Shown: piece by piece, positions 1 to 64,000 of the stretch
Numbering within the stretch: the stretch's first letter is position 1
Layout of the letters: every line of letters starts with the position of its first letter
Origin: an uncultured Clostridia bacterium
Lineage (GTDB): Bacteria; Bacillota; Clostridia; Monoglobales; Monoglobaceae
NCBI GenBank assembly: GCA_947631965.1
Contig: CANRNL010000007.1
Coordinates: 1-64,000 of the forward strand
DNA length: 64,000 bases
Direction of reading: 5' to 3'
Notes under the pieces: generated by a model
The model's input: the letters and a program-made list of their open reading frames with translations, nothing else
Told to the model about the DNA's origin: nothing
Databases searched by the model: none
Translations under genes and position numbers: made by a program

Positions 1-2
1 AG

Positions 3-550
3 CCGACTGTTGAGCCTGAGCCGACCGCCGAACCTGAGCCGACTGTTGAGCCTGAGCCAACCGTTGAGCCTGAGCCGTCTGCTGAGCCTGAGCCGACCGT
101 TGAGCCTGAGCCGACCGTTGAGCCCGAGCCGACTATTGAACCTGAGCCGTCTGTCGAGCCTGAGCCTACCGTTGAGCCTGAGCCAACCGTTGAGCCCGAA
201 CCGACTGCCGAGCCCGAGCCTACCGTTGAGCCCGAACCGTCTGTTGAGCCCGAACCGTCTGTTGAGCCCGAGCCGACCGCTGAGCCTGAGCCAACCGTTG
301 AGCCTGAGCCGACTATTGAACCTGAGCCGACTGTTGAGCCTGAGCCGTCCGTTGAGCCTGAGCCGACTGCCGAGCCTGAGCCAACTGTTGAGCCTGAGCC
401 AACCGTTGAACCTGAGCCGACTGTTGAACCCGACCCGACCGTTGAGCCTGAGCCGACTGTTGAACCTGAGCCAACCGTTGAACCCGAACCAACTGTTAAG
501 CCCAAACCGACTGTTGAGCCTGAACCCACTGTTGAACCTGAGCCAAGCGC
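3..550 (+). repeat. Tandem coding repeat, 18-bp unit (about 30 units) encoding PEPTVE
   Basis: Iterated gttgagcctgagccgac(c/t) with mostly third-position differences. Confidence 0.9.
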
Positions 551-1028
551 AAGCCGCAAAGGCGAGTTTTCGTTTGAGCCGCCGCACACAGCGACCCGCG
601 CGGAAGCGGTTGTAATGCTTGCGAGTATGCTGCCCGATAAAATTCTGGAGAAATATTTCGCGGCAAATCATATTTTCCGCGAGTATGACGGGTCAACGGA
701 AATATTGTATGCGATGTGGGTAATCCGATGCGGTGAAAATCACAAATTTGAATCCGACCGGCCGACAGTATACACCGAGTTTGCCCGAATTACGACAAAA
801 TTTTTAAAAACGGATTCCGAAATAATCGCATATACCGCTTTTGACATTATAAATAAAAAAAGTCCGCGGCAAACAGACGAAGCTATGCTGCACGGAGAGG
901 CGGTCAAGATTATAAACCTATTTTTAAACCGCCGAGCCGACAGAAAATATATTAAAGAATACGCTGAAAGATTAGAGATATTTAAAGATATACTTCGGAC
1001 AAACGCGCTATGGTACAATGTTCCCTAA
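3..1028 (+). CDS. C-terminal part of a surface protein: long (P-E-P-T-V-E)n repeat followed by an SLH-like segment; 5' end lies outside the window
   Basis: Frame +3 is open from base 3 to the TAA at 1026-1028 and reads PTVEPEPTAEPEPTVEPEP...PSASRKGEFSFEPPHTATRAEAVVMLASML...; TRAEAVVMLASML resembles an SLH motif. The listed ORF 615..1028 is in this frame; the listed ORF 10..615 is a shadow frame. Confidence 0.8.
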   Translation, partial: PTVEPEPTAEPEPTVEPEPTVEPEPSAEPEPTVEPEPTVEPEPTIEPEPSVEPEPTVEPEPTVEPEPTAEPEPTVEPEPSVEPEPSVEPEPTAEPEPTVEPEPTIEPEPTVEPEPSVEPEPTAEPEPTVEPEPTVEPEPTVEPDPTVEPEPTVEPEPTVEPEPTVKPKPTVEPEPTVEPEPSASRKGEFSFEPPHTATRAEAVVMLASMLPDKILEKYFAANHIFREYDGSTEILYAMWVIRCGENHKFESDRPTVYTEFARITTKFLKTDSEIIAYTAFDIINKKSPRQTDEAMLHGEAVKIINLFLNRRADRKYIKEYAERLEIFKDILRTNALWYNVP

Positions 1029-1174
1029 ACGGAAAATCGGTGCAAACGCGTCATAGGGAACATCGAATTATGGAGCGGGCAGTTCCTCTCCTCAGTCCGC
1101 CTGCGCGGACTGTTACATAAACATATATTTAAAATTAAGCATACTTATTTTTTATTTTTAAAAGTCTTTCAAAT

Positions 1175-2314
1175 TTACCCAAAAACATAATACTCCGCGA
1201 TAAGCACCGCAAGGAACAGGATATTCGACGCCGTAAAATACAATAAATATCTGCCTCTCAGCGTCTTATCCTCGCGTCCGAGCAGCTTAAACGATATAAG
1301 GCTTGCCATAGATGCAATCAACGTGCCTAGCCCTCCCAAATTGACCCCCACGATAAGCGGCTTAAAATTGTCGGTAAATCCCGAAAGCAGCAAAGCCGCG
1401 GGTACGTTGCTGATTATCTGGCTGGACAAAACGCCCGTTATACACTCACGTCCGGAGATGACGCCCTTTAAGTAATTCTCAAACATCGGTATTCTGCCCA
1501 TATTCCCTATGAACACAAAAAACGCGACAAACGTCAAGAGCAGGGTATAATCCACCTTGGCAAAAATTTTACGGTCTGTGACGGCAAGTATGACGATTAC
1601 GGTCAGGAGCGTTATCCTATAGTCGATAATACGCGCCACCGAGAGCAGACATATAACAAAGGTCACCAAATAAACCGCGACTTTTTTCTCAACCCCCGCG
1701 CTCTCTCCGAAAGTGATTTTTACGTCGCCGGTACCTCGCCTCATAAAAATTTGCACCGACAACAGTGCAAAGGATACCGCGGCATACGGCAGCATAAGCA
1801 GTATAAAGTCGGCAACGCCCATACCTGAGATTCCGTACAAATATAAATTTTGAGGATTGCCGATAGGCGTAAGCATACTTCCGAGATTCGCGGCAATGGT
1901 CTGCATTGATATTACGGGAATTATAAGCCTGTCCCGCTCTGATTTGTCAAGCATATTAAGCACCGTGAGCGTAAACGGCACAAAGGTTATAAGCGCCACG
2001 TCGTTGGTTATAAACATACTGAAGAAAAAGCACAGCATAACAAGTATAAATATAAGGCTCCTGACCTTGCGCACCCTCTTCAGCATACCTTCGGCAAGCA
2101 TATTGAATACACCCGTTTCCCGCATACCCGCCATAACAGCCATCAGGCAAAACAGCAGCGCAAGCGTCCTGAAATCCACATATCCCAAATAATCGAGGTC
2201 GGGCTTTACAAAAAACGAGGACAGCACCGCAAAAACCGTTGCCACGCTCAGCACGGTTTCATTCTTTATAAAGAGATATATTTTATGTACGATATTTTTC
2301 ACAGTCATAACCAA
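1175..2314 (-). CDS. SLC13/CitM/ArsB-type anion transporter (permease)
   Basis: 379 aa, many hydrophobic helices; motifs such as FITNDVALITFVPFT and NLGSMLTPIGNPQNLYLY are typical of the ion transporter superfamily. Confidence 0.75.
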   Translation of the reverse strand: MVMTVKNIVHKIYLFIKNETVLSVATVFAVLSSFFVKPDLDYLGYVDFRTLALLFCLMAVMAGMRETGVFNMLAEGMLKRVRKVRSLIFILVMLCFFFSMFITNDVALITFVPFTLTVLNMLDKSERDRLIIPVISMQTIAANLGSMLTPIGNPQNLYLYGISGMGVADFILLMLPYAAVSFALLSVQIFMRRGTGDVKITFGESAGVEKKVAVYLVTFVICLLSVARIIDYRITLLTVIVILAVTDRKIFAKVDYTLLLTFVAFFVFIGNMGRIPMFENYLKGVISGRECITGVLSSQIISNVPAALLLSGFTDNFKPLIVGVNLGGLGTLIASMASLISFKLLGREDKTLRGRYLLYFTASNILFLAVLIAEYYVFG

Positions 2315-2356
2315 ACTCCGCTCAGCCGATTTACAGGATAACGCTTCGGAGCGTTC

Positions 2357-3478
2357 TCACTCCCGTTCGTACAAATCCGCAAACTTCTCCAGTGCATCGC
2401 GTATTTCTATATGCTGAGGGCAGATTTTTTCGCATTTTCCACACTTGATACAGTCCACAGCCCTGCCATGATTCAGAGAAAGTCTCTTATAGTACATAGT
2501 CGTTTTCTTGCCGGTAGCGGCATACATATTATACAATCCAAAATATGCCGGAATATTTATATTCTTAGGGCACTCTTCCATACAGTACCTACAGTTCGTA
2601 CACGGCGTCATATCGCTGTTCATAACATCTGTGACGCGCCGCAGCATCTCTTGTTCTTTCTCATCAAGGGGCTGAAAATCCATCATATAAGAGGTGTTGT
2701 CCAAAAGCTGTTCTATATTGCTCATACCGCTCAATACCATCATACAATTATCAAGCGACGCGGCATAACGAACGGCATAGGATGCCGGCGAGCCTTTAAC
2801 TCCGCTTTTCTTCATCTCATTTTCGGCTTCAAAAGGGAGCTTTGCCAAAATTCCGCCCTTTACGGGTTCCATAGCGATGACCGGTTTTCCGTGGCGGCAA
2901 GCCGATTCGTAACAAGCGCCCGACTGAATTGCCGTGCTGTTCCAGTCCAGATAATTGAGCTGGAGCTGCACAAAATCCACTTCCGGATGCTCTGTCAGGA
3001 TTTCATCCAGCAGTTCCGCGTCATCATGATAGGAAAAGCCGATGTTTTTCGCAAGCCCTTGCTCTTTTAATTTGCAGAGAAACTCAAAACCGCCGTATTT
3101 CAAGGTGTTGACATATCTTTCCCTGCACATATTATGAAGCAGATAATAGTCGAAATATTCCACTCCGCAGCGGCGCAGCTGTTCTTCAAAATACATCTCA
3201 TATTCTTCCGATGCCTTTACCCGTATAATCGGCATTTTATCCGCCAAAATATACCGCTTTCGAGGGTATCGGTCTGTCAGGCAGCGTTTTACCGCGGTTT
3301 CCGACTGTTCGCCGTGATAGCCGTATGCGGTGTCAAAATAAACAAAGCCGCGCTCCAGAAAACAATCTACCATTTTACATACCTGTTCATAGTCAATGCT
3401 TTTTGTATCCTCCGAATCCGTCAGCGGAAGCCTCATTGTTCCAAAGCCTAATTTTTTCAACCGTAACTCCCCTTTCAT
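2357..3478 (-). CDS. Aldo/keto reductase with C-terminal 4Fe-4S domain
   Basis: N-terminal AKR motifs (FGTMRLPL, YFDTAYGYHG, DYYLLHN) and C-terminal CTNCRYCMEECPKNINIP...CIKCGKCEKICPQHI. Confidence 0.9.
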   Translation of the reverse strand: MKGELRLKKLGFGTMRLPLTDSEDTKSIDYEQVCKMVDCFLERGFVYFDTAYGYHGEQSETAVKRCLTDRYPRKRYILADKMPIIRVKASEEYEMYFEEQLRRCGVEYFDYYLLHNMCRERYVNTLKYGGFEFLCKLKEQGLAKNIGFSYHDDAELLDEILTEHPEVDFVQLQLNYLDWNSTAIQSGACYESACRHGKPVIAMEPVKGGILAKLPFEAENEMKKSGVKGSPASYAVRYAASLDNCMMVLSGMSNIEQLLDNTSYMMDFQPLDEKEQEMLRRVTDVMNSDMTPCTNCRYCMEECPKNINIPAYFGLYNMYAATGKKTTMYYKRLSLNHGRAVDCIKCGKCEKICPQHIEIRDALEKFADLYERE

Positions 3479-3580
3479 ATATTCTCGATTTTAAATACAA
3501 CCCTGCGTTTACATCATAGCACATTCTGTTTTTGAAATCAATATTTTCCACAATACACTCAACGACTACGTTTTCCCAAT

Positions 3581-3997
3581 GTAGGGTCGAACCGTGTTCG
3601 CCCGCAATATCCGCGCTCCGCACGAGCGGGACGTCGAGGGCGCCGTCCCGTACATCGTCGCGCCCTGCCCTTTTTGCTTGCTTTGCCCTGTTCGGGCAAA
3701 GACGCATTTTCGGGCAGTCGCTCCTCTTCGACAAAAATCCGCAGATTTTTGTCGATAAGGAAGAACAGCGAGGCAACTCAGCTTTTAAAATTTATTTTAA
3801 AAGCGTGTATGCGTAGCTTGTTCTGACGCGTGCGGCGCCCTCGACGCACCGAACTAAATCGGAATAAAAAATAACCGACAAAAATCCGCAGATTTTTGTC
3901 GGAGAGGAGCAAGTTTCCCGTAAAAGCGCAGACGCCCGCTTGCGGGCGGCGGAGCATAAAGGGAAACTTGCGACGAGCGAACAAGGTTCGCCCCTAC
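3581..3997. repeat. Palindrome-rich intergenic element, copy A
   Basis: Ends are inverted copies: gtagggtcgaaccgtgttcgc (3581-3601) vs reverse complement of 3977-3997 (gtaggggcgaaccttgttcgc), 19/21. Internal hairpins at 3627-3650, 3728-3755, 3830-3849 and 3875-3902. Module 3903-3975 recurs at 54033-54105. Confidence 0.8.
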
Positions 3998-4027
3998 AAA
4001 ATAAAAAAATGCGCCGTAGGCGCGTAA

Positions 4028-4111
4028 TCGCAAAAGGTTGGTAGTGCGCAAATCGGCGTTAAAACGGCGCGTTTACAAGCCGTTAGCCGATGCGAACGTG
4101 ACCTTTTGCGA
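4028..4111. repeat. Long hairpin with 11-bp perfect arms (tcgcaaaaggt ... accttttgcga) and an inner pairing segment
   Basis: Arms 4028-4038 and 4101-4111 are exact reverse complements; inner atcggcgttaaaacgg / ccgttagccgat pair with bulges. Confidence 0.65.
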
Positions 4112-4253
4112 AAGAGTACCCAACAGGGCACAATTCACACTAAAATCGCAAGCATACAGCTTGCTCATTAAGTGTTCATTCGAAGCCGCAGCAAAGCGGG
4201 CGACTGATTTTTTGTGCAACAAAAAATCGGAGCAAGCGTTGCTTGCTCCGACG

Positions 4254-4328
4254 TGGAGGCACCACCCAGATTTGAACTGGGGCATAAAGCTTTTGCAGAG
4301 CTCTGCCTTACCACTTGGCTATGGTGCC
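4254..4328 (-). tRNA. tRNA-Cys(GCA)
   Basis: Reverse complement ggcaccatagccaagtggtaaggcagagctctgcaaaagctttatgccccagttcaaatctgggtggtgcctcca; anticodon loop CTGCAAA; CCA encoded. Confidence 0.95.
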
Positions 4329-4386
4329 GTATAATTTATTAAAATGTATGATAAAAGACGCAAGGTTATGCGTCTTTTATCATACT

Positions 4387-4461
4387 TGGAGCGGAAGACG
4401 GGATTCGAACCCGCGACGTTCACCTTGGCAAGGTGACGCTCTACCACTGAGCCACTCCCGC
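4387..4461 (-). tRNA. tRNA-Gly(GCC)
   Basis: Cloverleaf; anticodon loop TTGCCAA; CCA encoded. Confidence 0.95.
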
Positions 4462-4485
4462 AGATATTGGCGATTACAAAAATTG

Positions 4486-4561
4486 TGGTGCCTCCGGGCG
4501 GAATCGAACCACCGACACGGGGATTTTCAGTCCCCTGCTCTACCGACTGAGCTACAGAGGC
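4486..4561 (-). tRNA. tRNA-Phe(GAA)
   Basis: Cloverleaf; anticodon loop CTGAAAA; CCA encoded. Confidence 0.95.
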
Positions 4562-4594
4562 AAGTATCAACACTACCTTAACGCCGAGAAGTTT

Positions 4595-4671
4595 TGGCGA
4601 CCCGGATGGGGTTCGAACCCACGACCTCCAGCGTGACAGGCTGGCATTCTAACCAACTGAACTACCGGGCC
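4595..4671 (-). tRNA. tRNA-Asp(GTC)
   Basis: Cloverleaf; anticodon loop CTGTCAC; CCA encoded. Confidence 0.95.
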
Positions 4672-4727
4672 AATACATAAAAAAATCGGCTCAGCCGAAC
4701 TATCCATGCTCCCACAATGAGCAATTC

Positions 4728-4803
4728 TGGTGGGCGCTATAGGGCTCGAACCTATGACCCTCTGCTTGTAAGGCAGATGCTCTCCCAGCTGAGCTAAGCG
4801 CCC
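4728..4803 (-). tRNA. tRNA-Val(TAC)
   Basis: Cloverleaf; anticodon loop CTTACAA; CCA encoded. Confidence 0.95.
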
Positions 4804-4966
4804 TTACTTTGATTGCTCGCGTCCTGACGACAAGAAATATTATACAGGTATTATATCCTTTCGTCAAGAATAACGCCGCCAATTACAGCCGATTAAATCA
4901 ATTTACATCAATTTATCTCTTTCTTGCTCTCTTTTTCTATCTTTTTCCGAGATTTGCGCTTCAAAT

Positions 4967-5854
4967 CTATTCTCTGCCGCTCTTTTCGGCAAGCTTGATA
5001 AGCTGTTCCCGATTAAAATGATACGCTTTATTGCAAAAATGGCACACTATCTCTGCGTCGCCCGTTTCGTCAATCATACTTTGGATTTCATTCCTGCCCA
5101 AACTCATAATGGCGCGCTCCATCCTTTCGGTACTGCAATCACAGCGGTAGCCGACTTCGCTCTCCTCCAAAATCTCGGTGTTCTCCTCACCCAGAATCCG
5201 CATTATAATCTCCGAGTTGTCCAAACCCTGCTCCTGCATTACATTAAAGGTCGGCAGGGTTTGAAGTCTTTTTTCAAGAGCGGCCAGAGTTTTCTCAGGG
5301 CAGTCGGGCATAACCTGAACTATAAAACCGCCCGCGTGCTTTATGCTGCAATCGGGATTTACCAGAACTCCCAAGCCTACCGCACTTGCGGTCTGCTCAG
5401 ACTGCTGATAGTAGTACGCCAAATCCTCCGCTATTTCGCCCGTCTGTATCGGGACATAGCCGACATACGGCTCCTTCAGCTTTAAATCCTTGATTATGTT
5501 AACAAAACCGTCGGTGCCGACCGCGCCGCCGACATTGAGCTTGCCGTCGGGGCGAAGCGGAATATCCAGCTTGGGATTGCCTACGCAGCCCTTTACAAAG
5601 CCGTCGGAACCCGCCACTGCTATTATCGTGCCTATCGGTCCGCCTCCCTTGATTTGTATTGTAATATTGCCGTCATCCTCTTTAAGCATAGACCCCATAA
5701 GCACGCCGGCGGTCAAAACCCTGCCGAGCGCGGCGGACGGGGTCGGAAAAAGACCGTGCAAGGTCTGCGCCGTCTGCACCGTTTCGGTGGTAGAAGCCGC
5801 GTATATTCTAAGTCCTCTGTCTTTTGTAATGCCTTTTGTAAGCTTGTCAGCCAT
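4967..5854 (-). CDS. hslO: Hsp33 redox-regulated chaperonin
   Basis: 295 aa; YRCDCSTERMERAIMSLG and VCHFCNKAYHF carry the CxC...CxxC redox switch. Confidence 0.95.
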   Translation of the reverse strand: MADKLTKGITKDRGLRIYAASTTETVQTAQTLHGLFPTPSAALGRVLTAGVLMGSMLKEDDGNITIQIKGGGPIGTIIAVAGSDGFVKGCVGNPKLDIPLRPDGKLNVGGAVGTDGFVNIIKDLKLKEPYVGYVPIQTGEIAEDLAYYYQQSEQTASAVGLGVLVNPDCSIKHAGGFIVQVMPDCPEKTLAALEKRLQTLPTFNVMQEQGLDNSEIIMRILGEENTEILEESEVGYRCDCSTERMERAIMSLGRNEIQSMIDETGDAEIVCHFCNKAYHFNREQLIKLAEKSGRE

Positions 5855-5877
5855 TTTGAGTCCTCCTGCTTTCAGCT

Positions 5878-5910
5878 ACAAAAAATCGGCTCCGACAGAG
5901 CCGATTTTTG
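5878..5910 (-). terminator. Intrinsic terminator downstream of the cold shock gene
   Basis: aaaaaatcggctccgacagagccgatttttgtttt: AATCGGCTC/GAGCCGATT stem flanked by A/T tracts. Confidence 0.6.
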
Positions 5911-5949
5911 TTTTAAGTTTAATTCGGTTAATCGTACGCTTTTATATAA

Positions 5950-6147
5950 TTAAACGCGCTTAACAGCGGCGGCCTGAGGCCCCTTCGCGCCTTCGACAAC
6001 ATCAAATTCAACTTCTGCGCCTTCCTCCAGCGTCTTGTATCCGTCCATCTCGATTGCCGAAAAATGCACGAAAACATCGGTACCGCTCTCGCTTTCAATA
6101 AAGCCAAAGCCCTTTTCGGAGTTAAACCATTTTACCTTTCCTTTCAT
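5950..6147 (-). CDS. Cold shock domain protein (start trimmed to MKGKVKWFN)
   Basis: [32 protein letters not shown]; tggaggtatt ribosome-binding site just upstream of 6147. Confidence 0.95.
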
Positions 6148-6293
6148 AAAAATACCTCCATTCTTTACAGCCGCATATCTATGCGACAAAAATGATTATA
6201 TCACCGTTACCATTTTTTGTCAAGTTATATTTTTACCTGTTTTTTTAATTTAATTCGCGTATTCAACGGCTGACTCATCTGCCTTAAATATAA

Positions 6294-7442
6294 CTATTTA
6301 ACAAGCACGCCGTCTTTAAATCCCTGCAGGAATTTTTCTTCAAGACCCTTTATTATTATGCCGTCCTCGTCTTTCATCTTCACGGTTTTAACGTCCGAGC
6401 CGCCAAACCGCATAACATTGCCCTTTTCCATTTCGCGATCCAGCATTTCCACCGCGGTCGCGTGCGGAAGCACGGTTTCAAGTCCGCAGTAAATCTTGTC
6501 GCCCCGCCCCAAAATAGTATCGACCGCGCCAAACAGCTTTGCGAGGTGACCTCCGACGTTGCCGTAGTCCTTAACGGTTCCGTCCGAGAACACGCCGACC
6601 ACGTTTTTATTGTCAATGCCGAGCGCGATTTTTCCGTTTTCAAATATAAACTCAAACGCGGGTCCGAAAGTATGCTCCACCGGATGCGCCGCATAGTAGA
6701 GAATGTCCGCGCCGCTTTCGGTCTTAAACACAGCCGAAACGCCGTCGTAGGTTTCAATATCGTTTGCGCGGTACAGGCGGCAATCGCACGACACGGGCAT
6801 ATCCGCCCTGTTCAATTCCTTTCCGAGTATAAAAAAGACGTTGTGCAGAGCGTGAGCCGCCGCGTTGTTCGCGATACTGTCCATTATGGCAACACCGTTT
6901 CGGGAATACTTTTTACCTACCCAGCCGCTCCTTCCGAAATACTTATACGACCTTGGAAACATAGTTATGCTTTTTATCAAAACGGGCTTGCCCCACACGC
7001 CGTTTATAATGTCCTTTTTCAAATCAAGCACGGGCTGAGAGTACGAAAGCTGAAAGCCCACCGAAACAAACTTTCCCGCCTGTTTCCGAGCCTCTATCAT
7101 ATCCTTTATGTCCTGCACGCAGCCCGCCGCCGGCTTTTCGCACAGCACATTACTGCCGTGCTTTAGCGCACATATTACCTGCTCCTTATGCAGACTTATC
7201 GGCGTACTTATTATGCACAGGTCTGCGGTGTTGTCCTTATAAAACTGCTCCATACTGTCGTACTCGGTGACGCCCGCTTCGACCATTCTTATGTAGCTCG
7301 GAGAGGTATGAACGGGGTCAATAACACCGACCGCTTCTATCGGATAATCTTCCGATTTATAAAGTTCATCGAGGATTGCGTTGACATACATATGTCCGTA
7401 GCCGCCCGCTCCCACCAATAAAATTTTAACCTTGCCGTCCAC
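6294..7442 (-). CDS. Gfo/Idh/MocA family oxidoreductase
   Basis: KILLVGAGGYGHMYVNAI...CEKPAAGCVQDI: Rossmann N-terminus and EKP motif. Confidence 0.88.
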   Translation of the reverse strand: MDGKVKILLVGAGGYGHMYVNAILDELYKSEDYPIEAVGVIDPVHTSPSYIRMVEAGVTEYDSMEQFYKDNTADLCIISTPISLHKEQVICALKHGSNVLCEKPAAGCVQDIKDMIEARKQAGKFVSVGFQLSYSQPVLDLKKDIINGVWGKPVLIKSITMFPRSYKYFGRSGWVGKKYSRNGVAIMDSIANNAAAHALHNVFFILGKELNRADMPVSCDCRLYRANDIETYDGVSAVFKTESGADILYYAAHPVEHTFGPAFEFIFENGKIALGIDNKNVVGVFSDGTVKDYGNVGGHLAKLFGAVDTILGRGDKIYCGLETVLPHATAVEMLDREMEKGNVMRFGGSDVKTVKMKDEDGIIIKGLEEKFLQGFKDGVLVK

Positions 7443-7547
7443 CTGTGAATTACCTCCCGAAAAAAATTTCCCAATCTCGCCGACGGAGCCGCAAAACAGC
7501 CCCGCTCCGCCGCAATTATAATATTATCATTTTTATTGCCAAACCGC

Positions 7548-7579
7548 AATAAGTTATCACATTTTATTTCAAGATTTTT
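7548..7579. repeat. 32-bp direct repeat, copy 1
   Basis: aataagttatcacattttatttcaagattttt; 30/32 identical to 8177-8208. Confidence 0.85.
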
Positions 7580-7624
7580 ATATATCTATTTTTTCATTCT
7601 TCTTTTAGTCATAATATATCCTTC

Positions 7625-8119
7625 TTATTCAATATATTTGTAATAATACCACCCGTTCATTTCCATTTTGTATATCTCCCTCTCTCCGGAGGTTTCTTCA
7701 AATACAGGTTCATAATCACGACAATATAAAATACCGCAACTTGCCCCAAATGAAATCCATCTTTCAAAAAGAACGTAATTATTTTCTTTTAAAATAATTA
7801 AAAATCCCTTATCACGCAAATTAGACAGATAACTTTTTACTATTGCGGAGTTTTCCTCTATCCTATACTGACCATTACTTTCATAACACTTCATATTTTC
7901 AATATTATCACTATCAATCAGAACTTTATCGTATTGCATTTCTCGCAGATAATCGCCTATATATTGTAGTTCTGTTTGATTTTCTTGAAAAATTTTATTC
8001 ATTTTATTCTGGTTTGGCATTATTATACCATGTGGATAAATGAAACGGATAAAAGTCAATAATACGGCGACAATCATAAGCGATATAAAAGCTATAACCA
8101 CTATAATGTATTTTTTCAT
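7625..8119 (-). CDS. Hypothetical protein with one N-terminal membrane helix
   Basis: 164 aa ORF, MKKYIIVVIAFISLMIVAVLLTF leader/anchor; AT-rich relative to neighbours. Confidence 0.6.
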   Translation of the reverse strand: MKKYIIVVIAFISLMIVAVLLTFIRFIYPHGIIMPNQNKMNKIFQENQTELQYIGDYLREMQYDKVLIDSDNIENMKCYESNGQYRIEENSAIVKSYLSNLRDKGFLIILKENNYVLFERWISFGASCGILYCRDYEPVFEETSGEREIYKMEMNGWYYYKYIE

Positions 8120-8176
8120 TTATAGTACACCGCCCTTTCTCTGTCATATGTGTTAGTTATCTCACGCATATACAAT

Positions 8177-8208
8177 AATAAGTTACCGCATTTTATTTCA
8201 AGATTTTT
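8177..8208. repeat. 32-bp direct repeat, copy 2
   Basis: aataagttaccgcattttatttcaagattttt; 30/32 identical to 7548-7579. Confidence 0.85.
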
Positions 8209-8220
8209 CGGATTATATCT

Positions 8221-10254
8221 CTAATTAAGCACCGTTTCCGCAAACTTTTCCTCGACCTTTTCGCGCAAAGCGGGATGCTCCTTAAGGTCTGGGTCTGCGT
8301 CGAGTATCTCCCTCGCCGCGGTCTGTGCCTCCTTTAAAACATCCATATCGGTATAGAAATTCGCAATTTTCATATTCGGAAGTCCGTGCTGGCGCGTTCC
8401 GAACATTTCGCCCGGTCCGCGTATCTGTAAATCCTTTTCCGAAATTTCAAATCCGTCGTCTGTCTCACACATTATTTTCATTCGCTCTCCCGCAACGCCT
8501 CCGGTATTTTCGCAAAAGAGTATGCAGTAAGAACGCCGCTCGCCGCGCCCGACGCGTCCGCGAAGCTGGTGGAGCTGTGAAAGTCCGAATCGTTCCGCGC
8601 TTTCGACTATCATAATCGACGCGTTCGGAACGTCAACTCCGACCTCGATAACGGTCGTCGACACCAGAATCTGCGTTTCTCCGCGTATAAAGCGGTGCAT
8701 AACCTCGTCCTTCTCCGCCGCTTTCATCCTTCCGTGGATAATGTCGATATTAAATTTGCCGAGTATGCCTTTCTTCAAATGCTCCGCATACTCCACCGCC
8801 GACTTTGCGTCAAGCACATCCGACTCCTCGACAAGCGGGCAAACTATGTACGCCTGGCCGCCGCTCTCCAGCTCTTTTTCGACCATAAGCTCCACCCTGC
8901 GGCGCATCTTCTCGTTTGCCGTATACGTCGCCACCCTTTTTCTGCCGGGCGGCAGCTCGTCGATAACCGACACGTCAAGGTCGCCGTACAGCACGAGCGA
9001 AAGTGTGCGGGGTATCGGGGTCGCCGTCATAACGAGAGTATGTATGTTCGCGCCCTTATCCGACAGCGCGGCGCGCTGACGCACTCCGAAGCGGTGCTGT
9101 TCGTCGGTCACCGCAAGCACGAGATTTTCAAAGTCGACATTTTCGGTCAAAAGCGCGTGTGTTCCGACCGCGATTTTAGCCTCGCCCGAACGTATCAGCT
9201 CCAGATTTTCGCGCTTTTCCTTTGCCTTTTGCCCGCCGCTCATAAAAGCGACCTTAACGCCGTACGGCTCAAACATCTCTTTAAGCGCTCTGAAATGCTG
9301 CTCCGCCAGTATTTCGGTCGGAGCCATAAGCGCGGCCTGGTATCCGCAAGACGCGACCTCAAACATAGCCGCCGCCGCAACCACCGTCTTTCCGGAGCCC
9401 ACGTCTCCCTGAACGAGGCGGTTCATAGGCACCGTCTTTTTGAGGTCGCCGCATATCTCGTTTATAACGCGCTTTTGCGCGCCCGTAAGACTGAATTTCA
9501 GCCCCGCCGCAAAGGTACGCACCGCCCGAACGTCGTTGACGGCGGTCGCGCGCCCTTCCTCCTTCGGCACAGCGGAGAGAAGTATCCCCGTCTGCAAAAT
9601 CAGAAATTCCTCAAAAACCAGCCTGCGGCGCGCCCGCGAAAAAATCTCAAAGTCGCGCGGGAAGTGGATATTTTGCACCGCGGACCGCACATCGATAAGG
9701 TTATACCTCTGCTCTGTTTCGCTTGGTATTATGTTAACAAGCGGTTCGTCCACCACCCGCCACGCGTTCTCGACAGCCTCGCGTATATTACGCTGGGGGA
9801 GGGCGTTCACCGTGGAATAAATCGGTATGATTTTACCTGTTTTCCCGCCGCCCTCGCGGTCTATAACCGGATTTATCATCTCATAGGCAAAGCCCGATTG
9901 CACGACCTTGCCGCAAAATATAAACTCGCCGCCCTGCGAGAGAGTTTTTTCGACATACGGCGCGTTGAACCAGACGAGCTTTAACATTCCGCTCCCGTCG
10001 CTGACCGCCGTCTGCACCACCTGCATACGCCGTGCCGAGCGGAAGCGGCGCACTCCGCCTGCCACGGTTCCCTTAACGCACACTACCTCTCCCGCCGAAA
10101 TATCCGAAATTGCCATAACCGAAGAACGGTCCTCATAACCGCGCGGAAAATAGGCGAGCAAGTCGCCTATCGTGTGTATTCCGAGCCTTGCAAAAAGCTC
10201 CGCTCTTTTTTCACCTATCCCCTTCAGGTATCGGATATTATCGCTCAGCTTCAT
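8221..10254 (-). CDS. recG: ATP-dependent DNA helicase RecG
   Basis: 677 aa; GDVGSGKT, DEQHRFGVRQR, MTATPIPRTL, QLRGRVGRG motifs. Confidence 0.97.
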   Translation of the reverse strand: MKLSDNIRYLKGIGEKRAELFARLGIHTIGDLLAYFPRGYEDRSSVMAISDISAGEVVCVKGTVAGGVRRFRSARRMQVVQTAVSDGSGMLKLVWFNAPYVEKTLSQGGEFIFCGKVVQSGFAYEMINPVIDREGGGKTGKIIPIYSTVNALPQRNIREAVENAWRVVDEPLVNIIPSETEQRYNLIDVRSAVQNIHFPRDFEIFSRARRRLVFEEFLILQTGILLSAVPKEEGRATAVNDVRAVRTFAAGLKFSLTGAQKRVINEICGDLKKTVPMNRLVQGDVGSGKTVVAAAAMFEVASCGYQAALMAPTEILAEQHFRALKEMFEPYGVKVAFMSGGQKAKEKRENLELIRSGEAKIAVGTHALLTENVDFENLVLAVTDEQHRFGVRQRAALSDKGANIHTLVMTATPIPRTLSLVLYGDLDVSVIDELPPGRKRVATYTANEKMRRRVELMVEKELESGGQAYIVCPLVEESDVLDAKSAVEYAEHLKKGILGKFNIDIIHGRMKAAEKDEVMHRFIRGETQILVSTTVIEVGVDVPNASIMIVESAERFGLSQLHQLRGRVGRGERRSYCILFCENTGGVAGERMKIMCETDDGFEISEKDLQIRGPGEMFGTRQHGLPNMKIANFYTDMDVLKEAQTAAREILDADPDLKEHPALREKVEEKFAETVLN

Positions 10255-10272
10255 TTATTTACCCCTTGACGC

Positions 10273-10599
10273 TCAAACGCTGATATTGTTTATGTCCAAA
10301 AATATTTTTAAATTTTCAACGCCCGCAAACTCCGCGACGCGCTCCCTTATCAGCCTTGAAAGCTCAGCGCTCACGTCGCCCGCGTTCGCGCCGTAGCGCA
10401 TTGTTATACCGAATCTTATTTCAAACGCGCCGTCCTTGGTCGTTACCTTGAGAGCGCGTCCGCCGTTTTTGCATTTTTGCGTACCGTTCGTTATCTCCGA
10501 AATTTTGTCGCACTCCTTCGCCGCCATATACGCCACCTGACCTACCGCCTCGTTCGGTATTTTTATCGTTCCTTTTCCGTTGCTGATTATAACTGCCAT
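10273..10599 (-). CDS. Asp23/Gls24 family protein
   Basis: 108 aa, GTIKIPNEAVGQVAYMAAKEC... Confidence 0.8.
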   Translation of the reverse strand: MAVIISNGKGTIKIPNEAVGQVAYMAAKECDKISEITNGTQKCKNGGRALKVTTKDGAFEIRFGITMRYGANAGDVSAELSRLIRERVAEFAGVENLKIFLDINNISV

Positions 10600-10611
10600 T
10601 TCTGTCTCCTC

Positions 10612-12678
10612 CTAAATTTTTATAATATTTACTCCGCCGAGATGCTCGGCGGTTTTTGCGTCTCTCTCGTGACAAGTGAACATTATTATCTGCATTTCCT
10701 CCGACAACTCTTTGAGAAGTCCTATTGTGTTTTCGGCGCGCTCGTCGTCATACTGAGCGCATATATCGTCGGCTATCATAACTATATTATCGCCGCATAT
10801 AAGCTTTGCGATTCCCAGCCTTAACGCTATGTATATCTGTTCGTATGTTCCCGTACTCAGCGCCGACGCGTACTGGAGCGAGCCGTCCGCACACACCAGT
10901 CTGAGCTTATAGTCGTTTGAAACTCTGGCTTCGGTATACTTTCCGCCCGTAATTTTTTCAAGGCGCGAATTTACCATATTGTTGAGTACGGTGCCGAACG
11001 AGCCGCGCACCTCCTCAAACGCCGCGTCAATCTCGCGTCCCGCCGTTTCGAGCGCTTCAAGCCTCGAAGAAAACATTTCCAGTTCCTCGTCCAGCGTACG
11101 AATTTCGCAGTCTATATCGCTCACCGACGCGGACGGGGCGTTCTCTATTTCAAAACTTAATTTCCTTATTTTTCGGTCAAGCTCATCGCGCTCCGCGCCG
11201 AGCCTTTCAAGCGTTTCCGCCGCCCGCGCTATATCCTCCTCCGACACATCAAGTCCGTCCTTGAGAGCGCACACCCGCTCCGCTACCTCTTCCGCATCCC
11301 TGCCGTTTAGGAGGCTCGCGTAGCTGTTCTCTTTTACTTCCAGAACCGCCCTTAGCTTTATATATTCACGGTGCCTTGCACGAAGGTCTTCAATGCAGGA
11401 CGCGCCGAGCCTTTCAAGCTCGCTGTCCAACTCCGCGCAGAGCGACACCAGTTCGCTTTTCGCTTCATCCGTCTCGGATTTGATACGCTCGATTTCGGAT
11501 TGAAGCTCCTCGCGCTTTGCCGCCGCCTCAATCTTTTTTTTGCGCGTTGACACAAAAACCGCGGCGCACGAAAAAGCCGCCATAGCGCCCGCAGCGCAAA
11601 GAAGATACAGCGGTTTGCCGAACATAGCGCCGAAAACTATTCCGAGTACGACAAGAAGTACCGCAAGACCGCCCAACAACGCCATAGCTAACATCGGCTT
11701 TGCGTCCTTGCCGTCGCCGAACTTTTCCGCGCGGGTGCGAAGCTCTGTCAAATCGCGCTCCTTGTCCGCTATGTCCGAAAGCTCCCTTATCCTTGCTGCC
11801 TTTTGTTCGAGCCTGCGGCTTTCTTCCTCGTCAAAGCCGTCAAACGCCGTCATCAGCGGATTTTTACGCAGAGCGTCTATATCCTCGCCGAGCTGCGCCA
11901 AAAGCTCGCCTTCCTTGATTTCCGCAATATCGTTACGCCGTCTTTCCAGCGCACCGACGCGCTTTATCTCATCCGACAGTTCCGGTTCCCGCTCCCTGAG
12001 TCGGGCAAGCTCACCGCGCTTTGCGGCAAGCTGCTCTTCCAGACGCTTCGCGGAAAAACGCTCCTCGATAAGAGCGTTTTTGCGCTCGTTCAAATTGTCG
12101 ATAACGCCCGATGAGTACGCTTTGTTTTTCGCTTTAAGTCGGCGTTTTGCCCGCTCGATAGCCGAAGCCGCGCCCTCGGCGGACACATCCTCGTTTCCGG
12201 AGGTCGAGAGATTTATAAGGCGCGCCGTTATCTCCTCGTCCGCACCCTCGGTAACAACGCCGCCCTGCTTTATATAGGCGGTTTTTAAAAAGACGTTTTC
12301 GCTCACACCGAACAATTTTTCACCCGCGTCCGAGGGTCTTATGTCAAACAATTCCTCGCCGCTCACCGCGTCTGACGCTGAAAATTTGTCCGACGACGCG
12401 GTTTTGCCGAACGTGCGCCTTATCTCTATTTCGCGTCCGTCCATCAGTATACCGACAGAGCCTGACATATTTCCGCCGCTCCACGGCATATATCTTTTTC
12501 TGTCCGCCTTTTCCGAGCTGTTTTTCAGACCGTAAAAAATGGCGTGTATAAACGAACGTATGGTGGACTTGCCGCTCTCGTTCTTTCCGTAAATCACATT
12601 AAGACCGTCTTTAAGCTCGATTTGCTTATCCGATATTCCGCCGTAGCTGTCTATTTTAACTCGCTTTATGCTCAGCAT
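10612..12678 (-). CDS. SbcC/YhaN-like AAA ATPase
   Basis: Walker A YGKNESGKSTIRSF, coiled coil, C-terminal LSTGTYEQIYIALRLG signature-like motif; overlaps the exonuclease gene upstream. Confidence 0.88.
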   Translation of the reverse strand: MLSIKRVKIDSYGGISDKQIELKDGLNVIYGKNESGKSTIRSFIHAIFYGLKNSSEKADRKRYMPWSGGNMSGSVGILMDGREIEIRRTFGKTASSDKFSASDAVSGEELFDIRPSDAGEKLFGVSENVFLKTAYIKQGGVVTEGADEEITARLINLSTSGNEDVSAEGAASAIERAKRRLKAKNKAYSSGVIDNLNERKNALIEERFSAKRLEEQLAAKRGELARLREREPELSDEIKRVGALERRRNDIAEIKEGELLAQLGEDIDALRKNPLMTAFDGFDEEESRRLEQKAARIRELSDIADKERDLTELRTRAEKFGDGKDAKPMLAMALLGGLAVLLVVLGIVFGAMFGKPLYLLCAAGAMAAFSCAAVFVSTRKKKIEAAAKREELQSEIERIKSETDEAKSELVSLCAELDSELERLGASCIEDLRARHREYIKLRAVLEVKENSYASLLNGRDAEEVAERVCALKDGLDVSEEDIARAAETLERLGAERDELDRKIRKLSFEIENAPSASVSDIDCEIRTLDEELEMFSSRLEALETAGREIDAAFEEVRGSFGTVLNNMVNSRLEKITGGKYTEARVSNDYKLRLVCADGSLQYASALSTGTYEQIYIALRLGIAKLICGDNIVMIADDICAQYDDERAENTIGLLKELSEEMQIIMFTCHERDAKTAEHLGGVNIIKI

Positions 12679-13790
12679 ACTTCCACCTCGCCCCCATTCA
12701 TAGCCTCAACGCCGTACCGCAGAGCCAGCTCATATCTCTCCCGCTCCTCGCCGCTCGACGCATCTATTTTGGAGAGCATATTCCTGACAAAAATTCCGCG
12801 CAAGCCGTTCTCCGAAGCCAGCTCCCGATAGTCTATGTCAAGCTCGCTCTCGTCGCGAAGCTCGATATACGAAAACGTCTCGCCGAGCCGCTTTGAAAGC
12901 AAACCGACGCTCAGCTTAACGTCGGGCGAAAGTCTGCCGCGCAAAATTATTCTTATTCTGTCACGGGTTTTGTCATACTCGGACGCGGCGGACAAAGCTC
13001 TCTCGTATATCTCCTCAAAATCGTTCGCGCCGCCTATGTCGACCTCCAAAATTTCAAATCGGCTCTCGCAAGTCGGCACAAATTCAAGCTCCGCGCCGCC
13101 GCGATGCACCTCGCCGACAATGATTCCGTGTTCGCCAAGCTCGTCAAAGCCCCGCCCCTGCGGAGAACCGGGGTAAGCATAGCTTACCGTACCCGCCTTT
13201 TTAACGCCGGAGTGCTTATGTATGTGGCCGAGAGCTACATAGTCCATTTTGCAGCTTTCGAGAAATTTTTCCGAAATGGGATTGTAACGCGACGAAGCGG
13301 CTCCCGCGTCGCCGTGAATCAGCAAAATATTCGCCATATCGGGAGCAACCGATAAATCCGCATTGCCGTCCAAAAGGGGCGCTTCGGCGTATTCGCCGCC
13401 GAACGAAATTCCGTGGATGCGCAGGTTCAAATCCTCCAAATCCACATATTCAAGCTCGGTGCCGAATACGCGGACATTTTCGCTCCACCGGATTTTTTGA
13501 TATACCGGATACGGGTCGTGATTGCCCGCAACAATAAAGATTCGCTTATCTCCAAGCTCGGAAAATTTGCGGTTTATAAAGCGCAGCGTATCCTCCGACA
13601 CGTTCGCGCCGTCAAACAAATCGCCCGCAATCAAAAGTACGTCGGCTTCTTTTGCAATATCCGCAATTTTTGAAAACACCTGCCTCAGTCCAAGGCGCGC
13701 AAGCGCCGCCTCTTCCTTTGAGAAGCGCGCCGTGAACGGCGTGTCAAAGTGCATATCCGCAAAGTGAACTATTTTCGCCAAATTTATCAC
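12672..13790 (-). CDS. SbcD/YhaO-like DNA repair exonuclease (metallophosphoesterase)
   Basis: KIVHFADMHFD...LLIAGDLFDG...VAGNHDP...ALGHIHKH. Confidence 0.92.
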   Translation of the reverse strand: MINLAKIVHFADMHFDTPFTARFSKEEAALARLGLRQVFSKIADIAKEADVLLIAGDLFDGANVSEDTLRFINRKFSELGDKRIFIVAGNHDPYPVYQKIRWSENVRVFGTELEYVDLEDLNLRIHGISFGGEYAEAPLLDGNADLSVAPDMANILLIHGDAGAASSRYNPISEKFLESCKMDYVALGHIHKHSGVKKAGTVSYAYPGSPQGRGFDELGEHGIIVGEVHRGGAELEFVPTCESRFEILEVDIGGANDFEEIYERALSAASEYDKTRDRIRIILRGRLSPDVKLSVGLLSKRLGETFSYIELRDESELDIDYRELASENGLRGIFVRNMLSKIDASSGEERERYELALRYGVEAMNGGEVEVC

Positions 13791-13873
13791 TCCAATTTTT
13801 GCCCTATATGTATTATTGTACCACTAAAGTAATATTATTTCAATTTTTATTTATAAAAATAAAAAACAAAGTA

Positions 13874-13914
13874 AAAAAGTGCGCCGCTCAAACCTGCGGC
13901 GGCGCACTGTAAAT
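13874..13914 (-). terminator. Intrinsic terminator downstream of yebC
   Basis: aaaaagtgcgccgctcaaacctgcggcggcgcactg: agtgcgccgc/gcggcgcact stem, T tract on the minus strand. Confidence 0.7.
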
Positions 13915-13929
13915 TTATTTGTTAAAATT

Positions 13930-14676
13930 TTACTCCTCGTACTCCTCGTCGGGCTCATCCCATGAATGATAGACGTTTTGAACGTCGTCGTTATCTTCGA
14001 GCATCTCTATGAGCTTTCTCATATTCTTTACGTCGTCCTCGTTTGTAAGCTGAGTGAGCGTTTGGGGTATGTAGCTGATTTCAGCCTGTGCAAATGTGTA
14101 CCCCTTTTCCTCCAACGCCTCGCGCGTAGCACTGAAATTTTCGGGTGAGGTCGTTATCTCGTAGCACTCTTCTTCGGAGGTCATATCGTCCGCGCCGCAG
14201 TCGAGCGCGTCCATCATTATGGTGTCCTCGTCGATACCGTCGGCTTTTTCAACCACGATAACGCCCTTGCGGTCAAACATAAAGCTGACGCAGCCGTTTT
14301 GTCCGAGGTTGCCGCCGTACTTGTCGAAGTAGTGGCGCAGGTCGCCGGCAGTCCTGTTTTTATTGTCGCTGAGCGTTTCAACCATTACAGCTACTCCGCT
14401 CGGACCGTAGCCCTCATACACCATTTCGACATAGTCGTTTCCGCCCGCTTCTCCTGCCGCTTTCTTTATACTGCGCTGTATGGTATCGTTCGGCATATTG
14501 TTGGACTTTGCCTTTGCGATAGCGTCGCGCAGTTTTGAGTTGTTGGCAGGGTCGGGACCGCCCTCTTTAACGGCGACCGCAAGCTCTCTGCCTATCTTCG
14601 TGAAAACCTTTCCTCTCTGAGCGTCTATCGCGCCCTTTTTGCGTTTAATGGTTGCCCATTTTGAATGTCCCGACAT
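13930..14676 (-). CDS. yebC: YebC/PmpR family DNA-binding regulator
   Basis: [31 protein letters not shown]... Confidence 0.97.
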
Positions 14677-14700
14677 TCTTTTTCCTCCTCGTAATTTCTG

Positions 14701-15612
14701 TTATTTAGCTGTTTTGCCGTCACTGTCCGTCAGAATTGCCTTTAAGCTCGCGGCAAGACCCGCAAGTCCCTGTATTTCGGACGGAATAATAATCTTTGTG
14801 GCTTTGCCGTCCGCCGCCTTTTCAAACGCTTCAAGGCTCTTTATGGCAACGACCGACTCTACCGGATTAGCCTCGTTGAGCAGCTTCAAGCCCTCGGCGG
14901 TAGCTCTTTGAACCTTCAAAATAGCCTCCGCCTCGCCTTCCGCCTCGCGGATAGCCGCCTCTTTTTTCGCCTCGGCGTTCAAAATAGCGGACTCCTTTTG
15001 TCCTTCCGCCACAAGTATGGCTGACTTTTTCTCGCCTTCGGCAATCAAAATGGCTTCGCGCCTCTCGCGCTCCGCTTTCATCTGTTTTTCCATCGCTTCC
15101 TGAATACCGCGCGGAGGTATGATGTTTTTAAGCTCGACACGGTTGACCTTTATGCCCCAAGGGTCGGTAGCCTCGTCCAGGATAGAACGCATCTTTGTGT
15201 TAATGGTATCTCTCGAAGTCAGCGTTTCGTCAAGCTCCAAATCGCCGATTATATTTCGGAGCGTCGTCGCGGTCAAATTTTCAATCGCGGACATCGGGCG
15301 CTCAACGCCGTAAGCATAGAGCTTGGGGTCGGTAATCTGAAAATATACCACGGTGTCTATCTGCATCGTTACGTTATCCTTTGTTATAACGGGCTGCGGC
15401 TCAAAATCCACGACCTGCTCTTTGAGCGTTACCTTCTTCGCAACTCTCTCGATTATCGGAATTTTAAAGTGAAGTCCCACGCCCCACGACGCGGAGTATG
15501 CGCCGAGCCTCTCAACAATGTAGCTGTGCGCCTGCGGTACTATCTGCACGTTTTTGACAATAATAATCAGCGCAATTATCGCGATTATAATTAAAAAAAT
15601 AATTCCTGCCAT
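14701..15612 (-). CDS. SPFH/band-7 (stomatin-like) protein
   Basis: N-terminal helix, QAHSYIVERLGAYSASWGVGLHFKIPIIERV, Ala/Glu-rich flotillin-like tail. Confidence 0.92.
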   Translation of the reverse strand: MAGIIFLIIIAIIALIIIVKNVQIVPQAHSYIVERLGAYSASWGVGLHFKIPIIERVAKKVTLKEQVVDFEPQPVITKDNVTMQIDTVVYFQITDPKLYAYGVERPMSAIENLTATTLRNIIGDLELDETLTSRDTINTKMRSILDEATDPWGIKVNRVELKNIIPPRGIQEAMEKQMKAERERREAILIAEGEKKSAILVAEGQKESAILNAEAKKEAAIREAEGEAEAILKVQRATAEGLKLLNEANPVESVVAIKSLEAFEKAADGKATKIIIPSEIQGLAGLAASLKAILTDSDGKTAK

Positions 15613-15661
15613 TTTTATATCACCTCATATAATTTGTTATAATTTTCAATACGGATTAAAA

Positions 15662-16147
15662 CTATGCGCGGTTTGCCGCGCTCTCTCTTTCGCCCGTTTG
15701 GGCATTTTCGGCTTCGAGCCTGTGCACAATCGCTTTAACGCCCGCCAGTCCTACTATTTCCACTCTTTCGCCGACCTCTATAACCTCGCCGTTTTCGGCG
15801 CGCGCAGACCATTCCTGACCCATAACCTTGATTTGACCGCCGCCGCTTATCGGGTCGAGCTTCACCGTGACGATTCCGCTTGCTCCGATTACGCGGTCTG
15901 CGTTCGTCGGGCTTATCTTGGCTCTTGTGATTTTTCGCACAAACGGCTTTGTGACCGCGAGCAGTATGCCCGAAACAACCACAAACACCGCGACTTGAAT
16001 TATTATATTTTGCGGAGCCGCCACAGCCGCGAACGCCGCGGCAACCGCTCCGGCGGCGAACCAAACCGTAACGAGCTGAACGGTGGCCGCCTCTATGATA
16101 AGAAGTATGACTGCCGCCGCAATCCATAAAATAACAGGTACAGACAT
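15662..16147 (-). CDS. NfeD family membrane protein
   Basis: Hydrophobic N-terminus plus C-terminal OB-fold-like segment (IGASGIVTVKLDPISGGGQIKVMGQEWSARAENG); adjacent to the SPFH gene. Confidence 0.88.
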   Translation of the reverse strand: MSVPVILWIAAAVILLIIEAATVQLVTVWFAAGAVAAAFAAVAAPQNIIIQVAVFVVVSGILLAVTKPFVRKITRAKISPTNADRVIGASGIVTVKLDPISGGGQIKVMGQEWSARAENGEVIEVGERVEIVGLAGVKAIVHRLEAENAQTGERESAANRA

Positions 16148-16199
16148 AAATCTTCACCTCTCTCAAAATTTAAATATCGATAAAAACGCCGATATTTTT

Positions 16200-16237
16200 A
16201 ATTAAAAAGGGCAAACAGCCGTCTGCCCTTTTGTTTT
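16200..16237 (-). terminator. Intrinsic terminator downstream of the S1-domain gene
   Basis: aaaaagggcaaacagccgtctgcccttttg stem-loop with T tract on the minus strand. Confidence 0.65.
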
Positions 16238-16254
16238 CAATTAAAATATCGAAA

Positions 16255-16725
16255 CTAAAATGTGCGCTTATAACCGCCGCTTCGCTTATTTTCGGCACTC
16301 CTTTTTAAAGACTGCATTTTATCGTCGCTGTCCTGCTTAAATCTCGACAACATATTCTCAAATGATGTGTCCGAATTATCGCGGGTTATGGAAAAATCGG
16401 TTATCTCGGAGCGGAACGGAACGCTGCTCTTTTGCTTATGCCCCTTATTTTTACCGCTCTTTTGATGCTCGTGTTCGCCGTTTTCGGCCGCGCGTCTTAT
16501 AGAAAGGCTCATCTTACCGTTCTCTTCGGCGCTTATAACCTTTACCGTAACCTCCTGACCGACCTTTAAATAATTCTTTACATCATCAACATACTCGGTT
16601 GAAATTTCCGAAATATGTACCAGACCCGTCACTCCGCGCTCAATCTCAACAAATGCTCCGAATGCCGCAATACCGGTCACCTTACCTTTGACGATTGAGC
16701 CAACTTCTATTTGCATACTCTGCAA
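16255..16725 (-). CDS. yabR: S1 RNA-binding domain protein, YabR-like
   Basis: MQIEVGSIVKGKVTGIAAFGAFVEIERGVTGLVHISEIS; neighbours divIC-yabQ-yabP match the Bacillus order. Confidence 0.85.
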   Translation of the reverse strand: MQSMQIEVGSIVKGKVTGIAAFGAFVEIERGVTGLVHISEISTEYVDDVKNYLKVGQEVTVKVISAEENGKMSLSIRRAAENGEHEHQKSGKNKGHKQKSSVPFRSEITDFSITRDNSDTSFENMLSRFKQDSDDKMQSLKRSAENKRSGGYKRTF

Positions 16726-16797
16726 TTTCCTCTCCGGCTTAAAAAATCAAAGCCACATAAATTTATTAAAAGTGAATTATTTTCTGCTTAAAAACTC

Positions 16798-17163
16798 TTA
16801 TCTTTTGCTTGCATCCTTGAAGACGCGCTCGTTAGCCTGAACCAGACCGAGCTTTTCGCGCGCCATACGTTCAATATATTCATCCGAATCGATATTTGCG
16901 TACTCCTGCTCAAGACGCTCTATTTCGATTTGCTTCTCGGAAATCTGCTGTTCAAGCGAAGCAATCTCCGCGTTGTTTTCCGAAATCGTACCCTGCTGCG
17001 AAAAAATCGAAAAAGCAAAATAGGCTATAACAACGATAAAAACTATATTTCCAATTTTTTTGAACATTACGGAAAAATCAAAACCGCCGCCCTTTCGGAC
17101 GTTCTTCGCGGGCATACTGCCATATGCTTTATTTCCGGTCTTGTGATTATTGCCAGGCGTCAA
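16798..17163 (-). CDS. divIC: Septum formation initiator, DivIC/FtsB-like
   Basis: One membrane helix, coiled coil, YIERMAREKLGLVQANERVFKD. Confidence 0.88.
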   Translation of the reverse strand: MTPGNNHKTGNKAYGSMPAKNVRKGGGFDFSVMFKKIGNIVFIVVIAYFAFSIFSQQGTISENNAEIASLEQQISEKQIEIERLEQEYANIDSDEYIERMAREKLGLVQANERVFKDASKR

Positions 17164-17281
17164 AAAAATCCCACCTCATACATTTATGTTAATATTATAT
17201 CCTATTGAATACGCGTTGTCAACGGTTTTTCTGTCATTTTTTAAATCTTTTTGTAATATTATTTTTACGTTTTTGTAACAA

Positions 17282-17791
17282 TTATTTTTTTCGCAGTCCC
17301 AAAAGTCCGCTTTTCATTTTTATGAACGCTCTGTCGCGCACCACCCGTACCCGCGACCTCACGCTTGACGCGAGTTTGCCGGTATGCCACGCCACAAAAC
17401 GCACGGGTCGCCCGAAAATTCTGAAGATAATTTTTATCGGGAAGAAAATTATTTTCAGCAAAAAAATTATAATTTGCTTTATAATTCCGACCGCCCTTAC
17501 AAAAAGCCGCACAAAAAAATCTTTAAATATGAGCTTGTATAAAACAAAGCCCAGCACCGTCGCCAAAATCCCGTACCAGCGCACCTCGCCGCCGTTTTTG
17601 AAAAAAGCGGTGCAAAGAAGCATCAGCGTCGCGGCAAGTATGAACAGAGCGTCGGACAGCGTGATTACCGCATCGGGAGTTTTCACGACCCGCCTCGAAG
17701 TGCGCAAAATATCGTAGAGCAAAGCAATCGCTCCTCCCGCCGCAAGCGACCACAGCAAAAACAAAAGCTGTCCCAGAACCGTTACCGTCAT
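17282..17791 (-). CDS. yabQ: Spore cortex biosynthesis protein YabQ
   Basis: Hydrophobic N-terminal region (LWSLAAGGAIALLYDILRTSRR) and position between yabP and divIC. Confidence 0.85.
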   Translation of the reverse strand: MTVTVLGQLLFLLWSLAAGGAIALLYDILRTSRRVVKTPDAVITLSDALFILAATLMLLCTAFFKNGGEVRWYGILATVLGFVLYKLIFKDFFVRLFVRAVGIIKQIIIFLLKIIFFPIKIIFRIFGRPVRFVAWHTGKLASSVRSRVRVVRDRAFIKMKSGLLGLRKK

Positions 17792-17859
17792 AAGTATTCT
17801 CCCACAAAATTTTATTGTTTATTCATTTTTTCGACCTATTTTACTTTTTTAATTATGTT

Positions 17860-18144
17860 TTACTTAAAAAGTCTGCCGAAAAATCCTGCTTTTTCGCCCG
17901 ACGAGCCGCTGTATGCCAGGCTGTCAAGCTCGCCGTTTATAACAAGCTCCCCGCTTTCGACGTTCAGCTTGTTTATTTTAAAATCCGAGCCGCGCAAAGT
18001 CATAACCCCCATATTCGTGTAGGCGGTCACTTCGCTCTCCTCAAAGCTCTCCACGTCCTCCACTCCCGTTATTTTTATGCAGCCGCGCTCCTCTATTACC
18101 ACTTTGTGGCTGCCGCTTTGCATTTGGTTTGTTTCTCTCTCCAT
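17860..18144 (-). CDS. yabP: Sporulation protein YabP
   Basis: HKVVIEERGCIKITGVEDVESFEESEVTAYTNMGVMTLRGSDFKINKLNVESGELVINGEL. Confidence 0.92.
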   Translation of the reverse strand: MERETNQMQSGSHKVVIEERGCIKITGVEDVESFEESEVTAYTNMGVMTLRGSDFKINKLNVESGELVINGELDSLAYSGSSGEKAGFFGRLFK

Positions 18145-18229
18145 TTTCGGTTCTCCTTTAATTTTAATAATATTTATCGTTCTATAATATTCGCCGCAAA
18201 AGAATAATATTAAAATTTTTAAATTTGTA

Positions 18230-18258
18230 TTGCAAATACCGCCAAAAAGTGATATAGT
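18230..18258 (+). promoter_or_regulatory. Candidate sigma-A promoter for the pectate lyase (TTGCAA - 17 - TATAGT)
   Basis: ttgcaa at 18230-18235, tatagt at 18253-18258, about 100 bp before the ATG. Confidence 0.4.
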
Positions 18259-18355
18259 TATTTAGATTTTTCTTTTGTAGGAAGCGCATATTCGTCCAAT
18301 CGGTGAAATATTACCTCTCGCCTACCGAAACATACGGAGTATAAAAGGAGTAAAT

Positions 18356-21300
18356 ATGAAAAAGAAACTTTGTTTTATATTATCTCTGATAATTATAATA
18401 TTTTCTTTTCCGCAGGGCTTTGTAAGGTCCGCGTCGTCTGCGGGAGAGCGGCTTGCCGCGTTCCCCGGCGCGGAGGGCGGCGGTATGTACGCAACGGGCG
18501 CGAGAGCTTCCTCGTCGCCCACGGTCTACCACGTCACCAGTCTTGAGGACGACGGCTCAAAGGGTACGCTTCGCGACGCGGTTTCAAAGGGTAACCGCAT
18601 CGTCGTGTTTGACGTTGCGGGAAACATTCACCTCCGGTCGCGCCTCAGCATCAAGGGCAGTAATCTGACCATACTCGGTCAGACCGCGCCGGGCGACGGA
18701 ATTTGCGTCACCGGATACGACACCAAAATAGAAGCGAGCAACGTCATCCTCCGCTATCTCCGTTTCAGGATGGGCGACGAGAACGACGTCGAGGACGACG
18801 CTCTGGGCGGAAGGAAAATACAAAACGTAATAGTTGACCACTGCTCGATAAGCTGGAGCGTTGACGAGTGCGCCTCGTTCTATGAAGACACAAACTTTAC
18901 AATGCAGTGGTGCATAATCTCCGAAAGTCTCAACAACTCGCTTCACGCCAAGGGTTCTCACGGCTACGGCGGAATATGGGGCGGCAGCAATGCGAGCTTC
19001 CACCATAATCTTATGGCGCACCACAAGAGCAGGAACCCAAGAGCGCCCGAAGGCGACTTTAAAATGCTTCAGGGCGAGGACAGCGGCGATTATGATATGT
19101 CGCAGCAGCAACAGCTTGCGGACTGGCGCAATAATGTTATCTACAACTGGGGCGGCAACTCTGCATACGGCGGTCAGGCGGCTATGGCGGTCAATATAGT
19201 TAACTGCTATTACAAACCGGGTCCCGCCACAGGAAGCGGCGTTAAAAGCAAGATATATGAGCTCTCCTCGACCGGAAACGGCAAGACATTCTTATGGAGT
19301 ACCGACCTTTATCTTGACGGAAACCATATGGACCAAAGCACGACAGTGACCGAAAATAACGCGCAGGGAGTTACCAAAGACAGCACGGCGCAAAAATATT
19401 ACGTCTGGACAGAGGGAAAGAGCGACACAAGCGCCAAAGGTATAGAATATCTGGATATAAACGAAAATCCCGACGCGCAGAACGTGCATTTTAAATTTCT
19501 TGAGGATTATCCGATAAACACTCAGAGCGCGGAGGATGCGTATGAGTCCGTTCTGGCAAGCGCGGGAGCCAGCCTTTCGCGCGACTCTCTGGACGCGAGA
19601 GTGATTGAAGATGTGAGAAACGGCACAGGCAGTCACGGCGACAAAGGAATAATCGACAGACCCTCAGACGCAGGCGGTCTGCCCGAGCTTTCTCCGGGCG
19701 AGCAGGAAGCCGACGCCGACGGCGACGGTCTGCCCGACAGGTGGGAGGATTTAAACGGCACGAACAAAAATTCGAACGACTCCGCGAAAAAGGACACGGG
19801 CGGCTATACCCACATTGAGGAATACGCCAACGATTTGGCAAGCGGAGCTTATACGAGAGACGGCGCTGACCCCACTCCGACGCAGACAACAGAACCTACG
19901 CCCACGCCGACCGAAACCGCCGAGCCTACGCCTACGCCGACCGAAACGACCGAGCCCACGCCTACGCCGACTGTCGAGCCTACTCCGACTCCCGAACCGG
20001 TGTACGGCATCACAATAGACGAAAACATAACCCACGGCTCTATCAGAGTAAGCAACACGGATAGCGAAACAGCGTCGGGCAAGCCCATTGTCTGGGACGT
20101 GTCCGAGCATCGGGACGAGATAGGCGGGAAAAAGACGTTTTATCTGAACGGCACGGACGACAGCGACGGTACGCTGACTATGTACGACGAAGATACCTCT
20201 GTTGAAACCTACGACGACGTTGCGGTCGCCAGAGCCGACAACGGTTCAAGCGCGAATACCGCCGCTAAGCCGTTTGAGGACGGCGAAGAGCCGTCAGGCT
20301 CGGTGTTTATGGTTTCACCGAGCAGAGATACGACACTGAAATTGGAGCTTTTCGTCTACGGAAGCACCAACGAAAGAACACTGCATATTTACGACAACTC
20401 CGCAGACACGGATTTGTTCACCGAAGGCGTAAGTCAGCGCGGAATATATACGTTTGAAATCCGGGCGCAGGCTGGGAACAAGTATTATGCGTGGATGGAC
20501 GGCTCAAAGCTCGGATTTAAAAGCGCGTGCATAACGGGCGAAGGACTTTCTGCAAAGGCGTATGACCTTATAGAGGTCATAACAATTCCCGACGAGGGCT
20601 ACAATGTCGAGGAAGTCTACACCACGCCTTATACGAGTGTTGTGAGTTTTTTTGAAAACCAATATTTCTTTGTTATGCCGGAGAAAGACGTGACGGTTTC
20701 GGCTGTATTTGCGCCTGAACCTACACCGTCGCCTACGGTTGAACCCTCACCGTCGCCTACACAGTCGACAGAACCCTCACCGTCGCCGACACAGTCAACA
20801 GAGCCTACGCCGTCACCTACACAGTCGACAGAGCCTACACCGTCACCTACACAGTCGACAGAACCCTCGCCGTCGCCGACGCAAACGACAGAGCCTACGC
20901 CGTCGCCAACGCAGACGACAGAGCCTACGCCGTCGCCGACGCAGACGACAGAACCCTCGCCGTCGCCGACGCAGACAACAGCCCCCTCGCCGTCGCCGAC
21001 GCAGACAACAGACCCCTCGCCGTCACCTACGCAGACGACAGAGCCTACGCCGTCGCCGACGGTAACACCCGACCCCGACTCTCGCAAAATAAAGATAATC
21101 GAATACAATAAGAGCGGAATCTTCATAAAAGTCGGCAGCGAGTATCCTAAAGAAAATCTGAATTTTACGTCAGTCACCGCAAAATACACAGACGGCGTTC
21201 TGGTCGATTACACAGTGCAAAAGACCGAACTTACCCGCGCCGCCGACCAAAATATATATTCAATACCTATTGATAAATATTTTGAGGCGGACAGCGAGAA

Positions 21301-21457
21301 CGAGTATATAAAAATAATGCTTTGGAACGATTTGAACAAAATGCTGCCGCTTTGCGAGCCGTATATCGTTTCGGCGGACAGCAACCCGACGATATACTCA
21401 AAAATCTTTTGGTCTGCGGCACTCCCCTCCAAAAAGGGATTTATACCGTATTTCTGA
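18356..21457 (+). CDS. Secreted pectate lyase (PL1-like catalytic domain) with two Pro/Thr/Ser-rich linkers and additional C-terminal domains
   Basis: Signal peptide; AFPGAEGGGMYATGAR...VYHVTSLEDDGSKGTLRDAVS...NVILRYLRFRMGD...VDHCSISWSVDE; linkers at about aa 505-545 and 780-905. Confidence 0.9.
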   Translation: MKKKLCFILSLIIIIFSFPQGFVRSASSAGERLAAFPGAEGGGMYATGARASSSPTVYHVTSLEDDGSKGTLRDAVSKGNRIVVFDVAGNIHLRSRLSIKGSNLTILGQTAPGDGICVTGYDTKIEASNVILRYLRFRMGDENDVEDDALGGRKIQNVIVDHCSISWSVDECASFYEDTNFTMQWCIISESLNNSLHAKGSHGYGGIWGGSNASFHHNLMAHHKSRNPRAPEGDFKMLQGEDSGDYDMSQQQQLADWRNNVIYNWGGNSAYGGQAAMAVNIVNCYYKPGPATGSGVKSKIYELSSTGNGKTFLWSTDLYLDGNHMDQSTTVTENNAQGVTKDSTAQKYYVWTEGKSDTSAKGIEYLDINENPDAQNVHFKFLEDYPINTQSAEDAYESVLASAGASLSRDSLDARVIEDVRNGTGSHGDKGIIDRPSDAGGLPELSPGEQEADADGDGLPDRWEDLNGTNKNSNDSAKKDTGGYTHIEEYANDLASGAYTRDGADPTPTQTTEPTPTPTETAEPTPTPTETTEPTPTPTVEPTPTPEPVYGITIDENITHGSIRVSNTDSETASGKPIVWDVSEHRDEIGGKKTFYLNGTDDSDGTLTMYDEDTSVETYDDVAVARADNGSSANTAAKPFEDGEEPSGSVFMVSPSRDTTLKLELFVYGSTNERTLHIYDNSADTDLFTEGVSQRGIYTFEIRAQAGNKYYAWMDGSKLGFKSACITGEGLSAKAYDLIEVITIPDEGYNVEEVYTTPYTSVVSFFENQYFFVMPEKDVTVSAVFAPEPTPSPTVEPSPSPTQSTEPSPSPTQSTEPTPSPTQSTEPTPSPTQSTEPSPSPTQTTEPTPSPTQTTEPTPSPTQTTEPSPSPTQTTAPSPSPTQTTDPSPSPTQTTEPTPSPTVTPDPDSRKIKIIEYNKSGIFIKVGSEYPKENLNFTSVTAKYTDGVLVDYTVQKTELTRAADQNIYSIPIDKYFEADSENEYIKIMLWNDLNKMLPLCEPYIVSADSNPTIYSKIFWSAALPSKKGFIPYF
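20735..21063 (+). repeat. Coding minisatellite, 30-bp unit (T-Q-S/T-T-E-P-S/T-P-S-P)n
   Basis: About 11 tandem units inside the pectate lyase linker. Confidence 0.9.
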
Positions 21458-21469
21458 TTTGAAAATTTA

Positions 21470-21510
21470 AAAAGGCTTGGATTTATAAATAAATCCAAGC
21501 CTTTTATTTT
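21470..21510. terminator. Bidirectional intrinsic terminator between the pectate lyase and the MGMT-like gene
   Basis: aaaaggcttggattta-taaa-taaatccaagcctttt, 16-bp perfect arms between convergent genes. Confidence 0.8.
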
Positions 21511-21826
21511 ACTGTTCATCAGGTCGCCAGATATATTTTTCGAGGTCTATTCTGCCGTCCTCGTCAAACTCTATCCCCTCGCTCTCCAAAAGACCGCGCT
21601 GGATTTGCTCTCCGCCGAACACAAACGCGGGACTGACCTCTCCGAAGCGGTTTACAACGCGATAGCAGGGGATATTGTCTCCGTCGGGATTTGCGTGGAG
21701 CGCGTAGCCCACCACGCGGGAAAGGCGCGGATTGCCCGCAAGCGCGGCAATCTGACCGTATGTCGCCACCTTCCCGTACGGAATTTGTTTTACAATGTCA
21801 TAAATAATTGAAAATGTGTTTCCCAT
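21509..21826 (-). CDS. MGMT-family (methylguanine-DNA methyltransferase-like) DNA-binding protein
   Basis: IVKQIPYGKVATYGQIAALAG...PCYRVVNRFG; start placed at MGNTFSI. Confidence 0.85.
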   Translation of the reverse strand: MGNTFSIIYDIVKQIPYGKVATYGQIAALAGNPRLSRVVGYALHANPDGDNIPCYRVVNRFGEVSPAFVFGGEQIQRGLLESEGIEFDEDGRIDLEKYIWRPDEQ

Positions 21827-21830
21827 TATT

Positions 21831-24398
21831 TTATTTTGACATCGCGTCCGCGTAGCTCGGAATATCCTCAATCTTGGTGGTATGAGAATTTCTCTTTTCG
21901 ATGAGCGGATGCCCTATGCGCTCAAGCTCGTCGCAGAACCACTGCGAAATCATCTGCGCGCCGAAGTAGTTGATATGGGTATCATCACTGACGGTATGTC
22001 CATCCGCAATCTTTGAATAGTCCCCGCCCGGTGTTCTATCATAAGACTGAGAGTTTTTAAACTCTCCGACGGACAAATCGACAAAGCGCGAATCCCGTAT
22101 TTTCACCCAATTATAGAGGTCTGTCGCCTTATCTTTTCCCACCTCGTTAATGTAGCCGTTGACCTTGGAATACAAATCGACCACGGGGAGCCCAAGCTCA
22201 TAGCCCAGCTCCTTTGCGGCGTTCACATACGCCTCAAGACCCGCGTCATGCTCCTTACGTCGGCTTATCGAGGTCGTAATTATTGGATTTGCGCCCCTGT
22301 CGAGCGCGACGTTTATATAGTTGTCGGTAATGTTTTTCTTATACGAACCCTGCGTAAATCTGTCCAGCGTGGGGTCGGTATGTCTCGCCGCTTCGTCCTT
22401 TTCGTCGTTATGACCGAACTGGATTATGAAGTAATCTCCCGCTTTAAGACCGTTTTTTATGGTGTTGTAATTCTTCTCATTTCTAAAGTCAAGCGAACTT
22501 CTGCCGCTCATAGCCAAGTCTTTTACCGTCACGCCGCTGAAATATTCGCCGAGCACCGCCGCCCAGCCCGTCTGGGGGAAACGGTTGTTCGACCCCGTAG
22601 CCGGATATGTGCAGGCGGTGGAATCGCCCGCCACATAAACCGTGGGGTTATTTTTGATGCCGCTGTTATAGACATATACCGCCTGTGAGGTCGCAGGCTT
22701 TATGCTTTGCATACTGTCAAACGCGAACACCTTTACGGTACAGCCGTCGAAAACCGGTATTTTATCCATATTCAGCTTGTCGAGATAAAGTATTGTATCG
22801 CCGTTGTTCTGAGACTGTGCCTCGGCGGGAACGTCCTTGAGAGCAATTACGCCCGCGCCCGCGAGAGCCTCATTTTCATCATATACCGCAACAAGCAGAG
22901 ATTCGTCCTTCTTGTTTGCAATATTGTCGGTCATTATTATATGGCTGACATATCCGCCGTTCATGGGCTTTACGGTAACGCTGCCGTCCGCGCTCGAAAC
23001 CGCAATTCGGGTTACCGTTATTGCGTACTGCGCGGGAACAACTATCGTAAACTCCTTTTGAGCAGAGACGCTTCCTCTCGAAATCTCAGCGGTCAAAGTT
23101 ACAGTCGTGCTTTGCTCCCATACAGGGGTTACCTTGCCGTCCGCGCTTACCACGTCGGGATTGCTGCTCGACCATGTAATCTGCGTGTGCCTTATTCCGC
23201 TCGTCGGAAGCTCCAGATTTTTCTTGACCGCCGAGGTATCGCCCAGCGTCAGCGCGTTCTTTGCCGCCTCCACCGCCGCGTTGTCGTCATTGTCGGCGGG
23301 GACCGTGAGGTGGAACGTCTTTGTAAGCCTTAAATTCGGGTAGTCCTGCCATGTGAACACCGCGGTAAAATCAACCTGCGTGTCGACAGACAGCGCATTG
23401 ACCTCTCCGCTCACGGTTATTACGTCCTCGTTGGAGGACTCCCAGCTTACATCGGCATAGCCCGCTCCCGAAATATTATAGCCGTCAAACAGCGCCAGAT
23501 TTTCATAAACCGTGCTTTCGGACGCGTTACTGCCCTTTATTTCGGAAAACGGCACCTTTTGAACCTCGTCGTTAACCGACTTTGAGATAAAGTCCACAAA
23601 CAGCTCAACGTCGCTGTCGGGCATAACAAAGGTACACTCTGTCATTCCCTCGTTTTTATTAAGAGCAACCGTCTCGTCGCCGAGCCTTACGTTGCCTATA
23701 TAATTTCCGCTGCCGGGCGTGGATTTTACCGTAACGCTGTCGCCTGTCTGCGCGCTTACGATTGTCTTTTCCTTAAATACCGCGCCGAAGGTGTTGGGCT
23801 TTGTACCCGTCGGCCAGAAGTAATACGACTCGCCCGCCGTTACATCGAAGGAGCATACGTTCATATCGTTGACCGTATCTCCGGTATTGTTGGTATAGTC
23901 GAGTATTTTTGTGTTTATATCCTTGACGTTTACGGCTGCTGCTCCTTTGGTGTTTGCAAGCGACACGGCGAAATAAATCGTACCCGTTTTCTCAACGTCC
24001 ACCCTGAAAACCACGCCCTCGGCGCCGCTTTCGGTAACCTTGCCGTTATTCGCACCCTTTATCGCACCATTGAATTCAATCGAATTAAAAGTTTGCTTTG
24101 AGTTGACCGTTGTAAAATTCTCGGCGGGGGTTATGGTTATTCCGTCCATAACCTCAACCGGCACATTTGCCGAAAGCGCTTTGTTCGCGTGCCAAATCGA
24201 ATCATAAGCAATGCCTTCCGCCATAATCTCGACCGACGAAGCCGCCGTGCCGGTCGTAACCTCCACAGAGCCGAGCGTACTGTCGTAATCTATAACTATC
24301 GAATGTTCTCCGGCGGCAAAGACCGAGCCCGAAAAACCGGAGAAAGCCGTCAAAAGAACCACCACCAAACAAATTATTTTAAAACTTACTTTTCTCAT
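21831..24398 (-). CDS. Secreted SGNH/GDSL hydrolase, rhamnogalacturonan acetylesterase-like, with Ig-like repeats
   Basis: Signal peptide; VYVAGDSTACTYP, GWAAVLGEYF, AMSGRSSLDF, QFGHNDEKD, DDTHINYFGAQM; two Ig-like segments upstream of the catalytic domain. Confidence 0.88.
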   Translation of the reverse strand: MRKVSFKIICLVVVLLTAFSGFSGSVFAAGEHSIVIDYDSTLGSVEVTTGTAASSVEIMAEGIAYDSIWHANKALSANVPVEVMDGITITPAENFTTVNSKQTFNSIEFNGAIKGANNGKVTESGAEGVVFRVDVEKTGTIYFAVSLANTKGAAAVNVKDINTKILDYTNNTGDTVNDMNVCSFDVTAGESYYFWPTGTKPNTFGAVFKEKTIVSAQTGDSVTVKSTPGSGNYIGNVRLGDETVALNKNEGMTECTFVMPDSDVELFVDFISKSVNDEVQKVPFSEIKGSNASESTVYENLALFDGYNISGAGYADVSWESSNEDVITVSGEVNALSVDTQVDFTAVFTWQDYPNLRLTKTFHLTVPADNDDNAAVEAAKNALTLGDTSAVKKNLELPTSGIRHTQITWSSSNPDVVSADGKVTPVWEQSTTVTLTAEISRGSVSAQKEFTIVVPAQYAITVTRIAVSSADGSVTVKPMNGGYVSHIIMTDNIANKKDESLLVAVYDENEALAGAGVIALKDVPAEAQSQNNGDTILYLDKLNMDKIPVFDGCTVKVFAFDSMQSIKPATSQAVYVYNSGIKNNPTVYVAGDSTACTYPATGSNNRFPQTGWAAVLGEYFSGVTVKDLAMSGRSSLDFRNEKNYNTIKNGLKAGDYFIIQFGHNDEKDEAARHTDPTLDRFTQGSYKKNITDNYINVALDRGANPIITTSISRRKEHDAGLEAYVNAAKELGYELGLPVVDLYSKVNGYINEVGKDKATDLYNWVKIRDSRFVDLSVGEFKNSQSYDRTPGGDYSKIADGHTVSDDTHINYFGAQMISQWFCDELERIGHPLIEKRNSHTTKIEDIPSYADAMSK

Positions 24399-24424
24399 AG
24401 CTAAAAGCCCTCCGTTTTTTATTT

Positions 24425-25663
24425 TTATTCCTCAGCCTCTTTCTTATCGAGGCTCATGCAATACTCGTCTATCGCATCGGCAACCTCTTTTGAGTATTTA
24501 ACGGCTTCAACCACCGTTTTCGCGCCCTTTACAACGTCGCCGCTCGCAAATATGCCGTGACGCGTGGTTTCGCCGTGTTCGTCGGTTATGAGGAGTCCGC
24601 GCTTGTTTGTTTCGATACCCTTTGTTGTGGAAACTATCATATCCTTAGGTCCCTGACTTATGGATATTATGACCGAATCCGCCTCATACAGCTTCTCGGT
24701 ACCCTCTATTCCCTCTATGTTGCCCTCTTCGTCAACCTTGGTATCTCTGAAAATTACGCCCTTTTTGGTAATCTCGACCGGCATCTTGCAGTTGACAAAA
24801 TCAACGCCGTCTATCTTCGCGTACTCGTACTCGCGGACGCTCGCCGCCACCTTGTCGCTTCGGTTATACACCGTAATTTCGCGGACTCCGTGACGGATTG
24901 CGGTTCTTGCCGCGTCCATAGCCGCGTTGCCCGCGCCTATCACGATAACCCTGTCGCCGAGGTCGTACTCGTCAGGGTTTATCAGGTACGCAACCGCATA
25001 GTGAACGTGTCCGAGACTTTCGCCCTTTATATGCAGACTGTTGGGCTTCCATACGCCCGTTCCTATGAAAATCGCGTCATAGCCGTCGCGGAAAATCTCG
25101 TCAATGCCTATCGCTCCGCCAATCGGCGCGTTGGGGCGTATTTTTATTCCCAAATCGAGCATATGCTTTTTATATTTTGTCAGAATGTCCTTGGGAAGTC
25201 TGAACGCGGGTATTCCGTAACGTAAAATGCCGCCTATCATATCCTTGTTTTCAAAGACTGTGACCTCGTAGCCGCGCCTTGCGAGGGTTATCGCAATCGT
25301 TATTCCCGCGGGACCCGAACCTACGATGGCGACCATTCTTCCGTTTGACGGCGCTTTCTCAACCTTTAATTTGTCGAAATAGCTGCTCGAAATATAGTTT
25401 TCGATACTGCTTATCGTGACCGGCGAGCCTTTGCGCCCCAGAACGCAGTGACCCTCGCACTGATTTTCGTGATTGCACACAAGAGAGCATATTACCGAAA
25501 GCGGGTTGTTCTCAAACAGCATCGCGCCCGCCTCATTCATCTCGTGATTTAAGAACATATGTATCATTTCGGGAATATTTGTGTTTATAGGACAGCCGGT
25601 GCGGCACATCGGCTTCTTGCAGTGCAGACATCTTTTCGCTTCGTTTACAACATTTACCGCCAT
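24425..25663 (-). CDS. FAD/NAD(P)-dependent oxidoreductase, GltD (glutamate synthase small subunit)-like
   Basis: CLHCKKPMCRTGCPINTNIP, VAIVGSGPAGITIAITLARRGYEVTVFE, VIGAGNAAMDAART. Confidence 0.88.
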   Translation of the reverse strand: MAVNVVNEAKRCLHCKKPMCRTGCPINTNIPEMIHMFLNHEMNEAGAMLFENNPLSVICSLVCNHENQCEGHCVLGRKGSPVTISSIENYISSSYFDKLKVEKAPSNGRMVAIVGSGPAGITIAITLARRGYEVTVFENKDMIGGILRYGIPAFRLPKDILTKYKKHMLDLGIKIRPNAPIGGAIGIDEIFRDGYDAIFIGTGVWKPNSLHIKGESLGHVHYAVAYLINPDEYDLGDRVIVIGAGNAAMDAARTAIRHGVREITVYNRSDKVAASVREYEYAKIDGVDFVNCKMPVEITKKGVIFRDTKVDEEGNIEGIEGTEKLYEADSVIISISQGPKDMIVSTTKGIETNKRGLLITDEHGETTRHGIFASGDVVKGAKTVVEAVKYSKEVADAIDEYCMSLDKKEAEE

Positions 25664-25711
25664 AATGTATCTCTCCCTTTAATAAAAATTTTTATACCAA
25701 GTCAAACGGCT

Positions 25712-26701
25712 TTATTTGTCGCCGTATCCGTTAGGATGATTTTTATGCCACTCCCACGCGGTCGAAATAATTGTTTTAAGGTCGTTGTACTTCGGCTTCC
25801 AGCCAAGCTCTTTCTTCGCCTTCTCGGACGACGCGACCAAAACCGCCGGATCTCCCGCGCGCCTCGCTTCGATTTTTTCGGGTATTGGATGACCCGTGAC
25901 CTCGCGCGCAATCTCGATTACCTCTTTGACCGAAAAGCCCTTTCCGTTGCCGAGATTATATGTTCCACTCGTGCCGGTCTTTCTCATTTTGTCCAGCGCG
26001 AGTATGTGCGCGTCCGACAAATCGGTAACGTGGATATAATCGCGGATGCAGGTTCCGTCCTCGGTCTTGTAATCGTCGCCGAAAATGCCGATATGCTCCC
26101 GCTGACCGAGCGCGACCTGAAGCACTATCGGTATCAGGTGCGTTTCGGGGGTGTGGTCCTCGCCTATTTTTCCGCTTATGTGCGCGCCCGCCGCGTTAAA
26201 ATAACGCAGAGCCGTATATTTGATACCGTAGGCGTTGTCCGCCCATTTGAGAGCCTTTTCAACCGCCAGCTTTGTTTCGCCGTAGGGGTTTGTAGGCTCG
26301 GTTTTATCGCTCTCCAAAATAGGAATACTCTCTGGCTCGCCGTAGGTCGCCGCCGTCGAGGAAAACACTATCTTATCCACGCCGTACTCCTTCATTTTTC
26401 CGAGCAGGCAGAGCGTTGAAACCACATTATTGTTGTAATATTTGAGCGGGTCGCCGACACTCTCGCCGACAAGAGAATCCGCGGCAAACTGAATTACCGC
26501 CTCAATCTCGTTTTCGGTGAAAACCCTGTCCATAAACTCTCCGTCGCGCAAGTCGCCTATCATCAGCCGTCCGCCGAGGACCGCGTCCTTATGTCCCTTT
26601 TGAAGATTGTCCGCAACGACGACCTCCTCACCGCGCGCCAGAAGCTCCGCCACGGTGTGGCTTCCGATATATCCCGCTCCTCCGCATACCAATACCGCCA
26701 A
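25712..26701 (-). CDS. galE: UDP-glucose 4-epimerase
   Basis: MAVLVCGGAGYIGSHTVAELL...NPYGETK...YFNAAGAH. Confidence 0.95.
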   Translation of the reverse strand: MAVLVCGGAGYIGSHTVAELLARGEEVVVADNLQKGHKDAVLGGRLMIGDLRDGEFMDRVFTENEIEAVIQFAADSLVGESVGDPLKYYNNNVVSTLCLLGKMKEYGVDKIVFSSTAATYGEPESIPILESDKTEPTNPYGETKLAVEKALKWADNAYGIKYTALRYFNAAGAHISGKIGEDHTPETHLIPIVLQVALGQREHIGIFGDDYKTEDGTCIRDYIHVTDLSDAHILALDKMRKTGTSGTYNLGNGKGFSVKEVIEIAREVTGHPIPEKIEARRAGDPAVLVASSEKAKKELGWKPKYNDLKTIISTAWEWHKNHPNGYGDK

Positions 26702-26974
26702 TTCAATCTCTCCTTTAATGCTGAATATTTGAAAGTCTTTAAATACACTGATTTATAGCATCATAATCCTATGTTGATTTTATCATATAAGCCCGCCGTT
26801 GTCAATAAAATATTGACTGAATAAACAAAAAAAGACGGCATTTTCGCCGACTTATTATATGATTTTTACAAATTATGTGTCTTTTGAGAGAGTTCATCCG
26901 CAAAATGCGCCGAGGTCGCAAAAAAACAAGGCACAGCGGTTACTGTGTCTTGGTAAACAAACCGCAATTTATAT

Positions 26975-27823
26975 TTAACACTTATTTTCACCGCCGAAGC
27001 CCGTGACCGCGCCGCCCGCGTCCTCCGCCGCCTTCAGCATTTCAAAGAAGCGCCTTATTTCAAGGGTCGAAAAGCTGAGATTTCTCTTAACGTCGTTCAA
27101 TCGGGCGTCATCGAATTTCTTTGGTATTCTGACCGCATACCTTGCGTCGCCTCTGTAAAGCGTTCGGCAAAGCTCGCCGCCCAAATCTTTTGCAAATCTG
27201 TCAAGCACGACAAGCCCGCCCGCTCTTCTGAGCCTCAAATCGGTTATGCCGCGCAAATCGTCCGACGCTTCGCCAAGCGTGCTGTCGCCGAGCGTTCTGT
27301 TTTCAAAGCGTTCGCTCGCCGCAACCGAGATTGTCACAAAGTCGTCGCCGTCGTCACTCAGATACACAACCCCGTTTTTGGAGCTGTTGCCGTACAGCGC
27401 AAGCTCAATCAAATGCAGGATAATACATCTGAATTTGTATTCATTAAAGACCAGCACACGCCTTCCGCTGAATTTGGTCCTTACCTCAAACATTTTAAAC
27501 GCCATACTGTTTAACACGTCGTTCACATTATCCACATACAGCTCTACGAAGCTTACAACGTCATAAGGTCCCGTACACGATTTCAAAAATTCCTCGCTGC
27601 CGAAAATATTTTTTAAAATATCCATATAAAAAATATTTGTCATCGTGCGCATCTCTGCGTTATGGGCGCGCTTTAAAAACTCAGGAGTAAACTCTTTTTC
27701 CTCCAAAGCGCGTTCTATATCATATCTGCTCATGGTGTTGTTATCTCTCATCGAGAAGATTACGTTAAATATATATTTGTATTCATCAAATCCTATTAAA
27801 TATCCGTCTTCGCGTTTTTGCAT
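26975..27823 (-). CDS. Hypothetical protein, possibly a degenerate GHKL ATPase-like protein
   Basis: 282 aa; FRCIILHLIELALYGNSSKNGVVYLS and LRRAGGLVVLDRFAKDLGGEL are weakly reminiscent of histidine-kinase N/G boxes. Confidence 0.5.
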   Translation of the reverse strand: MQKREDGYLIGFDEYKYIFNVIFSMRDNNTMSRYDIERALEEKEFTPEFLKRAHNAEMRTMTNIFYMDILKNIFGSEEFLKSCTGPYDVVSFVELYVDNVNDVLNSMAFKMFEVRTKFSGRRVLVFNEYKFRCIILHLIELALYGNSSKNGVVYLSDDGDDFVTISVAASERFENRTLGDSTLGEASDDLRGITDLRLRRAGGLVVLDRFAKDLGGELCRTLYRGDARYAVRIPKKFDDARLNDVKRNLSFSTLEIRRFFEMLKAAEDAGGAVTGFGGENKC

Positions 27824-27861
27824 AATAAATTTATTCCCGAATTATTTTTTTGACCGCAGAA

Positions 27862-27897
27862 AATCCCAAAAGCCGCATTATATCGGCTTTTGGGATT
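27862..27897 (-). terminator. Intrinsic terminator downstream of the transketolase genes
   Basis: aatcccaaaagccg-cattatat-cggcttttgggatt stem-loop. Confidence 0.7.
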
Positions 27898-27910
27898 CAG
27901 AGATACCAAA

Positions 27911-28846
27911 TTATTTTTTTGAAATTACGGCTTTCGCCTTTTCGACAATGGTTTTGGTGTCAAGTCCGTACAGTTCAAGCAGTTCGTAAGGCTTGCCCGA
28001 ACGTCCGAAAACGTCCTGAGTACCGACTCTGAGCATCGGAACCGGACATTCCTCGACCAATACTTCGGCAACAGCCGAACCCAAGCCGCCTATCACGTTA
28101 TGCTCTTCGGCTGTAACTATCGCACCCGTCTCTTTAGCCGCCGCTATGATTATATCACGGTCGATGGGCTTTATCGTGGGCATATTTACAACGCGCGCGC
28201 TGATTCCCTGCTCCGCAAGCGCGGCAGCCGCCTCGATTGCGTTGGGAACAAGCAGACCCGTCGCTATAATCGTAACGTCCTTGCCGTCCGACAGCTTCAC
28301 GCCCTTGCCAATCTCAAACGTATAGTTCTCGTCAAAGATAGTCGGCACCGCAAGTCTGCCGAATCTCAGATATACGGGACCGTTATAGTCTATCGCCGCC
28401 TTGACCGCAAGCCTCGACTCTACCGCGTCGGCGGGGTTTAATATAACCATACCCGGAATTGTACGCATAATTCCGATGTCCTCAAGGCACTGATGGCTCG
28501 CGCCGTCCTCGCCTACCGAAATTCCCGCGTGGGTCGCGCCTATCTTAACGTTCAAGTGCGGATAACCGATTGAGTTCCTGACCTGTTCAAACGCTCTGCC
28601 AGCCGCAAACATCGCAAACGAGCTTGCGAAAACTATTTTTCCGCACGTCGCAAGACCTGCTGCGGTAGACATCATATTTCCCTCGGCGATACCCATATTT
28701 ATGAATCTTTCGGGGTATGTAACCTTAAAACCGTCTGTCTTTGTGGACTTTGAAAGGTCTGCGTCAAGCACGACGATATTCTCGTTCGCACCGAACTCCA
28801 CAAGCGCCTTTCCGTAAGCCTCTCTGGTTGCCATTTTCTCAGCCAT
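27911..28846 (-). CDS. Transketolase, C-terminal subunit
   Basis: ATREAYGKALVEFGANENIVVLDADLSKSTKT...GIAEGNMMSTAAGLA...EDGASHQCLEDI. Confidence 0.93.
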   Translation of the reverse strand: MAEKMATREAYGKALVEFGANENIVVLDADLSKSTKTDGFKVTYPERFINMGIAEGNMMSTAAGLATCGKIVFASSFAMFAAGRAFEQVRNSIGYPHLNVKIGATHAGISVGEDGASHQCLEDIGIMRTIPGMVILNPADAVESRLAVKAAIDYNGPVYLRFGRLAVPTIFDENYTFEIGKGVKLSDGKDVTIIATGLLVPNAIEAAAALAEQGISARVVNMPTIKPIDRDIIIAAAKETGAIVTAEEHNVIGGLGSAVAEVLVEECPVPMLRVGTQDVFGRSGKPYELLELYGLDTKTIVEKAKAVISKK

Positions 28847-29694
28847 TATTTCGCACCTCCTATACTCTCTATGTATGCGTCAAGCTCGGCTATCGCCTGA
28901 GCGTACTCCTCATCATTCGGAGCCTTGCCGTGCCAGCCCGCGTTGTTCTCCATAAAGGAAACGCCCTTGCCCTTTGTGCTCTTTGCGAGAATCAAAGTGG
29001 GCTTGCCCTTTGTCGCCTTGGCTTTGTTTACAGCGTCCTCAATTTGATTGAAGTCGTGCGCGTCAATCGTGATAACGTTCCAGTTGAACGCCTCAAACTT
29101 CTTGTCGAGCGGGGTCGGGTTCATAACCTTTGTTATGTCGCCGTCTATCTGAAGTCCGTTGAAGTCGAGAAAAGCGGTGAGGTTGTCAAGCTTGTAATGA
29201 GCCGCGAACATAGCCGCCTCCCAAACCTGACCTTCTTCCGACTCGCCGTCGCCCAATATGGTGTAAACTCTGTAATCCTTATTGTCGAGCTTTGCCGCGA
29301 GAGCCATTCCGTTAGCCGCGCTGATTCCCTGTCCGAGCGAGCCTGTCGACATATCCACTCCGGGAACGCCCTTCATATCGGGGTGACCCTGAAGATAGCT
29401 GTCGGTATGACGCAGACCCTTTATGTCCTCCTTTGGTATAAAGCCGCGCTCGGCAAGCGCGCCGTAGAGCGCGGGCGCACAGTGTCCTTTCGAGAGGACG
29501 AACCTGTCGCGGTTCTCCATCTTCGGATTTTTCGGGTCAACATTCATTTCGCACATATAGAGATACGCCAGAATGTCGGCTATCGAAAGAGAGCCGCCGG
29601 GGTGTCCCGCCGCCGCACTGTGTACTCCTTCAAGCGCCATTTTTCGTATATGCGCGGCGTTTATTCGGAGTTGGTCGATTTTTTCAGAATTCAT
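28846..29694 (-). CDS. Transketolase, N-terminal subunit
   Basis: GHPGGSLSIADILAYLY...SKGHCAPALYGAL...GDGESEEGQVWEAAMFAAHYKLDNL. Confidence 0.93.
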   Translation of the reverse strand: MNSEKIDQLRINAAHIRKMALEGVHSAAAGHPGGSLSIADILAYLYMCEMNVDPKNPKMENRDRFVLSKGHCAPALYGALAERGFIPKEDIKGLRHTDSYLQGHPDMKGVPGVDMSTGSLGQGISAANGMALAAKLDNKDYRVYTILGDGESEEGQVWEAAMFAAHYKLDNLTAFLDFNGLQIDGDITKVMNPTPLDKKFEAFNWNVITIDAHDFNQIEDAVNKAKATKGKPTLILAKSTKGKGVSFMENNAGWHGKAPNDEEYAQAIAELDAYIESIGGAK

Positions 29695-29696
29695 AA

Positions 29697-30545
29697 TTAT
29701 TCTCCTTCCGTTATTTTTTTAAATCCGTTTCCCAAAACCTCTCTCGCGCTCATAAGCACTACAAAGGCTTCGGGGTCTATGGATTTTATTAATAATTTTA
29801 ATTTATTTACCTGATGTCTGCCAATCACGCAAAGCAAAACCCGTTTGTCCCGCCCCGTATAGGCGGACACCGCACTCAGCTGCGTGACCCCGCGCGCCAA
29901 ATCGGAAAATATCGCCGAGACAATTTCACCGCTCTTTTCCGAAATTATTATCGCGGTCTTGGATACGTTAAATCCCTCGACAATTATATCTATAACATAT
30001 GTGCTGACATACAGAGAAATAACCGAATACAGCACTACGTTAAAGCTCTTGAACACAAGTCCAGCCGCCGAAATCACAAAAGCGTCTATATAGAGTATCA
30101 CCGAGCCGAGCGACGCTCCGCCCGCGCGGCGGAAAATATACTTTGCAACAATGTCGGTGCCGCCTGTGGAAGCTCCCGCTTCGAGGACTATGCCCATTCC
30201 TACGCCGTACAGCACGCTGCCGAAAACCGAGGACAAAATTATATCGTCCATCTGTATCGGCAAATACGCGGAAAGGTCTGCGCTGAGCGACATAACGCCC
30301 ATTCCCACAAAGGAACCGATTATAAATTTATGTCCGAACTTATAAAGTCCGAGAATAAAAATCGGTATATTCATAAGCACTATCAAAAGGCCTACCGGCA
30401 GACCGCTTATATAATGAACGACAGTCGCTATTCCGCTGACGCCGCCTACCGTAATCCTGACCGGCACGAAAAACACTTCGAGAACAAATCCCATAAGAGC
30501 CGCGCCGAAAATTATTTTCAAATATGTCGGTATTTTTCCAAGCAT
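29697..30545 (-). CDS. YitT family (DUF2179-type) membrane protein
   Basis: GFVLEVFFVPVRITVGGVSGIATVVHYISGLPVG...EAGASTGGTDIVA. Confidence 0.88.
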   Translation of the reverse strand: MLGKIPTYLKIIFGAALMGFVLEVFFVPVRITVGGVSGIATVVHYISGLPVGLLIVLMNIPIFILGLYKFGHKFIIGSFVGMGVMSLSADLSAYLPIQMDDIILSSVFGSVLYGVGMGIVLEAGASTGGTDIVAKYIFRRAGGASLGSVILYIDAFVISAAGLVFKSFNVVLYSVISLYVSTYVIDIIVEGFNVSKTAIIISEKSGEIVSAIFSDLARGVTQLSAVSAYTGRDKRVLLCVIGRHQVNKLKLLIKSIDPEAFVVLMSAREVLGNGFKKITEGE

Positions 30546-30593
30546 TTTAATACTCCTTTTAGTTTAAGAAATATGTAAAATGCCTGAAAAGCG

Positions 30594-30998
30594 CTATACC
30601 AAAACGCAGTTCAAAAGCTCGGCTATCCTGTCGCTTCGGCGCATAAGATACAAATATCCCAGTAGCGCCTCAAAGCCCGTCGCCGCCTTGTAATCGGTCA
30701 AATCCGCATTCTTTGGCGGTTTTGAATTGGTGTTCCTGCCTCGCTTGTATATGTCTGTTTCCTCCTCGGTCAGCTTGTCCAAAATCGCGTGCGCGTACTC
30801 CGCCTGCCTGGAAGCGTTGACCAGCGCAACCGCGCTTTTGTGCAGCTTGTTCACCGGCTGTTTCCCGTTCTTAAGCAAGTACGTTCTGACAAACAACTCA
30901 TACACGCAGTCGCCTATATAAGCCAAGTCGAGCGGAGAATATTGTTTTATGTTAACCGAGCTTTCTATGTGAAAATTGTCCAAAATCTCGTTCAGCAT
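30594..30998 (-). CDS. mrnC: Mini-ribonuclease III
   Basis: LAYIGDCVYELFVRTYLL...GRNTNSKPPKNADLTDYKAATGFEALLGYLYL. Confidence 0.92.
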   Translation of the reverse strand: MLNEILDNFHIESSVNIKQYSPLDLAYIGDCVYELFVRTYLLKNGKQPVNKLHKSAVALVNASRQAEYAHAILDKLTEEETDIYKRGRNTNSKPPKNADLTDYKAATGFEALLGYLYLMRRSDRIAELLNCVLV

Positions 30999-31000
30999 AA

Positions 31001-32392
31001 CTATTCCCTCACGACCTGCTGACCCTGCTTGGTGTCCTTTACGGTTATACCCATACCTTTGAGGGTATCCCTTATCTCATCCGACTTCGCCCAGTCTCGC
31101 CTCTCTCGCGCCGCCGCGCGTTCGTCGAGCAGGGCGCGCACCTCCGCCGGAAGCTCATCCTCGCCGCCGTCCTTTGAAAGACCCAGAACCCCACACAGCT
31201 CATCGAGAACCGAAATCGTATGTTCGATTGCGCCTTTGGGCGGATTTTCGCAGGACGCAAGCCTTTTATTCGCCTCCGAAACAATCTCAAACACCGCCGA
31301 AATCGCGTCCGCCGTGTTGAGGTCGTCGTCCATGGCGGCTATAAACTTATCCTTGAGCGCGTCCACGGTCTTTATATACTCCGTGTCCTCGCCATCGCCC
31401 GCCGAAGCCTTTAAAAACTCCAGCGTTTCAAGGCAGGTGTAGATTCTGTCAAGTCCAGACTTTGCCGCGGTCATAAGCTCCTTGCTGAAATTTATCGGGC
31501 TGCGGTAGTGCGCCGACAGCATAAAGAAGCGGATTACCTTGTAATCAAACTCCTCGGAAATCTCACGAACCGTGAAAAAGTTGCCGAGCGACTTCGACAT
31601 TTTTCGGTTGTCAATATTTATATAGCCGTTGTGGAGCCAGTAGTGGGCGAACGGCTCGCCGTTTGCCGCCTCGCTCTGGGCTATCTCGTTTTCGTGGTGG
31701 GGAAATATCAAATCTTTTCCGCCGCTGTGGATGTCGATGGTCTTTCCGAGATACTTATTCGCCATCGCGCTGCACTCTATGTGCCAGCCCGGGCGACCCT
31801 CACCCCACGGGCTCTCCCAAAAAGGCTCGCCCTCCTTCTTGCATTTCCAGAGCGCGAAGTCCATCGGGTCGTCTTTGTCCTCATTTATATCGATTCTCGC
31901 GCCGCTCTCCAAATCCTCAAGCGGCTGATGCGACAGCTTGCCGTATTCTTTAAACTTCTTTGTCGAAAAATATACGCTTCCGCCGCGCTCGTATGCGTAG
32001 CCCTTTTCAACAAGCGTGCTGACCAGACTTATTATGCTGTCTATATTGTCGGTCGCTCTGGGGTGTACGCTCGCCTTTTTGATACCCAGGCCGCGCGCGT
32101 CGGTAAAATATTCTTCTATATATTTGTCCGCAAGCTCACGAACCGAAATGCCAAGTTCGTTTGCTTTGTTTATCATCTTATCGTCAATATCGGTAAAATT
32201 CTGCACAAAAGTAACTTTATAGCCTCTGTACTCCAGATAACGCCTTAAAGTATCAAAGATTATAAAGGGGCGCGCGTTTCCGATGTGGAAAAAGTTATAT
32301 ACCGTCGGACCGCAGGAATACATTTTTACCTCGCCCTCTTTGATAGGCACAAATTCCTCTTTCGCCCTGTGCAAAGTGTTATAAAGTTTCAT
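31001..32392 (-). CDS. cysS: Cysteinyl-tRNA synthetase
   Basis: MKLYNTLHRAKEEFVPIKEGEVKMYSCGPTVYNFFHIGNARPF...KMSKSLGNF; start trimmed to MKLYNT. Confidence 0.97.
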   Translation of the reverse strand: MKLYNTLHRAKEEFVPIKEGEVKMYSCGPTVYNFFHIGNARPFIIFDTLRRYLEYRGYKVTFVQNFTDIDDKMINKANELGISVRELADKYIEEYFTDARGLGIKKASVHPRATDNIDSIISLVSTLVEKGYAYERGGSVYFSTKKFKEYGKLSHQPLEDLESGARIDINEDKDDPMDFALWKCKKEGEPFWESPWGEGRPGWHIECSAMANKYLGKTIDIHSGGKDLIFPHHENEIAQSEAANGEPFAHYWLHNGYINIDNRKMSKSLGNFFTVREISEEFDYKVIRFFMLSAHYRSPINFSKELMTAAKSGLDRIYTCLETLEFLKASAGDGEDTEYIKTVDALKDKFIAAMDDDLNTADAISAVFEIVSEANKRLASCENPPKGAIEHTISVLDELCGVLGLSKDGGEDELPAEVRALLDERAAARERRDWAKSDEIRDTLKGMGITVKDTKQGQQVVRE

Positions 32393-33050
32393 TGTTATCG
32401 CCTTTCCGCTCTTTAAGTTTCTCAATTTCTCTGTCAAGTCTGCAAAGCTCCATAGCCACGGGGTCGGGAATATGTATCTGGTCGAGATCTATTCGGTCAA
32501 CCGACGCAACCGCCGACGCGACGCGCACCTCGTTGAGCCTTACCACCCTCGCCGGAACGCCGACGCAGGTACTGTTCGGCGGAATGTCGGTAAGCACTAC
32601 CGCGTTTGCGGCAACCTTGCTGTTGTCGCCTATTCTGACGGGTCCGAGGACCTTAGCTCCGCAGCCTATCATAACATTGTTGCCGACCGTCGGGTGGCGT
32701 TTGCCCTTTTCCTTACCCGTACCGCCGAGCGTCACGCCCTGATAAATCGTGCAGTTGTCGCCAATTTGTGCAGTCTCGCCTATCACCACGCCCATTCCGT
32801 GGTCTATGAAAACGCCCTTGCCGATTTGCGCGGCGGGGTGAATTTCAATGCCCGTCTTTTTGCGCGTGCGTTTGGAAAGCCAGTCGGCAAGAAAGTAATG
32901 CCCCTTTTCGTACAGCCTGTGTGCAATTCGATACTTGGTAACGGCTTTAACTCCGGGATAGAGGAAAAACACCTGTGCGCGGCTTCTCGCCGCCGGGTCG
33001 CGCTCCAGCACGACGTTTACCTCTTCCCTTATTGTCTTAAATATACCCAT
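32379..33050 (-). CDS. cysE: Serine O-acetyltransferase
   Basis: EVNVVLERDPAARSRAQVFFLYPGVKAV...IEIHPAAQIGKGVFIDHGMGVVIGETA; overlaps the start of cysS. Confidence 0.95.
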   Translation of the reverse strand: MGIFKTIREEVNVVLERDPAARSRAQVFFLYPGVKAVTKYRIAHRLYEKGHYFLADWLSKRTRKKTGIEIHPAAQIGKGVFIDHGMGVVIGETAQIGDNCTIYQGVTLGGTGKEKGKRHPTVGNNVMIGCGAKVLGPVRIGDNSKVAANAVVLTDIPPNSTCVGVPARVVRLNEVRVASAVASVDRIDLDQIHIPDPVAMELCRLDREIEKLKERKGDNNETL

Positions 33051-33249
33051 AAAATCCCCCTAAGGAAAGTATATACTTAATTTACCGAAATATAGTCTTT
33101 TATATTCCCAAAAATTTACACAAACGATTAAATAGATTATATCACATTGATTTTTAATTATCAATATTTAATTTATCTAATTTTCAAAATTTCCGCAAAA
33201 TTAAAAAAGCGCGGCAAGGGCAGCGTGAGATAAAACAGTATCCGAAAAG

Positions 33250-33290
33250 AAAAATATCCGGTCTGCAATCGGCGCAGACCGGATATCAAT
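33250..33290 (-). terminator. Intrinsic terminator downstream of the giant SLH gene
   Basis: atatccggtctgc-aatcggc-gcagaccggatat, 13-bp arms, T-rich on the minus strand. Confidence 0.75.
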
Positions 33291-33304
33291 CAATTAGAAT
33301 TTAT

Positions 33305-36300
33305 TTACAGCAGCGACATCGCGCTTATCATCATCGCGAACTCGGCACGGGTTATGCCCGCCGTCGGCGCGAGAGTGCCGTCGGGATAGCCGTTTATAAC
33401 CCCCGCTCCGCACGCCCACTGTATCGCGGGGATTGCATATTCGCTTATCTCGCTTGCGTCGGTATAGCTCAATATATTGGTGTCCTCGCCGACCGATACA
33501 TCCGCGCCCTTATACTGCATATACCTGTAAAGTATCGCCGCGGTCTGCTCACGCGTAACGTTTTCGTCGGGTCTGAACGTGCCGTCCTCAAAGCCGTTCA
33601 CTATGCCGTTTGCGGCAGCCCACGCGATATACGGCGCGTAGTATTGGTTCATATCGACATCGCCGGGCAAAGCTCCGTTTGACTGAGTGAAGCCGTCCGC
33701 GCGTCCGATTATAGTAACCAACATTCCGCGCGTGAGTCCCTCATTCGGCGCAAATTCGGTATCGCTCACGCCGTTTATAATTCCCTTGTCGTACGCCGCC
33801 TTTACCGCGTCATAGAACCAGTCTACCTCGTTAACGTCGGTAAACGGAAGCGCGCCTGTTCCCGACGGTTTTGTCGCTTCGGGAGCGCTCGTAGCCTGAG
33901 GCGCGTCTGTCGGCGCCGCGGTCGGGGAAGCTGTCGGAGACGCGGAGCTAAAGCCGCCTCCTCTGCCGGTGGAGGATGATGAGCGAGGAGCGAGCGTCAC
34001 CTTCTTTACATCATCTCCGTTTGAGTCAACATAGGTCTGTTTTTCCTCGTTGTACGATACCTCGGTTCCGTCGGACATTGTTTTCACACCGCCGAACCTC
34101 GCGTACTTCGACGCGGCGGTTCCGCCCTCTGCGGTAAACGTGCTGCTTCTGTCTATGCTGATATCAATGGTCGAATTTTCGGCTTCAAACGGCTCAACTC
34201 CGTAGCATTGGGCATAGCTTCCGGTCGCCGAGACGTTTATTGAACTGTTGTTTGAGAGTTTAATCTCTCCGTATTTGCCCTGCTCGTCATGATAGACCAC
34301 AAGTCCCGTTGCGCGTTTCGTGCCCGATGATACCGCAAAAACGTCCAGCTTTGAGTTGTCTTTTATCTCAAGGTTATGCACGTTACAGCCTATGCCCATA
34401 TGGTTGCCGTCTACATTGCTTACCGCCGTAACGTAAGCGGAGCTGTCAATCGTAAGCTTTGTGGGTATATCGAGCGACAATCCTACGCTTCCCGAGAACG
34501 CGTCTCCCGCATAAGCGACTACTGTGGTTCCCGAGACAGTCATATCTGTGTAGGATATAATTCCGCAGGAATATCCGTCCGCGTTTTCGTCAGCCTCGCC
34601 GAGAGTCTCGTCATATATCGCGTCTCCGCCGCCCGCCAAAAGCATACCGCTGCCGTTTATCTTAATTCCGTATCCCGCGATAGCGTAACTGTTGGTGTTT
34701 CGGACGCTGCCGGCTGTCACCGTAAGATTTCCGTCTATTTTGAGAGTGTTGTCGCCCGAGCAATAGAGCGCCACCGCCCCGTCGGCTGCTTCCGTCTTGT
34801 CAACTCCCGAATATGCGCTGTAAATCTCGGGGCTTTCTCCCGCCGGAACATAAAGCGTCGTGCCGGGGCTTAAGTGCAGTCCGTCCGCGTAATTCGTGAC
34901 AAATTTGAAATCCGATGTGAGCGTAAGCGTTTTTCCGTCGCACACTGCGCCGAACACCTCGATCGGGTCCCCGAACTCTCCGGTCTCGTAGTCATATTCG
35001 GTATAGAGCTTGCTTGTCTCGCCGTCAAAGTAGAGCATATGCTCCTCGGGTCGGGTCGCGTCGGTAAACGTAACGCTCTCGGCGGGGGTGTCCGTGCCGG
35101 GTATGACGTATGCAAAGCCGTCATATTCAACCTCGCCGTCATAATCGCCGGTCGAGCCGGTAACGGTAACGCCGTCCGAGGCGCTCACGCCCCAAACAGC
35201 CGAGCCTTGACCGGTCGCGGTGACAGACGAATTGTTCTTCACGGTAATCGTCGCCTTGCCGTCCTCAAATTCCCCTGTCTCGTCGTCGTAGATCCACGCG
35301 ATTATGCCCGGGGCGTCGTCATCATCGGAAGCGTCCGCGAAGTTGAGCCTTTTTGCGTGAGCCGATATTATCGCGTTATCCTTGGTCGTGACAGAGCCGG
35401 GGAATTTTTCATCGTTTCCGTAGATTACGATGCCGCCTTCCGCTTCGATAAATGATGTGTCCTCGGCTATGATGTTTCCGCCGTTCGTTATCATGATAGC
35501 TTTTGAGTTTTCGCAACGGCTTGTGTCAAGATGAGAGTTGCCTTTCATCTTAATGCCCTCTGCCGCAACGCCGCAGATTGGGAAATTATTCTCTCTGACC
35601 TCAGGAGCGACAGAGAAGGCGGACACGCTCACCGTGCCGTCAAAAATGAAATTTTTGTTCGACATCATTCCGTATGAGTAACCCGTGCCGTTTTTTTCAT
35701 AGACTGTAATATCTCCCGAGCCCTTTATCGTCATATCACCATATGAGAATATGCCTGCAACATTAGTGGCGCTGTCGCCGAAGCCGTAAGCCGCGGCGAG
35801 CAAGCCTCCGTCAATTTCCAAAGTGTTGCCGCCTTCTCCGACCAGCGCGAAGGTCATTTCGGACTCGGCAGTCGGAGATGCCCCTAAGCCGGAAGTCTTG
35901 CCTTCGGGCACCTTTACCGTAACGCCTTCGCCGATCCTGAGGGCGACGCTGCTGCTTGACTCGAACACAACATTGTCAAGGGTGAGAACGCTGCCGTCCG
36001 CGCTCATTCCTCTGGGGAGCTCCGCGTCGGAAAGAGCCTCGCCGTCCTTATTGTTTTTGCGGAATCCCGCCTCGGCGTCATAATATATGCCATAGTCGGC
36101 TATCGGTGTGGTTGTGAACTCCACAGTGTTAACCGGCAAGCCGTCAGAGCGAACGTAACCCGCTTGATCCTTATCAAATGTAACGCTGCCATCCGTTTGG
36201 CTGCCTTTCACGGTATAGCTTCCCACAGGCTCGTTCCGTAGCTTTACGGCAGCGCCCACTCCTAAAAATTTAATAGCCGACCCGTCGCCGTCAACAAAAA

Positions 36301-38581
36301 TCAAAACGGGACCGCTCTCCTCCGTCGAGTCTTGCTCGCACAATCCGAATGATTCCGCAGAAGCATAATTAAGAGATTCACAGTCGATTTTACCGCCGTC
36401 AAAGGCGTTCAAAGATATTGCGTTTTGTTTCAGCGCAAGCCCCGCGGAAAGGTCGCAATAAGAATCTTCGATGACGTATGCCCCAAAATTGCTCCCTTCC
36501 GACGTGACATCTTTTGCAATACAGCCGTATGTCATTATATTCTCTCCGCCGCCTTCGCCTTCGGCGTGCACATCCGCGCCGTCACCGGCAAAAACTCTGT
36601 CGACAAACATGCCTACGCTCATTCCGTTTTGGGGCTCCGTTCCCTCTTCCTGAGGCTTGAGTGAAACATATCTTGAATATGCTCTTACGGCTGTACCGCG
36701 TATGCTTATATCGCCGTCTGAGCTTATACCCGCCGAAATCACAGTCGAAGCCGATGCGTCGATCACATCCCCGCCTGTCGCGTACAGTTTTCCTTTTCCG
36801 GATATGGATAGTGTACCGCCGCCGCCGAGAATGCCGCTGCTCCCCGTACTCGCACCTCTGCTTGTCGCGGTAAATAAGCCGTCAATTTCAAGATTGCAGC
36901 CGCCGTTATACACAAGAGCTGCGGAGTTCATATTATCCGGATTATCTCCGCTCATTACGCTTGCCGTTACGCCCTCCGGAACTACAAGCGTTGTGCCGGA
37001 AAACAGATACAGTCCAATTCCGCAGTTGGTTTCAAAATGAAAATCATTCGTAAGCGTAAGGGTATCGCCTTCGCATATTGCGCCGGGGAAGTTTTCGAGC
37101 TTTTCGCCGTTATTTTTATATAACGCTCCTTCATCGGGCTTATATACAAGAAAGTAGTCGGCTGCTTCTCCGCGTGTGATTTTTAAATAATCTACGCTTG
37201 TATGGTAAGCGTACATATACTTGTGCTCACGGGAATTGAAATACGTCACAATCGCGTTTCTGCCGTCCGTTTTGCGGCTTCCCATTACGGTCACGTTACC
37301 CGTCGGATCTTTGTACTGTGTTTTGCTGATTCCGACATCATATACGCGCCGCTGATGATAAGCGTCGTTGTTGCCTGCCGCGATTATTTCCGACGGTTCG
37401 GCGTTTTCGCTCTCGTCAACGACGAACTCCACACCGCCGTATTCTACAGTCGAGGCGTCCTCCTCGCCATAGTTGTGGTAATATTCCGATATGCCGTATC
37501 CGTATTCGCCGTTACCCGCGCACGCGTAAATCGCGCTGCCGTTATCAACGGTTATTTTTCTTTTGTTTGTCCCCTCCATAATTTCGAGACCTATGGTGCG
37601 CATATCGTTGTCGGGATCGCCGTCATTACCCGGCACATTGCCTCCGTAGGCGTAAATTTCCGAGCCGTTTTTCGCCGATATACTGTTGGTCAGTATTCCA
37701 CGTGAGAGCAGCGATGACTCGCCGCCCACGCCGATGACAAGAGCACCGTCCTCGGCGGATAAAACGCAGTTCGCGGATAAAATGTCGGAAGATTGATCCT
37801 GTATATCGATACCCACGCACTGTTGAGCGTCTCTTGTCAAACATGTGCCTATAAGCGTTGCTTTATTTACACTTATCGAGTTGTAAGCGAATATGCCGGC
37901 GGAAGCCGTCGGCGCTTCTCCGCTTACCGCCGCGACAACTCCGCCTCCGCAAATGCTCAGACTGTCCGCGATAATACCGAAGCTTGACTCTGTGGCGTGA
38001 AGATTTACCGCAGCCAGATTACCGCTGTTATTCGTGTTTATTGTCAAATTAAAATTACTGCCGAAAATACTTGAGCTTTCGCTTTCCTGTGACACATTGA
38101 TTATCAGTACGGACGAATTATCCGGAATGTTAATTTCGGCGTCGGACTGTAACCAAATATCCGTATCCGCCGACGTAATTAACGCCATGTCGCCCTCGGG
38201 AAATTTTATCACTTCGCCTTCGATCGTTATGCCGCCAAAATTTTCCGTCGATTCGGACACCTCATTCGTCTCACTGAATACCAGCTGCTCATTGCCGAGA
38301 TTCAGAACATTTATATCCGCGCTCTCAAGCGTCGCCGCAAGCTCGTCCGCTGTCTTGTTTTCGGCTTCCGTCCAGTCAACGTCCTCAAACGCGCCCCAGT
38401 CGGTATCGCCCCAGTCAATCGCGTCAATGCCGCCGGTATAGTTTTCTCCGGCTTCGACCGGATTTGTTATCGACGGACGAGTGCTCTCGCTCTCCGGCGC
38501 GGCAAACGAAACCGTCGGCACTGCCGCCGTAAGCATAGCTGCCGCCAGCGCTGCTGACAGAATTTTTTTCAAATGCTTCAT
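33305..38581 (-). CDS. Giant secreted surface protein: repeated beta-rich modules, Ser/Thr/Pro linker, C-terminal SLH domains
   Basis: Signal peptide MKHLKKILSAALAAAMLTAAVPTVSFA; C-terminal LPFTDVNEVDWFYDAVKAAYDKGIINGVSDTEFAPNEGLTRGMLVTIIGR and further SLH copies. Confidence 0.9.
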   Translation of the reverse strand: MKHLKKILSAALAAAMLTAAVPTVSFAAPESESTRPSITNPVEAGENYTGGIDAIDWGDTDWGAFEDVDWTEAENKTADELAATLESADINVLNLGNEQLVFSETNEVSESTENFGGITIEGEVIKFPEGDMALITSADTDIWLQSDAEINIPDNSSVLIINVSQESESSSIFGSNFNLTINTNNSGNLAAVNLHATESSFGIIADSLSICGGGVVAAVSGEAPTASAGIFAYNSISVNKATLIGTCLTRDAQQCVGIDIQDQSSDILSANCVLSAEDGALVIGVGGESSLLSRGILTNSISAKNGSEIYAYGGNVPGNDGDPDNDMRTIGLEIMEGTNKRKITVDNGSAIYACAGNGEYGYGISEYYHNYGEEDASTVEYGGVEFVVDESENAEPSEIIAAGNNDAYHQRRVYDVGISKTQYKDPTGNVTVMGSRKTDGRNAIVTYFNSREHKYMYAYHTSVDYLKITRGEAADYFLVYKPDEGALYKNNGEKLENFPGAICEGDTLTLTNDFHFETNCGIGLYLFSGTTLVVPEGVTASVMSGDNPDNMNSAALVYNGGCNLEIDGLFTATSRGASTGSSGILGGGGTLSISGKGKLYATGGDVIDASASTVISAGISSDGDISIRGTAVRAYSRYVSLKPQEEGTEPQNGMSVGMFVDRVFAGDGADVHAEGEGGGENIMTYGCIAKDVTSEGSNFGAYVIEDSYCDLSAGLALKQNAISLNAFDGGKIDCESLNYASAESFGLCEQDSTEESGPVLIFVDGDGSAIKFLGVGAAVKLRNEPVGSYTVKGSQTDGSVTFDKDQAGYVRSDGLPVNTVEFTTTPIADYGIYYDAEAGFRKNNKDGEALSDAELPRGMSADGSVLTLDNVVFESSSSVALRIGEGVTVKVPEGKTSGLGASPTAESEMTFALVGEGGNTLEIDGGLLAAAYGFGDSATNVAGIFSYGDMTIKGSGDITVYEKNGTGYSYGMMSNKNFIFDGTVSVSAFSVAPEVRENNFPICGVAAEGIKMKGNSHLDTSRCENSKAIMITNGGNIIAEDTSFIEAEGGIVIYGNDEKFPGSVTTKDNAIISAHAKRLNFADASDDDDAPGIIAWIYDDETGEFEDGKATITVKNNSSVTATGQGSAVWGVSASDGVTVTGSTGDYDGEVEYDGFAYVIPGTDTPAESVTFTDATRPEEHMLYFDGETSKLYTEYDYETGEFGDPIEVFGAVCDGKTLTLTSDFKFVTNYADGLHLSPGTTLYVPAGESPEIYSAYSGVDKTEAADGAVALYCSGDNTLKIDGNLTVTAGSVRNTNSYAIAGYGIKINGSGMLLAGGGDAIYDETLGEADENADGYSCGIISYTDMTVSGTTVVAYAGDAFSGSVGLSLDIPTKLTIDSSAYVTAVSNVDGNHMGIGCNVHNLEIKDNSKLDVFAVSSGTKRATGLVVYHDEQGKYGEIKLSNNSSINVSATGSYAQCYGVEPFEAENSTIDISIDRSSTFTAEGGTAASKYARFGGVKTMSDGTEVSYNEEKQTYVDSNGDDVKKVTLAPRSSSSTGRGGGFSSASPTASPTAAPTDAPQATSAPEATKPSGTGALPFTDVNEVDWFYDAVKAAYDKGIINGVSDTEFAPNEGLTRGMLVTIIGRADGFTQSNGALPGDVDMNQYYAPYIAWAAANGIVNGFEDGTFRPDENVTREQTAAILYRYMQYKGADVSVGEDTNILSYTDASEISEYAIPAIQWACGAGVINGYPDGTLAPTAGITRAEFAMMISAMSLL

Positions 38582-38733
38582 AATTATCACATTCCTTTCC
38601 GAAACAGTATTTCTTATATAGTTATATATTTCCGCTTATCTTTCAAAATATTTTCAATATCCGCCGCCGTTTCTCCGCGCGTGACAGCAGAACATAGTCA
38701 AACTGTCGCGGCGCTCCGACATACAACAGCAAA

Positions 38734-40407
38734 TCAGACGCTCAGAGGCATAGGATCGACACCCATCAGGATGGCGACAGCAAATACAATCACCACAACG
38801 AGACAGTATATCACGCATGGTATGGCGTTGCTGCGGATAATCTTGCCCTCTCTGCCTACGGTGCCGGTGGTGGCGCACGCGGACACCACATTGTTCACGC
38901 AAACCATATTGCCGATAGCGCCGCCATTATTCTGCAGAGCTACGATGAAAATCTGAGGCAGGGCCACCAGAGTGGCGGTCTCAAACTGCAGAGATGAGAA
39001 CAGGGTGTTGGACACCGTGTTGGAGCCGGACATAAAAGCTCCCAGCGCGCCGATCAGAGGAGCCACGGCGAGGTAAGCCTGACCGGCGAGGTCGGCCATA
39101 CCGCGAGCCATAACGTACAGCATGGAGCCGTCCATGGCATCGGGGGCTGAGACGTTGGTGTAGCGAAAGATGTTAACCGTGGCAATTCCGAACAGGAGGG
39201 CTATGGCATCCCCTGATACCTGCTTGCCGGTGTCAGCCCAGGCGCCCTTGACGGCTTCACCTTTCATACGATGGATGGCGATGGTAATCAGAGCCACAAC
39301 GATAAACACGATGCCGGGGCTCCAAAGAATGGCGTAGTTCCAGTTCTGACCCAGAATGAGTCCGCTGCTGCCGCTGCCTATGGTGAATGTCTTCATGGCG
39401 TTTGCCCAGTTCATGCCCAGGTTCTGGCACACACGGGTGATTACCAGAACGGTCACAATGATAATGTAGGGAATCCACGCTTTGATTAGAGACATATCGC
39501 TAATCTTGGGCTCGGGCACTTCGGTGGTGGACAGCCAGCTTGAGTCCCACTCGGACTTGTCGGCGAAAGTCCAGATCTCCTTGGGCTGAAGAAATCCGAC
39601 CTTGGCGGTGAACAATGAAACGAACAGTGTCACAATGGCGGCAACCAGGGAAACCAGCTCGGGTCCGATGAAGCGGGCTATGAGCAGGTACAGAATGTCA
39701 AACACGGACACAATGAATATAATATACGGAATTACCGGCAGAGCGTCTTTAAAAGACTTGTTCCTGCCAAACAGCTTCACTAACACGCATATACCCACGA
39801 AGACGATTATAAACGCACCGATTGCCATAGAGACGGCAGACCAGAAAGTCAGAGACATCTTCCATGCCTCGGGGTCCACTCCTCCGGCAATTACCGCGTC
39901 ACGAACGGTGGTAAAAGCGGTGTTGGTGGGGGTGCCCACAGCGCCGAAGCACACGGGAACAGAGTTGTAAATCAGTGCCACGGTAGCGGCGGCCAAGGGC
40001 GGGAAGTCCACGCTGATCAGCAATGGTGCCGCCAAGGCGGCAGGGGTGCCAAATCCGGCGGCGCCCTCGATGAACGCACCGAACACAAAGCCGATGATGA
40101 TTGCCTTTATACGGGCGTCGGGGGTGATGCCGTCGAACATCCGATTTATGGCCGACATGGCACCTGAGCGTTTCAGGGTGTTCATAATAAGGATAGCGCC
40201 GAAGATGATGCAAAGCGTCTCAAGAGCGCTCAGGAAGCCGGTAAGGGTGTAGGCTGCCATATCCATAAAGTTCATTTTCCAAATGATGAACGCGATGATG
40301 CAGGACAGAAGCCATGTCAGCGGCAGAGTATGCTTGGCGGGTCGGTTGAAGACCACCATCAGCACGATGGTAAAAATCAGTGGTATAAATGCGAACAATG
40401 CGTACAT
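38734..40407 (-). CDS. lctP: L-lactate permease
   Basis: 557 aa multi-helix protein; [50 protein letters not shown]. Confidence 0.93.
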
Positions 40408-40650
40408 TTTTTATCCTCCTTCAAGCAATTCCTTCGGCTTGTTCCCTGAGAAGCTTTATCCTTCTTCTCGTTTTGCCAAATCGCAGCTTAATTTGAGCAT
40501 AACCGTTTTATGTCAATGTCTTTTGTTTATATATTATTATACTATGTATTTTCTATGTTGTCAAACGGCTGACGGCTTTTTGAAACCGTTTGTAAAAGGG
40601 TGACTGAATGGACATTTATCTTAGTTTTTGTCTGTTCCCACATCTCTTGA

Positions 40651-40985
40651 CCCGTAAAAAGCGATAATTTTAAATATGACGGTTATACTTCTCAAACGGG
40701 AACGGCGCTGAAGCAGTTGAACGAACAGGAAAGCCGGTACAGCGCAGAAATCTACCAAGCCCTTGCGGAGTTTGCCGAGGTGCGGGACGGCATAGAGCCG
40801 ACAGACAAAGTTTCCCTGATTGATGAACGGCTCGCTATTCGCCCCAAGAAAGACAGCGAATTTGACGAGTATGTAAGCGGAAAAACCTCTTGTGGGAGAA
40901 AACCCGCAAGGCGCTCCGCCACACGCACGACCAAGCCGAATCTCGCCCACGAAAACGAAAGTTCCGTGATGAATGGGAGCGATAA
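40651..40985 (+). pseudogene. Frameshifted remnant of a probable mobile-element protein
   Basis: Frame 1 reads PVKSDNFKYDGYTSQTGTALKQLNEQESRYSAEIYQALAEFAEVRDGIEPTDKVSLIDERLAIRPKKDSEFDEYVSGK and lacks a good start; at the A-run near 40881 the continuation moves to another frame, LLWEKTRKALRHTHDQAESRPRKRKFRDEWER*. Confidence 0.6.
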
Positions 40986-41094
40986 ATAATTTTGACAAAA
41001 CCGGCGGAGTGTGATATATTGACTATATTATATATTTTACAATATTACGATACAATTTCCTTAATGATAAAAGTATTTTTATCGGAGGTAGAAA

Positions 41095-42720
41095 ATGAAA
41101 ACAAAAACAAAAGTTGTAATTTATGCTATTACAATAGCAATATTACTAATCTCAAATACGGTTATTGCATCAGCTTACAGTGATGTTCCGCCCGAACATT
41201 GGGCAGTATCGGTAATTGACGAAGCTAACAGAGCCGGCATTATATACGGCAGAGAGGACGGGACCTTCGGACTTGGGGATACGGTAAAACGGAGCGAATT
41301 TGCCGCAATGCTGGTAAGGCTTATGAAATGGGACAAAAGCACTCCCGCCGTATCAACATTTTCGGACGTCAATGCTGACGAGTGGTATTTTGCCGATGTA
41401 AATACCTTGGCGGAGCATAATGTGTTTAACGAACCGATGTTTAGACCAAACGACAATATTACAAGGCGGGAAATGGCGGTTATGCTTATTAGAGCATTGG
41501 GCTATTCCGAACTTGCACAGTCCGAGACAAATAGTGTATTTGATGATGTTTCCGCTGACGGGGGATATATTTCCGTCGCTTATACTCTCGGCATAATAAA
41601 CGGAAAAGCAGAGAATATTTTTGACCCCGAAGGCTTGGCGCTTCGGGAAGAAGGTGCGGCTATGATGATGAGAATGTACGATAAGTACACGTCATCGCTC
41701 AACGAAATACACGGTTTTTATGCAATATCATCTTGGGGGCAAAAAGAAATAGCCGAACAAATGGACACGGTTTCTTTCGGCTGGGGTAGACTTCAATATA
41801 CAAACGATAATGCAGTCTTATTAAATCTGAGTTCCGACGGCGGTAACGACTGGTGCTTGCCCGACGGAGCGCAGGACGCAACAGACTATATGAGAAGCAA
41901 CGGCGTGTCGATAAATTTTGCCGTGACGATGACAGATAATGAAGATTGTATCGCTATACTGCTAAACCCGGAGAACCGAAGCGAAGCAATCAGTCAAATA
42001 TTATCAGTTTCGGATAGCTTCGACGGCGTAACAATAGATTTTGAGGGTATGAAAGGCGCAGAGCTTAAAACGGGATTCAACGAATTTATCAGGGAACTCA
42101 AATTAAAGCTCGGCGATAGAAAACTATATGTTGCCGTACACCCTGTATTGAAGCATAGCAATGAGTATTATGATGCTTATGATTATAAGACATTGGGCGA
42201 GTATGCAGATCGTATCATTTTAATGGCTCACGATTATGCCGCCTATACGCTGCCGGACAATTTGCTAAACACCGATTTTATTGCGACTCCCGTAACTCCG
42301 TTTGATGAAGTGTTCACGGCTTTAAAAGCCGTAACAAATCAAACAACGGGCGTTTCGGATAAAGGTAAAATTCTGCTTGCCTTAAATACGGCAGCCGCCA
42401 CCGCTTGGAACACTACGGATAAAAAGATTACTGACGGCACAGCGATTCACCCGTCAATAGATACCGTTCAAAAGCGTTTAGAGCAACCGGATACAGAAAT
42501 TATATATTCGCAAACATACAAAAATCCATATGCCTTCTATACTACGGAAAGCGGGCAGCAAATTTTGCTATGGTATGAGGATAGCAGAAGTATAAGAGAT
42601 AAAATAGACCTTGCAAAAATGTTTGGTATAAACGGCGTATCAATATGGCGTATAGGTGCGGTAGCAAACGGAAATTCAGAACAGTATATGGACATTTGGA
42701 ACACCATATTATCAGAATAG
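41095..42720 (+). CDS. Secreted protein with N-terminal SLH domains and a GH18-like catalytic domain
   Basis: SDVPPEHWAVSVIDEANRAGIIYGREDGTFGLGDTVKRSEFAAMLVRLM and DGVTIDFEGMKG (DxxDxE-type motif). Confidence 0.88.
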   Translation: MKTKTKVVIYAITIAILLISNTVIASAYSDVPPEHWAVSVIDEANRAGIIYGREDGTFGLGDTVKRSEFAAMLVRLMKWDKSTPAVSTFSDVNADEWYFADVNTLAEHNVFNEPMFRPNDNITRREMAVMLIRALGYSELAQSETNSVFDDVSADGGYISVAYTLGIINGKAENIFDPEGLALREEGAAMMMRMYDKYTSSLNEIHGFYAISSWGQKEIAEQMDTVSFGWGRLQYTNDNAVLLNLSSDGGNDWCLPDGAQDATDYMRSNGVSINFAVTMTDNEDCIAILLNPENRSEAISQILSVSDSFDGVTIDFEGMKGAELKTGFNEFIRELKLKLGDRKLYVAVHPVLKHSNEYYDAYDYKTLGEYADRIILMAHDYAAYTLPDNLLNTDFIATPVTPFDEVFTALKAVTNQTTGVSDKGKILLALNTAAATAWNTTDKKITDGTAIHPSIDTVQKRLEQPDTEIIYSQTYKNPYAFYTTESGQQILLWYEDSRSIRDKIDLAKMFGINGVSIWRIGAVANGNSEQYMDIWNTILSE

Positions 42721-42962
42721 AAGCTAACACGGTACATACGCACAATAAGGAAAAATTGATAAGAGCAGATAAGCTCAGTATAGCTGTGTTTGGAGTACAT
42801 TGCAAAGTAGCACAAAGGAGCATTTACAACCCCATTTTCGGGGCTTGCAATGATATATATTCTCTGATAAACAAGCATAATAACAAAATTGAGCCATCCG
42901 GCATTCAACCAATCTAATCATAAAATTCCGTCAATAATTTTACTATAATTTAATTAAAAATT

Positions 42963-43017
42963 ATAGGATACAATAAATCCCCACTTTATATGCAAGCGGG
43001 GATTTATTGTATCCTAT
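42963..43017. repeat. Perfect 20-bp inverted repeat (possible bidirectional terminator or element end)
   Basis: ataggatacaataaatcccc (42963-42982) / ggggatttattgtatcctat (42998-43017), between convergent genes. Confidence 0.85.
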
Positions 43018-43088
43018 TCGACAATCTGTCATAAATTATTATTTATACTGTTTTATCTCACGCGGCATCGCCGCACTTTTTAATTTAA

Positions 43089-44690
43089 TTATTCCTCAAG
43101 CTCTTTATATGTGAGATAGTCGAAGTCCGCAATCTTTTTGAGGCCGCTCAAGTCCTGCGCGCAAAGTCCTATAAAGGTACCCGTAAAGCCGCCGCAGCTG
43201 TTCGTCTCGTCGGACAGCACGGTCATATCGAGCGCGCCGCCTATGCCGTGCCAATTTTTATTGTCGGTCGAGTACGAAAAATTCAGCTTTTCGTAATCTA
43301 TCTCCGCGCGAAGATAAACTCTTTCCGCGCCGTCGAGCGTTTCGTTCAAATCGAGCGGCAAATAATACTCGCCGTCCTTATTTGAGACAAGCCCCACGCA
43401 CTTTCCGAGCTTCTCGTCGTGAGTAATTCTCAGATAATGGTACGCGGTGCTGTCGTAAATCACGACAAGTCCCGCCGACTGCAAATAGCTGTCCGGCTCA
43501 AACTCAACGCAGGTTTCGGCAACACATTTAAACGCCTGCTGCCGTCTTGCGACAAGCGCCTGCGTGAAGTGCGAGCTGAGGCTCTCAGCGCCGCGCAGTC
43601 TCAAATATCCGCGCCTTTCGGTCGTGTTGCAAAGCTCCTTCGAAATCGGCTTCCTAAGCGTCTGATACTGTATTCCGAGCGTCTCGCCGTCAAAGTCGTC
43701 GGTTTCGGGATACTCCTCCCACTTGTGTTCGGGCAAATCGGGTACTTCAACCATCTCAAACGGCGAATTTCCGCCGCCCGCAAGACGCGGCCAGCCGTCC
43801 TCGCCCCACTCTATCTTCTGCAGCGACGTTTCCCGTCCCAGAACCGAGCAGGGCGCTCCGTCCTTGCCGGTAAGAGGCCGTCCGCAGAGATGCACCATAT
43901 ACCAATCCCCGTCGGGAGTGTCGAAAACGTCCGCGTGACCGCAGCGTTTCAGCTTCAAATCGGGTCTGCCCGCCGAGGTTATTATCGGATTTTGCGGATG
44001 CACCTCGTAGGGACCGAGAATGTTTTTGGAGCGCGCCACCGTCTCGGCGTGAGACGCGCCTGTGCCGCCCTCGGCGCAGAACAGATAGTAATAGCCGTCC
44101 TTCTTCATCATATTGGGACCCTCGGTAACGCCGAGGTCGGTGCCTCTGAATATGTTGACCGGCTCACCCACCAATTTTTTCTCCGAAAGAGAAAACTCCT
44201 GAAGCAAAATGCCCGCGAATTTTCCGCGCACCTTGGCTTTTGAGCGATAATCCCAAAGCATATTGAGTATGTACGCGCGTCCGTCGTCGTCAAAGAATAT
44301 TGACGGGTCGAAGCCGTAGCTGTTGAGGTAAATCGGCTCGGACCACGGGCCTTTTATATCGGGCGCGGTAACCATATAGTTATGCACGTCTTTAAAAAGT
44401 CCCGAAAAGTTCATCACGTTGGTAAATATCAAATAGTAAAGTCCGTCGTGATATTTGAGGCAGGGCGCCCAGATACCGCCCGAATCGTTAATTCCGTTCA
44501 TATCGAGCTGGGATACTCTGTCGAGCGGGTATGCCACGGTATGCCAGTTCACCAAATCCTTGGAATGGTGGATTTGAACGCCGGGCCACCACTGGAACGT
44601 AGATGTTGCTATGTAATAGTCGTCGCCCACGCGAAGCGCGGACGGGTCGGGATTAAAGCCGCGAAGTATCGGATTTGTCACCTTTTTCAT
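43089..44690 (-). CDS. Glycoside hydrolase family 43 (beta-xylosidase-like)
   Basis: MKKVTNPILRGFNPDPSALRVGDDYYIATSTFQWWPGVQIHHSKDLVNWH; YLRLRGAESLSSHFTQALVARRQQ C-terminal domain. Confidence 0.92.
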   Translation of the reverse strand: MKKVTNPILRGFNPDPSALRVGDDYYIATSTFQWWPGVQIHHSKDLVNWHTVAYPLDRVSQLDMNGINDSGGIWAPCLKYHDGLYYLIFTNVMNFSGLFKDVHNYMVTAPDIKGPWSEPIYLNSYGFDPSIFFDDDGRAYILNMLWDYRSKAKVRGKFAGILLQEFSLSEKKLVGEPVNIFRGTDLGVTEGPNMMKKDGYYYLFCAEGGTGASHAETVARSKNILGPYEVHPQNPIITSAGRPDLKLKRCGHADVFDTPDGDWYMVHLCGRPLTGKDGAPCSVLGRETSLQKIEWGEDGWPRLAGGGNSPFEMVEVPDLPEHKWEEYPETDDFDGETLGIQYQTLRKPISKELCNTTERRGYLRLRGAESLSSHFTQALVARRQQAFKCVAETCVEFEPDSYLQSAGLVVIYDSTAYHYLRITHDEKLGKCVGLVSNKDGEYYLPLDLNETLDGAERVYLRAEIDYEKLNFSYSTDNKNWHGIGGALDMTVLSDETNSCGGFTGTFIGLCAQDLSGLKKIADFDYLTYKELEE

Positions 44691-44722
44691 ATTTTCTCCT
44701 CCTGTCAAACGGTCGCGTGAAT

Positions 44723-45559
44723 TTATTTGAGGTCCTTCATCGCAACGTGGTCCATATCGTCAAAGGTCTGGTTTTCGCCCACCATACCCCAGATAAAGGT
44801 GTAATTTCTCGTCGCAACGCCCGAATGTATCGACCAGCTCGGAGATATTACCGCCTCTTCGTTTCGCATTACAATGTGTCGGGTTTCGTCGGGCTCGCCC
44901 ATCATATGGAAAACAACGTCATCCTCGCCAAGCTCAAAATAGAAGTAAACCTCCATACGTCTGTCATGAGTGTGCGACGGCATTGTGTTCCAGTTGCTTC
45001 CGACTTCAAGCTCGGTAAAGCCCATTACGAGCTGACAGCTTTGGCATACGTCGGGATGTATAAGCTGATTTATAACTCTCTTGTTGCACTCCTCGACCGA
45101 GCCGAGCGGACGCTTGTTGCAGTTGGTTTTGTCAACCTTGACCGTGGGATAGGTCTTGTGTGCGGGTGCGGAATTCATATAGAACTTCGCGGGATTTTTG
45201 GGGTCTGCACTCGTGAAAACAACATCGCGTATTCCCATTCCGACATACAGTCCCTCTTTATAGTCGAGGTCGTACGCCTTGCCGTCGAGAGTTACCGTAC
45301 CCTTGCCGCCGACGTTGATAACGCCCATCTCGCGTCTTTCGAGGAAGTAATCAACTCCAAGCTCGTGTCCCGCTTCGAGCTTCAGCGAATTATTGACGGG
45401 GCAGATGCCGCCGATTATAATTCTGTCAACGTGGGAGTAAACGATTTTCATATTGTCGGGAGTAAACATATCCCGAATTAAAAATTCGTTTCTCATTCTC
45501 TCGGTGGTATAGTGCTTTGCGTCCTCCGGGTTCCAAGAATTTCTGACTTCAATTTTCAT
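44723..45559 (-). CDS. kduI: 5-dehydro-4-deoxy-D-glucuronate isomerase
   Basis: MKIEVRNSWNPEDAKHYTTERMRNEFLIRDMF...WNTMPSHTHDRRMEVYFYFEL. Confidence 0.95.
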   Translation of the reverse strand: MKIEVRNSWNPEDAKHYTTERMRNEFLIRDMFTPDNMKIVYSHVDRIIIGGICPVNNSLKLEAGHELGVDYFLERREMGVINVGGKGTVTLDGKAYDLDYKEGLYVGMGIRDVVFTSADPKNPAKFYMNSAPAHKTYPTVKVDKTNCNKRPLGSVEECNKRVINQLIHPDVCQSCQLVMGFTELEVGSNWNTMPSHTHDRRMEVYFYFELGEDDVVFHMMGEPDETRHIVMRNEEAVISPSWSIHSGVATRNYTFIWGMVGENQTFDDMDHVAMKDLK

Positions 45560-45701
45560 AATGCGCTCATCCTTTCAAATGATTTTCAATTTAATTTATA
45601 ATTATATTATCACTTTGCCAAAATAATAGCAAGTATTTACAAAAATAATTTTTTCGTATATAATCACATAGATAATTATTTTAACTTTCAGCAGAGCGCG
45701 G

Positions 45702-46658
45702 GTGATGAAATTGTATATAGGAATAGATTTGGGCGGAACCAACATAGCGGTCGGCGCGGTGTCGGACGACGGAAAAATTCTCTCGCAGAAATCGTGTCCG
45801 ACAGACAGCGCGCGCGGCTACGCCGCGGTAATACGCGATATGGCGGAGCTTGCCGAAGGCGCGGCGGCGGACGCGGGATTTTCGAAAAACGAAATTGAGG
45901 GAATAGGCATAGGCTGCCCCGGTACGGTTGACAATAAATCGGGGCTGATAGTCTACGCCTGCAACGTGGATATGAAAAACGTCCCCGCCACAGACGAAAT
46001 GCATAAATATTTTCCGAATGTTCCGGTCGTACTCGAAAACGACGCAAACGCCGCCGCACTCGCCGAATACTCTGTAAGCGGCAACGGCGCGGACAGCTTC
46101 ATAGCCGTAACGCTCGGCACCGGAGTAGGCGGCGGAATAATTTTAAACGGAAAAATATATCACGGTTTCAACGGCGTCGGCGGGGAAATCGGGCATTTCA
46201 CGCTGGTACACGATGGAATTGAATGTGCGTGCGGCAAGAGAGGCTGTTGGGAAACCTACGCGTCAGTCAGCGCGCTCGTGCGTCAGACCGAGGACGCAAT
46301 AGCCGCGCAGCCAAGCGGTCTTATGGCAAAAATTGCGGAGAAAGACGGGAAGGTAAACGGCAAAACCGCGTTCGCGGCGGCAAAACAGGGCGACAAAGCC
46401 GCGCAGTACGTGGTAGAAAAGTACCTCACCTATGTCGCGGACGGCATAACGAGCATCGTAAATATATTCCAGCCCGAAAAGCTGGTAATAGGCGGTGGAA
46501 TAAGCCGCGAGGGGGAATACCTGCTCGCCCCGATACGCGAATTTTTAAGAAAGTACGACTACAACAAATATCTTACAAAGACCGAGCTTGGCATCGCTTC
46601 GCTCTTTAACGACGCGGGCATAATCGGCGCGGCGCTCGCGGCAAAAAGCGCAAAATAA
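45702..46658 (+). CDS. ROK family protein (glucokinase-like)
   Basis: YIGIDLGGTNIAVGAVSDDG...LENDANAAALAE...GTGVGGGIILNGKIYHG...ECACGKRGCWETYAS. Confidence 0.93.
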   Translation: MMKLYIGIDLGGTNIAVGAVSDDGKILSQKSCPTDSARGYAAVIRDMAELAEGAAADAGFSKNEIEGIGIGCPGTVDNKSGLIVYACNVDMKNVPATDEMHKYFPNVPVVLENDANAAALAEYSVSGNGADSFIAVTLGTGVGGGIILNGKIYHGFNGVGGEIGHFTLVHDGIECACGKRGCWETYASVSALVRQTEDAIAAQPSGLMAKIAEKDGKVNGKTAFAAAKQGDKAAQYVVEKYLTYVADGITSIVNIFQPEKLVIGGGISREGEYLLAPIREFLRKYDYNKYLTKTELGIASLFNDAGIIGAALAAKSAK

Positions 46659-46661
46659 AGT

Positions 46662-46696
46662 AAAAACGAGGGAGGTTTAAGCCTCCCTCGTTTTTT
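46662..46696 (+). terminator. Intrinsic terminator downstream of the ROK gene
   Basis: aaaaacgagggagg-tttaag-cctccctcgtttttt. Confidence 0.85.
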
Positions 46697-46784
46697 CTTC
46701 CTTGATTTTTTGTTCTTTAATAATATTTCCTTTTCTTTTCTCACTGCTTATTTTATCTGATTTTGCTGTTTTTATTCACGGTTT

Positions 46785-47591
46785 TTAATTTTTGTTCTCA
46801 TTAAATTTATAGAGCGCTCCGATGTTTTCCTTATACTCCCTCGGCGTCATACAATATATGCGCTTGAACGCTCGGTTAAACGTACTCTGGCTTGAAAATC
46901 CCGAATTTACGCATATGTTTGTTATCGAATCGTCGGTGCTTCTTATAAGTCCCGCCGCATACTCCGCGCGTATAAGAGACAGATAGTTCGGCAGACTGCT
47001 CTTTAAATTTTCGGAGAACACCTGCGTTATGTAGTGCTTGCTCACCGAAAATTCCCTCGCGAGAGTGTCGAGAGTTATTTCGTTTTTGAAATTCTGCGCT
47101 ATATACGTTATGATTTTCTGCGTAAGGTTTTCAACCGGCGCGGTTTCGCTGTGTTCCAGAACCACACGCTTCATAAGGCGGGCAAGTGCCAAAATTGTCC
47201 ACGCAAGCTGTTCGGGGAAGCCGGTGCAGTCGATAATTTCACGAAACGCAAGCGCGGCGGTTTCGTCCACCCCTCTTATTACGGGCGAAAACGGTCTGAA
47301 TCTCTTAAAATCGGGGAAAAGTCCCTTGAACAATTTTGGGTTGCATATAACAAATACCTGGTCGGTCGCGCGTTTTTCCTCGTGGTAATATGTGTGTATA
47401 ACGTCGGGAAAAATTATCGCCGCGTCGCCCGCGCACAGCTCATAGTCCGCTCCGTCTATGTTTATATGCTGACCCTTGTCAAAGACGTAAATAATCTCTA
47501 TATGCTCGTGGACGTGCGCGTTGTATTTAAGCTCGCGCATATTGTGTATCACATTTATATCCGACGGCTGAAATTCATAAAACGGAACCAT
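46785..47591 (-). CDS. AraC family transcriptional regulator (cupin + HTH)
   Basis: Cupin N-terminus (HVHEHIEIIYVFDKGQHINIDG) and AraC C-terminus (LAREFSVSKHYITQVFSE...CVNSGFSSQSTFNRAFKRIYCMTPREYKE). Confidence 0.93.
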   Translation of the reverse strand: MVPFYEFQPSDINVIHNMRELKYNAHVHEHIEIIYVFDKGQHINIDGADYELCAGDAAIIFPDVIHTYYHEEKRATDQVFVICNPKLFKGLFPDFKRFRPFSPVIRGVDETAALAFREIIDCTGFPEQLAWTILALARLMKRVVLEHSETAPVENLTQKIITYIAQNFKNEITLDTLAREFSVSKHYITQVFSENLKSSLPNYLSLIRAEYAAGLIRSTDDSITNICVNSGFSSQSTFNRAFKRIYCMTPREYKENIGALYKFNENKN

Positions 47592-47757
47592 AAGACCCGC
47601 CTCCTTTCAAATTAAATTTGTTTTTTTGACTGAAAGATTTATTTGTTTGACTGTTATTATATACTCAAAAGCGCTACAATACAAGTATAAAATTATATGT
47701 TTTTTCGTAAAAAACAACCAAAAAATATCCAAAAATCATTAAGAGGAGGCAATTTTT

Positions 47758-50700
47758 ATGAAATTCAAAAGACTGCTCAGCGCGGCTCTGGCGGTGTTTA
47801 TGCTTTTGACGGTCACACCCGCCGTCTTTGCGGACGACCCCGACTACGGCACCGCTTCGACAGGCGCGGACGGCTCCGTGACGCTCAATTTCGGTTATGA
47901 CTCCATAATCAAAAGCGCGCACCACAGTAAGGAAGCAATGGTTACCGACAAGACGTATAACGTCCTGCGCGCCGATTATTTTCAGACCGACTCAAGCGGC
48001 GAGGCGACACTCGGACTTCCGTCTGTCAGCCTGAGCGACGGCGGCTTCACAAAGGTCGATATTGTGGGCGCGGTGCTGAACGATATGACAGTGGAAATTA
48101 AGGTTGGCGACGTTTCGGTAGCAAGCCTGAATGCGTTTACGGGAAGCTGGGATGAATACAAGACCTTTACGGCAGACCTTACGGACTCGTCCGCGAGCGG
48201 CAACGTCACCCTTAACTTTAAAGGGGCGGCTTCGACATATGCGGGAAATTATGTATATGTAAAGTTCTACGGCGGCTCGGGCGCGGTCACTCCGCCTCCT
48301 GTACAGACCGACGACCCCGAACCCGAAACGCCGTATGAAATCACCGACGCGGCTTTCGGTGACGGCGGACTTACGGTTACATACAGAAAACGAAGCGACG
48401 CTCCCGCGGGCGCGGTGCTTTTCGCGGCTTCGTATACCGACTCAAGTGAAAGCGAAATGGTAGAAGGGAAATATGTAGATATAGACGGAAGCGGCTCGCA
48501 GAAGATAGATATAGCGCAGCCCGCAACCGGCATAGTTAAAGCTTTTATTTGGGACGGTAAGGACACTATGGCACCTATAAGCAACTTAAAGAAGATAGCG
48601 CTTGACGTTTCGGGCGGCGACCCGATATACACCGACCCCGCGTACTCTTTTGAGGAACGCGCCGCCGACCTTGTATCCAGAATGACGCTTGAGGAAAAGG
48701 CTTCGCAGATAGGCTACAAGGCTCCCGCGATTGAAAGACTGGGCGTTTCGGCTTATGACTACTGGAAAGAGGCTCTGCACGGCGTTGCGCGTCAGGGAAA
48801 AGCCACCTCGTTCCCGACAGCGCTCTCGATGTCGAACACCTGGAACAGAAGCCTTATTCAAAGAATGGCGGACGTTACATCGAGCGAGGCAAGAGCGAAA
48901 AACAACCGTCTTAACCTCTCGTACTGGAGCCCGACCATCAATATGGCGCGCGACCCTCGCTGGGGCAGAAACGAGGAGACATACGGCGAGGACCCGTATC
49001 TCACGGGTCAGCTCGGCGCGGCGTTCGTAAAGGGTATGCAGGGCGACGACGATAAGTATTTAAAGACTATCGCCACGCTCAAGCACTTTGCGGCAAACAA
49101 CAACGAGACAAACCGCAGCAGCGGCTCGTCCGAAATGACAGAGTTCAACTTCAGAAATTATTACACGCGAGTATTCCAAAACGTGACCGAGGAGGTTATG
49201 CCCGCGTCGGTTATGTCGTCCTACAACGCGACGACCATACACCGCGGCACCGACATTGTATATAACTTTATCCCCTCTCTCGCAAACTCGTACCTGCTCC
49301 AAGACCTGCTCAGACGCAACTGGGGCTTTGACGGCTACGTCACCTCCGACTGCGGCGCGGGACAGTATATGGCAAACAGCAGTCAGTTTAAGCAGGGTAT
49401 GCTCGGCAGCACTTCAAAAGAGATTGAGGAATACGTTGCCCAATTCTTTAAGAACGGTCTTAACGTAGAGTGTAACCTGAGCGGCGGAAACTGGTCGCAA
49501 AATTACGGCGCTGCAATGGTTGAAAAGGGTTACATTTCGGAGGAGGAACTGGAACGCGCGGTTTACGAGCTGTTCCTCCAGAGGTTCAGGACAGGCGAAT
49601 TTGACGAGGATGTGCCTTACCGCAATTACACGTCCGCGGATATAGAGACTGATGAAAACGTGGCGGTTGCCGAGGAAATGGCTGAGGAAAGCTGGGTTCT
49701 CTTAAAGAACGACGGCGGCGCTCTGCCCCTTAAAAACGACGTTACAAATGTCGCAATAGTCGGCAATCTGGCGGATAAGATTGTACTCGGCGACTATACG
49801 GGCGAGCCTACCAAGACAAAAACTCCCGTCCAAGGTATCGGCGAGGAGCTTAAAAAGCTCAACCCAAGCGCCGAAGTAAACCATCTCGGAGTTCTCTCCG
49901 ATAACACTCTGCTCTACAACGTAAAGAGCGTCAACTTCGTATACAGCAACGGCAACAAGAAAAAACTGGATTTAACAAAAGCGACAGACGTAAAGGGTAT
50001 GACGCTTACTTCGGACGGTCAGCTCACCGACGTAACGCCCTCGGCTTACGCGGTAATCAAAGACGTTGACTTTAACGGCGTTGTAAACGTCGAGGTTGAA
50101 ATGTCTACGGGAAGCAGAATAGGCGGCTCTTTCAACATAGCCTACGGCAGCGTTGGCTCTTTCGCAACCGTACATTCCACGGCGACCGACAGCCTCGACA
50201 CCTACGCTACATGCAAGCTCCCCTCCGACATAACCGACACCGGCGGCTACGACGGCGTTTCGGACTTGATAATCACGGCGACCGGAGCGGCAGCCGACTT
50301 CTCGGTTGCAAACTATAAAGCTCAGCTTGACGCGGCGGACGTTATCATAGCTTACGCGGGAACCGTTCCGAAAAACAGTACCGGTCTCGGAGATGCAGAT
50401 TCGTCCGAGTCGCACGACAGAAGCAATATAGACCTCCCCGCAACCCAGTCGCACGTTAAAGCCATATGTGACGCATACCCCGAAAAGACGATAGTGGTTA
50501 TGCAGACTGTGGGTCAGATGAACGTCGAGCCGTTTATGAATAACTGCAAGGCTATTTTGTGGACCTCCTACAACGGTCAGACGCAGGGCACGGCTCTCGG
50601 AAAGGTTCTCACCGGCGAGGTCAACCCGTCGGGCAGACTTACGACCACATGGTACAAAAACTCCGACATAAGCAAAATGGAGCTTGCGGGCGGCGAAAAA

Positions 50701-53700
50701 ACGGTCGGCGGCATAAAAGGACGCTATACAAACTACGACATACAGGCAAGCGGCACAAATCCCGGACATACCTATCAGTATTACGGCGGCACGCCAATCT
50801 ATCCGTTCGGCTACGGTCTCGGCTATACGAGCTTTGAATACTCGAATATGACCGAGGATAAATCGAGCGTTGACGCAAACGGCGAGATAACCTTTACGGT
50901 AGACGTTAAAAACAGCGGCTCTGTCGCGGGTAAAGAGGTCGTTCAGCTCTATGTCGCGCATCCGAATGCGGGAAGCGGCAATATGCCCAAGAAGCAGCTC
51001 AAGGGCTTTGAAAAGGTTGAGCTTCAGCCCGGAGAGAGCAAGACGGTCACGATAAAATTAAATGTCCGCGATATGTACCTGTTCAACGAGAGCGCACAGC
51101 GCGACATCGTTCCCGCGGGCACATACACCGCGTACCTCGCAAAGAACGCGGACGACGTTTCAAACTCAAAGACGTTCACCGTAAGCGGTACGCTGAACTC
51201 GACCATCAAGACGGTCAAAGCCATTCCCGACGGAATTTCGGTAAACGGACTTATCCGCGAGGACGGCTCGGCTCTCGAAGCCAAGACCAAGATAAACGCG
51301 AATCTCTCGGCGGTAATGTCCGATGAGCTTGTGTACGACCTGTCAAAAGCGGCGGTTAAATACGAAAGCTCCAACGACAGCGTCGCAACGGTCGACAAAA
51401 ACGGCGTTGTTTCTTCGGGAACGCGCGAGGGCGTTGCGGTGATAACGGCGAGCGTCACGATAAACGGAGAGACAAAGTCCACCTCATTCCCCGTTGTGAA
51501 CAAGCTTGAGATAAAGCCGAGCGAAGCTGAGATAAACGAAGCTCTCGCAAGTCTTAAAGCGGCGTATGACGCGCTTCCCAAGGCGGCATATTCCGAGGCG
51601 AATTGGGCTGAGGTCGAAAAGATATACGGGCACGGCGTATCCGAGATAAACGCGGCGCAGACCAAGGCGGAGCTTGACAACATTCTGGCTCAGAAGATAA
51701 ACAATATGAACTCGGTACCGCTTGACAACCTCTCGGTTACATACAGCATAAATTCCGTGAACACCGAACATATCGTAAACGGCGTTATCGACTACCGCGA
51801 GGGCGGAATACCCGCGTACAGCGGCGCGAGCGGCACAGTCACAAACGCGGCTCCGTACGGCGGAATTATGCTCGAAGCCAAGGACGCAAGCGGAAACAAG
51901 ATAGACAATTCCAAACTCGTATGGCAAATCAAGAAGTTTGACAGCTCGGTGAGAAAGGTTGCCGAAATTAACAGCGAAACGGGCGAACTCACGGTCTATG
52001 GTAACGGTATCGTGCAGATAACAGCCGCGGATATTGAAAATCTCACCTGCGGAACGCTGATGGTTCAGATAAATATGCAGATAGAGGGCGAGTACGCCGA
52101 CGACGGCGGCGGTGCAGACCTCAGCGACAACCAAAGCGGCAGCAGCGGCGGTCACGACGCGGGAAGCACGGGCAACGCGTGGATGCTCTACAAGTCGGTC
52201 AAGCTCTCAAATCTTGAGAGTATAGTCGCAAGAGTTGCGGGCAAGAATGCGGGCGTTGTGAATGTAAGTCTTGCGAAGGACACACTCCCCGACAACCTTA
52301 TCGCAACAAAGTCGATAAGCGCAACGGGCGGCTGGAGCACATGGGCCGACGAAACTCTTACACTGAACAACGAGGTAGTCTACAACGCTTTGCAAAGCGG
52401 CAAGCTCGACGAATACGGCTGCGCGGACATATACATTCAGACCAACGGCATAAACCTTGACTACTTCCGTATGAGCTACATTGAGAACAACGACGATGTT
52501 CCCTACACGATTGACAAGGTGATCAACAAGGCGGACGGCAAAATCAAGGTCACGCTCGGCTACCGAGGAAGCACCCTCGCGACCGACGTCACTCTCGCGG
52601 CTGACGTAAACGGCAGCGAGGTCACCGCGACCGTAAAGGGTACGGGCGAGTACGAGCTAAACACCGGCGCGGCTGACAATACCGCGATGACCATTGTGGT
52701 AAAGGACGGCGAAAGAAATCTCTCGGAGGTTTACAGCCACACCTACAAAGTGCCTGTTCCGAGCAAAATAATCGTTCACTCGCTAAGCGATTCGGCGTAT
52801 AAGAATATGGAGTCCAAGACGGACGGCGAGAATATGGGTACCGTAAACGGACTGACAGGCATAGGAGCATGGGAGATAAAGAGCAAGTCCGCGACATACA
52901 CATACACGGACGTAAACGACAATACCTATGATTACAGCTTCACGCAAGGCTGGCAGGCGGGACGCGGCTATATTCCTCCCGCGGAGAATGTTCAGCGCTG
53001 TATGTACTTTACCATGGAATACCCCGGAAAAGTGACGGTGGTATTCGCGGGCGCGGCCGGCAGAGATATGTATATAAACCAAAACGGCGAAGATACGGTA
53101 GGTCTGGGCATTGACAACAACATTACGGCGTTCAGCCTTGAGACCTCCGACACCGAGAATCCCATATATGTGTACGGCGGCGGCAGCAACAAGCAGCTTT
53201 TGGCTATAATAATCGAGTACTACGGTCAGGGCGAAACAGCCTCCGCGTCGGTCGATGAGGACTTTGACCGAGCGGTACAGTTCGCGGACTGGAACGGCAC
53301 GAGAGCCGTGCTTACAAAGAACGACCTGACCGGCGAAACAAAGGTATGGACAGAAAACGCCGATGGCTCGCGCACACAGCTCTCAACCGAATATTTTTAC
53401 GAAAACGACATACCCTATAGCTATAATGACAAGTACACGATAAACACGCTCGCGCCGTACAAAGACAGACTTTACGCGGGCTGTGACGGCGGCGTTGTGC
53501 TGGTATTTACCGAGTGTATAAAGTGCTATAAGCTAAAGAAGGCGGCGGACATCGACATTAAAGATATGAAGATTGAGGACGGAATTATGTATGTGACAGA
53601 CGGAACAAACGATATTCAAATAGATATGAGCGACTTGGGAGCCGACACTATAGCAATCGACGAGGCAAACGTGCTTATCGCAAACGGCGCAAAGCTCATA

Positions 53701-53916
53701 GATGTGCGAACGCCCGAAGAATTTGCCGAGAGGTCGGCGGAAGGTTCGATAAACCTTCCGCTTGACACCCTCGAAACCGCACTTCAAGATTATGATATAA
53801 ACACCGTTTTGCTCTTCTTCTGTGCCTCCGGCAACCGAGCGGGTCAGGCAGTCAAAAAGGCAAGCGAAATGGGTTTTGAGAAGGCGTATAACCTCGGAAG
53901 TATAGATAATCTTTAA
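47758..53916 (+). CDS. Very large secreted GH3 glycoside hydrolase with Ig-like, CBM-like segments and a C-terminal rhodanese-like domain
   Basis: Signal peptide; AADLVSRMTLEEKASQIGY, PTINMARDPRWGRNEETYGEDPYL, GFDGYVTSDCGAG, fibronectin-III-like C-terminus; last ~90 aa LIANGAKLIDVRTPEEFAERSAEGSINLPL...LLFFCASGNRAGQAVKKASEMGF. Confidence 0.92.
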   Translation: MKFKRLLSAALAVFMLLTVTPAVFADDPDYGTASTGADGSVTLNFGYDSIIKSAHHSKEAMVTDKTYNVLRADYFQTDSSGEATLGLPSVSLSDGGFTKVDIVGAVLNDMTVEIKVGDVSVASLNAFTGSWDEYKTFTADLTDSSASGNVTLNFKGAASTYAGNYVYVKFYGGSGAVTPPPVQTDDPEPETPYEITDAAFGDGGLTVTYRKRSDAPAGAVLFAASYTDSSESEMVEGKYVDIDGSGSQKIDIAQPATGIVKAFIWDGKDTMAPISNLKKIALDVSGGDPIYTDPAYSFEERAADLVSRMTLEEKASQIGYKAPAIERLGVSAYDYWKEALHGVARQGKATSFPTALSMSNTWNRSLIQRMADVTSSEARAKNNRLNLSYWSPTINMARDPRWGRNEETYGEDPYLTGQLGAAFVKGMQGDDDKYLKTIATLKHFAANNNETNRSSGSSEMTEFNFRNYYTRVFQNVTEEVMPASVMSSYNATTIHRGTDIVYNFIPSLANSYLLQDLLRRNWGFDGYVTSDCGAGQYMANSSQFKQGMLGSTSKEIEEYVAQFFKNGLNVECNLSGGNWSQNYGAAMVEKGYISEEELERAVYELFLQRFRTGEFDEDVPYRNYTSADIETDENVAVAEEMAEESWVLLKNDGGALPLKNDVTNVAIVGNLADKIVLGDYTGEPTKTKTPVQGIGEELKKLNPSAEVNHLGVLSDNTLLYNVKSVNFVYSNGNKKKLDLTKATDVKGMTLTSDGQLTDVTPSAYAVIKDVDFNGVVNVEVEMSTGSRIGGSFNIAYGSVGSFATVHSTATDSLDTYATCKLPSDITDTGGYDGVSDLIITATGAAADFSVANYKAQLDAADVIIAYAGTVPKNSTGLGDADSSESHDRSNIDLPATQSHVKAICDAYPEKTIVVMQTVGQMNVEPFMNNCKAILWTSYNGQTQGTALGKVLTGEVNPSGRLTTTWYKNSDISKMELAGGEKTVGGIKGRYTNYDIQASGTNPGHTYQYYGGTPIYPFGYGLGYTSFEYSNMTEDKSSVDANGEITFTVDVKNSGSVAGKEVVQLYVAHPNAGSGNMPKKQLKGFEKVELQPGESKTVTIKLNVRDMYLFNESAQRDIVPAGTYTAYLAKNADDVSNSKTFTVSGTLNSTIKTVKAIPDGISVNGLIREDGSALEAKTKINANLSAVMSDELVYDLSKAAVKYESSNDSVATVDKNGVVSSGTREGVAVITASVTINGETKSTSFPVVNKLEIKPSEAEINEALASLKAAYDALPKAAYSEANWAEVEKIYGHGVSEINAAQTKAELDNILAQKINNMNSVPLDNLSVTYSINSVNTEHIVNGVIDYREGGIPAYSGASGTVTNAAPYGGIMLEAKDASGNKIDNSKLVWQIKKFDSSVRKVAEINSETGELTVYGNGIVQITAADIENLTCGTLMVQINMQIEGEYADDGGGADLSDNQSGSSGGHDAGSTGNAWMLYKSVKLSNLESIVARVAGKNAGVVNVSLAKDTLPDNLIATKSISATGGWSTWADETLTLNNEVVYNALQSGKLDEYGCADIYIQTNGINLDYFRMSYIENNDDVPYTIDKVINKADGKIKVTLGYRGSTLATDVTLAADVNGSEVTATVKGTGEYELNTGAADNTAMTIVVKDGERNLSEVYSHTYKVPVPSKIIVHSLSDSAYKNMESKTDGENMGTVNGLTGIGAWEIKSKSATYTYTDVNDNTYDYSFTQGWQAGRGYIPPAENVQRCMYFTMEYPGKVTVVFAGAAGRDMYINQNGEDTVGLGIDNNITAFSLETSDTENPIYVYGGGSNKQLLAIIIEYYGQGETASASVDEDFDRAVQFADWNGTRAVLTKNDLTGETKVWTENADGSRTQLSTEYFYENDIPYSYNDKYTINTLAPYKDRLYAGCDGGVVLVFTECIKCYKLKKAADIDIKDMKIEDGIMYVTDGTNDIQIDMSDLGADTIAIDEANVLIANGAKLIDVRTPEEFAERSAEGSINLPLDTLETALQDYDINTVLLFFCASGNRAGQAVKKASEMGFEKAYNLGSIDNL

Positions 53917-53936
53917 TTCCGCGCTCCGCGCGGGGG

Positions 53937-54133
53937 CGGGACGTCGAGGGCGCCGTCCCGTACAACCAAAAGGGTGTGCTGTTTGTTATAATTTTACAGG
54001 GTTCCCAAAAAGCGACTTGCGCTTTTTGGGAAAGAGGAGCAAGTTTTCCGTAAAAGCGCAGATGCACGCTTGCGGGCGGCAGAGCATAAAGGGAAACTTG
54101 CGACGCTGTAGGGTGCGGCGCCCTCGACGCACC
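53937..54133. repeat. Palindrome-rich intergenic element, copy B
   Basis: Hairpin cgggacg-tcgagggcgc-cgtcccg (53937-53960), variable hairpin 54002-54032, 73-bp module 54033-54105 (69/73 to 3903-3975), inverted end hairpin 54112-54133. Confidence 0.8.
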
Positions 54134-54146
54134 GATTACCAACAAA

Positions 54147-54182
54147 GACACCCCCAAGGCGGCGTGCCGCCTTGGGGGTGTC
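54147..54182. terminator. Perfect 17-bp inverted repeat between convergent genes, probable terminator-like hairpin
   Basis: gacacccccaaggcggc-gt-gccgccttgggggtgtc. Confidence 0.65.
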
Positions 54183-54223
54183 CTATATTCCGCTTTCTTT
54201 TCTTACGCAAGAAAAGTACAAGA

Positions 54224-54859
54224 TTATAAAATATCCTTTATGTAATTTCCTATTTCCTCATCCTTGCAGTTTGCGAAGAACAAATCCTTAAAATTCTTGC
54301 CGCTGACAGCCGCCTTCAAAAAGTCCTTGTCGATGTCTCTGAGAATACTCATCATATCGCGGCAGGTCACCTTCTTGACCTCGGCAAGAATTTTGGCGTT
54401 TCTCTGTTCGGGAACGGCTCTCTCCTTGGGGTAGCCGCCGCCCCACTCCTCTACAAACAGCTTTTCAAAAACATACTTGAGGTTAAGCTCCGCGCCCCAG
54501 CCCCAACCTTTGGCAAACGGCAGTGCAATCGCGTTGCCGTTATTTACCTGGGTAAACTGATACGCGTCGGTCGGGTCTACAACGTGACCGCAGAATACGT
54601 TCGGGAACGCGTTGCACGCGAGCATCGCGCCTTCGCCCGTGCCGCAGCCCGTTATAACCAAATCGGCAGCGCCCGAATTTATGAGAATTGCGGTAAGCAG
54701 ACCGACCTGAACATATGTAAGCTGTGCCTCGTCGTCCGCGGTATACATTCCGTAGTTGAACACCTCGTGTCCGAGAGGCTCGGCGACTTCCTTTAAGGCC
54801 GAGAAAATAATCTCGTTCTTAGCCGCCTGACTGTTCTCATTGATAAGCGCTATTTTCAT
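54224..54859 (-). CDS. RpiB/LacA/LacB family sugar-phosphate isomerase-like protein
   Basis: MKIALINENSQAAKNEIIFSALKEVAEPLGHEVFNYGMY...GAADLVITGCGTGEGAMLACN; start trimmed. Confidence 0.88.
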   Translation of the reverse strand: MKIALINENSQAAKNEIIFSALKEVAEPLGHEVFNYGMYTADDEAQLTYVQVGLLTAILINSGAADLVITGCGTGEGAMLACNAFPNVFCGHVVDPTDAYQFTQVNNGNAIALPFAKGWGWGAELNLKYVFEKLFVEEWGGGYPKERAVPEQRNAKILAEVKKVTCRDMMSILRDIDKDFLKAAVSGKNFKDLFFANCKDEEIGNYIKDIL

Positions 54860-54922
54860 TTGTATCATATCCTTTCTTGATTTATAATAAAATATTAAAA
54901 ATTTCAAATAATTATCCCAAAA

Positions 54923-55327
54923 TTACGAAATGGTATAGCTTCCCTTAATCATAACCAGCAAATCGGTTTTTGCGCTTATTCCGCGCCCGTCGGCAAGCGG
55001 CACGATAAGCATATGGTTAGAAGGCATATCAGTTCCGTTTGGCAAATCCACTCCCGACGTAACGTCCGCAAGACCGCCCTTTTCGGTCGAAATAATCGTC
55101 GCGCTGCCCATTCTTAAAATAAGCTCACAGCCCGCTCCGCACATAACCTTTTGACCCGCGCTGACCGAAACCACCTCATAAGAAAGCTGGGGTACCACAT
55201 AGGTATCTATGTAGCTCTTGGAAACCACGGGATCATTCGAGTCGCCGACCTCGGCCGAAACGGGTATAAGCATAAGCACAGCCGCAGTTACTGCGGCGGC
55301 CGTCTTTAAAAAAGCGCTCTTTCTCAT
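54923..55327 (-). CDS. Hypothetical secreted protein
   Basis: 134 aa with signal peptide MRKSAFLKTAAAVTAAVLMLIPVSAE; good ATG context. Confidence 0.6.
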   Translation of the reverse strand: MRKSAFLKTAAAVTAAVLMLIPVSAEVGDSNDPVVSKSYIDTYVVPQLSYEVVSVSAGQKVMCGAGCELILRMGSATIISTEKGGLADVTSGVDLPNGTDMPSNHMLIVPLADGRGISAKTDLLVMIKGSYTIS

Positions 55328-55377
55328 AAAAATCTTCCTTTCAAATAAAAGTTCTCGGATAAAATCCTCTTAAACAG

Positions 55378-55725
55378 CTAATCGTTAAGACCGAAGCTGA
55401 CCTCCAAAGCCTGGTTGACCTTATACATCAGCTTATCGTCCAAATGACCGATTTTTTCTTTCAGACGCTTTTTATCTATCGTCCTTATCTGCTCTGCGAG
55501 AACCACCGAATTTTTGGACAGCCCGTATTCGTTCGCGTCGATTTCGATATGCGTCGGCATCTTCGCCTTGTTTATCTGCGAGGTGATAGCCGTCGCAATG
55601 ACCGTCGGGCTGTATTTGTTGCCCACATCGTTCTGTATGATAAGCACCGGACGAACGCCGCCCTGCTCGGAGCCTACCACCGGACTGAGGTCTGCATAAT
55701 ATATATCTCCTCTTTTAACATTCAC
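55378..55725 (-). CDS. mazF: MazF/NdoA-type endoribonuclease toxin (GTG start)
   Basis: [50 protein letters not shown]. Confidence 0.92.
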
Positions 55726-55891
55726 TGAATCCACTCTCCGTAAGTAATTTTTCGTACATTTCAAGAGCCTCGTTATCAGCGGTAACGCCGCTCTCGGCAA
55801 TTTCGAGGTTTATGTCCGCCATCGCGGCGTATCCCTCCCTGAGCTGCTCGGCAAGAAAATCGGTCTGCGCTTTTTTTGATTTATCAGACAT
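55715..55891 (-). CDS. MazE/NdoAI-like antitoxin, 58 aa (absent from the ORF track)
   Basis: Reverse complement reads [58 protein letters not shown], overlapping the toxin start. Confidence 0.85.
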
Positions 55892-56067
55892 TTTAAATTC
55901 CTCCCCGATGTACTCCTACTTACAGAATATTCAATACAGTTTGTCCAAGCACACAAATTTGACATAATTCCATAAGAAATCAGTTTTCTTATCACAATTC
56001 TACCATATGTGCGCCCGCAAGTCAAATACAAATATTGCCGTCCGGAGCTTCCGAAAAGTCTGAAATT

Positions 56068-57249
56068 CTATTTTTCACTTTTGAGAAGCCAGTTTTCCTC
56101 CGCAACGACTTTGCCCGACTCTATATATACACGGGGAACTCTCTTGCCGATAAGGCACAACAATTCATAATTTATCGTGCCCATCTGCTCCGCAACCGAC
56201 GAAACCGTGATTTCGGAATTGCCGGCTTTGCCGAAAATAACCGCTTCGTCGCCTACACTGATATTATTGACGCCCGTGACGTCAATCATACATTGGTCCA
56301 TACAAATTCTTCCGATTACGGGATAAATTTTTCCTCCCACAATCATTTTCGCCTTGCCCGACAAAATTCTCGAAAATCCGTCCGCATAGCCTATCGGAAC
56401 GGTGGCTATCTTGGTCAGCGCGGCGGTTGTGTAGGTTCTGCCGTAGCTCACCGGAACGCCTGCCGCGACCTCCTTTACATTCGTGATTTTCGCTTTGAGC
56501 TGCATGGCGGGCATAAGATTTATTTTAGACTTGTCCACTTCGTCAGACGGATAACAGCCGTACAAAACTATTCCCGCCCGCACCATATCGAGGTGCATTT
56601 CGGGAAACTGAATAATTCCCGCGCTGTTGCAGACGTGCTTTGTCGGAATACTTATTCCTGCGGCTTCAAGCCTTTTCATAAGACTGCAAAAACGCCCGAA
56701 CTGCAAATCGGTAAACGAGCGGTCTTTCTCGTCCGACGACGCAAAATGAGTGAACGCGCCCTCGATAAAAATATTCGGCAGCTTTGCAATCTCGGCTATC
56801 GTTTCTTCGGTCCTTCGGTTTACTTCTTCATCCTCGCAAAAAACAAATCCCACACGCGACATTCCGGTGTCGATTTTAATATGTATCCTGACGATTTTGC
56901 CCTGCCTCTCAGCCTCGCGGGAAAAATTTTTCGCGGAGTCGAGGTCGAACACCGTAGGCATAATATCATACTTCACGACCCGCTCCATATCCTCCTTGGG
57001 CGTGTAACCGAGTATAAGAAGCGGCGCGTCTATACCGCTTGTTCTGAGCTGTACCGCCTCGTCCGAAAACGCAATGCAAAGACCGTCCGCCCCGTTTTGG
57101 AGCATAAATTTACTGCTTTGAAAAACGCCGTGTCCGTATGCGTCGGCTTTTACCACCGCGTAGACCTTAGCGGAGGAGTTTGTTATACGGCGCACCTCCG
57201 AAATATTGTTTTTTATGGCGTCAAGGCTAATCTCCGCCCAAGTTCTCAT
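56068..57249 (-). CDS. alr: Alanine racemase
   Basis: MRTWAEISLDAIKNNISEVRR...AVVKADAYGHG...RICMDQCMIDV. Confidence 0.96.
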   Translation of the reverse strand: MRTWAEISLDAIKNNISEVRRITNSSAKVYAVVKADAYGHGVFQSSKFMLQNGADGLCIAFSDEAVQLRTSGIDAPLLILGYTPKEDMERVVKYDIMPTVFDLDSAKNFSREAERQGKIVRIHIKIDTGMSRVGFVFCEDEEVNRRTEETIAEIAKLPNIFIEGAFTHFASSDEKDRSFTDLQFGRFCSLMKRLEAAGISIPTKHVCNSAGIIQFPEMHLDMVRAGIVLYGCYPSDEVDKSKINLMPAMQLKAKITNVKEVAAGVPVSYGRTYTTAALTKIATVPIGYADGFSRILSGKAKMIVGGKIYPVIGRICMDQCMIDVTGVNNISVGDEAVIFGKAGNSEITVSSVAEQMGTINYELLCLIGKRVPRVYIESGKVVAEENWLLKSEK

Positions 57250-57263
57250 ATGTAACACCTCGC

Positions 57264-57869
57264 TCAGTTCATTTGAAAAACACTTTCGTCAATTTTTTCG
57301 TTCAGCTTGAAGTTGCCGAACTCAACCGTTAAAACGGGTTCTTTGTCAGCACCGCGCGTTTCGATTTTGATTGGCAGATACGTCTTGTTGTCAATCCACA
57401 TACTCTGCTCGGCGCGATAGATATTTCCTCCGCCGCTCGGCGCGTCAAGAACCGTAAACCCGTTTTCCGCACCGCTCACCGTAACGGATGCGTCCTCGCT
57501 TTTAAAATATTCATTAAAAAAGTCGGTGACAAAAATATAATTTTTGTCGCCCGCTATATAATTTTCGAGTGTCTGCGCGCTGCCGCCCGACTTCATATAC
57601 ACATTGCCGCCCGCGCATATATAACTCATATTGTCAAAGTCGATGCGGTACTTGTCGGGCGCGGCATAATACTGTTTAAAGGCATAGCTGTTTCGGGTGA
57701 GGTTTGAAACCACCGTCATGGTTCCCTCCGCCGTATAGGATTCAAGCGAGTTATATATCTTAAAAATATCGGTATATACGCTGTGTTCGCTCTTTTCCGC
57801 CTCTTCGCAGGAGCATAGTGAAATTATCATAAGTATAACGGCAATCACTGCCGATATACGTCTCGTCAA
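57264..57869 (-). CDS. Lipoprotein (outer-membrane-lipoprotein carrier/YdcC-like)
   Basis: Lipobox VILMIISLCSCEE; 201 aa; sits between acpS and alr. Confidence 0.7.
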   Translation of the reverse strand: MTRRISAVIAVILMIISLCSCEEAEKSEHSVYTDIFKIYNSLESYTAEGTMTVVSNLTRNSYAFKQYYAAPDKYRIDFDNMSYICAGGNVYMKSGGSAQTLENYIAGDKNYIFVTDFFNEYFKSEDASVTVSGAENGFTVLDAPSGGGNIYRAEQSMWIDNKTYLPIKIETRGADKEPVLTVEFGNFKLNEKIDESVFQMN

Positions 57870-59086
57870 ACATTCTCCACCCTTTCAAATATCTTGATTG
57901 CATACGGCAAAGCTTCCGCAAGGTCGCCCGCCAGCATACCGAAAACGCCCTTTTCCGCCGCCGCTATGTCGCCCGCCAGACCGTGCAGGAAAACTCCGTC
58001 CGCCGCCGCCTCATACGGCAGCATACCCTGAGCGGCAAGCGACCCTATAACGCCCGCCAGAACATCGCCTGTGCCGCCGGTAGCCATTCCGCAGTTGCCG
58101 GTACTGTTTACATACGTCTCGCCGTCGGGACCCGCGACAACCGTGCGGTGGCACTTCAGCGCAACCGTAACGCCGTATTTCGATGCAAACGCCGCCGCGG
58201 CGCTTTGCGTGTCGCTCAGTATCTCTTTTCCGTCCGCGCCGCTCAGGCGCGACATTTCACCGATGTGCGGAGTTAAAATAACCCGACATTTTTTCTCTTT
58301 TAATATATCTATATTCTCCGAAAGCGCGTTTATTCCATCGGCGTCTATAACAAGCACGCCCTCGTAATCGCAGACAAGGCGGCGAAGTATTTCCGAAATA
58401 TCCGCCGAGCGTCCTATCCCGCAGCCGAACACCACCGCGTCGCTCTTTTGTGCAAATTTTAATATATCCCTGTACGCCGCCTGTGAGATAACGCCGTCGG
58501 TGCATTTGAGAGGCAGGGTCATCGCTTCGGTGAGCTTTGCCGCCGCGATTGGCTGCTCCGACGACGGAACGCCGAGCGTCAAAAGACCCGCGCCGCTCCT
58601 GAGCGCGCCGCGCGACGCAAGGCACGCCGCTCCGGTCATTCCCTTGGAGCCTGCGACTATAAAAATCCGTCCGCAGTTGCCCTTGTGAAAGTCGGAGCGC
58701 CTCACCGGAAGCGGAAACGGCAAATCCGAAACCGCCGCATTTTTATTTTCGCCGCCCGCAACGACCGCAACCGCAGAAACGTCGGAGTGAGAAATGCTTA
58801 CCGAAACCGGTACCGATACGCCTTTGAAAACTATATACGGCTTGCCGAGCGAGCTGTGCAATATCTCAATATCGCGCGGCGAAACGCCGTGAAAACCCGT
58901 TCCGAGAAATTTTACGAACGCCTCTTTTGCGGCGAAACCGCCCGCCGCGCTCTCGTGCGGCTTTGCCTTGGAGCGGATATATTCGATTTCTCTCTCGCTG
59001 AAAATTTTATTTAAAAATTTAGCGTGCTTGTCCATAGCAGACCTTACACGCTCAATTTCCACAATATCAATACCTATATTCTTCAT
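57866..59086 (-). CDS. acpS: Fusion: holo-ACP synthase (AcpS) + ADP/ATP-dependent NAD(P)H-hydrate dehydratase (NnrD)
   Basis: MKNIGIDIVEIERVRSAM...AAKEAFVKFLGTGF...VSISHSDVSAVAVV followed by GRIFIVAGSKGMTGAACLASRGALRSGAGLLTLG...NCGMATGGTGDVLAGVIGSLAAQG. Confidence 0.92.
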   Translation of the reverse strand: MKNIGIDIVEIERVRSAMDKHAKFLNKIFSEREIEYIRSKAKPHESAAGGFAAKEAFVKFLGTGFHGVSPRDIEILHSSLGKPYIVFKGVSVPVSVSISHSDVSAVAVVAGGENKNAAVSDLPFPLPVRRSDFHKGNCGRIFIVAGSKGMTGAACLASRGALRSGAGLLTLGVPSSEQPIAAAKLTEAMTLPLKCTDGVISQAAYRDILKFAQKSDAVVFGCGIGRSADISEILRRLVCDYEGVLVIDADGINALSENIDILKEKKCRVILTPHIGEMSRLSGADGKEILSDTQSAAAAFASKYGVTVALKCHRTVVAGPDGETYVNSTGNCGMATGGTGDVLAGVIGSLAAQGMLPYEAAADGVFLHGLAGDIAAAEKGVFGMLAGDLAEALPYAIKIFERVENV

Positions 59087-59110
59087 ATTTGACCTCTTTA
59101 ACGTCAAAGT

Positions 59111-59650
59111 CTATCCGCGCGGCTCTGTAAACACACGCTTTGGATTATATTTTTTAAACCCGTCGAGGAGTCTGTCGTTCGGATTAAACAAAAGCATTTT
59201 AAGCGTTTCGCCCTCATTCTCGTCGTAAAACAGCATAAAGTACAAATCTTCGGAGTCAATCGACGTGCAGGCATTTATCTTCTTTACGGCTCCGTTCTCC
59301 ATATTGGTCTTAAAGTCCTCGTGGCTTCTGTGCGCCAAAATTTCTATTTTTCTTGCGTTGACCACCGTAACTCTCTTGCGCGAACGTCTGTTTATGATTT
59401 TATCGACGTCCATCTCCCCGTTTGTGAAGATGTATTCGTATTCGAGATTTGTCATTGCGATAACCTTGTAAATGCCCCAGACCACCGCGGCGACTATCAA
59501 AAGCATAAACGTCGAAAGCAACGGAATCGCCCGCAACACGTTCAGAGCCACATAACATATCGCAAGACCGAGTACGAGCGCGAGGCACGAGACAGCAATA
59601 TCCTTGCCCGTCTTTTTTTTCTTGACTATATACTCGTTATAAATATCCAT
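59111..59650 (-). CDS. Membrane protein of unknown function (DUF6106-like)
   Basis: 179 aa, two membrane helices then a conserved-looking soluble C-terminus; adjacent to acpS. Confidence 0.6.
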   Translation of the reverse strand: MDIYNEYIVKKKKTGKDIAVSCLALVLGLAICYVALNVLRAIPLLSTFMLLIVAAVVWGIYKVIAMTNLEYEYIFTNGEMDVDKIINRRSRKRVTVVNARKIEILAHRSHEDFKTNMENGAVKKINACTSIDSEDLYFMLFYDENEGETLKMLLFNPNDRLLDGFKKYNPKRVFTEPRG

Positions 59651-59687
59651 CGTTCATTCCTCTTAATTCTTATCTTTTTCTATGCTT

Positions 59688-60950
59688 TTATCTTTTATCT
59701 GTGTAATTTTTTCCTACCGTATGCGGAGTATGGAACCACTCTCCGCTGTTCTTTTTAAACATTCCCAAGAAAAATACCGGTATCCACGAAAACAGGTACA
59801 ACGCAAATCCGAAAATATTCTTCAGCACGCAAAAATTCAGCTTTTTGTCCCTGTAGAGCGACGCTATCGCAACTATCAGATTCGACATCAAATATGCGTT
59901 CAGCATAATCAGATTAAACGGATTGTACCAGACCGCGCACACCGTAAAATAACAGTGCGGTATTATGGTGGAAACTATCGTAAGCACGTCTATAAATCCG
60001 AGAATAATCAAGCAGGTCGGATAGAGCATATCGCCCCAGAAATTCATAGCCATATGAACGGGCGCGATTTTTCCCTCTCGGAAGCTCTTTTTGAAAAGCG
60101 GGATTATAAAACGCTTCGCAACGTCCGAAAGTCCCTGCATCCAGCGCGTTCTCTGCCTTACCGAGGTAGACATACTGTCGGGCTTTTCGTCATATACGAC
60201 CGCGTCGTGCGCCCAGCCCACCTTTTCGTCGATAAGCGCGAGCTTTAGGGTGAACTCGGTATCCTCCGCAAGACAGGTCGCGCCCCAGCCAATCTCACGA
60301 ATGAGGTCGGACGCTACCGCGAAGCCTGTTCCGCCGAGACGGCAGCCCATTTCCAAAACGCCTCTCGCACGCTGAGAAAGCCTGTTGTTGAGCCAATACC
60401 ACAGCGAATAAGAAAACGCAAGCCACGAACTGTAGGGGTTTTTACTGTCCAGATAGCCCTGAACCGCTCTGTAACCCGAATTTATTTCTCTGTTCATACA
60501 AAGCAAAAAATCGCTCTTGACAACGTTGTCCGCATCAAAAACCACTATATAATCATATTGTTTGTCCGCCTTAAAAATTCTCTCAAACGCATATTCAAGA
60601 GCAAATCCCTTGCCCTTTTTCACCTCGTCGGTGCGCTCGTAAACGACCGCTCCGTACTTCGCCGCAAGAGCGCCGGTGCCGTCTGTGCAGTTGTCGGCAA
60701 CCACAAACACGTCAAAAAGCTCTTTGGGATAGGTGAGTGCGTTAACGCTTTCAAGCAGACCGCCGATAACCTTTTCCTCGTTATGCGCGGCAACAACAAC
60801 CGCAAACGTATTCATTTTTCCGCTGCGCGGTCTCTCTCTCCTGTCAGCCGCAAGCGAAAAAAACGCTATTGCCAGATAATACATACCGAGCAAAAATATC
60901 AGCATTTCAAAAGCAAAAACAGCATATTTCAATCCAATACACTCCTTCAA
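59688..60950 (-). CDS. Membrane-associated family 2 glycosyltransferase
   Basis: FAVVVAAHNEEKVIGGLLES...VVFDADNVVKSDFL...LAEDTEF...RQRTRWMQG. Confidence 0.92.
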   Translation of the reverse strand: MKECIGLKYAVFAFEMLIFLLGMYYLAIAFFSLAADRRERPRSGKMNTFAVVVAAHNEEKVIGGLLESVNALTYPKELFDVFVVADNCTDGTGALAAKYGAVVYERTDEVKKGKGFALEYAFERIFKADKQYDYIVVFDADNVVKSDFLLCMNREINSGYRAVQGYLDSKNPYSSWLAFSYSLWYWLNNRLSQRARGVLEMGCRLGGTGFAVASDLIREIGWGATCLAEDTEFTLKLALIDEKVGWAHDAVVYDEKPDSMSTSVRQRTRWMQGLSDVAKRFIIPLFKKSFREGKIAPVHMAMNFWGDMLYPTCLIILGFIDVLTIVSTIIPHCYFTVCAVWYNPFNLIMLNAYLMSNLIVAIASLYRDKKLNFCVLKNIFGFALYLFSWIPVFFLGMFKKNSGEWFHTPHTVGKNYTDKR

Positions 60951-61165
60951 AATTAGATTATATAATATAAGACAGTTTATTGCAAGTATAATTTATAGAA
61001 AAAAGATACAAATTTACCCTAATTTATCGACTGTATACAATAAAAATTGGACAAAAGAAAACTTTTCTGGTAAAATAAATACAACGTATTTATTTTACGC
61101 GTGCGGCGATGATAAAACATAATCAAAATAATATATAATCAAATTATTATCGGAAGGACAAAATT

Positions 61166-62524
61166 ATGAAAGAAAAAACCGTCTTTATATGTACCGAGTG
61201 CGGCAACGAGGCTTCCAAGTGGTCGGGCAAATGCCCCGCCTGCGGAGCGTGGAACACAATGGTCGAGGAAACGCTGAAAGTGCAAAGCGTCGGCAAACAG
61301 CGCGGACTGTCCGTCAAAACAGCCGACATAAAAAACCTCGAAGAAATTCAAACCGATGACGAGGAGCGCATCTCTACCAACATAGGGGAGCTTGACCGCG
61401 TTCTGGGAGGCGGAATAGTAAAGGGCTCTCTTATACTCGTGGGGGGCGACCCCGGCATAGGAAAGTCCACGATTTTACTGCAAATGTGCCGCTCGCTCGG
61501 CGGCGAAGAAAAAATACTCTATGTTTCGGGTGAGGAGTCGCAGCGCCAGCTCAAGCTGAGAGCCGACCGCCTCAATGTGGCAAACCCCCGTCTGCGCGTT
61601 CTATCCGAAACCTCGATGGAGGTAATAACCGACTGTGTCTATCGGGAAAAGCCCGACATCCTTATCATAGATTCGGTGCAGACCATGTATAACCCGCAGA
61701 TAAACTCCGCCGCGGGGAACGCGGTTCAGATACGGGATGCGGCGGTATCCTTTATGAAAATTGCCAAAGAAGAGGGAATTGCGGTATTTCTGGTCGGACA
61801 CGTCACCAAAGACGGCTCTATCGCGGGTCCCAAAATTTTAGAACACATTGTGGATACAGTTTTATATTTTGAAGGGGAGCGCAGGCAGGTCTACCGCATA
61901 CTTCGCGCCGTTAAAAACAGATTTGGCTCGACAAACGAAATCGGCGTTTTTGAAATGCGCGAGGACGGTCTTGAAGAAGTACCCAACCCCTCTCAGGCTA
62001 TGCTTTCGGGCAGACCCGCCGACACGCCGGGTTCCTGCATAGTTTGCACCATGGAGGGCACGCGTCCGGTTCTGGCTGAAATTCAGGCTCTCGTTTCACC
62101 GACAAATTTCGGAAATCCGCGACGAATGACAAACGGCATCGATTTAAGCCGCGCCCTTATGCTCGCGGCGGTGCTGGAAAAACGGGCGGGACTGCACATC
62201 TCGGCATACGACGCATACATAAACATAGTTGGCGGTCTGCGCATAGTGGAGCCCGCGGTTGACCTCGGCGTAATACTCGCGCTTGCGTCCAGCTTCCGAA
62301 ACACCGCGATAGACAGCGGAGTTGTGGCAATCGGCGAAGTCGGTCTTGCGGGCGAACTGCGCGCCTGCACCTTTCCCGAAGCGCGTATAGCCGAAGCCGA
62401 AAAGCTCGGATTCACAAAGTGTATTGTGCCGGGCATAAATCTTAAAAAGCTCAAGCCGTTCAAGAAAATAGAGGTATTCGGGTTTGACGACATACGCAGC
62501 GCAATAGACGCTTTCGTGCAATAA
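61166..62524 (+). CDS. radA: DNA repair protein RadA
   Basis: FICTECGNEASKWSGKCPACGAWNTM, GGDPGIGKSTILLQ, KNRFGSTNEIGVFEM. Confidence 0.97.
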   Translation: MKEKTVFICTECGNEASKWSGKCPACGAWNTMVEETLKVQSVGKQRGLSVKTADIKNLEEIQTDDEERISTNIGELDRVLGGGIVKGSLILVGGDPGIGKSTILLQMCRSLGGEEKILYVSGEESQRQLKLRADRLNVANPRLRVLSETSMEVITDCVYREKPDILIIDSVQTMYNPQINSAAGNAVQIRDAAVSFMKIAKEEGIAVFLVGHVTKDGSIAGPKILEHIVDTVLYFEGERRQVYRILRAVKNRFGSTNEIGVFEMREDGLEEVPNPSQAMLSGRPADTPGSCIVCTMEGTRPVLAEIQALVSPTNFGNPRRMTNGIDLSRALMLAAVLEKRAGLHISAYDAYINIVGGLRIVEPAVDLGVILALASSFRNTAIDSGVVAIGEVGLAGELRACTFPEARIAEAEKLGFTKCIVPGINLKKLKPFKKIEVFGFDDIRSAIDAFVQ

Positions 62525-62654
62525 TTTAAAGCGGAGACGACGTATGCGGAAATATCCGCGCTCGGATTACAAATAATACTAAAAAAAGCGACAAAATTGC
62601 CTGTTGAAACTTTCACCGCAGCGCGAAAATTTTTCACAAATTTTTTAAAAAAAG

Positions 62655-62683
62655 TTGTAATTTCAGGTAAACTGTGCTATAAT
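62655..62683 (+). promoter_or_regulatory. Candidate sigma-A promoter for the carD-like gene (TTGTAA - 17 - TATAAT)
   Basis: ttgtaa 62655-62660, tataat 62678-62683, about 60 bp before the RBS/start. Confidence 0.5.
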
Positions 62684-62743
62684 TTAGGTATATTTAAGTA
62701 TAATTTTATTCTGTCTTTATACTTTAAGAAAGGATTGTTTAAT

Positions 62744-63217
62744 TTGTTTAATATCGGGGACAAGGTTGTGTACCCTATGCACGGAGCAGGTGTTATCGTT
62801 TCAATTGAAGAAAAGAGAATATTAAACGAGGACCATCAATATTATGTATTAAAAATGCCCGTCGGAGATATGAAAGTTATGCTTCCGATAAACAATGTTG
62901 ACGAAATAGGCGTAAGAGAAATCGTTGACGGCAAAGAGGCTGAAAACGTAATTAAACTGTTTAATGAGTGCGGAGAGGATGACAACAACAACTGGAACAA
63001 GCGCTACCGCGATAATATTGAAAAGCTCAAGTCGGGCGATTTGAGAAAGGTTGCCTGGGTTACCAAAACTTTGCTTCTGCGTGACAAAAAGAAGAGCCTT
63101 TCCAACGCCGAGCGCAAAATGCTTAACAATTCAAAAAACATTCTCATTTCCGAGCTTGTTTTGTCGATGGGAAAGACATATCAGGAAATTGAGGATATTC
63201 TGCTCGGCGCGGTTTGA
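62744..63217 (+). CDS. CarD family transcriptional regulator (TTG start)
   Basis: FNIGDKVVYPMHGAGVIVSIEEKRILNEDHQYYVLKMP; aagaaagga RBS before the TTG. Confidence 0.9.
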   Translation: MFNIGDKVVYPMHGAGVIVSIEEKRILNEDHQYYVLKMPVGDMKVMLPINNVDEIGVREIVDGKEAENVIKLFNECGEDDNNNWNKRYRDNIEKLKSGDLRKVAWVTKTLLLRDKKKSLSNAERKMLNNSKNILISELVLSMGKTYQEIEDILLGAV

Positions 63218-63246
63218 TTTTCCGCTCCCCGGAGGTGCCTTGCGTT

Positions 63247-63963
63247 ATGTTTAAAAGAAAAGAGCGCGAAATTTCCGCGCGCAAAAACCGCGTTGCCGCG
63301 ATTATTGCGGCGGCGGGCAGCGGCAGCCGTATGAAGTCCGACCAAAACAAGCAATTCATTATGCTCGGCGGCGCGCCTGTTCTCGCGCATACCGTCTCGG
63401 CGTTTGAGGAAGCCGATAGCATAGATGAAATAATTATCGTCACCCGCGAGTGTGACATACTTCTCGCGCGGGATTTGGTCGAGGAGTACGGGTTTTCAAA
63501 GGTTTCCTGCATAATAGCGGGAGGCGCGACAAGGCAGGAGTCTGTTTTCAAAGGTCTTAAAGCTGTTTCAAAGGGCACGTCAATCGTGGCAATTCACGAC
63601 GGAGCGCGCCCCTTTATATCTCCCGATAAAATTGACGAAGCGGTGCAAGCCGCGGCGGTCTGCGGCGCGGCGGCAGTCGGCGTAAGGGTTAAAGACACCG
63701 TCAAGGTCGTCGACGAGAACAATATAATAACGCAAACGCTCGACCGCGCGGGTCTGTGGCAAATACAGACTCCGCAGGTGTTCAAATACGACATTATACT
63801 AAGGGCGCACACCGAAAACGTCGACGCGAACGCAACCGACGACTGTGCGCTTGCCGAAATTGCAGGCGCTAAGGTCACAATGCTGGAGGGCAGCTACAGC
63901 AATATAAAAATAACCACGAAAGAGGACTTAATTACAGGAAGAGCAATCTTGGAGGAAAGCTGA
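63247..63963 (+). CDS. ispD: 2-C-methyl-D-erythritol 4-phosphate cytidylyltransferase
   Basis: VAAIIAAAGSGSRMKSDQNKQFIMLGGAPVLAHT...HDGARPFI; ggaggt RBS. Confidence 0.96.
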   Translation: MFKRKEREISARKNRVAAIIAAAGSGSRMKSDQNKQFIMLGGAPVLAHTVSAFEEADSIDEIIIVTRECDILLARDLVEEYGFSKVSCIIAGGATRQESVFKGLKAVSKGTSIVAIHDGARPFISPDKIDEAVQAAAVCGAAAVGVRVKDTVKVVDENNIITQTLDRAGLWQIQTPQVFKYDIILRAHTENVDANATDDCALAEIAGAKVTMLEGSYSNIKITTKEDLITGRAILEES

Positions 63964-63964
63964 A

Positions 63965-64000
63965 ATGGATTTCAGAATAGGATTCGGTTATGACGCGCAC
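63965..64000 (+). CDS. ispF: 2-C-methyl-D-erythritol 2,4-cyclodiphosphate synthase, first 12 codons (truncated by the window)
   Basis: atggatttcagaataggattcggttatgacgcgcac = MDFRIGFGYDAH, the characteristic IspF N-terminus, immediately after ispD. Confidence 0.9.
   Translation, partial: MDFRIGFGYDAH

Follow-up and report, generated by a model that had tools for sequence, protein, structure and literature searches.

The CGTC super-family of REPs comprises four families, CGTC-1 to CGTC-4, distributed over five phyla from which the Bacillota are absent (Di Nocera et al. 2013; PMC3733652). Its members occur as complementary stem variants and form opposed pairs whose spacers bear hairpins, and they have no dedicated transposase (PMC3733652). 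The element considered here lies in a window of 64,000 nucleotides, positions 1 to 64,000 of contig CANRNL010000007.1 from an uncultured gut Clostridia bacterium (GCA_947631965.1). We think it probable, at roughly 0.6, that it represents a set of dispersed, non-autonomous palindromes of the REP kind, whose modules are exchanged between copies and whose folded strand is the constrained object.

The original prediction drew attention to a 73-bp module at 3903–3975 and 54033–54105, 69/73 identical in its two copies, and a count of positions gives the same figure (95% identity). The perfect hairpins placed directly upstream are also present as described, CCGACAAAAATC-cgca-GATTTTTGTCGG at 3875–3902 and TTCCCAAAAAGCG-acttg-CGCTTTTTGGGAA at 54002–54032. 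The module had been thought foldable, and both loci do fold far better than dinucleotide shuffles, with z = −6.0 and −5.8 as RNA and −6.8 and −4.6 as DNA for the first and second copies, values that 0/200 shuffles equalled. The repeat unit exceeds 73 bp: it consists of a hairpin, H, followed by (A)GAGGA, a body of ~63 nt and an unpaired GACG. The upstream hairpins are not a product of chance, since a perfectly paired stem of 9 bp or more lies immediately upstream of 32/53 bodies in the genome, versus 105/3000 random intergenic 50-mers. Three further bodies of the same architecture occur in the window, at 3656–3721 (−), 3762–3828 (+) and about 4185–4253 (+). The features are as follows.

3581..3604, + strand: GTAG-tagged palindrome, a module of the mosaic.
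3627..3653, − strand: GTAC-tagged palindrome GTACGGGACGG..GACGTCCCG, with 12 copies in the genome.
3656..3721, − strand: body of GA type with tag, pointing away from the hairpin at 3728–3755; 84.7 bits with covariance model R1.
3728..3755, strand undefined: H1-variant hairpin TCGACAAAAATC..GATTTTTGTCGA, common to two outward-pointing bodies.
3762..3828, + strand: diverged body AGAACAGC..GTTCT with GACG, the opposite partner of 3656–3721; fold z −6.0.
3875..3902, + strand: hairpin H of type H1, a perfect stem of 12 bp closed by a 4-nt loop; the two genomes together hold 25 oriented copies.
3903..3908, + strand: conserved, unpaired linker AGAGGA, of which GAGGA is kept across genera.
3909..3971, + strand: body of type M, with an 11-bp outer stem, an A-rich internal loop and the inner hairpin CGCCCG-cttg-CGGGCG.
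3972..3975, + strand: unpaired tag GACG (CGTC on the − strand); GACG is found in 45/53 bodies.
4028..4111, + strand: H-like hairpin with a long loop, TCGCAAAAGGT..ACCTTTTGCGA, identified by direct reading.
4113..4183, + strand: hairpin module U4, GAGTACCCAAC..TTCATTCGA, inserted between H and body and present in about ten other copies.
About 4185..4253, + strand: tRNA-linked body, whose GACG end abuts the CCA end of tRNA-Cys (4254–4328, − strand).
53937..53963, − strand: GTAC-tagged palindrome upstream of the second copy.
54002..54032, + strand: hairpin H of type H2 (13-bp perfect stem, 5-nt loop).
54033..54038, + strand: linker AGAGGA, second copy.
54039..54101, + strand: body of type M, second copy, with one T-G wobble in the outer stem.
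54102..54105, + strand: tag GACG, second copy.
54108..54133, + strand: GTAG-tagged palindrome GTAGGGTGCGGCGCCCTCGACGCACC downstream of the second copy, with 19 copies in the genome.

Elsewhere in the window, low-complexity, coding-like repeats with periods of 18 bp and 30 bp occupy positions 1–648 and 19847–21102.

In the body, an outer stem of about 10 bp leads through an A-rich internal loop to a GC/GC pair and then to an inner hairpin. The first two pairs of the outer stem are GC/GC in 41/53 bodies, the tag GACG/CGTC is also found in 17/18 of the bodies shown from other genera, and the foot opposite the tag reads TCCTC. H occurs in several types (CCGACAAAAATC, TCCCAAAAAGC, TCGCAAAAAGC, TCGTCAAAAAC and others), as does the body: type M, which has two alternative inner hairpins, types with the outer stems GCAACCGCGC, GCGACCGCCC and GCAGCCGAGCG, and the tRNA-linked forms. 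Types of H and types of body combine freely, and each type of H is tied to its own upstream sequence. Some copies carry an extra hairpin module between H and body, as at 4113–4183 in the window, and GTAG-tagged palindromes occur in the same arrays as separate modules.

The hairpins upstream of the two modules had been called unrelated. Their sequences do differ, but both come from a set that recurs: H1, with 25 flank-oriented copies in two genomes, and H2/H3, with about 50. The contrast between 3875 and 54002 thus reflects mostly mosaic shuffling, since H1 and H2 are distinct modules, both present in many copies, that come with upstream sequences of their own and combine freely with different bodies. 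It is a choice of module and not base-by-base covariation. The suggestion of selection on structure, or of a mechanism that rewrites both arms together, holds to the extent that structure is kept and arms do change jointly; the two-copy comparison on which it was based is not covariation of one stem. The upstream arms, which might have proved unpaired in further copies, are paired in most of them. A minority has mixed or truncated H arms (C26:23949, C35:2592), which is what recombination would leave.

True covariation is seen in the body. MAFFT with RNAalifold gave an unusable alignment of full elements because the loops of H differ in length, and alignment to a covariance model and direct parsing were used instead. 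Among 26 bodies of types other than M, 12/20 pairs have changed on both sides and 93.7% of cells remain paired; slid structures pair 25–42%, and none of 500 shuffles reaches the covariation score, although shuffling of this kind leaves the effect of shared ancestry in place. This alignment (A2) contains one wrong base (a G in place of A at the start of row 9), which affects one cell and, slightly, the model R1. A lack of covariation would have counted against the original prediction; in other genera alone, both partners have changed in 17/20 pairs, and the paired share of cells is 94.1% versus 30–42% in slid controls, although fitting that alignment to the model favours the pairing figure. Direct folding of the copies from other genera reveals the same layout of H, GAGGA, body and GACG with quite different stems.

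The element is dispersed and turns over rapidly. The window genome (G000) is a 1.95-Mb MAG, 81% complete, and the sister species, the rabbit-gut Clostridia MAG Lapin-004__bin86, is also incomplete; 1.86 Mb and 0.77 Mb, respectively, were examined. Far from existing in only two copies, the 73-mer occurs about 20 times in the window genome and has 11 matches in the sister species, which is the only other genome of the genus and the sole match in an exact pattern scan of named genomes. BLAST with the module gave no match beyond the genus, in 58 relatives, an outcome that speaks only to the unsuitability of sequence search. The model R1, built from bodies other than type M, recovers type M although this was absent from its training set. 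It finds 51 bodies in the window genome and 33 in the sister species; across R1 and the broader model R2 the counts run from 51 to 55 and from 33 to 35. R1 further detects single copies to a dozen in four other genera of the family, and the genus g6 has 4–11 copies in most genomes. Matches to R2 are patchy: 24/51 genomes of the order and 27/392 of the class, in 12 families, with the class-level figures representing model matches alone and E-values that are rough, having come from a short calibration. Copy number among relatives thus ranges from 0 to 55.

At one site (G000 C8:4030-4096 and L191-L194), body, H and flanks are nearly identical in another genus, and this copy looks old and kept in place. 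Viral carriage was considered and rejected: three degenerate patterns gave eight chance matches in IMG/VR, none of which scored with R2. A different repeat is apparent at many contig ends of the window genome (C4, C6, C2, C7, C11, C18, C22 and others), where the same two sequences (..TTGTAACACATCATTGACAAACCTACA and ..TTGTAACACATCTATTGTAAACCTACA) recur in the first or last ~75 bp; the assembly breaks there are probably due to a high-copy mobile element with such ends.

All of the 53 mapped bodies are intergenic, with 0/53 overlapping a gene as predicted by a simple script whose calls cover 86% of the sequence. Intergenic DNA flanked by tRNA or tmRNA genes holds 22/53 bodies (14/41 when counted by region), versus 11% of placeable sequence. 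Several bodies end exactly at the CCA of a tRNA and, on the tRNA strand, present a terminator-like hairpin and T run, as does the body at 4185–4253 when read on the strand of tRNA-Cys. At least some of the tRNA-side copies therefore probably end tRNA transcripts, to judge from these hairpins. A simple terminator or 5′-UTR reading of the element as a whole was rejected, since orientation relative to neighbouring genes follows no rule (++ 18, +− 11, −+ 11, −− 8).

Other structured sequences adjoin these sites. The nested hairpin GCGCCGAAAACGGCGG..GAAGACCTTGC..CCGCCGTTTTCGGCGC lies straight after the CCA of several unrelated tRNAs (G000 C6:21677, C11:3581, C11:8267 (−) and C26:24574 (−)), a second repeat that is positioned exactly at tRNA 3′ ends. 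Two loci in relatives, L206:1443-1648 and L197:657-776, each combine a copy of the element with a known RNA motif: one copy, degenerate, occupies the variable loop of a pemK RNA (RF02913, 61.5 bits), and the other, that of L197, has a weak xerDC RNA match just upstream.

The bias toward tRNA and tmRNA genes could instead reflect RNA function. The element might be a structured non-coding or cis-acting RNA, such as a terminator, processing site or stability hairpin, read in the orientation H-GAGGA-body-GACG and selected for its fold. Such an RNA would account for the strong covariation, the conservation of single-stranded GAGGA and GACG, the tRNA/tmRNA enrichment and the terminator-like hairpin with T run directly after the tRNA CCA. 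On this strand G-T pairs also outnumber A-C mismatches (30 vs 12 and 12 vs 3), a weak indication because the counts are not independent. It is harder to reconcile an RNA with the absence of a rule of orientation or position relative to genes, with copy numbers that run from 0 to 55 among relatives and turn over between sister species, and with the lack of any Rfam family describing the element when a covariance-model match over it was sought. We regard a functional RNA as a possible but unlikely account of the element.

Comparison with the sister species permits exchange to be followed at individual sites; flanking genes are 90–95% identical, and orthologous sites are therefore comparable. Most of these sites hold arrays that are made up differently in the two species, and one of them is an empty site in the sister species. 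On the 3′ flank of the tmRNA gene, terminator, tag and H1 are the same in both species, but one has a body of type M there and the other a body of the GCGACC type. On the 5′ flank, H is identical in the two species, with a long, unusual loop; it is followed by a GCAACCGCGC body in one and by type M in the other, and identity resumes at TTGCGACGA. Since the same flanks enclose different bodies, the outer and the inner stem have each had both arms replaced together and in place. The orthologous H stems at the tRNA-Thr locus are set apart by a double change, C-G to A-T, and recombinant H modules with non-matching arms occur at C26:23949 and C35:2592. A tandem array of H plus body with a 115-bp period precedes tRNA-Thr (G000 C3:75355-75885, G001 C5:43211-43388), and one species has about five units of it, the other fewer. 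No clean empty site with target duplication was resolved among the copies, since most lie in composite arrays, and no terminal inverted repeat was seen.

Could pairing be maintained with no selection on structure at all? Quasipalindrome template switching, in which one arm is rewritten from the other during replication, is a documented process that predicts perfect stems and freely varying loops (PMC8794818). The H1 hairpin conforms to this pattern, its stem hardly varying (0.018 substitutions per site) and its loop varying freely (0.27). The double change in H at the tRNA-Thr locus is likewise what template switching would produce, and tandem arrays and microhomology deletions at element sites point in the same direction. 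It leaves unexplained the conserved unpaired GAGGA and GACG, the fixed layout of the internal loop across genera, and the replacement of whole bodies by sequences almost identical to those of copies elsewhere in the genome. As a sufficient cause of the observed structures it strikes us as highly improbable.

The reading we prefer, of palindromes whose modules are exchanged, suggests the following sequence of events. H, body and neighbouring palindromes may be exchanged as units between copies by recombination or template switching, with breakpoints that would fall within the short, conserved linker (GAGGAGC) and the tag (GCGACG). What would be recognised or tolerated is the single strand in its folded state, either ssDNA at the replication fork or RNA, and only arm pairs that still match would persist. 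Template switching may help to keep the arms matched (PMC8794818), and copies beside tRNA genes may double as 3′ terminators. The homology at the tag-side breakpoint, only about 9 nt, is short and counts against module exchange by RecA-type recombination. By analogy with the attC sites of integrons, a dedicated enzyme might read the fold together with linker and tag, and not the sequence of the stem, and swap paired arms as units; a mobile Clostridia system of this sort, for which no recombinase has been described, seems decidedly unlikely.

It might also be supposed that a Y1 (HUH) tyrosine transposase or RAYT mobilises the element, which would then be a classical GTAG REP/REPIN or an IS200-type MITE. 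Tagged palindromes do occur in mosaic arrays, GTAG-tagged ones among them. The element's own tag is GACG/CGTC and not GTAG, and a cognate RAYT is not evident: Y1_Tnp (PF01797) is missing from the window genome and from 7/9 element-bearing g6 genomes, which are incomplete MAGs, several of them 94–99% complete. The one Y1 protein of the sister species is without the RAYT motif NP(L/V)(R/K)xG, and no cognate repeat was seen within the 2.1-kb locus of its gene. Mobilisation by Y1 or RAYT is disfavoured, since the distribution of Y1 does not follow that of the element, and its likelihood is very slight.

These observations extend tagged palindromic repeats to the Clostridia, where the 2013 survey had none (PMC3733652). 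Orthologous loci of the two sister species record the exchange of both hairpin arms directly, and selection on pairing can thereby be told apart from replacement of a whole hairpin in one event, two sources of "covariation" that usually go unseparated. Covariation-based discovery of RNAs in such genomes could be misled by whole-hairpin exchange. With copies that number up to 55 and turn over fast, the lineage is also a place to study how CGTC REPs move.

Among described systems, several invite comparison. Like the REP mosaics of E. coli (BIMEs), the element combines several palindromic motifs into an intergenic mosaic, but the tag and modules are other ones and no RAYT was found with it. It resembles the BOX elements of Streptococcus pneumoniae (boxA/B/C; PMC3049150) in its modularity, strong predicted folding and variable combinations of modules, whereas its composite arrays show no resolvable terminal inverted repeats with target duplication. 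The pemK (RF02913) and xerDC (RF03062) motifs each adjoin single copies in relatives and are separate from the element, one copy lying inside a pemK loop and another downstream of the weak xerDC match. To our knowledge, BOX elements and the Clostridia element have no sequence relation.

The closest likeness is to the CGTC REPs (PMC3733652). Both are intergenic, high-copy palindromes with an unpaired CGTC foot, here on the other strand, and both show complementary stem variants, opposed pairs with hairpin-bearing spacers, accompanying GTAG repeats and no dedicated transposase. In contrast to the 8–9 bp stem of the CGTC REPs, the Clostridia body is 63 nt long with two stems and an internal loop; it starts with G-C/C-G rather than with A-T first and second pairs, and its tail is TCCTC rather than a short unpaired tail that is mostly CCA. 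The second hairpin, H, is a frequent partner, and the hosts are Clostridia. Tag, location and copy number fit, whereas stem length, first pairs and tail do not, which places the element outside the four described families. It is apparently an undescribed relative of the CGTC-tagged REPs, distinct from CGTC-1 to CGTC-4.
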